This document shows positions 1 through 33,749 of a stretch of 33,749 nt of DNA, piece after piece. The stretch comes from Atopobacter phocae ATCC BAA-285 (GTDB lineage: Bacteria > Bacillota > Bacilli > Lactobacillales > Aerococcaceae). The translations under genes were made by a program, and so were the position numbers. Each line of letters starts with the position of its first letter. Within the stretch, counting starts at the first letter, position 1. The notes beneath the pieces are model-generated. The model ran no database searches and was not told the origin of the DNA. It saw only the letters and a program-made list of their open reading frames with translations. The stretch covers positions 1 through 33,749 of the forward strand of contig NZ_JAGN01000015.1 in assembly GCF_000526675.1 (NCBI RefSeq). Reading direction: 5' to 3'.

Positions 1-130
1 CCCTCAAGATGAGATTTCCCATCTTTTTAAAAGAGTAAGATTCCTGAAAGACGATCAGGTCGATAGGCTCGAAGTGGAAGTGTAGTGATACATGGAGCGG
101 ACGAGTACTAATCAATCGAGGACTTAACCA
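1..130 (+). rRNA. 23S ribosomal RNA, 3' end (partial)
   Basis: The first ~130 bases match the conserved 3' end of bacterial 23S rRNA: the segment reading GTACTAATCAATCGAGGACT and the closing CTTAACCA. The gene begins outside the window. The exact mature 3' end (about 128-130) is inferred from the usual CTTAACC terminus. It is followed by a 5S gene and tRNA-Asn, the normal tail of a Firmicutes rRNA operon. Confidence 0.95.
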
Positions 131-183
131 AATAGACGAATGATACATGATAGCGGTAAATGGTTTAACTGTTAGATTCAGTT

Positions 184-205
184 TTGAGTGAACAAAAACA
201 CTCAA
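184..205 (+). other. Hairpin in the 23S-5S spacer
   Basis: A perfect 7-bp inverted repeat, TTGAGTG and CACTCAA, has an 8-base A-rich loop and lies just upstream of 5S. There is no T-run, so it is not a terminator. A role in rRNA processing is inference. Confidence 0.5.
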
Positions 206-211
206 TATATG

Positions 212-328
212 TGTGGTGACGATAGCAAGAAGGACACACCTGTTCCCATCTCGAACACAGTCGTTAAGCTTCTTTGCGCCGATAGTAGTTGGGGGTTTCC
301 CCCTGTGAGGGTAGGACGTTGCCATGCA
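212..328 (+). rRNA. rrf: 5S ribosomal RNA
   Basis: The gene is about 117 nt and contains the conserved 5S core (CACACCTGTTCCCATCTCGAAC) and the loop-D/E segment around GTTGGGGGTTTCCCCCTGTG. The ends were set by helix I: TGTGGTGACG at the 5' end pairs with CGTTGCCATG near the 3' end, leaving a short tail. It sits 81 bases after 23S and 4 bases before tRNA-Asn, so it is co-transcribed. Confidence 0.95.
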
Positions 329-332
329 TTAA

Positions 333-406
333 TCCGCAATAGCTCAGTTGGTAGTAGCGCGTGACTGTTAATCACGATGTCGTAGGTTCGAGTCCTACTT
401 GCGGAG
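333..406 (+). tRNA. tRNA-Asn (anticodon GTT)
   Basis: A 74-nt cloverleaf. The 7-bp acceptor stem TCCGCAA pairs with TTGCGGA and the discriminator base is G. The D arm is GCTC...AGC. The anticodon stem CGTGA/TCACG encloses GTT at 367-369, which reads Asn codons. The T arm contains GTTCGAGTC. No CCA is encoded, as is usual in many Firmicutes tRNAs. It directly follows 5S, as in many enterococcal and lactobacillal rRNA operons. Confidence 0.97.
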
Positions 407-419
407 TAATATAAACGGT

Positions 420-450
420 AAAAGTCGAGAAATCGGCTTTTTTTGTTTTT
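420..450 (+). terminator. Terminator of the rRNA-tRNA operon
   Basis: An AAAGTCGA/TCGGCTTT stem with a GAAA tetraloop is followed by a T-rich run, just after tRNA-Asn. It is a canonical intrinsic terminator. Confidence 0.85.
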
Positions 451-481
451 TTGAACGATAACTTAATAGAAAAAACTACAT

Positions 482-533
482 AAAAACTCACTTTTATTAT
501 GGGGAAATAATTCATAATAAAGGTGAGCTTTTT
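482..533. terminator. Bidirectional terminator between rRNA operon and CHR transporters
   Basis: A 15-bp stem (487-501 with 513-527, one G-U pair) is flanked by an A-run on the left and a T-run on the right. It can therefore end transcription from the rRNA side and also from the minus-strand transporter pair, whose last stop codon is at 662. The bases between this hairpin and 662 are AT-rich and show no gene. Confidence 0.8.
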
Positions 534-661
534 GTGTTTTAAAGTAAAAAAGAATCGAACTTGTTGAATTGATTAATTTGCTAGATTAAATAGATTATAG
601 ATGTATTTTTTACTATCGATTCAGTTACTAATATAATAATTTTTTACACACGTGCTTTCAT

Positions 662-1237
662 TTAAAGTAATTGTTGGATAAAAACAATTAATACATTTAA
701 AAGTCCTGTTAGTAACATTATAAGGATGGGATGCCATTTTGTTTTTGTGAATGCGATAAAAGACATTATTATTAAACATAACATGCGCCAATTAACATTA
801 GTAAATACTAAAGGCTTTAGAGATGAATTAGCAAACAATGAACTGCGTATTAATATAATCCCTGCTGTTCCAATTAAAGCGACAATAGTCGGTCTGAGCC
901 CTTGTAAGAGGTACTGTAGACTATTTAATTTTTTATAACGCTGATATAAGTAGGCTAAGCTAAGAACAATGAAAAAAGCGGGTGTAATTGATCCAAGTGT
1001 TGCAACTATTGCGCCTTGAAATCCAGCGATACGAAAACCGACAAATGTTGCAGAATTTATAGCAATTGGTCCAGGAGTCATTTGGGAAATAGTAATTAAA
1101 TTAGTGAAATCTTGTATACTTAACCAATGATGTTGTTCAATGACTTCGTTTTGTATTAATGGCAAAGCAGCATATCCACCACCAAAGCTAAACATTCCAA
1201 TTTTTAAAAAACTAAGAAATAATTCCCACAAAATCAT
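662..1237 (-). CDS. CHR-family transporter, second short subunit
   Basis: A 191-aa membrane protein of the CHR (chromate ion transporter) family, short-chain type. Such half-length proteins are encoded as tandem pairs and are thought to work together as one anion transporter; chromate efflux is the founding activity, but the natural substrate here is unknown. Visible family marks are the N-terminal FSFGGGYAALPLI and the QMTPGPIAINSATFVG stretch, followed by several hydrophobic helices. I chose the start at 1237 rather than an upstream in-frame ATG at 1303: it has an AAGGAG ribosome site 8 bases away and its ATG overlaps the TGA of the upstream partner (ATGA), a coupling arrangement. This gives the usual length of ~190 aa. 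It is second in the operon. Confidence 0.88.
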   Translation of the reverse strand: MILWELFLSFLKIGMFSFGGGYAALPLIQNEVIEQHHWLSIQDFTNLITISQMTPGPIAINSATFVGFRIAGFQGAIVATLGSITPAFFIVLSLAYLYQRYKKLNSLQYLLQGLRPTIVALIGTAGIILIRSSLFANSSLKPLVFTNVNWRMLCLIIMSFIAFTKTKWHPILIMLLTGLLNVLIVFIQQLL

Positions 1238-1815
1238 ATAAGCCACTCCTTCTTCAAATGACCAATAACTAATCCAATAAGTCCTGAAAATAAAATGAGC
1301 CAAATGACATTGACATGTGCGAATAAGTTAAGAACAAATGACATAATCATGATGCCTATTAATAGATTTTTTCTTAAATGAATGATATTGGTCGCCATTT
1401 CAAATGTAACGGAAGTTATTAGTGCACTAACACTCGCTTGCATACCGTCTAAAAGAGTAGAAAGCCAAAAATTATCCTGAACAATTGAGTAAAAATAAGA
1501 CATCAGAGCAATAATAAAAAAAGGTGGCAGTATAGTAGCAATGACAGTGGTTATTACGCCTAACAATCCCTTTAATTTGTATCCGACGATAATAGCAGCA
1601 TTAATTGCGATCGCTCCAGGACTTGATTGAGCAATTGCAATTAAGTCGATCATTTCATTTTCATCAAGCCAATGATTTTGATTAACAAATTGACGCTTCA
1701 TTAAAGTGACAATCACATAACCACCACCGAATGTAAATCCGCTTAAATAAAGCATTGAAATAAATAATTGACTATATGTTACTTCTACTTTTTCGCTTGC
1801 TTTACTATGTGACAA
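1234..1815 (-). CDS. CHR-family transporter, first short subunit
   Basis: A 193-aa polytopic membrane protein and first gene of the two-gene CHR operon. Conserved segments include SGFTFGGGYVIVTLM near residue 30 and AIAQSSPGAIAINAAIIVGY near residue 70; these are the paralogous counterparts of the GGGY and PGP motifs in the partner, as expected for a duplicated half-transporter. The start codon is TTG, preceded by a strong AGGAGG six bases away; other nearby starts are out of frame or lack a ribosome site. The probable role is export or exchange of chromate or a similar oxyanion across the cytoplasmic membrane, with the downstream subunit. Substrate assignment rests on family membership only. 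Confidence 0.88.
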   Translation of the reverse strand: MSHSKASEKVEVTYSQLFISMLYLSGFTFGGGYVIVTLMKRQFVNQNHWLDENEMIDLIAIAQSSPGAIAINAAIIVGYKLKGLLGVITTVIATILPPFFIIALMSYFYSIVQDNFWLSTLLDGMQASVSALITSVTFEMATNIIHLRKNLLIGIMIMSFVLNLFAHVNVIWLILFSGLIGLVIGHLKKEWLI

Positions 1816-1840
1816 ACAATCCCTCCTTTTAATTTCACTT

Positions 1841-1866
1841 CCTATTATAACAAAGATTATAATAGG
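1841..1866. promoter_or_regulatory. Perfect palindrome over the CHR operon promoter
   Basis: Ten-base arms CCTATTATAA and TTATAATAGG are separated by six bases. Each arm contains a TATAAT-type -10 on the minus strand (1844-1849 and 1857-1862). A -35-like ATGTCA (minus strand, 1868-1873) lies 18 bases upstream of the first. No T-run follows, so a terminator is unlikely. A repressor operator covering the CHR promoter is the inference. Confidence 0.5.
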
Positions 1867-1921
1867 CTGACATTGTGAAAACTTATCTTCCGTCCTTTCA
1901 TGTTAAAGTGTATGAAATTAG

Positions 1922-1951
1922 TTGCGACTATGGTATCATTTAGGCTATGAT
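1922..1951 (+). promoter_or_regulatory. Candidate sigma-A promoter of the ABC importer operon
   Basis: TTGCGA (1922-1927), an 18-base spacer and TATGAT (1946-1951) lie 76 bases before the ATPase start. A cre-like element at 1996-2009 (TGGATTCGCTAACG; six of eight conserved CcpA-site positions, by my alignment) lies downstream of the start site and could give catabolite repression; this second call is weak. Confidence 0.45.
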
Positions 1952-2027
1952 AATAAGGCGATAAAATGAATTTGATGAAAAATCATGAATTGATTTGGAT
2001 TCGCTAACGAAAGAGGAGGATCATTAA

Positions 2028-3074
2028 ATGGATGTACGTTTTGAAAACGTAACGATGTCATACGGAGATAGAAATGTGTTGGATGACATGAGTTTTGTTA
2101 TTCCGTCTGATAGTTTGGTTTCAATTTTAGGACCAAGTGGGTGTGGTAAGTCGACCACATTATTTTTAATTTCGGGGTTAACTTCACCAACGAAAGGAAA
2201 AATATTTTTTGGGGATGAAGATGTTACACCAAAGGACGCAGTAAAACGTCGTGTAGGAATGGTGTTTCAAAATTATGCACTTTATCCACATTTAACAGTA
2301 GAAGAAAATATTATGTTTCCTTTAAAAATGGAACGGGTACCTAAGAAAGAAAGAAAAGAAAGAGCAGCTGAGTTAGCCAAACTTGTTCAGATTGAAGAAC
2401 ATTTACATAAAAAGCCAAAGCAACTATCCGGTGGACAACAACAGCGTGTAGCAATTGCGCGTGCGTTAGCTAAGCGGCCAGCTATTTTATTAATGGATGA
2501 GCCTCTTTCAAACTTAGATGCACGATTGAGAATTGAAATGCGTGAAGAAATTCGTCGGATTCAACAAGAAACACATATTACAACGATTTTCGTAACGCAT
2601 GATCAAGAAGAAGCATTGAGTATTTCAGATGACGTGATGGTTCTTAATAGTGGAATTATGCAACAACAAGCATCACCAACTGATTTATATCAAGATCCTG
2701 CAAACTTATTTATTGCTCAATTTATTGGAAATCCAATTATCAATACGTTCAATATTGGAGAAGAAATGAACTTTGAGCATGCATTAGATTTTCTGCCTTT
2801 AGAAATGAAACAATTAGTCGCAACAATTGGTGTGCGTGCAGAAAAATGGGTGATTACTACCTCAGAAAATAGCTTATTAACGGGTATTATTGACCGTGTA
2901 GAAGCGATTGGTAAAGATGTAACCATTCATGTTAAAACAGGTAATAAGATGGTTACTGTTGTGGCACCAATTAATACTTCTTATATAGCAGGTGAAACAA
3001 TTCATTTAACAGTGGATCAACAAGATCGATTATTGTTTGATGCAATGGGTGATCGAATTGAGGTGCCAAACTAA
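2028..3074 (+). CDS. ugpC: ABC importer ATPase, UgpC/MsmK type
   Basis: A 348-aa nucleotide-binding subunit of a carbohydrate (CUT1)-type ABC importer. It has Walker A GPSGCGKST (35-43), signature LSGGQQQR (133-140), Walker B LLMDEPLSNLD and the switch histidine in FVTHDQEEA. The C-terminal ~110 residues form the extra regulatory (TOBE/MalK-like) region found in UgpC/MsmK/MalK. It energises uptake through the two downstream permeases on the inner face of the membrane. The ribosome site AGGAGG precedes ATG. The stop codon overlaps the next start (TAATG), so translation is coupled. The UgpC name marks the subfamily; MsmK-type ATPases of this kind can serve several sugar importers, so the symbol is provisional. 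Confidence 0.9.
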   Translation: MDVRFENVTMSYGDRNVLDDMSFVIPSDSLVSILGPSGCGKSTTLFLISGLTSPTKGKIFFGDEDVTPKDAVKRRVGMVFQNYALYPHLTVEENIMFPLKMERVPKKERKERAAELAKLVQIEEHLHKKPKQLSGGQQQRVAIARALAKRPAILLMDEPLSNLDARLRIEMREEIRRIQQETHITTIFVTHDQEEALSISDDVMVLNSGIMQQQASPTDLYQDPANLFIAQFIGNPIINTFNIGEEMNFEHALDFLPLEMKQLVATIGVRAEKWVITTSENSLLTGIIDRVEAIGKDVTIHVKTGNKMVTVVAPINTSYIAGETIHLTVDQQDRLLFDAMGDRIEVPN

Positions 3075-3964
3075 TGCAAGAAAAACCAACCTTAAAATCA
3101 ACTGGAGTCGCGTTGCTATATTTAGCACCAATGTTGTTAGTTTTGGGGACGTTTAATTTATACCCGATTGTCAAAAGTTTATTAATGAGTTTCTATACAG
3201 ACTACGACTTTTTTAATAATGAGGTTTACGCATACGGAATTGACAATTTTGTGACGTTGTTTAAAGATCCTGATTTTTGGTTAGCGTTAAAAAATACATT
3301 TACATACGTATTATTTGTAGTACCTGTATCTATGACGATTTCATTGGGTGTGGCATATATGCTAACACAAATTAAGACGCTATCAACGTTCTTTAGAACA
3401 ATTTATTTTTTACCATTTGTAACGAGTACAGTTGCTATTTCAATTGTTTTTCGTTGGATTTATAATGGTAATTTTGGTTTAATGAACTATTTCTTATCAT
3501 TAGTCGGAATCGATCCAATTGCGTGGCTTACAAGCCCTAAATACGCAATGAGTGCGATGATTATTATGGCGATTTGGCGTGGATTAGGATTTAACATTAT
3601 TCTATTTTTAGTGGGATTAAACAATATTGATCAAAGTTATTACCAAGCAGCGAAAATTGATGGTGCTAAAGCATGGCAACGATTTACTAACGTAACATTG
3701 CCTCTATTAAGCCCAACAACGTTCTTAATATCAATCATTGGTGTAATTAATGCGTTCAAAGTGTTTGATGAAGTGTATGCTTTATTTAACGCACAGCCTG
3801 GACCACTAAAATCAACAATGACTGTTGTATTCTATCTATATTCAAAATTCTATCAAGAATTTAAATATGGCTTAGCTGCAGCAGCTGGTATCGTGTTATT
3901 CGTTATTATTTTAATTTTCTCACTAGTTCAAATGTGGGGAAGTAAAAAATTAGTCAAAGTATAG
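3074..3964 (+). CDS. ABC importer permease, MalF/UgpA type
   Basis: A 296-aa inner-membrane permease with about six transmembrane segments, the first at residues ~12-32. The EAA loop that docks on the ATPase is visible at about 189-208 (YYQAAKIDGAKAWQRF, then LPLLSP). Length and layout match the UgpA/MalF/MsmF subunit of CUT1 importers. Its ATG shares a base with the TAA of the ATPase gene, with which it forms one operon. It pairs with the downstream permease to form the channel. The substrate cannot be read from this subunit. Confidence 0.9.
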   Translation: MQEKPTLKSTGVALLYLAPMLLVLGTFNLYPIVKSLLMSFYTDYDFFNNEVYAYGIDNFVTLFKDPDFWLALKNTFTYVLFVVPVSMTISLGVAYMLTQIKTLSTFFRTIYFLPFVTSTVAISIVFRWIYNGNFGLMNYFLSLVGIDPIAWLTSPKYAMSAMIIMAIWRGLGFNIILFLVGLNNIDQSYYQAAKIDGAKAWQRFTNVTLPLLSPTTFLISIIGVINAFKVFDEVYALFNAQPGPLKSTMTVVFYLYSKFYQEFKYGLAAAAGIVLFVIILIFSLVQMWGSKKLVKV

Positions 3965-3973
3965 GAGGATCAC

Positions 3974-4798
3974 ATGAATACACAACGAATGAGTAAAATC
4001 ATTTTTTATGTGTTATTAACACTAGGTGCTTTAACGATGTTACTTCCTTTCTTTTGGATGGTATCGACGTCAATTAAATCAGCAGGTGAAGCACTACAAA
4101 TGCCACCGATATGGATTCCAGAAATTATTCGGATTAGCAATTATCAAGAAGCATTAGAAGCAGCACCGTTCGGTAGGTATTTCTTAAACTCATTGTTTGT
4201 AACATCTTTAACAACTTCAGGAGAAATTGTTACATCTATTTTAGCGGCTTTTGCATTTAGCCGACTTAAATTCTATGGAAAAAATGTGTTGTTCACGTTA
4301 ATTTTAGCGACTATGATGGTTCCTGGTGAATTATTACTTATTTCAAATTACGTTACGTTATCTCGTTTTGGATGGATTAATACATATCTTGCTTTAATCG
4401 TTCCATGGTTGGCCAGTGTATTTTCGGTATTTACATTAAAACAAGCATTCGAAGGTATTCCAAATGAAATTTATTATGCGGCTAAAGTAGATGGATGTAG
4501 TGATTTTAGATATTTATGGACCGTTATGGTGCCGTTAGCTAAATCATCTATTGTAGCGGTAACGATTTTGAAAGTTATCGGGAGTTGGAACTCATTTATG
4601 TGGCCGTTAGTTGTAACGAATGATCAGTCATTACGTACATTACCTGTTGGGTTACAAGCATTTACCACAGAAGCAGGAACACAGTTTGAATTATTAATGG
4701 CAGCAAGTACAATAGTTATTTTCCCAATGATTATCGTATATATTTTCTTGCAAAAGTACATTATTCAAGGGATTGCAAAGAGTGGTTTAAAAGGTTAA
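3974..4798 (+). CDS. ABC importer permease, MalG/UgpE type
   Basis: A 274-aa second permease of the importer with about six membrane helices. Its EAA loop at ~167-186 (YYAAKVDGCSDFRYLW...VPLAKS) is typical of the MalG/UgpE branch, and the C-terminus LQKYIIQGIAKSGLKG matches the usual 'GL..GavKG' ending of this subunit. A good AGGAGG site precedes ATG; it begins nine bases after the first permease. It is predicted to heterodimerise with that permease. Confidence 0.9.
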   Translation: MNTQRMSKIIFYVLLTLGALTMLLPFFWMVSTSIKSAGEALQMPPIWIPEIIRISNYQEALEAAPFGRYFLNSLFVTSLTTSGEIVTSILAAFAFSRLKFYGKNVLFTLILATMMVPGELLLISNYVTLSRFGWINTYLALIVPWLASVFSVFTLKQAFEGIPNEIYYAAKVDGCSDFRYLWTVMVPLAKSSIVAVTILKVIGSWNSFMWPLVVTNDQSLRTLPVGLQAFTTEAGTQFELLMAASTIVIFPMIIVYIFLQKYIIQGIAKSGLKG

Positions 4799-4826
4799 TT
4801 TATATATGGTAAGTTGACAAAAGTTA

Positions 4827-4835
4827 TGGTATAAA
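4827..4835 (+). promoter_or_regulatory. Extended -10 promoter before the binding-protein gene
   Basis: TGGTATAAA (TGn plus a TATAAT-like hexamer) lies 47 bases before the lipoprotein start, with no convincing -35 at normal spacing. A TTGACA at 4814-4819 is too close to act as its -35. A separate promoter would let the binding protein be made in excess over the membrane subunits, which is common for ABC importers. Confidence 0.4.
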
Positions 4836-4881
4836 TAGAGCAGTAACAAAAATACGTATGACAAAGAGGAGAAGATAAGTA

Positions 4882-6183
4882 ATGAATCAATGGACAAAAG
4901 GTTTAACGCTTGTAGCTTCAGCAACATTATTAGCAGCATGTTCTACTGGAGGATCAGACAGTAAAAAAGCTGACTCAAAAAAAGATGGCGTAGTAGAAAT
5001 TACACTATGGCATGCAATGAATGGTCCTCACCAAGAAGCATTAACTAAGTTAGTTGATGAGTATAATGAATCACAAGATAAATATAAAGTAATCGAACAA
5101 AACCAAGGTGATTACAAAACATTAACTCAATCAATCATGGCAGCAGGATCAAGTAAAACATTGCCAACAATCGCGCAAGCAACTCCTTCAAATGTTCCAG
5201 ATTTCGCAGGAGCAGGTATCTTAGCACCATTAGATGACGTTTTAATGACAGAAGATGGATTTAAACAAGATGAATTAGATCAAATTTATCCAGGCTTCAT
5301 GGAAGGTACTAAATTTGATGGCAAAACTTACTCAATGCCATTCTCAAAATCAGCACGTATTATGTTCGTCAATGAAGATATTTTAAAAGAATATAACATG
5401 ACAGAAATCAAAACATGGGATGATGTTAAAAAGTTAGGCGAAGCAATGAAAGCTAAAGGCGACGACCGTGTCGCAATGGGTCTTGAAAATGATGTATTAA
5501 TGGAATTAGAAACAATGGCGCGTCAAAATGGTGCGGACTGGATTTCTGAAGACCTTAAAAATATTGATATAGATTCACCTAAAATAGTTGAAACTTTAGA
5601 ATTTATCAAAGAAGGTTTGGATAATAACTGGATTAACACAGCCGGAGAAGAAGGATACTATTCAGGAATCTTTGGTCGTGGACAATCAGCATTATACATC
5701 GGCTCAAGTGCAGGGATTGCGCATGTGGAACCAGTTGCTGAAGAAAATAAATTAAACTGGTCAACAGCAGAAATTCCAGTATTTGGTGAAGGCGAACCAT
5801 TAACATTGTTTGCTGGAAATGATTTAACAGTGTTTAAATCTGCATCAAAAGAACAAATGGCTGGTGCTATTAACTTTATTAAATTCTTGCTTGAAGCAGA
5901 ACAAACAGCAGATTGGGCGATTCAAACAGGTTACTTGCCAATTACTAAAGGCGGCGTTGAATCAAAAGAATATCAAGAATTCTTAAAAGAAAATCCACGT
6001 CAAGAAGCAGCAATTAAAGAATTGCCTTATGGTAAAAACCAAGCTAAATTTGTTGGTAGTGGTGAATACCGTAACATCGCATTACAAGCAATCGATCAAA
6101 TTATTTCTGGTGACGCTAAACCAGCAGATGTTTTGAAAAACTTACAAAAACAAACAACAGAAATTGTGAACAAAAGCAAATAA
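4882..6183 (+). CDS. Extracellular substrate-binding lipoprotein of ABC importer, UgpB-like
   Basis: A 433-aa solute-binding protein of the carbohydrate cluster. The signal peptide ends in a lipobox LAAC with the acylated cysteine at residue 20, followed by a Ser/Lys-rich linker, so it is anchored to the outer face of the membrane. The mature start VEITLWHAMNGPHQEAL, the region MPFSKSARIMFVNEDIL and the GRGQSALYIGSSAGI stretch resemble UgpB (sn-glycerol-3-phosphate / glycerophosphodiester binding) and related sugar binders. The operon order here is C-A-E-B. A phosphoesterase lies downstream, which is compatible with a glycerophosphodiester substrate but does not prove it; an oligosaccharide is the main alternative. 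Confidence 0.88.
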   Translation: MNQWTKGLTLVASATLLAACSTGGSDSKKADSKKDGVVEITLWHAMNGPHQEALTKLVDEYNESQDKYKVIEQNQGDYKTLTQSIMAAGSSKTLPTIAQATPSNVPDFAGAGILAPLDDVLMTEDGFKQDELDQIYPGFMEGTKFDGKTYSMPFSKSARIMFVNEDILKEYNMTEIKTWDDVKKLGEAMKAKGDDRVAMGLENDVLMELETMARQNGADWISEDLKNIDIDSPKIVETLEFIKEGLDNNWINTAGEEGYYSGIFGRGQSALYIGSSAGIAHVEPVAEENKLNWSTAEIPVFGEGEPLTLFAGNDLTVFKSASKEQMAGAINFIKFLLEAEQTADWAIQTGYLPITKGGVESKEYQEFLKENPRQEAAIKELPYGKNQAKFVGSGEYRNIALQAIDQIISGDAKPADVLKNLQKQTTEIVNKSK

Positions 6184-6211
6184 TTAAAATAAATAATCAT
6201 TGAATAAAAAC

Positions 6212-6250
6212 AAGTGCCTCATTTGCTTAATAGCAAGTGAGGTACTTTTT
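6212..6250 (+). terminator. Terminator of ABC importer operon
   Basis: A long stem AAGTGCCTCATTTGC / GCAAGTGAGGTACTT with G-U pairs and the loop TTAATA is followed by a T-run. Confidence 0.88.
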
Positions 6251-6544
6251 ATTTGCAAAATGATGAGGGAAATTTCTTTTGAAGTTTTTTTATTTTTTTG
6301 CTAAGTTAAAGATAATAAACAAGTACAGACTATGGGTTATGTTAAATTAGGAATTAAAAGGAGTTAACGGTAAGTGTGATATGTCTTTTGGCTTAGAGGA
6401 TGAGAAGGGCAGTTACTCATTTAACAAGATAAATGATGCAGAGTAAATAGATAAAAAACTGAAACTTTATGAAAGTTTTGATATAATGGACTGTTCATGA
6501 TGAATAGTCGTGAGTTGGAATGGTAAGATGAAAGGGAGAGAATA
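6251..6544 (+). promoter_or_regulatory. Intergenic region with promoter for the hydrolase operon
   Basis: About 290 bases hold no convincing gene. Near the right end, CTGAAA (6459-6464), a 17-base spacer and TATAAT (6482-6487) form a good promoter; TG at 6479-6480 makes it an extended -10. The transcript would start near 6494, ~50 bases before the next ATG (ribosome site AAAGGGAGAG). A 21-codon reading frame at 6381-6446 is too short and too poorly spaced from its AGGAG to call. Confidence 0.6.
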
Positions 6545-7855
6545 ATGACAACAATTACTTTTTGGGCAGGACTAAATACTATCGGAGGAAACATAGTTGA
6601 AATTGCGACAGAACAAGTTCGTTTATTTACGGATTTCGGGACAACAATGGGCGTTAAAGATCATACGCTACGACCATTAAATAATGCGTATGAAGAGCAA
6701 ATATTGCATCATGCCTTGCCACCTATTCCTGGCGTATTCAAAGGAAGTAAACCAGAAGTAATCGCTCTGGAGCGTTTTGAGCAAAAAGATGATCGACCAA
6801 TTATAGTATTTATTTCGCATTTACATTTAGATCATGTTGGTGCATTACCATTCATTACACCAGAAGCTCAAATTTATGCATTAGAAGAGACGGTAGATTT
6901 ATATAATACGCTAGTGAAAGAGGGGCTAGAAGTATCTTATGGTGCTTCATTTATACCGGTTCAATCGGGAGAAACTAAACAATTTGGTGACCTTAAAGTA
7001 ACAATGCATGTGAGTGATCATGATACAATTGGTGCAGGTGCTATATTTGTAGAAGCTCCAGATGTACGAGTGATTCATTCAGGTGATTTACGTTTAACAG
7101 GTCATCATCCAGAACGAGTAGCAGAGTGGGCAAAAAAAGCACGTGAATTCGAACCAGACTTTTTCTTAATAGAAGGAACAATGTATAGTTTTGATTTAGA
7201 TCCGACTCGTGTAGGTATAAAAACAGAAGAAGAATTGCGAGAAGTAATGCGAAAAGAATTAGCTGAAGCGAATGATAAGCACCAAATGATGTTTATTAAT
7301 ACATATCCACGTAATCCTGAACGTTTAAAGTTATTCCAAGAAGTAACCAGTGAACAAGGACGGACGCTCGTTTTACCAGCTAGTTATAGAAATGTATTAA
7401 AAGCATTCTTCCCATTAAGTGCGGAAAAAACAGTAGTGACCTCTGAAGAACAAATACAATTAATGCATCAAGAACCAGAAAAGTATACATGGCTAGTACG
7501 TTTCCAAACAGATGATATTGCAGGGTTTGAACCAGGAACACCATATGTTCATTCGAACGGAGAGCCTCTAGGAGCTTACGATCCACGTTACCAAGTACTA
7601 GTTGATGAACTAGAGTCAAAACAGTATCGTTGGGTATCAGGAGGCGTTTCAGGACATGGTCTGCCAGAAGAGTTACTTCAAGTGCTAGAATGGGCACAAC
7701 CAAAAATGGTTATTCCATGGCATAGCTTCCGACCAGAAGTGATGCAAGCAAGCTTTGAACAAGCAGGGTATCGTGTGGCACGACCAGTTGCCCAAATGCC
7801 TTATCACGCCAAAGCATGGCTTGACTATTTAGAATCTGATAGAACGCGAGGATAA
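6545..7855 (+). CDS. Metallo-beta-lactamase-fold hydrolase, RNase J-like
   Basis: A 436-aa cytoplasmic protein with a complete dinuclear-zinc ligand set: H92, H94, D96 and H97 in SHLHLDHVGAL, H159 in SDHDTIG, D181 in HSGDLR, and H393 in IPWHSF. The SGHG motif near 371 followed by PKMVIPWHS resembles the C-terminal part of RNase J/beta-CASP enzymes, and NTYPRNPER (252-260) sits where the beta-CASP insert would be. It is shorter than RNase J1/J2 (~555 aa), lacking their C-terminal domain. Nuclease or phosphodiesterase activity is likely from the fold, but the substrate is unknown. It directly abuts the next gene (stop TAA followed at once by ATG), so the two are co-translated. Confidence 0.82.
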   Translation: MTTITFWAGLNTIGGNIVEIATEQVRLFTDFGTTMGVKDHTLRPLNNAYEEQILHHALPPIPGVFKGSKPEVIALERFEQKDDRPIIVFISHLHLDHVGALPFITPEAQIYALEETVDLYNTLVKEGLEVSYGASFIPVQSGETKQFGDLKVTMHVSDHDTIGAGAIFVEAPDVRVIHSGDLRLTGHHPERVAEWAKKAREFEPDFFLIEGTMYSFDLDPTRVGIKTEEELREVMRKELAEANDKHQMMFINTYPRNPERLKLFQEVTSEQGRTLVLPASYRNVLKAFFPLSAEKTVVTSEEQIQLMHQEPEKYTWLVRFQTDDIAGFEPGTPYVHSNGEPLGAYDPRYQVLVDELESKQYRWVSGGVSGHGLPEELLQVLEWAQPKMVIPWHSFRPEVMQASFEQAGYRVARPVAQMPYHAKAWLDYLESDRTRG

Positions 7856-9412
7856 ATGATGAAATTAACAATTTTAGAAACAAGTGATATACATGGCTAT
7901 TTGTATCCAACTGATTATAGTAGCCGAGCGTACCAACATCCATTCGGGGCTTTAAAAGCCGCAACCGTTATAAAAGAAGAAAAGAAAAATGCACCGGGAC
8001 CTGTTATTGCGGTTGACAATGGTGACTTTTTACAAGGTTCAGCTTATAGTTATTTTGTTGCGAAAGAAAATAAGGAACCGACGGAGTTGATTAAAGCATA
8101 CAATCAAATTGGTTACGATGTTGCTATTTGCGGAAATCATGAATGGAATTATGGAAGAGAGTATTTAAATAAAGCAGTGGAAGCATTAGCTTATCCTGTT
8201 TTATCAGCAAATATTTTAAATGCAGCGGGCGAACCATTTTTTGGTCAACCGTACCGTATTTTTAATTTTGATGGCTGTCGAGTAGGAATACTTGGAGTCA
8301 CTACACAATATATTCCAAATTGGGAAAAGCCTCAAACAATTGAAGGATTAACATTCCGTAGCGTAGTCGATACAGTCAAAGACTACTATGAACAATTAAA
8401 AGATGAAATGGATGTCTTTATTGTAAGCTATCATGGAGGATTTGAACGTGACTTAGAAACAGGCGAGCCTACCGAGTTACTAACAGGAGAAAATGAAGGC
8501 TACCAATTATTAATGGATGTTCCCGAAATTGACGTGCTCTTAACGGGCCATCAACATCGAACGATTGCCACACATATTCACGGCGTGCCGGTGATTCAAC
8601 CGGGAGAAAAAGGACGTTATGTTGGAAAGATAGTTTTAGATATTGATCAAATTAATGGTGCGTGGCATGTCAATAATGCTTTACCAGAATTAATTGATAC
8701 GTCAGATTACGAGATGGATGAATCAATACGTCAAGCATTAGAAGAACAAGAACAACAAGTTCAGAATTGGTTAGATCAATCAATCGGTCATGTATCAGGA
8801 GATATGCGTATTACAGATCCATTTGAAGCTCGTGTACATGAGCATCCATATATTGAGTTTGTGCAACGTGTTCAAATGGATGCAGCTCAAACAACTATTT
8901 CAGGAACTGCTTTATTTAGCCAAACGAGTCCAGGGTTTGAAGAAAATATTCGTATGAGAGATATATTAGTGAATTATATTTATCCAAACACATTAGCTGT
9001 TGTGAAAATAACGGGACGCGACTTAAAAGCAGCCATTGAACAATCTGCCGAATACTTTGATTATGACGAGCAAGGACAATTGACAATGAGCGAATCATTT
9101 AAATATCCAAAGCCAAAGCATTATAATTATGATATGTATGAAGGCGTAGATTATACAATTGATGTACGACAACCAGTTGGTGAACGTGTGACGCGTTTTG
9201 AGCGCAACGGACAGCCGATTGAGATGGATGAGGAATTAGAAGTTGTCGTTAATCAATATCGTGCGGTTGGTGGCGGTAATTATGATATGTTTGGTGCCGA
9301 CAAGGTGATACGTGAAGTTCAAATCGATGTATCTGAGTTAATTGCGAATTATTTAGAAAAACACCCAACCATTCAAGCACAAGTTAATAATAATTTTGAA
9401 GTACGTTATTAA
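7856..9412 (+). CDS. Cytoplasmic 5'-nucleotidase / cyclic-nucleotide phosphodiesterase family protein
   Basis: A 518-aa two-domain metallophosphoesterase. The N-terminal calcineurin-like domain shows D11 and H13 (TSDIHG), D54-D57 (DNGD), GNHEW (93-97), YHGGFERD and TGHQHR (metal ligands). The C-terminal 5'-nucleotidase domain includes a substrate-binding YRAVGGGNYDMF region. This is the layout of UshA/CpdB/YfkN, but there is no signal peptide or cell-wall anchor: the metallo-domain begins at residue 3, as in cytosolic YunD-like proteins. It probably hydrolyses nucleoside monophosphates, 2',3'-cyclic nucleotides or related phosphoesters. A second ATG lies three bases downstream, and GAGG in the previous gene can serve either. 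Proximity to an RNase J-like hydrolase suggests a nucleotide or RNA-end turnover role (inference). Confidence 0.87.
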   Translation: MMKLTILETSDIHGYLYPTDYSSRAYQHPFGALKAATVIKEEKKNAPGPVIAVDNGDFLQGSAYSYFVAKENKEPTELIKAYNQIGYDVAICGNHEWNYGREYLNKAVEALAYPVLSANILNAAGEPFFGQPYRIFNFDGCRVGILGVTTQYIPNWEKPQTIEGLTFRSVVDTVKDYYEQLKDEMDVFIVSYHGGFERDLETGEPTELLTGENEGYQLLMDVPEIDVLLTGHQHRTIATHIHGVPVIQPGEKGRYVGKIVLDIDQINGAWHVNNALPELIDTSDYEMDESIRQALEEQEQQVQNWLDQSIGHVSGDMRITDPFEARVHEHPYIEFVQRVQMDAAQTTISGTALFSQTSPGFEENIRMRDILVNYIYPNTLAVVKITGRDLKAAIEQSAEYFDYDEQGQLTMSESFKYPKPKHYNYDMYEGVDYTIDVRQPVGERVTRFERNGQPIEMDEELEVVVNQYRAVGGGNYDMFGADKVIREVQIDVSELIANYLEKHPTIQAQVNNNFEVRY

Positions 9413-9460
9413 TGTGTCCACGCTATTCAATAATGTTTGAATACGACAGGAGAGAAATGA

Positions 9461-10159
9461 ATGAAAAGATGGTTTAAAAAGAAAAAGAAAGCAGCACAAC
9501 CTATTACGATTAATCATGTTAGTGATCAGTCAACACTAGATGATTCAATGTCTAATCAAGAGGTAGAAGTGTTTTTTAAAGAGATGTTAGCGCAATTCCC
9601 AGAAACATCAGCGGCTATTTTGGACAAAACATACGATAAAACAAAAAATCAAGCGGAAGAAATGATAAGTAAAAGTCAACGACAATTTGAAAGTATATTT
9701 GATGAATTTTTAGTGGGTGTAGATGCTGAAACACGGAAAAAATGTCATCGAACGATTCATGCAGCTGCGGTATCAGCAGCAATTGTTGGATTATCTCCTA
9801 TTCCTTTTTCGGACGCTGCATTACTTGTTCCAATCCAGTTGACAATGATGGCTCGTTTACATAAAATTTTTGGACAATCATGGTCTGCTAGCTTAGGGAA
9901 AAGTTTAAGTAAAGAAATTGCAGTGGTAAGTTTAGGTCGTAGTACGGTGGGAAATATCATGAAATTTATTCCTGTTGTTGGAACAGTTTCAGGTGCGGCA
10001 ATTAATGCTTCTGTTGCCAGTATGATTACAGAAACAGTCGGTTGGGTAACGGTAAAAATGTTGAATGATGGAGAAGATATTTTTAATCAAGTGTTATCGT
10101 TTAAAGGGCAGTATAAAATGTTGTTACATGCATTAAAAACTGCACAACCGAAGAAATAA
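9461..10159 (+). CDS. DUF697 family protein
   Basis: A 232-aa protein of unknown function with a DUF697-type core. The family motif is visible as LSPIPFSDAALLVPIQLTMM (111-130), followed by the K.FGQS turn and Gly/Ala/Ser-rich amphipathic or membrane segments to ~200. The N-terminus is strongly basic (MKRWFKKKKK). DUF697 domains often follow GTPase domains or sit in small membrane-associated proteins; no GTPase motif is present here. It begins 48 bases after the phosphoesterase with its own AGGAGAGAA site and could be third in that operon. Function not assigned. Confidence 0.78.
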   Translation: MKRWFKKKKKAAQPITINHVSDQSTLDDSMSNQEVEVFFKEMLAQFPETSAAILDKTYDKTKNQAEEMISKSQRQFESIFDEFLVGVDAETRKKCHRTIHAAAVSAAIVGLSPIPFSDAALLVPIQLTMMARLHKIFGQSWSASLGKSLSKEIAVVSLGRSTVGNIMKFIPVVGTVSGAAINASVASMITETVGWVTVKMLNDGEDIFNQVLSFKGQYKMLLHALKTAQPKK

Positions 10160-10261
10160 ATGGTTTGTGAATAAAATGTTGATAATTCAGGTGGGAAATG
10201 TGAATAAAGCCTGTCAATGTGTGAATAATTTGTTAATAACTTTTAAATAATGTTAAAAAAG

Positions 10262-10292
10262 AGTCCTTTCTTACTTAAGAAGGGATTTTTTT
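10262..10292 (+). terminator. Terminator downstream of the DUF697 gene
   Basis: The stem AGTCCTTTCTT / AAGAAGGGATT with a 4-base loop is followed by seven Ts. It sits within the DnaA-box cluster, between two groups of boxes. Confidence 0.82.
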
Positions 10293-10474
10293 GTGGATAA
10301 GTTGAGGTTTAAATTCACTTTTCACATTAAATGTGGATAAATAGAAAAAATGATCTAATCAATTAACAAATAATTATCTTTTTATTCACATCTTACAATG
10401 AAAGAAAATAAAACATGATAGTTTAGATCAAATCAATAAAAAATGTAAATAAAACATCAAAAGACTATATTTAC

Positions 10475-10503
10475 TTGTTTAAATATCATATTTGCAGTAT
10501 GAT
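10475..10503 (+). promoter_or_regulatory. Promoter of the zinc-ribbon protein gene
   Basis: TTGTTT (10475-10480), a 17-base spacer and TATGAT (10498-10503). Transcription would begin about 15 bases before the ATG, leaving a very short leader with CGAGGAG. Confidence 0.55.
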
Positions 10504-10527
10504 TGGTAAAATACGAGGAGTGATTGA

Positions 10528-10758
10528 ATGAAATGTACAACATGTGATTCAAAAATGGCAAAAGGCTATTTGTTAGGTGATCGTTATGCGATTAAATGGC
10601 AACCAGAAAATACGAAATTATTAGCAGGTGTATTTGCTAAGGGAGGCATTACGCTAAAAAATATGTCATCTTTTCTAAGAAGACCAAAAACAGAAGCGTA
10701 TGTGTGTAATACGTGCAAAGTATTGACAGTAGATTTAAAAACTCAACGACAAATATAA
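10528..10758 (+). CDS. Small zinc-ribbon protein of unknown function
   Basis: A 76-aa protein with two Cys pairs, C3-x2-C6 and C60-x2-C63, forming a split zinc ribbon. The middle contains KGYL, a W and a hydrophobic/basic stretch. The pattern resembles small zinc-ribbon families (DUF6487-like) found in Firmicutes, whose role is not known. The start has a good GAGGAGTG site, and the gene is monocistronic between its own promoter and a strong terminator. It lies immediately right of the DnaA-box cluster. Confidence 0.75.
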   Translation: MKCTTCDSKMAKGYLLGDRYAIKWQPENTKLLAGVFAKGGITLKNMSSFLRRPKTEAYVCNTCKVLTVDLKTQRQI

Positions 10759-10771
10759 TTAAATAGTAAAT

Positions 10772-10805
10772 AAAAAGACTTAGCCTAAATAGCTGAGTCT
10801 TTTTG
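10772..10805. terminator. Bidirectional terminator between zinc-ribbon gene and mscL
   Basis: A 13-bp stem AAAAAGACTTAGC / GCTGAGTCTTTTT has an A-run on one side and a T-run on the other, placed between two convergent genes. Confidence 0.9.
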
Positions 10806-10829
10806 TATCGTTCTTATGATAATAAAGAG

Positions 10830-11216
10830 TTATATTTTTTTCTCTTGTAATAGATCACGAATTTCACGTAAGTAATCTTCAGAAGTTGGAATTGGTGCTG
10901 ACTCAGGTTCTTCATTTTTCTTAGCAAAGCGAGCAGCCATTGTGTTCATTGCTTTCACCATAATAAATAGGACAAATCCAATAATTACAAAATTAATAAT
11001 AGCTTGTAAAAAATTACCATATTGTAATTGAGCAGGACCTATTTTAATCGCTAAGTCTGAAACGTCTGCTGAACCAGATAATGCATTGATGATAGGCATT
11101 ATAATATCTGCTACAAGTGAGTCTACAATGGCTTTAAACGCGCCCCCAATAATTACCCCAACAGCTAATTCCATGACGTTACCACGCATTAAAAATGTTT
11201 TGAATTCTTTTAACAT
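10830..11216 (-). CDS. mscL: Large-conductance mechanosensitive channel MscL
   Basis: A 128-aa MscL, the pentameric channel that opens under membrane tension to release solutes during hypo-osmotic shock. The N-terminal LKEFKTFLMRGNVMELAVGV precedes the glycine/alanine-rich pore helix TM1 (VGVIIGGAFKAIVDSLV). TM2 is at about 70-90, and the cytoplasmic helix ends with the typical YLREIRDLLQEKK. Length is normal for the family. AGAGGAGG precedes ATG. A TATAAT-like -10 on the minus strand (11243-11248) lies upstream. Monocistronic and convergent with the zinc-ribbon gene. Confidence 0.96.
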   Translation of the reverse strand: MLKEFKTFLMRGNVMELAVGVIIGGAFKAIVDSLVADIIMPIINALSGSADVSDLAIKIGPAQLQYGNFLQAIINFVIIGFVLFIMVKAMNTMAARFAKKNEEPESAPIPTSEDYLREIRDLLQEKKI

Positions 11217-11341
11217 ACAAAAAACCTCCTCTCTTTATCCCCATTATAGCGAGTTTAAAGTATAAAAACTACCAATATGATTACCAACTCTATTAATTGT
11301 ACAAAACTTCATTTTAAATCAAAGTGAAATGACTGAAAAAC

Positions 11342-11370
11342 TTGACACAGATGCGTTTGATAGTTATTCT
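11342..11370 (+). promoter_or_regulatory. Promoter of adcCB
   Basis: TTGACA (11342-11347), a 17-base spacer and TATTCT (11365-11370) give ten of twelve consensus positions, with the start predicted near 11377. Confidence 0.75.
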
Positions 11371-11378
11371 TATTAGAG

Positions 11379-11399
11379 TTATCGTAATCATTTGGATTT
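11379..11399 (+). promoter_or_regulatory. Zur-type zinc-responsive operator
   Basis: The core ATCGTAATCATTTGGAT (11381-11397) plus flanks matches the B. subtilis Zur 7-1-7 operator (TCGTAATnATTACGA with A/T flanks) at about 16 of 20 defined positions by hand alignment. It lies over the predicted transcription start of adcCB, a classic repressor position. It does not fit the streptococcal AdcR site (TTAAC..GTTAA). Zinc repression of the importer is the inference. Confidence 0.7.
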
Positions 11400-11450
11400 A
11401 CATGTTCGAATCAATGAACGGAATGAGAGAGGAAAGGAGTGCAGGTTATT

Positions 11451-12155
11451 ATGAATTATTTAGAAGTTGATCAATTAACGTTCTCATATGATGGAGAACA
11501 AGTTTTATCTGATATTTCCTTTGTTGTGCCTAAAGGTGAAATGTACATTTTAACAGGTGAAAATGGTGCGGCTAAATCAACCTTGTTACGTAGTATTTTA
11601 GGGTTATTAACACCAGATAGTGGCAATGTGATGATTCCTAAAAAAAATAATGACGGTGAATCGTTTACTATTGGCTATTTGCCACAACAAATCGCTTCAT
11701 TTAATAGTGGTTTTCCAAGTACAGTTTATGAGTTGGTGGCGAGTGGACGTTTTCAAAAAGGGCGTTGGTTTAAGCGATTAACTGCACATGATCATATGCA
11801 TATTGAGAAAGCTTTGAAATCAGTAGGTATGTGGGATTACCGTAAGCGCCAAATTGGCCAATTATCAGGCGGTCAAAAACAACGAATTTGTTTAGCGCGT
11901 ATTTTTGCTTTAAATCCAGACTTACTTATTTTAGATGAACCGACAACCGGGATGGATGTTGAAAGTCGTAAAGAATTTATCGATTTACTTCGTCATAGTT
12001 GTCACAAACATGGCAAAAGTGTCTTAATGGTGACGCACCATGATGATGAAATTGCTGCAGGTGATGGCCATATTCGTTTAGAAAGAAGGGAAGACTTACC
12101 ATGGAAATGTTTTTCTATAGCTTCATGCAGAGAGCGTTCCTCAGTGCCACGTTAA
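11451..12155 (+). CDS. adcC: Zinc ABC importer ATPase AdcC
   Basis: A 234-aa ATPase of the high-affinity zinc importer AdcABC/ZnuABC. Walker A reads GENGAAKST (36-44); the Ala in place of the usual last Gly is also my recollection of streptococcal AdcC, so it is not damage. YLPQQIASFNSGFPSTVYE is a strong AdcC match; LSGGQKQR and LLILDEPTTGMD follow. I chose ATG at 11451 with AAAGGAG upstream; an in-frame GTG at 11439 lies inside that ribosome site. The last 55 bases overlap adcB in another frame. The zinc-binding lipoprotein AdcA is not in this window. Confidence 0.92.
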   Translation: MNYLEVDQLTFSYDGEQVLSDISFVVPKGEMYILTGENGAAKSTLLRSILGLLTPDSGNVMIPKKNNDGESFTIGYLPQQIASFNSGFPSTVYELVASGRFQKGRWFKRLTAHDHMHIEKALKSVGMWDYRKRQIGQLSGGQKQRICLARIFALNPDLLILDEPTTGMDVESRKEFIDLLRHSCHKHGKSVLMVTHHDDEIAAGDGHIRLERREDLPWKCFSIASCRERSSVPR

Positions 12156-12922
12156 TGGGGATTATCGCACCGATATTAGGTGTCTTTTTAATTTTAAGAA
12201 GACAGTCTTTAATGGCTGATACGTTATCACACGTTTCGCTCGTCGGAATTGGGTTGGGATTAATGGTTGGTTTGAATCCAACGTGGTCGACTTTGGCTAT
12301 TGTAATTTTGACAGCAGCGGGAATTGAGTTTGTATCGGATCGTTTCAATGGGTATTCTGAAGTCTCAATTGCGATACTCATGTCAACGGGGATGGCTGTC
12401 GCATTAATATTAATGAGCTTGATATCCAATCGGACAACGATGACGATCAATCAATTTTTATTCGGTTCAATTATTGCCATTACAGAGGAACAAGTCCGCT
12501 TATTATTTATGTTAACTATTTTAACAGTTAGTGCATATTTCATTTTCAGAAGACCATTATACGTTCTAATCTTTGATCCAGATACAGCACATACGGCGGG
12601 GTTACCAGTTCGTTTGATGTCCACAATTTTTACAGTTGTTACTGGAGCGGTGATTAGTGTGTTAATGCCAATTGCTGGAGCGCTATTGATTTCCGCAATT
12701 ATTGTATTACCGGGAGCGATTGCTTTGCAATTAACGCCGAATTTTAAATATGTATTTATTACGGGGATTTTAGTGAGTGTGTTAGGTATGTATGGAGGTT
12801 TAATTGCCTCTTATCAATTTGACACCCCACCCGGAGCGACTATTACAGTGATGTTAGCGCTCGTCTTAGTAGTTATACTAATTGCGAAATTGTTTATCGG
12901 GAAAAAATGGACAAAATTATAA
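12101..12922 (+). CDS. adcB: Zinc ABC importer permease AdcB
   Basis: A 273-aa polytopic permease of the zinc/manganese (ABC-3) family. The N-terminal FMQRAFLSATLMG, then LRRQSLMADTLSHVSLVGIGLG, and later AGALLISAIIVLPGAIALQL are characteristic of AdcB/ZnuB. About eight membrane helices are apparent. It starts inside adcC (55-base overlap), so translation is probably coupled; a second in-frame ATG six bases on is possible. With AdcC it imports zinc delivered by an AdcA-type lipoprotein encoded elsewhere. Confidence 0.92.
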   Translation: MEMFFYSFMQRAFLSATLMGIIAPILGVFLILRRQSLMADTLSHVSLVGIGLGLMVGLNPTWSTLAIVILTAAGIEFVSDRFNGYSEVSIAILMSTGMAVALILMSLISNRTTMTINQFLFGSIIAITEEQVRLLFMLTILTVSAYFIFRRPLYVLIFDPDTAHTAGLPVRLMSTIFTVVTGAVISVLMPIAGALLISAIIVLPGAIALQLTPNFKYVFITGILVSVLGMYGGLIASYQFDTPPGATITVMLALVLVVILIAKLFIGKKWTKL

Positions 12923-12928
12923 CGAGAG

Positions 12929-12966
12929 AAGATTGAATGACTAAATAAAGTTATTCAATCTTTTTT
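12929..12966 (+). terminator. Terminator of adcCB
   Basis: The stem AGATTGAATGACT / AGTTATTCAATCT with one G-U pair and a short loop is followed by TTTTTT. Confidence 0.9.
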
Positions 12967-13040
12967 GTTGAATACGAATTTGCTGAAAGAGTGAAAAAAA
13001 TGTTGTAAATAGTATATAGTAAAATAGGAGTTCTGCTTTA

Positions 13041-13091
13041 ATGAATCCAAAGTGGAGTGATGAACAAATTATGAAAAATGATAGTCATTAG
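13041..13091 (+). CDS. Possible 16-aa leader peptide before the sensor kinase
   Basis: A short frame encodes MNPKWSDEQIMKNDSH. It has an AGGAG ribosome site ten bases upstream (13026-13030) and ends 14 bases before the kinase ATG. Its stop codon lies next to the kinase ribosome site (AGGAAGG), so it could couple or modulate translation. Nothing else supports it, and chance cannot be excluded. Confidence 0.3.
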   Translation: MNPKWSDEQIMKNDSH

Positions 13092-13105
13092 GAAGGATTG
13101 ATTGG

Positions 13106-14839
13106 ATGGCTTATTTAGCCCTATTATTAATTGAGCGAGTGGGATTAATTATTTTACTAGCTTATTTATTAGTTCGTATTTCCGTATTTCGTCAAGCTAT
13201 TTTAGCCCCACAAAAAAAGAAATCTATTATTATTTTATTATTTGTATTTATATCGTTTGTTCTTCTATCCAATGCAACGGGTGTGGAGATTACAGAAACA
13301 CGTTCCATTCTAACATTAAGTCGTTTTAAATTGGGGCCTCAATCAGTTTTAGCTAATACACGTGTACTGACGATTGGAATGGCAGGTGCAATCGGAGGAC
13401 CAGCAGTAGGGATACCTGTTGGCATAGTATCAGCCGCTTTTCGATATACACAAGGTGGTGCACATGTTTTAACGTATGTTTGGTCTTCTCTTATTATTAG
13501 TTGTGTGAGTAGTTGGTATCATGTACGCTATATTGAACGACTAAAAAATGTTAATATTAGAAATATTGCTTTACTTGGTGCTAGTATGGAAATTGTGCAA
13601 ATGATTTTAATTTATTTATTTAGCCACCAAAAAGAACAAGCACTTTATTTTATTCAATTAATTAGTGTACCGATGATTTTTGCGAACACACTGGGATCAA
13701 CTGTGTTTATGTCAATTATACAGTCGACTATACGAGAAGTAGAGATGACACGAGTTGAACAAACTCGTCATGTGTTTCGTTTAGCGACGCAATTACTACG
13801 CCAATTGAGCCATGGATTGACAGATGAGTCAGTCGAATCGACAGTTACATCTTTGTACGAAGTATTACAACCTGAATTTATTGTGTTACGTAAACAAGAT
13901 CACCTTCTAGCGCAACGTCCGAATTGTTTATCCAATGAATGCTTACAAGATATCCAAAATATTCAATTAAAACGAGAAGAAGTAGCAGTTTTCCCTTGCT
14001 TAGGCTGTGTTCGTAATCAATCAACCAATCAACTCATCCTCACATTGCCATTATGTGCAAGAGAACAAATTTTAGGAGAAATCTTAATGGGATTTCAATC
14101 AGATCAAGAAGATGAAGAATTGTTATTAGAAATTGCAACGGGACTAAGTGAAATGTTATCCTTACAGTTAACATTGTATGATGCTAATGAGCAAGTGACC
14201 TTGCTAAAAGATGCTGAAATTAAAGCATTACAAGCGCAAATTAATCCTCATTTCTTTTTTAACACAGTGAATACCATTGCGGCATTAACACGAGTGGATG
14301 CAAAACAAGCACGAGAGATGTTATTAGAATTGAGTCATTATTTCCGAGCGAATATTACAGGTGCGAATCAATCAAAAATTATGTTGCAAGATGAATTAAA
14401 ACATGTACGAGCGTATTTAAAAATTGAACACGCACGTTTTCCAGAACGATATGTCATTGAACGTGAAATTGATGAAACATTATTGCACTATCTAATTCCA
14501 CCCTTTACGATTCAGATGTTAGTTGAAAATGCAGTCAAGCATGCCGTTAATGAACATGAAAAAATACAACTCATCCGTATTCAAGTGACAGGGGATGAAG
14601 CGTATCTTCAAATTGCTGTCACTGATAATGGCAAAGGGATTCCTGCACATATTATGAAGGCCATTGAAAGTAATGCATATGATCCTAATTCGCCTACTGG
14701 AACCGGAACAGGACTAAAAAATGTCAAACAACGGCTGCATGTACTGTATGGGGACCAGTTAACTTTTAAAATTAAGACCACTTCTAATGGAACGACGATT
14801 TACTTTAAAATACCAAAAGAATTAAAACGGGAGGAATAA
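13106..14839 (+). CDS. LytS-type sensor histidine kinase (BtsS/LytS family)
   Basis: A 577-aa membrane kinase. The N-terminal ~205 residues form the 5TM-Lyt sensor, with GMAGAIGGPAVGIPVGIVSA (91-110) as its hallmark. A GAF-like segment (~225-360, with a Cys cluster at 298-301) leads to the HisKA_5TM box, AQINPHFFFNTVNTI, with predicted phospho-acceptor H382. The ATP lid follows: N box VENAVKHA (473-480), DNGKGIP (507-513) and GTGTGLKNV. It phosphorylates the LytTR regulator four bases downstream. The same family senses pyruvate in E. coli BtsS and B. subtilis LytS; a cstA gene follows here, so pyruvate or a related acid is the likely cue (inference). Confidence 0.92.
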   Translation: MAYLALLLIERVGLIILLAYLLVRISVFRQAILAPQKKKSIIILLFVFISFVLLSNATGVEITETRSILTLSRFKLGPQSVLANTRVLTIGMAGAIGGPAVGIPVGIVSAAFRYTQGGAHVLTYVWSSLIISCVSSWYHVRYIERLKNVNIRNIALLGASMEIVQMILIYLFSHQKEQALYFIQLISVPMIFANTLGSTVFMSIIQSTIREVEMTRVEQTRHVFRLATQLLRQLSHGLTDESVESTVTSLYEVLQPEFIVLRKQDHLLAQRPNCLSNECLQDIQNIQLKREEVAVFPCLGCVRNQSTNQLILTLPLCAREQILGEILMGFQSDQEDEELLLEIATGLSEMLSLQLTLYDANEQVTLLKDAEIKALQAQINPHFFFNTVNTIAALTRVDAKQAREMLLELSHYFRANITGANQSKIMLQDELKHVRAYLKIEHARFPERYVIEREIDETLLHYLIPPFTIQMLVENAVKHAVNEHEKIQLIRIQVTGDEAYLQIAVTDNGKGIPAHIMKAIESNAYDPNSPTGTGTGLKNVKQRLHVLYGDQLTFKIKTTSNGTTIYFKIPKELKREE

Positions 14840-14843
14840 AGCG

Positions 14844-15572
14844 ATGAATATATTGTGTGTAGATGATGAAGTACTCGCATTAAACGAGTTGTCTTATTTA
14901 ATTCTACAAGCCGAACCAACCGCCTTAATTGAGCAAGTGACAACGATTCAAGAAGCGCAACAAAAATTGTTAACCAAGCCGTATGACCTTTTATTTTTAG
15001 ATATTCATCTAACAAACGAAAGTGGTTTAGATTTAGCACAAGTGGTTCGATTAATGCCTAAAGCACCATTAATCGTTTTCGCAACGGCTTATCATGAATA
15101 TGCCTTAAAAGCATTTGAGCTTGAAGCGATGGACTACGTTTTGAAGCCATTCGAACAAGAGAAAATTATGAGTGTATTGTTGAAAGCTAAACAATATTTA
15201 AATAAAAATCAGCCGACCGTAAAAGAAGTGGCACAAATGGAGTCAAAGCGAATACCGATTAAAACACAAGAATCTATTCAATTAGTGAACCCAGAAGCGA
15301 TTTGTTTTGTTGAAGCAGTTGATGGGGGCATTAAAGTATACACGAACAAACAAGTTTATTTTGTGAATGAAACTTTGAAACATTTTGAACAAAGATTACC
15401 AGAAGAGATATTTATGCGAATTCATCGGTCGTATGTCGTGCAAGTTGCTCAAATCCAAACGATAGAACCGTGGTTTAACCAGACATATCAACTAACTTTG
15501 ACAAATGGTGAAAAGGTGCAAGTTAGTCGATCATACTTGCCGACTTTTCGTAAGCGTTTGCGTTTAGATTAG
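14844..15572 (+). CDS. LytTR-family response regulator (BtsR/LytT type)
   Basis: A 242-aa regulator. The receiver domain shows the acidic pair D7/D8, phospho-acceptor D53 (LLFLDIHL), T81 and K101 (YVLKPF). The C-terminal LytTR DNA-binding domain spans ~140-240, with ICFVEAVDGGIKVYT, IHRSYVV and VSRSYLPTFRKRL. It is translated with the kinase (four bases apart, GGGAGGAA ribosome site). LytTR domains bind paired short direct repeats on one face of the helix; two such repeats occur 28 bp after this gene, before cstA, its probable target. Confidence 0.93.
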   Translation: MNILCVDDEVLALNELSYLILQAEPTALIEQVTTIQEAQQKLLTKPYDLLFLDIHLTNESGLDLAQVVRLMPKAPLIVFATAYHEYALKAFELEAMDYVLKPFEQEKIMSVLLKAKQYLNKNQPTVKEVAQMESKRIPIKTQESIQLVNPEAICFVEAVDGGIKVYTNKQVYFVNETLKHFEQRLPEEIFMRIHRSYVVQVAQIQTIEPWFNQTYQLTLTNGEKVQVSRSYLPTFRKRLRLD

Positions 15573-15599
15573 CGCTAACTGTATTTCATCTGTTATTTT

Positions 15600-15628
15600 A
15601 AGCACTTCAGCAACTGAATCAAGCACTT
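15600..15628 (+). promoter_or_regulatory. Tandem LytTR-type binding sites upstream of cstA
   Basis: AAGCACTT occurs twice in the same orientation, at 15600-15607 and 15621-15628: exactly 21 bp apart, two helical turns. This is the spacing used by LytTR regulators, and the sequence resembles the E. coli BtsR site as I recall it (ACC[A/G]CT[T/C]A, two copies 13 bp apart). The repeats lie about 36-64 bp upstream of the cstA -10 element. Confidence 0.68.
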
Positions 15629-15642
15629 AAATACCTAAAAAG

Positions 15643-15669
15643 AAAAAACGCTTACAATTGTTTTATAAT
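15643..15669 (+). promoter_or_regulatory. cstA promoter (-10) with overlapping cre-like site
   Basis: TATAAT at 15664-15669 has no recognisable -35 at 17 bp, as expected of an activator-dependent promoter. In the -35 position lies AAAAAACGCTTACA (15643-15656), whose right half CGCTTACA is a perfect CcpA half-site. Catabolite repression of cstA is known in B. subtilis; its occurrence here is inferred. Confidence 0.5.
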
Positions 15670-15706
15670 ATTCTCACAAAGTCAAAAAATTGATAGGAGG
15701 AATATT

Positions 15707-17128
15707 ATGTGGACGTTTCTAGGTGGTATTACTTTATTGGTATTAGGTTATGTGCTTTACAGTCGATATATTGTAAGTAACTTCCAACCTGATCCAACGC
15801 GTCAAACCCCAGCAGAAGCATTACGTGATAATTTGGATTTTGTTCCAATGGACAAAAAGAAAAATGCAATTATTGAATTATTAAACATTGCAGGAACAGG
15901 ACCAATTTTTGGACCAATTATGGGGGCTTTATATGGACCTGTAGCTTATATTTGGATTGTTTTAGGATGTATTTTCGCCGGAGCAGTTCATGACTATATG
16001 TTAGGGATGATTTCGTTACGTAATAACGGAGCTCATTTACCTGAATTAGCAAGTAAATATTTAGGTCACCGTGTTAAACATATTGTTAATATCTTTGCCA
16101 TGTTGTTATTATTACTTGTTGGGACAGTATTCGTTGTTTCCCCAGCTAGCTTGATTAAATCCGTTTTACCTTGGAATATTTCATTAATTTATATTATTTT
16201 AGGCATTTTTATTTACTACTTAGTTTCAACGGTACTACCAATTGATAAAGCGTTAGGTAAAGTTTATCCATGGTTTGGAGCAATCTTAATTATTAGTACA
16301 ATTGCTATTGGAAGTTTCTTATTAATGAGTGATTACCAATTACCAGAATTAACAGCAGCATCACTAAAAAGTGTACACCCAGGTGGATTAGCTATTTTCC
16401 CAGGTATGTTCTTTACAATTTCATGTGGTGCATTATCTGGATTCCACGCAACTCAAACACCAATGGTTTCTCGTACACTAAAGAATGAATCTGAAGGCCG
16501 CTTCGTATTTTACGGTATGATGATTGCTGAAGGGATTATCGCAATGATCTGGGCTGGAGCATCTATGGCATTATTTGACGGACAAACATTGTCACAATTA
16601 ATTGCAACAGGTACACCATCAGCTGTTGTTAACCGTGTCGCTTTATTACTTTTAGGTCAAGTATTCGGAACATTTGCGATTGCTGGGGTAATTGTTTTAC
16701 CATTATCTTCAGGTTTATCAGCATTCAGAAGTTTACGTACCATTTTAGCGGATTACTTAAACATCAAACAAGATTCATTGAAGAAAATTTTGATGATTAC
16801 AATCCCACTTTACATTATCTCATTTGCATTAACATTTATCGATTTCCAAATCATTTGGCGCTACTTTAACTGGGCAAACCAAATGACAGCTGTTATATCA
16901 TTACTTGTTTCTTCACGTTACTTATATCTAAAAAAACGCAATTACTTCGTTACTTTATTACCAGCGATGTTTATGTTGTTCGCAGTAGTTGTATATATTT
17001 TAAGTGAGCCAATTGGATTCCGAATGGGATTAGGTCCAATGACATACTTAGTAGGTATTGTTGTTTCATTAGTTCTTATGTGGTTATACTCAAGAATTGA
17101 GACAGACACAACAGAAGAAGCTCTATAA
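15707..17128 (+). CDS. cstA: CstA-family transporter (probable pyruvate or peptide uptake)
   Basis: A 473-aa membrane protein of the carbon-starvation CstA/BtsT family with many transmembrane helices. Family marks are the N-terminal TPAEALRDNLDFVPMD, LNIAGTGPIFGPIMGALYGP near residue 65, AGAVHDYMLGMISLRNNG near 90 and the mid-protein GALSGFHATQTPMVSRTL. It is the short form; E. coli CstA and BtsT are ~700 aa, and the missing part is C-terminal sequence rather than the core. Members import pyruvate (BtsT, CstA) or have been linked to peptide use. AGGAGG precedes ATG. It follows the LytS/LytTR genes and has its own promoter with tandem repeats, so activation by that pair is likely. Confidence 0.92.
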   Translation: MWTFLGGITLLVLGYVLYSRYIVSNFQPDPTRQTPAEALRDNLDFVPMDKKKNAIIELLNIAGTGPIFGPIMGALYGPVAYIWIVLGCIFAGAVHDYMLGMISLRNNGAHLPELASKYLGHRVKHIVNIFAMLLLLLVGTVFVVSPASLIKSVLPWNISLIYIILGIFIYYLVSTVLPIDKALGKVYPWFGAILIISTIAIGSFLLMSDYQLPELTAASLKSVHPGGLAIFPGMFFTISCGALSGFHATQTPMVSRTLKNESEGRFVFYGMMIAEGIIAMIWAGASMALFDGQTLSQLIATGTPSAVVNRVALLLLGQVFGTFAIAGVIVLPLSSGLSAFRSLRTILADYLNIKQDSLKKILMITIPLYIISFALTFIDFQIIWRYFNWANQMTAVISLLVSSRYLYLKKRNYFVTLLPAMFMLFAVVVYILSEPIGFRMGLGPMTYLVGIVVSLVLMWLYSRIETDTTEEAL

Positions 17129-17164
17129 TAATCTTAATAAAGAAAAAATGTTATAAAATAAAGG

Positions 17165-17192
17165 AGTTCGCAGTAATATGCGAACTTTTTTA
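17165..17192 (+). terminator. Terminator of cstA
   Basis: AGTTCGCA / TGCGAACT, an 8-bp perfect stem with a 6-base loop, is followed by a T-run. Confidence 0.88.
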
Positions 17193-17216
17193 TTTTTTTA
17201 TCGCGGTATTTTGATA

Positions 17217-17229
17217 AATAACGAACGTT
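17217..17229 (+). promoter_or_regulatory. Candidate PurBox upstream of purR
   Basis: AATAACGAACGTT matches the PurR operator AWWWCCGAACWWT at 11 of 13 positions, including the CGAAC core. It lies ~45 bases upstream of a TATAAA (17272-17277). Autoregulation of purR, as in B. subtilis, would explain it; a second inverted box is only poorly matched, so this is tentative. Confidence 0.38.
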
Positions 17230-17316
17230 AATACGGTTAAACATTTATTTTTGGATAAAAAAAAGATATACTATAAATGAATTGAGATAAATTTTGAATT
17301 ATTAAGGAGAGAAGGA

Positions 17317-18168
17317 ATGAAATTTAGACGAAGTGAACGCTTGATTGATATGACCGATTATTTAAAAAGACACCCGCATCAATTAACGACATTGAGTTTC
17401 TTTACGAAACGTTACGATGCAGCGAAGTCATCAGTAAGTGAAGATATTGTTATTTTAAAACGCACATTTCGGCATCAAGGTATTGGCTTAATTGAAACAG
17501 TACCTGGTGCAACAGGTGGTGTTCGGTTTATTCCGATGTTGAGTAGCCAGAAAGCTAATGAGATAGGAGACGTATTAGTAGAGCGAATTAATTCACCGAA
17601 ACGTATTTTGACAGGTGGATTTATGTATTTAACGGATTTACTAGTGCATCCATTAACGTTAGACTTTATCGGACGTATTATCGCTTCGAAGTTTGCTTTA
17701 AAAGATATTAATGCGGTAATGACTGTTGCGACAAAAGGAGTGCCATTAGCGCAATCCGTTGCTCGTTATTTAAATGTTCCCTTCGTTATTGCAAGACGAG
17801 AAGCAAAGGTGACAGAAGGAGCAACTATATCAATTAATTATCCATCTTATCGGACAAATCGAATTGAAAAAATGTTAGTATCGAAAAAAAGTCTGAATGA
17901 AGGCGATCGTGTATTAATTGTAGATGACTTCTCGAATGGTGGAGGTACCATTGAAGGTATGACGATGTTGGCAGATGAATTTGGTGCAACCATTGTCGGC
18001 AGTGTGGTTCTCTGTGAATTAAATGCTCAAGAGAAAAAGATGAGGCCATTTGAATCAATTGCGAAAATCACAAAATTAGACGAAATGAATAAGGAAATCC
18101 AAGTCGAAAAAGGTAGTTTTTTCAATGATTTAAGTATGCTGCTAGATCATGTGAAAGAAGAGGGGTAA
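17317..18168 (+). CDS. purR: Purine operon regulator PurR
   Basis: A 283-aa PurR of the Gram-positive type (unrelated to the LacI-type PurR). The N-terminal winged-helix domain (~1-75, FRRSERLIDMTDYL) binds PurBoxes. The C-terminal type I phosphoribosyltransferase fold carries the PRPP motif VLIVDDFSNGGGT (199-211) and senses PRPP rather than catalysing transfer. Length equals the B. subtilis protein. In B. subtilis the order is purR-yabJ-spoVG-glmU-prs; here glmU follows after two bases and yabJ and spoVG are absent. Confidence 0.93.
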   Translation: MKFRRSERLIDMTDYLKRHPHQLTTLSFFTKRYDAAKSSVSEDIVILKRTFRHQGIGLIETVPGATGGVRFIPMLSSQKANEIGDVLVERINSPKRILTGGFMYLTDLLVHPLTLDFIGRIIASKFALKDINAVMTVATKGVPLAQSVARYLNVPFVIARREAKVTEGATISINYPSYRTNRIEKMLVSKKSLNEGDRVLIVDDFSNGGGTIEGMTMLADEFGATIVGSVVLCELNAQEKKMRPFESIAKITKLDEMNKEIQVEKGSFFNDLSMLLDHVKEEG

Positions 18169-18170
18169 TT

Positions 18171-19499
18171 GTGAAGAAAAAACAACATGCAATTATTTTA
18201 GCGAATCATAAAGAAGATCAAATGAAATCAGAACTTTCTGTGTATCAACACCTAATTTGTGGACGCCCAATGATAGATTATGCATTAGAAACAGTAGAAC
18301 GTGTAGGCATGAATCAAGTGATTGTTGCTACAGATTTAGCAAATCAAGAATGGGCGCGTGACTTAAACGAAAGTGCATCTCATGTGTCGGTAATGGATGT
18401 AACGAATGCTCAAACAATGAATGATTCTTTTTCTGATCAAGAAGGAATAACGTTAATTCTTCAAGGAAATATGCCGATGATTCAATCAACAACGCTAAGG
18501 GAATTGGTGAAATTACATCAACAATCAGATGCAAAAGCAACTGTTTTAATGGATCAACCTGTATCAGTAGGGAATCATCTGCAAGTTGTATCACCTATAC
18601 AAAGCAATGAACAACGCGCGAATCAAATAGCAGAACAAACTGCAACAGAAAGACAGACAGTTGTATATTGCTTAGACAATGATATATGGATGAATAAAGC
18701 ATCAATGTTTCGTGATATAAACGATGTAGAAGCGCTTGTTCAATCATTGGATACAAATAATGTACAGGAAATTCAAACGACGCATCCTTTTGAAGGGACA
18801 AAGATTAATACACGAATTGATTTAGCACATGTTACTCAATTAATACAAAAACAAATTAACACAGAACATATGCTGAATGGTGTTACGATGATTCATCCTG
18901 AAACTGCAGCGATTGAGTGGGGAGTAACTATTGGAACAGACACGGTAATTGAAAGCCATGTGACGTTAAAAGGTAAAACATCAATTGGGACGAACTGTGT
19001 AATCACACAAGGCAGTCGAATCGAAGATAGTCAAATTGGCGATCGTGTAATCATTAAGCAATCAGTTGTTGAAGAATCACTAGTGGAATCAGATAGTGAT
19101 ATGGGCCCCTTTGCACATTTAAGACCAAATAGTCGAATTGGAACACATGTTCATTTGGGGAATTTTGTTGAAATTAAGAATTCATCCATTGGTGAAGGTA
19201 CAAAAGTAGGACATCTGACTTACGTGGGTGACGCTCAATTGGGACGTTTCATCAATATCGGTAGTGGAACTAATTTCGTTAATTATAATGGAAAAACAAA
19301 AGCACAAACGACAATTGGTGACCATGCATTTATAGGTTGTGATACATCTCTTGTAGCTCCAGTTAATGTGGGCAAGGGGTCATTTACAGCAGCAGGATCC
19401 GTTATTACGGAGGATGTTCCTGATAATAGTTTGGCAATTGCCCGAAATCGACAAATTAATAAAATAAATTACGCAAATGGGATGCCACACAATCAATAA
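18171..19499 (+). CDS. glmU: GlmU-like protein: degenerate uridyltransferase domain, intact acetyltransferase domain
   Basis: A 442-aa homologue of the bifunctional enzyme that makes UDP-GlcNAc. The C-terminal left-handed beta-helix (~240-430) keeps the acetyltransferase site: R318 (AHLRP), K336 (VEIKN), H348 and Y351 (GHLTYVGD), N362 and NYNGK, so it should convert GlcN-1-P to GlcNAc-1-P. The N-terminal Rossmann domain is homologous and in frame (GRPMIDYALE) but has lost the signature GxGTRM..PKVLH: the residues here are NHKEDQM..SVYQH, with Gln17 for the essential Arg and Val24 for the essential Lys. The Mg-binding Asp is Asn100 (GNMPM), and the QLGTGHA and GYGRI motifs are missing. No frameshift or stop is seen. 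The start is GTG with an AGAGGGG site. Confidence 0.88.
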   Translation: MKKKQHAIILANHKEDQMKSELSVYQHLICGRPMIDYALETVERVGMNQVIVATDLANQEWARDLNESASHVSVMDVTNAQTMNDSFSDQEGITLILQGNMPMIQSTTLRELVKLHQQSDAKATVLMDQPVSVGNHLQVVSPIQSNEQRANQIAEQTATERQTVVYCLDNDIWMNKASMFRDINDVEALVQSLDTNNVQEIQTTHPFEGTKINTRIDLAHVTQLIQKQINTEHMLNGVTMIHPETAAIEWGVTIGTDTVIESHVTLKGKTSIGTNCVITQGSRIEDSQIGDRVIIKQSVVEESLVESDSDMGPFAHLRPNSRIGTHVHLGNFVEIKNSSIGEGTKVGHLTYVGDAQLGRFINIGSGTNFVNYNGKTKAQTTIGDHAFIGCDTSLVAPVNVGKGSFTAAGSVITEDVPDNSLAIARNRQINKINYANGMPHNQ

Positions 19500-19550
19500 A
19501 GTGATAAGATAGAGAGAGAAACTTAATATTCAAATTAATGGAGGAAAATA

Positions 19551-20540
19551 ATGGCACAACACAAAAAAGGCTCTCAACTGAAATTGTTTGCATTGAAGTC
19601 GAACCAACCGTTAGCGAAACGTATGGCACAAGAGTTAGGGATGGAATTAGGAAACATTTCAACTGAGCAATTTAGTGATGGCGAGATTAAAATTAATATT
19701 GAAGAAAGTATTCGTGGGGATCATGTTTATGTGATTCAATCAACATCTAATCCCGTAAATGATAACTTAATGGAGTTATTAATTATGATTGATGCGCTAA
19801 AACGAGCGTCTGCGAAAACAATTAATGTGGTCATGCCATATTATGGATATGCACGACAAGATCGTAAAGCGCAGTCTCGTGAACCAATTACAGCTAAATT
19901 AGTTGCGAATATGATTACAATGGCAGGTGCAGATCGCGTATTAACGTTAGACTTGCATGCAGCACAAATTCAAGGGTTCTTTGATATTCCGGTTGATCAT
20001 TTGCTAGGCGCAAGCTTACTAGCTAATTATTTCTTAGATCATGATATTTTAAAATCATGTAAAGAAGATATCGTTGTAGTATCACCTGACCATGGTGGTG
20101 TAACAAGAGCGCGTAAATTGGCAGAATTTTTAAAAGCACCAATTGCAATTATTGATAAACGTCGTCCAAAAGCAAATGTGGCTGAAGTGATGAGCATTAT
20201 CGGTGATGTACGTGGCAAACATTGTATTATTATTGATGATATGATTGATACAGCAGGAACAATTACACTGGCAGCTAAAGCACTTAAAGAGCAAGGCGCA
20301 AAAGCTGTATATGCTTGTTGTACCCATGCCGTTCTTTCTGGACCAGCTATCGAACGGATTGAATCTTCTGAAATTTCAGAATTGATTGTAACGGATTCGA
20401 TTAATGTACCGAAAGAAAAACAAATCGACAAAATGAAACAAGTAAGTGTGGCGCAATTAATGGCTGAAGCAATTCGTCGCATTCATGAGAACCGTTCAGT
20501 AAGCCCATTATTTTTAGAAAAATTTGAAATCATTGATTAA
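19551..20540 (+). CDS. prs: Ribose-phosphate pyrophosphokinase (PRPP synthetase)
   Basis: A 329-aa class I PRPP synthetase, converting ribose-5-phosphate and ATP to PRPP for purine, pyrimidine, NAD, His and Trp synthesis. Visible motifs are [37 protein letters not shown] (flexible loop and ATP site), [18 protein letters not shown] and the PRPP-binding [12 protein letters not shown] at about 225-237. GGAGG precedes ATG. It is last in purR-glmU-prs, joining purine control, PRPP supply and amino-sugar activation, as in other Firmicutes. Confidence 0.96.
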
Positions 20541-20548
20541 TAAACTAT

Positions 20549-20582
20549 AAAAAGCATCCCAATTAAATGGGATGCTTTTTAT
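20549..20582 (+). terminator. Terminator of purR-glmU-prs
   Basis: AAAAGCATCCC / GGGATGCTTTT with an 8-base loop and a T-run. Its A-rich left flank lets it act on both strands. Confidence 0.92.
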
Positions 20583-20586
20583 AATC

Positions 20587-20616
20587 AAAAAACCGAGCAG
20601 ATGCTCGGTTTTTTCT
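20587..20616. terminator. Second, bidirectional terminator (prs / ldh)
   Basis: AAAAAACCGAGC / GCTCGGTTTTTT with an AGAT loop is symmetrical for both strands. It serves the convergent ldh gene as well as read-through from prs. Confidence 0.92.
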
Positions 20617-20634
20617 GTTCATCATTTGTTTGGT

Positions 20635-21594
20635 TTAGTCAAAATATTGATCTAAAATATCTTTCAATGTTCTTGAAGATAAGTTCATTTTTTCTTGTTC
20701 TGAATCGTTTAATGGAATTTCAATAACTTGCTCAATTCCATCGCGTCCAATAATTGCTGGAGCACCAATGTAAACATCTTCTTGATTGTATTGTCCGTCT
20801 AAGTATACAGATAATGGGAAGATTGCTTGTTCATCGTCTAAAATAGCGCGTGTAATGCGAGCTAATGTAGCACCAATTCCATAGAATGTAGCACCTTTTT
20901 TAGCGATGATTTCGTAAGCAGCATCACGTACACTAAAGAATAATTCAACCATTTTTTCTTCGTCAATTTCAGGATGGTTTTTAACCCATTCGTAAATTTG
21001 AAGACCACCAACGTTAGCATGTGACCATACAGGGAATTCTGTATCACCATGTTCGCCAAGAATGTAGCCGTGGACGTTACGTGCGTCTACACCGATAATA
21101 TCAGATAAAGCTTGACGGAAACGTGCAGAGTCTAGGGATGTACCTGAACCGATAACACGTTCTTTTGGCAAGCCAGAGAATTTCCAAGTAGCATAAGTTA
21201 AAATATCAACAGGGTTAGTAGCAACTAAGAAAATACCATCAAATCCACTATCCATAATGTTACTAATAATGTCTTTGAAGATTTTTAAGTTTTTGCTTAC
21301 TAAATCAAGGCGCGTTTCACCTGGTTTTTGAGCAAGTCCAGCTGTAATACAGATAATATCTGCATCTTTACAGTCACTGTATTGTGCCGCATAAATGCGT
21401 TTTGGTGAATGGAAAGCTTGAGCATGTGATAAGTCTAAAGCATCACCTTCTGCTTTATCATGATTGATATCAATGATACCCAGTTCGTGACCGATATTTT
21501 CTAGTACTAGAGCATAAGCGTAGCTTGATCCAACAGCTCCGTCACCGACTAAAATAATTTTTGACTGTTTGTTTTTAGTAATTTTACTTTGCAT
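20635..21594 (-). CDS. ldh: L-lactate dehydrogenase
   Basis: A 319-aa NAD-dependent L-LDH, reducing pyruvate to L-lactate to regenerate NAD+ in fermentation. The NAD-binding [10 protein letters not shown] lies at 17-26. The substrate loop contains GETR with R95, then ATNPVD (125-130), the substrate-binding R158 (SLDSARFR) and the catalytic H182 in [11 protein letters not shown]. Length is normal. AAGGAGG precedes ATG. It is monocistronic; a TGTTATACT extended -10 lies on the minus strand at 21625-21633. Co-location with a possible pyruvate uptake system is noted, but operon and strand differ. Confidence 0.95.
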
Positions 21595-21986
21595 GACAAA
21601 AACCTCCTTGAGTTTGTTATATTGAGTATAACATGATTATTCATTATATCCGGTATTCTTTTAAGAACGCGCAAATGATCTTAGGGTAATATAGATATAA
21701 TGAAAACAGTTAAACGTTGAAATCTCAATAATTTCCGTGTAAACTGTAACAGTTTATTTAATTGTACTACTAAAAATTATAGACTGCAATAGCTCATTAT
21801 GAGATTGTGAACTAATCAACAGAAGAATATCCGTTGTACCAACAAAACAAAAAATTTTAAATATTTTTTAAGAGTGAAGCTTCCTTAAAATTTACTTAGT
21901 TTAAGTGGGAGAAGTATCTCTTTTTCTTTAAAATTGGTATAGTAGATAGTAAGAGAATGACGATATAAATAAAAAGGATGGACAAA
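21595..21986. promoter_or_regulatory. Divergent ldh-pth intergenic region
   Basis: About 390 bases hold no gene. On the minus strand for ldh there is an extended -10 (TGTTATACT, 21625-21633) and another TATAAT (21643-21648). On the plus strand for pth there is TGGTATAGT (21935-21943), an extended -10. In the middle is a perfect 7-1-7 palindrome AAACTGTAACAGTTT (21741-21755), with a half-site ACAGTT at 21706-21711. A small inverted repeat GTTATA/TATAAC (21616-21632) overlaps the ldh -10. Confidence 0.5.
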
Positions 21987-22556
21987 ATGAAATTAATTGT
22001 AGGATTAGGAAATCCAGGAAGTCAATATTTAGCGACACGGCACAACATTGGTTTTATTACAATCGATCAATGGGGAAAGAAGAATCATGTCGCGTTAGAT
22101 CGAGAACAGTTTCAAGGATTTTATGGCACATATCACCATCAAGGAGAGAAAATATTAGTAGTTAAGCCGATGACATATATGAATCGTTCAGGATTAACGG
22201 TGGGATTAATGGCAGATTACTATCAAATAGATCCAAGTGATATATTAGTTGTTTATGACGATATGGATCTAGATGTGGGACAAATTCGATTGCGTTATAA
22301 AGGATCAGCAGGTGGTCACAATGGAATGAAAGATATCATTCGTGCGCTAGGCACTCAAGAAATTAAACGCGTTAAAATTGGGGTAGGACGACCAGCTCCA
22401 AATCAAAGTGTTGTTGATCACGTGTTATCTAATTTCCCAAAAGACACACATGAGCAAATGTTACAGGCAGTTAATCATGCGACAGATGCAATCGATCATT
22501 GGATTGATGAAGATAACTTTACAACAACCATGTCTCGCTTTAATGTCCGGACATAA
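21987..22556 (+). CDS. pth: Peptidyl-tRNA hydrolase
   Basis: A 189-aa Pth that recycles tRNA from prematurely released peptidyl-tRNA. It contains GLGNPGSQYLATRHNIGF with catalytic H19 and N9, the YDDMDLDVG segment (Asp near 92) and GSAGGHNGMKDI (Asn near 113). I start at ATG 21987, spaced 8 bases from AAGGA; an upstream in-frame ATG (21978) overlaps that ribosome site. It leads the mfd operon, as in B. subtilis. Confidence 0.95.
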   Translation: MKLIVGLGNPGSQYLATRHNIGFITIDQWGKKNHVALDREQFQGFYGTYHHQGEKILVVKPMTYMNRSGLTVGLMADYYQIDPSDILVVYDDMDLDVGQIRLRYKGSAGGHNGMKDIIRALGTQEIKRVKIGVGRPAPNQSVVDHVLSNFPKDTHEQMLQAVNHATDAIDHWIDEDNFTTTMSRFNVRT

Positions 22557-22582
22557 GGCGTGTTAGAACGAGGAGAAAAATA

Positions 22583-25500
22583 ATGAATCAATTAAAAACT
22601 ATATTAAAAGTGGGCGACACAGCGAGCCCGCTTATTTCGTGGTTAACGGGCAAACGAGCCCAACGACAATTAGTAACGGGGTTAGCAGATTCAGCTAAAA
22701 TGTTAGCATTAATTGAATTAGCACAACAAGCGGATGAGCCAGTAATAGTAGTAACGCATAATGGACTAAGTAGCGCTCAATTAATTGAACAATGTGAGAC
22801 TTATATCGCATCACAACCAGCGTTATCAGATTTGATTTGTTCGTCTTTTCGTGCAGAGGAAACGTTAGCTGCTGAAATGGCAATTGCTTCCATTGACGGG
22901 ATGATTGAACGATTGAATGCTTTAACGCACTTGATTGAAAGAAAAAAAGGACTAGTCTTTATTTCTTTGAGCGGTTTATTAAAACCATTAGTCCGACCAA
23001 CTGAATGGTTGGCAAATCAGGCCACCTATAAAGTAGGCGATCATTTAGAATCGGTTCAAGAATTTGTTGAGCAATTAGAAGCTCTCGGATATCGAGCTCA
23101 AACAATGGTGGGACAACCAGGAGAATATGCCCATCGTGGAGGTATCATTGATGTCTTTCCATTGACAGAGGCGAATCCTATAAGGTTTGACTTTTTTGAT
23201 GTGGAAATTGATTCATTAAGATACTTTGACGCGGATACACAACAATCCATTGGTGCAGTGGAAGAAGTAACACTCTACCCTGCAAATGAATGGTTGTATC
23301 CGAAAGACGCATATGCAGGTGTTGCAACGACCTTGCAAAAAGACTTGACACATGCTCTAAAACAACTCAATGATGAAGCAACCAAGCAAGTATTGAGTCA
23401 GTCAATTCAAGATGTGATCGAACAATTGGAAGCAGGAGAAAAACCAGCTAATATTCGCTATTATTTAGCGTATTTCTATAAACAATTAGGAACGGTAATT
23501 GATTACTTCCCGACTAACAGCTTAGTAGTAATTGATGAATACAGTAAGTTAGTAGAACGGGAAGCGCATTTAAAAGAAGAAGAATCCGCTTGGTTAATCG
23601 AAAAAATAAAAGAAGGTCTCATTTTCCCTGAACAAACCTTCTTAATGAATGGCCGACAAAAATTATTGCGTCAATCGCATGCGACAGTTTTCTTTAGTGC
23701 ATTTCAACGTGGATTGAATCATTTGAAATTTGACGAAGTGATTACGGTAGATTATCGATCGATGATTTCGTTTTTTGGGCAAATGCCCTTACTCAAAGGG
23801 GAATTGGAACGACATCAAAAGCGTCAAGCGACCATCTTAATAAGTGTGGGCGATATGAAACAGCGTAAGCAGTTGGAACAAGTACTGAATGATTTTGAAA
23901 TAAAAGCTCAATTAGCTGATACGAATCAGTACGTACCTCATGAAACGCAAATTATTATTTGCCCATTAGCTGAGGGGTTTGAACTGCCTAGTGCCAATCT
24001 CGTTGTTATTACTGAAAAAGAATTATTTAATCGTAAAAAACGAGCCAAAAGACAAGCTAATCCAAAATTGTCTAATGCTGAACGTCTTAAAAATTATACC
24101 GAACTAAAAGAAGGCGACTACATTGTACACGTTAATCATGGAATTGGACGTTATATGGGCATTCAAACGCTAGAAGTTTCTGGCTTAAAGAAAGAGTATA
24201 TGACGATTCAATACGCTGATCAAGGTAGTCTGTATGTACCAATTGATCAAATGCATTTGGTTCAAAAATATGTATCAAGTGAATCGAAAACACCGAAGAT
24301 TAATAAATTAGGTGGCAATGAATGGGCAAAAACAAAAGCAAAAGTAGCTTCTAAAGTAGAGGATATTGCGGATGATTTAATTGCATTATATGCCGAGCGA
24401 GAACAGGCTAAAGGTTATCAATATCCACCCGATTCATCAGAGCAAATGGAATTTGAAGCATCGTTTGGCTATGTTGAAACTCCTGATCAATTGCGAAGTA
24501 TTCAAGAAGTGAAACAGGATATGGAAAAAGAACGGCCAATGGATCGATTATTAATAGGTGATGTAGGTTATGGTAAGACAGAAGTAGCTGTGCGTGCAGC
24601 GTTTAAAGCAGCGGTTGAAGGTAAACAAGTGGCAGTATTAGTTCCAACAACTATTTTGGCCGAACAACATTATGAAACGTTTAAAGATCGCTTAAAAGAT
24701 TATCCATTTGATGTCGTTCAATTAAGTCGTTTTCAAACATCGAAACAAAATAAACAAGCCATCGAAGATTTGAAAAAAGGCCGTGCTGCAATTGTGATTG
24801 GTACGCATCGTCTATTAAGTAAAGATGTGGAATTTTTCGATTTAGGTTTGTTAATTGTGGATGAAGAACAGCGATTTGGCGTAAAACATAAAGAGCGCAT
24901 TAAAGAAATGAAAGCAACTGTCGATGTCTTGACTTTAACAGCTACACCGATTCCACGAACATTAAATATGTCCATGTTAGGAGTTCGTGATTTATCTGTA
25001 ATTGAGACGCCACCGTCTAACCGTTATCCGATTCAAACGTATGTGTTAGAACAAGATGGATTTGTTATACGGGAAGGCATTGAACGCGAACTAGCACGTG
25101 GCGGACAAGTCTTTTACTTATACAATCGTGTCGATACAATTGAGCAAAAAGCTAGTTATTTAAGTTCACTTGTTCCAGAAGCGCGTGTAGGTGTGATTCA
25201 TGGACAGATGACAGAACGTACATTAGAAGACATCCTGTATCAATTTTTAGAAGGAGAGCTAGACGTTCTCGTAACGACAACAATTATCGAAACGGGTATT
25301 GATATACCTAATGTTAATACGTTATTTATTGAAAATGCGGATCGTCTTGGATTATCTCAGTTGTATCAATTAAGAGGACGGGTTGGCCGAACGAATCGTT
25401 TAGCGTACTGTTATTTGATGTATGCACCGAATAAAACATTAACCGAAGTAGGCGAACAACGACTAGATACGATGCGAGAGTTCACAGATTTAGGTAGTGG

Positions 25501-26164
25501 GTTCAAAATTGCGATGCGTGACTTAGCTATTCGTGGAGCAGGAAATTTATTAGGTAAACAGCAACATGGCTTTATTGATGCAGTAGGGTATGATTTATAC
25601 ATGTCGTTATTAAAAGAAGCGGTTGATAAAAAATCAAAACAAAAACAAACAGCGTCTGTACAAGAAGTTTCATTCCATTCGAAAGATGTGGAAATTGATT
25701 TGCCAATTGAAGCTTATTTACCGGATCATTATGTTCGAGATGATTATCAAAAAATCGAATTTTATAAACGTATTCGACAAATAGATAGCGAAGCGATTTA
25801 TCGCGATATTCAGGATGACTTAATTGACCGCTTTGGCGAATATCCGTCAGAAGCAAGTCATTTAGTTGAAATTGGATACTTGAGATACTGGAGTTTATTA
25901 GCGGGTATCGAACTAATCAAAGGGGTTCAACATGAAACAGTTATGACCTTTAATGAAGAAGCGACACGCTACTTGAAAGGCCCACTATTATTTGAAGCTT
26001 TGCAGGTGACTAAATTAAAGGCTCGAGTAGGTAGTGATGGTAATCAATTGACATTGACGTTAAAACATACCAATTATCCGCCTGATTTATTATTAGAAGA
26101 ATTAATTAAAGTATCTCGCTCCATGTACGAACAAATTAATCGCGTGACTCAATCAGGCGTGTAA
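22583..26164 (+). CDS. mfd: Transcription-repair coupling factor Mfd
   Basis: A 1193-aa DNA translocase that removes stalled RNA polymerase at lesions and recruits UvrA. The layout is standard: N-terminal UvrB-like region (1-~470, QPGEYAHRGGIIDVFP), RNA-polymerase interaction domain (~500-570, GDYIVHVNHGIGRY), superfamily 2 helicase with Walker A GDVGYGKT (659-666), DEEQ (760-763), TATPIPRTL and the RecG-like QLRGRVGR motif, and a C-terminal TRCF domain. Length is full. GAGGAG precedes ATG, and it lies 26 bases after pth. Confidence 0.97.
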   Translation: MNQLKTILKVGDTASPLISWLTGKRAQRQLVTGLADSAKMLALIELAQQADEPVIVVTHNGLSSAQLIEQCETYIASQPALSDLICSSFRAEETLAAEMAIASIDGMIERLNALTHLIERKKGLVFISLSGLLKPLVRPTEWLANQATYKVGDHLESVQEFVEQLEALGYRAQTMVGQPGEYAHRGGIIDVFPLTEANPIRFDFFDVEIDSLRYFDADTQQSIGAVEEVTLYPANEWLYPKDAYAGVATTLQKDLTHALKQLNDEATKQVLSQSIQDVIEQLEAGEKPANIRYYLAYFYKQLGTVIDYFPTNSLVVIDEYSKLVEREAHLKEEESAWLIEKIKEGLIFPEQTFLMNGRQKLLRQSHATVFFSAFQRGLNHLKFDEVITVDYRSMISFFGQMPLLKGELERHQKRQATILISVGDMKQRKQLEQVLNDFEIKAQLADTNQYVPHETQIIICPLAEGFELPSANLVVITEKELFNRKKRAKRQANPKLSNAERLKNYTELKEGDYIVHVNHGIGRYMGIQTLEVSGLKKEYMTIQYADQGSLYVPIDQMHLVQKYVSSESKTPKINKLGGNEWAKTKAKVASKVEDIADDLIALYAEREQAKGYQYPPDSSEQMEFEASFGYVETPDQLRSIQEVKQDMEKERPMDRLLIGDVGYGKTEVAVRAAFKAAVEGKQVAVLVPTTILAEQHYETFKDRLKDYPFDVVQLSRFQTSKQNKQAIEDLKKGRAAIVIGTHRLLSKDVEFFDLGLLIVDEEQRFGVKHKERIKEMKATVDVLTLTATPIPRTLNMSMLGVRDLSVIETPPSNRYPIQTYVLEQDGFVIREGIERELARGGQVFYLYNRVDTIEQKASYLSSLVPEARVGVIHGQMTERTLEDILYQFLEGELDVLVTTTIIETGIDIPNVNTLFIENADRLGLSQLYQLRGRVGRTNRLAYCYLMYAPNKTLTEVGEQRLDTMREFTDLGSGFKIAMRDLAIRGAGNLLGKQQHGFIDAVGYDLYMSLLKEAVDKKSKQKQTASVQEVSFHSKDVEIDLPIEAYLPDHYVRDDYQKIEFYKRIRQIDSEAIYRDIQDDLIDRFGEYPSEASHLVEIGYLRYWSLLAGIELIKGVQHETVMTFNEEATRYLKGPLLFEALQVTKLKARVGSDGNQLTLTLKHTNYPPDLLLEELIKVSRSMYEQINRVTQSGV

Positions 26165-26178
26165 AGGTGGGGAAGAAA

Positions 26179-27747
26179 ATGAACCCATATCGTTTAAAAA
26201 AACAAGTAAAAGGAGCAGCATGGTTGACGATTGCGGCTCTGTTTGTGAAAGTGCTAAGCGCAGTGTATCGCGTTCCTTATCAAAATATGGTGGGTAACCA
26301 AGGGTTTTATATTTTCCAACAAGTATATCCACTCTTTGGTTTAAGCCAAGCTTTAGCCTTGAATAGTTTGCCACAATTTTTAGCTAGTTTGTTTGTAGAA
26401 GAGGAACAATTAGAAAAACGAGCACAAGTTATCGTAGCTACTTTTGGGTTGGTCACGATTTTATCAGTTGCTTTATTCGCATTATTCTATGGAGGCAGTA
26501 CATACTGGGCACAATGGATGGGCGATTCACAATTAGAACCGGTTATCAAAAGTGCGAGTTGGAGTCTTTTGTGTATTCCTATTTTGAGCGTATTAAGAGG
26601 AGTTGGACAAGCACAACTTGAATTAGTACCAACTGCTGTATCAATGGTAGGTGAACAGATTGCTCGTGTCCTCGTTATTTTAAGTAGTGCATTATTTATT
26701 TCAGGTAACTTATATACTGTAAATACAATGGCTATGCGTGGTGGTGTAATGGGCAGCGGAATAGGTATCGTCATTTTAATGATCTGCTCTATTCGTAAGA
26801 AACCAATGATGTTAAAGATTTTGAGTCGTTTGAAAATTGACCGAGCAACATATGCATACATTATGCAACGATTTATGAAGGAAGCACTTGTTTTTATCGG
26901 ATTTAGTTTACTTTTAATTAGTTTACAGGCGATTGATGCGTTAAATTTATTATCCCGGTTATTAACAAGTGGTTTATCTTTTGCGACGGCAACGGCTGAA
27001 AAAGGAATTTACGATCGTGCTCAACCGATTTTCCAAATGGGGGCGATTATTGCGATAAGTATCACGACAGCTTTTACCCCTGTTTTAAGACAAGCACATC
27101 GGCAGTCGATGAAAAGTGTCGAACTGAACGCCGTTGAACAAGAGCAGTCGTTACTTCGAGTGGTTCATTTAATTAGTTTGTTTGCAACGGTTGGTTTATA
27201 TGTCGTGATGCCCCAACTCAATATCGTTTTATTTAAAACGAATGAAGGGATAATCGCTCTGCGCTTATTTTGTTTAGGTTTGTATCCTTTTTGTATGGCA
27301 CTTGCTTATCAAACCATTCAACAAGGACGTCGCCAATTTGCAACGGGCTTATTCACGTTAATTTTAACAGGCATGACGAAAAGTATTGGAAATTGGTTGC
27401 TCGTGCCGATTGCGCAAATTAATGGGGCAGCGTGGAGTACACTCATTAGTTTATGTGTCACGTTTATTTTGATGCGGCATTTCTCGAACAGTTCGTTTAC
27501 TCAATGGCGAGAAATCAGACAACATATTATTGCTGTAACAGTAATGTTAGGAGTTTGCTTAAGTATAGCGTACGTCCTACCAACCACTCATCGCGGACAA
27601 GCGTTCATCGTATTAATGATGCAGCTAGGGTGTGGTGCCGTTATTGGAATCGAGTGGATATATCGCAAAAAATGGTTAAAAGAACAAGAATGGTGGCTAC
27701 TACCAATGGGAGAACGTTTCGCTCGTAAAGGGATTTGGCCATTTTAA
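26179..27747 (+). CDS. MOP/MVF-family flippase, SpoVB/YabM-like (polysaccharide or lipid-linked precursor export)
   Basis: A 522-aa membrane protein with ~14 predicted helices, typical of the Wzx/MurJ/SpoVB superfamily. The N-terminus (KGAAWLTIAALFVKVLSAVYRVPYQNMVGNQG) is the SpoVB/YabM family hallmark. The usual role is translocation of a lipid-linked cell-envelope precursor; the exact lipid is unknown. I start at ATG 26179 with AAAGGTGGGG upstream; a GTG at 26167 lies inside that ribosome site. It follows mfd by 14 bases and precedes rqcP, the same place yabM occupies in B. subtilis, so it is not sporulation-specific here. Confidence 0.88.
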   Translation: MNPYRLKKQVKGAAWLTIAALFVKVLSAVYRVPYQNMVGNQGFYIFQQVYPLFGLSQALALNSLPQFLASLFVEEEQLEKRAQVIVATFGLVTILSVALFALFYGGSTYWAQWMGDSQLEPVIKSASWSLLCIPILSVLRGVGQAQLELVPTAVSMVGEQIARVLVILSSALFISGNLYTVNTMAMRGGVMGSGIGIVILMICSIRKKPMMLKILSRLKIDRATYAYIMQRFMKEALVFIGFSLLLISLQAIDALNLLSRLLTSGLSFATATAEKGIYDRAQPIFQMGAIIAISITTAFTPVLRQAHRQSMKSVELNAVEQEQSLLRVVHLISLFATVGLYVVMPQLNIVLFKTNEGIIALRLFCLGLYPFCMALAYQTIQQGRRQFATGLFTLILTGMTKSIGNWLLVPIAQINGAAWSTLISLCVTFILMRHFSNSSFTQWREIRQHIIAVTVMLGVCLSIAYVLPTTHRGQAFIVLMMQLGCGAVIGIEWIYRKKWLKEQEWWLLPMGERFARKGIWPF

Positions 27748-27757
27748 AAATAAACTA

Positions 27758-27766
27758 TGGTATAAT
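27758..27766 (+). promoter_or_regulatory. Extended -10 promoter before rqcP
   Basis: TGGTATAAT lies 38 bases before the rqcP start. The -35 is not obvious, which is acceptable for extended -10 promoters. Confidence 0.5.
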
Positions 27767-27804
27767 AAGAATAGAAAATGTTAAATAAGAATAGAGGAAC
27801 AAAT

Positions 27805-28083
27805 ATGCGATTAGATAAATTTTTAAAGGTGTCACGTTTAATTAAGCGACGGACGGTAGCAAAAGAAGTAGCAGATCAAGGTCGGATTGAAGTCAACGGA
27901 CAAGTGGCAAAATCGAGTACAAAGATAGCGATTGAAGACGAGATTACGATTCATTATGGGAATAAAATTTTAACCGTTCGCGTCTTAGATATTAAAGATA
28001 CAACGAAGCGAAATGAAGCGCAAAATCTATATGAAGTTGTAAGTGAAGAACGAGTGGAAACAAATTGGGACGAATTAATTTAA
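27805..28083 (+). CDS. rqcP: RqcP, S4-domain ribosome quality control protein (YabO/Hsp15-like)
   Basis: A 92-aa protein consisting of one S4 RNA-binding domain: [33 protein letters not shown], then a short tail. In B. subtilis RqcP works with RqcH on 50S subunits carrying stalled nascent chains and supports addition of Ala tails. Starting at ATG 27805 (AGAGGAAC upstream) gives the canonical MRLDKFLK start; a frame from 27778 would add nine unrelated residues. Its position between the flippase and divIC is conserved. Confidence 0.93.
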
Positions 28084-28100
28084 TATTTTAAAATTTGCTA

Positions 28101-28129
28101 TTGGAACTAGCAAGGGATGTTGTTATAAT
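28101..28129 (+). promoter_or_regulatory. Strong promoter before divIC
   Basis: TTGGAA (28101-28106), a 17-base spacer containing TG at 28121-28122, and TATAAT (28124-28129). It starts transcription about 40 bases before divIC. Confidence 0.7.
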
Positions 28130-28175
28130 GAAGACAATTCGCAAAACTTTTGAACGAAACGGAGGCGGTAGAAGG

Positions 28176-28547
28176 ATGGATGAAAAAGATATGAAACAAC
28201 CCATTTCGTCACAGCCGACGGAACCACCTTTAGTCCGTTATAAATTACATCTTGCAACGAAGATGGTTTTACTGATCTTAGCGGGATTATCGCTTGTTAT
28301 GGTTCATCGAATGGTTAGTAACATCGGAGAGCTTAGAACATTAAAGCAAAAAGCGGTCGTCACAAGAGAAAATGTAAAAAAAATGCAACACTCGAATGAA
28401 TCGTTACAAGCAGAAGTCGAAAAGCTGAAAGATGAGAATCATATTGCGGATATAGCGAGAGCAAAATATCACTATAGTCAGTCGGGTGAGATAATTTTTC
28501 AGTTACCTGGTACCTCAGATGATGAAGACCAAGACTTCGAAAATTAA
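28176..28547 (+). CDS. divIC: Cell-division protein DivIC/FtsB-like
   Basis: A 123-aa bitopic septum-formation protein. A short cytoplasmic N-terminus (~1-26) is followed by one transmembrane helix (~27-46) and an extracellular coiled coil (~50-92, rich in E/K/L heptads). The tail IADIARAKYHYSQSGEIIF is the DivIC/FtsB 'ARxxYxxxxxGE' motif. It acts with DivIB and FtsL to activate septal peptidoglycan synthesis. The start at 28176 (GGAGG upstream) gives the usual length; longer in-frame starts fall within the promoter. Confidence 0.92.
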   Translation: MDEKDMKQPISSQPTEPPLVRYKLHLATKMVLLILAGLSLVMVHRMVSNIGELRTLKQKAVVTRENVKKMQHSNESLQAEVEKLKDENHIADIARAKYHYSQSGEIIFQLPGTSDDEDQDFEN

Positions 28548-28603
28548 GAAGTAAATAAATAAAATGAATGAATGCTAGTAATTCAAGGAGGAACCTTTTT
28601 TAT

Positions 28604-29044
28604 ATGTCAGTTGAAGTAGATCAAATTGTAGCAGGTAAGGTTACAGGTATTACAAATTTTGGAGCGTTTATCGATTTAGGAGAAGGACAATCTGGATTAG
28701 TTCATATTAGTGAAATTGCTAATACATTTGTTAAAGATATTAATGATGTCTTAACTGTAGGTGATGATGTTCAAGTTAAGGTGGTTAAAATTGCTGATGA
28801 CGGCAAAATTAGTTTATCTATTCGTCAAGCTATGCCGGAAGAAGAACAACGCCCACCAAAACGTCCAGTGAGAGAACGTGAAGAACGTCCACGTCAAGAT
28901 AAAAGACCTGCACCATCAAAAGCTAAGAGTCAAGATTTTGACTCATTAATGAGTGCCTTTCTAAAAGATAGTGATGATCGCTTAGCATCATTAAAGAAAA
29001 ATACAGAGGGCAAGCGTGGCGGTCGTGGCGGTCGTCGTAGTTAA
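28604..29044 (+). CDS. yabR: S1-domain RNA-binding protein YabR
   Basis: A 146-aa protein. The N-terminal S1 domain (1-~75: VGQ-like VDQIVAGKVTGITNFGAFIDL, GLVHISEI, GDDVQVKVVKI) resembles those of polynucleotide phosphorylase. A charged, Arg/Pro-rich linker leads to a Gly-Arg tail (GKRGGRGGRRS) that likely adds RNA affinity. The family is conserved in this operon position and associates with ribosomes; a specific function is not settled. The start was chosen at ATG 28604 after AAGGAGG, 12 bases away. Confidence 0.9.
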   Translation: MSVEVDQIVAGKVTGITNFGAFIDLGEGQSGLVHISEIANTFVKDINDVLTVGDDVQVKVVKIADDGKISLSIRQAMPEEEQRPPKRPVREREERPRQDKRPAPSKAKSQDFDSLMSAFLKDSDDRLASLKKNTEGKRGGRGGRRS

Positions 29045-29080
29045 TCGGCGTAAAGAACGATTATTTAAAATGTAAAGTAC

Positions 29081-29115
29081 AAGAGGGGTGAGACGTGGGT
29101 CCGCCCCCTTTTTGA
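29081..29115 (+). terminator. Probable terminator after yabR
   Basis: GAGGGG...CCCCC with an inner GAC/GTC pairing is followed by TTTTT. The G-C rich base of the stem stands out against the AT-rich surroundings. Probably partial, since tilS follows on the same strand 50 bases on. Confidence 0.55.
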
Positions 29116-29164
29116 TTGATTAGTCATCACGGAAAGATATGAAGCAGGAGGTGAGCAGAGAACA

Positions 29165-30544
29165 TTGGAAATGAAGCAATGGAATCAGTTATTTGAGCCA
29201 TACGAAACGTTAATCGTCGCGTTATCGGGTGGAGTGGACTCCATGGCGCTCGCTCACATGTTGCTAACACATCCGTCTTTAAAGCAATCCATTGAGCTCG
29301 TTCATTTTGATCACGGATTAAGAGATAACAGTGCACAACAAGCAGCTGAGCTCATTCGTTATTTCGATGAACAACAAATTGAGGTACATCACGAGCGGTG
29401 GAAAAATCCTATTGGAGGAGAAGAAGCGGCGAGGGAAGCACGATATAATTTTTTAAGTCGGGTTTCCAAACGTTATCCTAAAAGTACTATTGTAACGGCA
29501 CATCATCTGAACGATCAAATCGAGACATTTTTCATGAAAATCATGCGTAAAAGTACGCTTAAAGGATTAGGTGGAATGAGCGAACGTTCAGAATGGAGAG
29601 ATGGTAAACAAGCGGTGCCGATAGTGAGACCATTGTTACAAGTTGAAAAATCGACGCTTGTAAAGTATGCATTAACTCATCATTTACCGATATTTGAAGA
29701 CGAAACAAATCAAGAAATCAAATATGAACGTAATTGGTGGCGGAATATTTTATATCCTCAAATTGAAACGCGATATGCACGCGCAACGCAAAGCTTTAAA
29801 GAAGTGATGAATGATTTGAAATGGACCGAGGAATATGTAATAGGTCATATGGAAAAGGATTTACAAGAAGTGGTTCAATGGGATGCAAATGGTTTAATGA
29901 TTGATATTGAAAAATATCATCACTTACCAATCAGTACGCAGCAATTAATGTGGCCGTTTATTAGTGATCAATTGGCTAGTCGTTTTCAATTAATGCTATC
30001 TAGAAAACAAACGAATCAAATGCAAAAGATGATTGCTAATCAGCACAAGCCGCAAACGGAAATGGCCTTATCTAAGCCATGGATATTTATGCGACAATAT
30101 GAGATGGCGATTATTACACAAGCAGATGTTGCAAAAAAATCAAATGAATCAAAAATAGAACGGATTCGAGTTCAAAAGGCGGGAAGATATCGCGTTGGGA
30201 CCTTACAAGTCGAAGTGATTGAACAACAAATGACAAATCAAGAGGTCAAACAGTGGCAACAACACACACTAATTGTTCCACTGGAGGATGCGCCAGTCAT
30301 ATTGATTACCTATCAACCAGGGGATCGTTTGTTGTTTGAAACGAACGATGATGAAAATAAGCCGCGTTATCATCAAAAAGTTTCAAGATATTTTATCAAT
30401 AACAAAATCCCACATGCAATGAGAAAACAAGCGATATTGGGTGAGAATGAAACAGGAGAAAAGATAGGTATGATTGCTCATTTAACGAGCAAATGTAAAT
30501 TTTCTCCAAAGAATCGATATTTAATCTTTAAAGTAGTTGAATGA
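29165..30544 (+). CDS. tilS: tRNA(Ile)-lysidine synthase TilS
   Basis: A 459-aa enzyme that converts the anticodon C34 of a minor tRNA-Ile to lysidine, making it read AUA. The PP-loop SGGVDS is at 21-26 (ALSGGVDSMALAHML). HFDHGLRDNS, the AHHLNDQIETFFMKI helix and NWWRNILYPQIE follow, then a C-terminal domain. The start TTG (29165) sits at better distance from AGGAGGTGA (29146-29154) than the in-frame ATG at 29171; I cannot decide with certainty. It heads the conserved tilS-hpt-ftsH group. Confidence 0.94.
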   Translation: MEMKQWNQLFEPYETLIVALSGGVDSMALAHMLLTHPSLKQSIELVHFDHGLRDNSAQQAAELIRYFDEQQIEVHHERWKNPIGGEEAAREARYNFLSRVSKRYPKSTIVTAHHLNDQIETFFMKIMRKSTLKGLGGMSERSEWRDGKQAVPIVRPLLQVEKSTLVKYALTHHLPIFEDETNQEIKYERNWWRNILYPQIETRYARATQSFKEVMNDLKWTEEYVIGHMEKDLQEVVQWDANGLMIDIEKYHHLPISTQQLMWPFISDQLASRFQLMLSRKQTNQMQKMIANQHKPQTEMALSKPWIFMRQYEMAIITQADVAKKSNESKIERIRVQKAGRYRVGTLQVEVIEQQMTNQEVKQWQQHTLIVPLEDAPVILITYQPGDRLLFETNDDENKPRYHQKVSRYFINNKIPHAMRKQAILGENETGEKIGMIAHLTSKCKFSPKNRYLIFKVVE

Positions 30545-30600
30545 GAGCGGTAGAACACGTAAGATAAGAGTAGTTTACATCAGAATAGAGGGAGCCGATT

Positions 30601-31152
30601 ATGTTAGAAAAAGATATTAAAAAAATATTAGTAACAGAAGAAGAAATTAGCGAACGTATTAAAAGCTTAGGACAAGCTATTACTGAAGATTATGCTGGTA
30701 AAGAGCCTTTAGTCATTTGTATTTTAAAAGGGGCAGCCTTCTTTATGACTGACTTAGTTCGTTATATGGACTTGAAAGTCGACATTGATTTTATGGACGT
30801 CGATTCATATGGAGATGCTTTTGAAACTAGTGGAGATGTAAAAATCGTAAAAGACTTATCCACTTCTGTTGCAAACCGTGATGTAATTATTGTTGAAGAT
30901 ATTATTGATACAGGTACGACATTGCATTATTTAGTTGACTTATTGAAATATCGCCAAGCCAATTCAATTAAAATTGTTACATTATTGGATAAACCAGATC
31001 GTCGTCGTTTTGGTTTAACGCCAGATTACATTGGATTAGAAGTGCCGAACGAATTTGTAGTGGGTTACGGATTAGATTACTTACAACGCTACCGCAATTT
31101 ACCGTACATCGGTGTCTTAAAAGAAGAAATTTACAAAGAAAATCTATCATAA
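30601..31152 (+). CDS. hpt: Hypoxanthine phosphoribosyltransferase
   Basis: A 183-aa purine salvage enzyme that converts hypoxanthine or guanine with PRPP to IMP or GMP. The PRPP motif [14 protein letters not shown] is at 95-108. [21 protein letters not shown] and LDKPDRRR are typical. AGAGGGAG precedes ATG. Its B. subtilis homologue is co-regulated with tilS and ftsH; the arrangement is the same here. Confidence 0.96.
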
Positions 31153-31207
31153 AGAAAACACAATAAGCTCTAATTAGGCAACCTATTCGTCAAGTACCAA
31201 CCAACTA

Positions 31208-31216
31208 TGGTATGAT
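31208..31216 (+). promoter_or_regulatory. Extended -10 promoter before ftsH
   Basis: TGGTATGAT lies ~50 bases before ftsH, giving a transcript independent of hpt. The leader contains a weak CCAC/GTGG inverted repeat before the ribosome site. Confidence 0.5.
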
Positions 31217-31266
31217 ACTCGGTAGAAAAATAACCACCGCCTAAAGAGTGGATGTAGGGGGTAACA

Positions 31267-33342
31267 ATGAAAAAACGAAATAAATTCCGGAGTGTCATCG
31301 GTATACTTATGATGATGTTAGCGGGACTTTACCTTGTACAATTAGCAACAGGCTCGTTGCAAGGAACGTCGAATAAAATTTCTAGTAGTGAATTTGTACA
31401 AAGCTTAGAAAATGGTGAAGTGGATAAATTCACACTTCAGTATAATCAAGGCACATACAAAGTTCTTGGTGAATTTTATAAAGAAAAAGCACCAAAAGGA
31501 ACAAAAGAAGAAGACAAAGGGTTGGCGATTTTTGACAATCGTTCAACTAAAAGCAAAAAATTCGAAGCAACCATTTTAATGAATGATGGAACGCTAACTG
31601 AAATTACAAAGTTAGCAAAAGAAAACAAAACAGAATTAAAAACAGTTCCTGAAAGTCAGTCAGGCACATGGTTTATGTTAGGTCTTCAAATCGTTCCATT
31701 CTTATTAGTTGGATTGTTATTTTATTCCATGATGAGTCAAGCGGGTCAAGGCGGTAAAGGCCCAATGAGCTTTGGAAAAACAAAAGCGAAAGACGTATCA
31801 AAACAAAAAATAAAAGTGCGCTTCTCAGATGTTGCAGGAGCAGAAGAAGAAAAACAAGAGTTAGTCGAAGTTGTCGAGTTCTTAAAAGATCCTCGCAAAT
31901 TCACAGGTTTAGGCGCTCGTATTCCAGCCGGTGTTTTACTTGAAGGACCTCCAGGAACAGGTAAAACATTATTAGCTAAAGCCGTTGCCGGTGAAGCTGG
32001 CGTTCCATTCTTCTCCATTTCCGGTTCAGAATTTGTGGAAATGTTTGTAGGGGTCGGAGCAAGTCGTGTACGTGATTTATTTGAAAACGCGAAGAAAAAT
32101 GCACCAGCGATTATCTTTATTGATGAGATTGATGCAGTTGGTCGTCAACGTGGTACTGGTATGGGTGGTAGCCACGATGAACGTGAGCAAACATTAAACC
32201 AATTACTAGTAGAAATGGACGGATTCCAAGGTAATGAAGGTATTATCGTTATTGCCGCAACTAACCGTTCAGACGTATTAGACCCAGCATTACTTCGTCC
32301 AGGTCGTTTTGACCGTCAAATATTAGTAGGTCGACCAGATGTTAACGGACGTGAAGCAATCTTACGTGTTCATGCACGTAATAAAAAAGTCGCTAAAGAT
32401 GTTGATTTACGTGTTGTAGCTCAACAAACACCAGGATTTTCTGGAGCAGATTTAGAAAATCTATTAAACGAAGCGGCATTATTAGCTGCTCGTTTAAATA
32501 AAACAGAAATTGATGCCATCGATATCGACGAAGCTCATGACCGTGTGATTGCAGGTCCAGCTAAACGAGATAAAGTTATCTCTAAACAGGAACGCCGAAT
32601 GGTTGCTTTCCACGAAGCAGGACATACTATTGTGGGAATGGTACTTAATGATGCACGTACAGTTCATAAAGTGACAATTGTTCCACGTGGACGCGCTGGT
32701 GGATATGCGATCATGTTACCAAAAGAAGACCGTTTCTTAATGACGAAAAAAGAGTTATTAGAGCAAGTAGTTGGATTACTTGGTGGACGTGCAGCAGAAG
32801 AATTAGTATTCGGATCAAAAACAACGGGTGCTTCAAATGACTTTGAACAAGCAACTGGTATTATTCGTTCAATGATTACCGAGTATGGTATGAGTGATGC
32901 GTTAGGTACAGTACAGTACGAAGGTAATCATCAAGTATTCATTGGTCGTGATTACGGACAAACTAAAGTATACTCTGATCAAATCGCTTATAAGATTGAT
33001 CAAGAGATGCAACGTTTAATGTCTGAATCATATCAACGGGCGATGACGATTTTAACAGAACACCGCGAGCAATTAGAAATTATCGCTAATAAATTGTTAG
33101 AAGTTGAAACGTTAGATGCACGACAAATTAAATCATTGTTCGAAACAGGCGAAATGCCAAGTGAACAAAAAGAATATCCAAGTGAAAAGAAAGCTAAGTC
33201 TTACGATGAAGCCAAACGTGCCTTGGAAGAAAAAGAACAACAACGTCGTCAACGTGAGCTCGAAGAACGCGAAATGGTTGAGTCAGATGAAACAGATACG
33301 CTAGATTTATCAGACGAGCAATCAGACGATACACAAAATTAA
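31267..33342 (+). CDS. ftsH: ATP-dependent zinc metalloprotease FtsH
   Basis: A 691-aa membrane-anchored AAA+ protease that degrades damaged membrane proteins and short-lived regulators. Two transmembrane helices (~7-27 and ~134-156) flank an extracytoplasmic domain. Walker A GPPGTGKT is at 227-234, then the pore [14 protein letters not shown], Walker [13 protein letters not shown], the SRH and the zinc site HEAGH at 449-453. The C-terminal ~60 residues are highly charged ([13 protein letters not shown]...), a variable tail. GTAGGGGG precedes ATG. It is the last gene before an insertion sequence. Confidence 0.97.
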
Positions 33343-33369
33343 AGGAATCTTTAAATAGAGAATTTCAAT

Positions 33370-33418
33370 AAAAAAGAGTAGGCAGCAATCGAAAGATTCA
33401 TGCCAACTCTTTTTTTGT
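33370..33418 (+). terminator. Terminator of ftsH, abutted by the IS end
   Basis: AAAAGAGT-A-GGCA / TGCC-A-ACTCTTTT with an inner ATC-GAAA-GAT is followed by a T-run. The insertion-sequence end begins immediately after (33419), so the IS appears to have inserted at the terminator T-tract. Confidence 0.8.
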
Positions 33419-33445
33419 GGCTCTTTGTCAAATAGGGTTGATGAT

Positions 33446-33486
33446 GAGGTGAGGTAACCGTATGGTTACTTCTCCTCTTTTTTTAG
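33446..33486 (+). terminator. Terminator inside the IS end
   Basis: GAGGTGAGGTAACC / GGTTACTTCTCCTC pair with one mismatch and one G-U, followed by seven Ts on the plus strand. It would stop transcripts entering the IS from the ftsH side; on the minus strand it lacks a T-run and does not end the transposase message. Confidence 0.75.
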
Positions 33487-33538
33487 ATCAAAAGATAAAA
33501 TAAGCAAATGATTGGATCAATTGTATTCAAAATTAGTG

Positions 33539-33749
33539 TTAAGAAACAGCGATTTTGGGCGGATGATTTGGCGCGTATAAACGCATCATCAATAAAATTC
33601 TATTTTTAAAGTGTGAATAATTACGGTAGCCATAAGCAGTTCGCTTAAGTACCTTGATTTTGTTGTTTAATCCTTCAATCGGCCCATTAGTCAATTGAGG
33701 ATAAGCAAAAGTATTTTGAATATACGTGTTATAGTGTTTAAATGTTCTT
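33539..33749 (-). CDS. ISL3-family transposase, C-terminal fragment
   Basis: Reading the minus strand from the window edge gives 69 codons and a stop at 33539-33541. The segment NGPIEGLNNKIKVLKRTAYGYRN followed by HFKNRILLMM is the conserved C-terminal end of ISL3-family DDE transposases, including the conserved Glu of the DDE triad (GPIEGLNN). The start lies outside the window, so integrity is unknown. Confidence 0.88.
   Translation of the reverse strand, partial: RTFKHYNTYIQNTFAYPQLTNGPIEGLNNKIKVLKRTAYGYRNYSHFKNRILLMMRLYAPNHPPKIAVS

Follow-up and report, generated by a model that had tools for sequence, protein, structure and literature searches.

The uridyltransferase site of GlmU is generally essential, and a bacterium whose GlmU seems to have lost this site raises the question of how its UDP-GlcNAc is formed. 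Such a protein is encoded by the glmU gene of Atopobacter phocae ATCC BAA-285, located in a 33,749-nucleotide stretch of DNA (the whole of the sequence analyzed, hereafter the window) that belongs to a draft genome of 82 contigs rated 97.5% complete. The gene starts with a GTG codon, 2 bases past the stop codon of purR (Table 1). As proposed in the initial annotation, it occupies its normal place before prs: the order purR-glmU-prs was read in the window and in a second genome of the same genus (G020, hereafter the sister), and both neighbors passed their NCBIfam cut-offs. This location, together with the single copy found, identifies the gene as the glmU ortholog. When the protein was compared with NCBIfam, the GlmU equivalogs were the top models and both were scored below cut-off (TIGR01173, 342.3 vs. 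366.85; NF010934, 390.3 vs. 450), the sister GlmU reaching 588.8 and 702.8, respectively. The window protein resembles bifunctional GlmU in gene place, length, two-domain layout, predicted fold, and C-domain catalytic residues, but lacks all four uridyltransferase motifs tested and falls below the curated cut-offs.

Table 1. Coordinates and brief descriptions of the features discussed (window positions unless a contig is given)
Feature	Position	Strand	Description
purR	17317..18168	+	Upstream neighbor of glmU; TIGR01743, 316.9 vs. cut-off 258.7
glmU	18171..19499	+	442 aa; predicted acetyltransferase-only GlmU
GlmU N-terminal domain	18171..18827	+	Approximately residues 1-219; degenerate uridyltransferase
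GlmU residues 131-160	18561..18650	+	Aligns with the relatives' YGR region and the Glu after it
GlmU C-terminal domain	18828..19496	+	Left-handed beta-helix acetyltransferase; catalytic residues kept
prs	19551..20540	+	Downstream neighbor of glmU; TIGR01251, 424.7 vs. cut-off 113
C9 nucleotidyltransferase	G000:C9:40061-40984		Stand-alone, 308 aa, 3pnn family

The two halves of the window GlmU

One GlmU was taken from each of the 76 genomes searched in the taxonomic family (hereafter the family), and the window's own protein was left out, giving 75 proteins for comparison. Four motif patterns (L/MAAGxGTRM[KR]SxxxK, GD[TG]P, QLGT[GA]HA, and YG) occurred together in 75/75 of these proteins, and the window GlmU has 0/4. 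Only 22 of the 66 near-invariant N-domain columns (at least 97% conserved among the 75 proteins) are kept by the window GlmU; relative to the family, the changes include G13H, G15E, R17Q, K24V, and D100N, and the QLGTGHA, YG, and QGEYYL motifs are gone. The absence of the GTRM/PKVLH-type signature and of the QLGTGHA and YG motifs, as described in the initial annotation, was thus reproduced against a family in which every member retains them. In a second alignment of 109 relatives (29 from the family and 80 from named genomes), the columns that we take to be R18, K25, and D105 of E. coli GlmU contain R, K, and D in 107, 107, and 108 proteins, respectively, and Q17, V24, and N100 in the window GlmU, in agreement with the replacements previously noted at these three positions. 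Similarly, K25, Q76, and D105 of Haemophilus influenzae GlmU, termed absolutely required in PMC10128056, align with Val, a gap, and Asn.

The N-domain of the window GlmU is 23% identical to that of the sister and the C-domain 59%, compared with averages of 58.7% and 54.5%, respectively, between the sister GlmU and 74 others. The top Pfam match of the N-domain is a cytidylyltransferase model (27.3 vs. cut-off 22.6). Ten of the 44 lost near-invariant columns are gaps (the Gln76 column, QGEYYL, and three Val columns), with gap positions that depend on the alignment. The initial annotation had attributed the change to substitution rather than truncation or frameshift; its exclusion of a frameshift held, whereas substitution is not the whole of the change, and, as far as can be judged from the alignment, short in-frame deletions accompany the substitutions.

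The C-domain presents the opposite picture. It keeps 46 of 50 near-invariant columns relative to the same 75 proteins, including R318, K336, H348, Y351, N362, N371, and K377, all of which are invariant in 75/75 family GlmUs; the first five had already been reported as retained. These acetyltransferase residues, together with the left-handed beta helix of the predicted model, mark it as an acetyltransferase domain. Taken with the condition of the N-domain, this argues that the window GlmU is very probably an acetyltransferase only. Where the C-domain usually has GCGTxFVNYDGK, the window protein has GSGTNFVNYNGK (window:19260-19295, + strand), and two of the four changed near-invariant columns are C365 to Ser and D373 to Asn.

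Occurrence of the loss and state of the degenerate domain

The sister's N-domain was used as a query against 395 genomes, an even sample from a larger set for the order, with one genome per species and two species of the genus covered. All 395 genomes were matched, the window genome most weakly (E 1.6e-14); the next-weakest match was E 3.7e-46 (G271, 83% complete) and the rest, read by eye, were 3.4e-64 or better, making the window GlmU a lone extreme outlier in this sample. A clade-wide motif loss, which the initial annotation had raised for checking, was rejected, as the sister GlmU is canonical and no other of the 395 genomes comes close. In trees of 26 of the 76 family GlmU sequences, the end branch of the window N-domain measured 10 as displayed and 5.9 in the midpoint-rooted Newick, compared with a median of 0.33, although its composition was flagged as unlike the alignment and its placement is unsure. 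The C-domain branch was 1.03 against a median of 0.36, and another protein reached 1.34. So far, within the genomes compared, the loss of the uridyltransferase site appears to be specific to the window lineage.

When the N-terminal region was compared in six frames with the sister's domain, the annotated frame gave E 6.9e-18 and two others E 0.33 and 0.9. Since the sister's N-domain is matched by the annotated frame alone, a frameshift or hidden frame does not explain the loss and was rejected. The codon use of the N half (0.25) falls within the range of twelve window genes (0.15-0.32). In addition, 34 of 43 hydrophobic core columns are kept (base rate 0.43), a number reached by 0 of 2000 shuffles. 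The AlphaFold model of the window GlmU has a mean pLDDT of 88.7 and a folded core, with residues 131-160 poorly predicted (block means 48-51). The model alignment comprised 57 of 80 prepared sequences, namely the protein itself and 56 canonical relatives, and the modeled N-domain fold may lean partly on the latter. Its best solved match, tied with others, is Streptococcus pneumoniae GlmU 1g95 (Z 39.5, rmsd 2.5, 412 aligned). With its open frame, ordinary codon use, and retained hydrophobic core, the N-domain looks like a dead scaffold domain; the new structural role suggested for it earlier is supported only by the apparent preservation of the fold core.

UDP-GlcNAc supply and the nucleotidyltransferases of the genome

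A search of the window genome (97.5% complete, 82 contigs) turned up no second GlmU, and this candidate was set aside; one full-length GlmU per genome was seen in 76/76 family genomes. GlmM is present (604.6 bits vs. cut-off 447.55), as are two MurA proteins (518.7 and 499.9 vs. 392.7), so that UDP-GlcNAc and peptidoglycan precursors are presumably still made in this organism. The two MurA copies, both above the murA cut-off, lie at L194 and L195 (G000:C52 and G000:C24, respectively). The initial annotation had proposed that the protein makes GlcNAc-1-P only and that uridylation takes place elsewhere. This fits the lack of a second GlmU, the presence of GlmM and MurA, and the occurrence of two plausible replacements, each of which is a candidate for the missing enzyme.

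A scan of the window genome with PF00483 and PF12804 gave seven nucleotidyltransferase-type genes: GlgC, a GlgD-like ORF that comes after GlgC, RmlA, GalU, an IspD-like gene, the window GlmU, and a gene on contig 9 (the C9 gene). RmlA, GalU, and GlgC score above the cut-offs of NCBIfam equivalog models (for GalU, TIGR01099, 373.4 vs. 326.8; for RmlA, TIGR01207, 493.8 vs. 360.65), and some narrower models were not passed by GalU and RmlA. The IspD-like gene (L116) adjoins an ORF that we take to be LicD-like and was set aside as a candidate, even though it lies slightly under its own NCBIfam cut-off (177.7 vs. 181.3) and its assignment, too, is not firm. A search with PF01704 (the eukaryotic UDPGP type) gave no match in the window genome, and the control genomes were equally silent.

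The C9 protein matches PF00483 (36.9 vs. cut-off 21.2) and no NCBIfam model above cut-off. Its sole close PDB relative is 3pnn (E 3e-82), a Porphyromonas gingivalis protein described as 'conserved domain protein / glycosyltransferase', which it also matches in structure (Z 37.1, rmsd 2.5, 296 aligned), and it keeps 42/42 columns that are invariant in 15 homologs. By sequence, fold, and retained catalytic motifs, it is a clear member of the 3pnn family, whose profile lies closer to that of GalU than to that of GlmU. At a threshold of E 1e-20 or better, and with its own genome included in each count, homologs occur in 7/76 family genomes, 9/395 sampled genomes of the order, and 8/398 sampled genomes of the phylum; none was found in the sister.

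In 6/6 other family genomes with a homolog, the gene directly after it encodes an N-acetylhexosamine 1-kinase (NahK). The best PDB match of this kinase is N-acetylhexosamine 1-kinase 4wh1 (E 9.1e-96; another NahK structure is 4ocj); in Pfam it is recognized as a phosphotransferase only, and it has no NCBIfam match at E 1e-20. When 12 selected genomes were searched in full, the kinase turned up only in the six cassette-bearing family genomes, and not in the window genome, the sister, G036, G038, G288, or G378. G036 and G038, which share a genus with two carriers, showed neither nucleotidyltransferase nor kinase. Within the flanking sequence covered, the kinase accompanies 8/15 other C9 homologs, including 2/9 outside the family (G667 and G751); the G558 homolog ends at a contig edge, and G288 and G378 were searched whole with no kinase match. 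In the window genome, where the C9 gene stands without a kinase partner, its flanks are a 284-aa ORF on the opposite strand and an ABC-ATPase gene, and a tree of 16 nucleotidyltransferases does not resolve where this genome's copy stands relative to the NahK-linked ones. The 284-aa ORF, upstream of the C9 gene (L129:4868-5722, - strand), has no Pfam match at E 0.001.

Because a kinase of the NahK type makes HexNAc-1-P, this linkage suggests that HexNAc-1-P is the substrate of the nucleotidyltransferase beside it, and the two-gene cassette looks like a HexNAc salvage pair. Cassettes of this kind were seen in genomes of two other genera (L126:1501-3537, L181:8634-10710, L179:4838-6828, and L180:4481-6477). 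Among the literature matches listed, as far as their available text extends, neither a substrate for the 3pnn family nor a description of a nucleotidyltransferase paired with NahK was found.

Explanations for the probable separation of the uridylation step

The reading that we favor, with a probability of roughly 0.5, combines an acetyltransferase-only GlmU with uridylation by the C9 enzyme. In this reading, the ortholog in its normal place would now work only as a glucosamine-1-phosphate acetyltransferase, its N-terminal uridyltransferase site having decayed and the domain being retained as a folded scaffold. GlcNAc-1-P would come from GlmM and the GlmU C-domain, and a separate enzyme would convert it to UDP-GlcNAc. 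The likeliest such enzyme would be the stand-alone 3pnn-family nucleotidyltransferase of contig 9, whose homologs elsewhere in the family are paired with N-acetylhexosamine 1-kinase in what resembles a GlcNAc/GalNAc salvage cassette; no such kinase turned up in the window genome, which may have freed the nucleotidyltransferase for the main pathway. In the eukaryotic-type pathway, acetylation (GNA1) and uridylation (UAP1) are separate, and the proposed arrangement would work alike, with two steps on two proteins. It is tentatively suggested, at somewhat less than even odds, that a salvage-type HexNAc-1-P nucleotidyltransferase of the 3pnn family, without its kinase, displaced the GlmU uridyltransferase half, now a catalytically dead scaffold, which would mean that an essential fused enzyme has been split in nature and that the 3pnn proteins are a new family of enzymes forming UDP-GlcNAc. 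Against a takeover by the C9 enzyme, the six cassette-bearing family genomes all keep canonical GlmU motifs, and therefore a C9-type gene alone does not drive the loss. The chance that the one degenerate lineage would also carry a C9 gene is about 9 in 395, a coincidence noticed after the fact. Further points against it are the looser kinase linkage outside the family (2/9), the lack of a resolved position for this genome's copy in the nucleotidyltransferase tree, the GalU-like profile of the 3pnn family, the absence of an NCBIfam match for the kinase, the draft state of the genome, and the presence of GlmR, which could perform the step.

GlmR (YvcK) ranks next to the C9 enzyme among the candidates, and it is a different gene. 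According to PMC10128056, purified GlmR of Listeria, Staphylococcus aureus, and Bacillus subtilis converts GlcNAc-1-P and UTP to UDP-GlcNAc, the same product, and GlmU would remain essential for acetylation if uridylation were covered by GlmR. It could thus be that GlmU lost uridylation and GlmR, normally an accessory GlcNAc-1-P uridyltransferase, became the main enzyme. The window genome carries one GlmR (PF01933, 340.5 vs. 30; TIGR01826, 363.5 vs. 196) that is 75% identical to the sister's, and the family match together with its Asp-Asp and Asn site residues supports the assignment. The DD pair stands at positions 40-41; the Asn of SILPN is kept and is taken by us, from its motif, to be the published N198, and the gene sits between ORFs that presumably are rapZ and whiA. 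However, GlmR was present in 6/6 genomes searched and GlmU is canonical in the other five; therefore the presence of GlmR, which is not new to the window lineage, does not explain a lone loss, and, as far as compared, the GlmR of this genome does not look altered. GlmR would soften the loss of the uridyltransferase and may be sufficient alone, but as the main enzyme it is regarded as rather unlikely.

The remaining explanations carry much less weight. It is improbable that the assembly has missed a second, intact glmU and that the window gene is a specialized or decaying copy: the 82 contigs and the completeness of 97.5% leave some room for it, but the window glmU occupies the ancestral location, its C-domain is intact and has a branch of ordinary length, and each of the 76 family genomes has one full-length GlmU. 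Production of UDP-GlcNAc by a promiscuous GalU, RmlA, or IspD-like enzyme appears quite improbable. Some RmlA enzymes are promiscuous, all three genes are in the window genome, and the IspD-like one falls just below curated cut-offs, but GalU and RmlA pass TIGR01099 and TIGR01207 and nothing marks either as changed. It is very improbable that the N-domain has kept transferase activity with a different chemistry or substrate. Its Rossmann-like core (34/43 hydrophobic columns kept), open frame, and above-cut-off cytidylyltransferase match would be compatible with this, but the domain has lost the Arg and Lys of the phosphate loop as well as the metal Asp, its stretch on the sugar side is shorter and modeled with low confidence, and no replacement motif was recognized. 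Finally, although the assembly is a draft, a sequencing or assembly error is extremely improbable, considering that the changes extend over about 200 codons in an open frame whose codon use is like that of its neighbors and that no other frame matches.

Returning to the C9 reading and its acetyltransferase-only GlmU, a natural lineage without the GlmU uridyltransferase site would show that the two fused activities are separable in evolution. The capacity of GlmR in vivo becomes testable in a natural case, and the 3pnn family gains a testable substrate through the NahK linkage. Small molecules have been directed at this uridyltransferase site (PMC10128056; PMC9105790); a lineage lacking the site would imply that its inhibitors could be bypassed and points to a possible replacement. 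Within the available text of the literature matches listed, no description of a GlmU with a lost uridyltransferase site was found, and one match (PMC11247837) was discarded as its passages concern unrelated genes. In a genome from the phylum sample (G507, L202:1483-3017, - strand), a distant 3pnn-family homolog was noticed by eye beside an overlapping ORF that resembles a left-handed beta-helix acyltransferase, and the two are perhaps a split GlmU-like pair.
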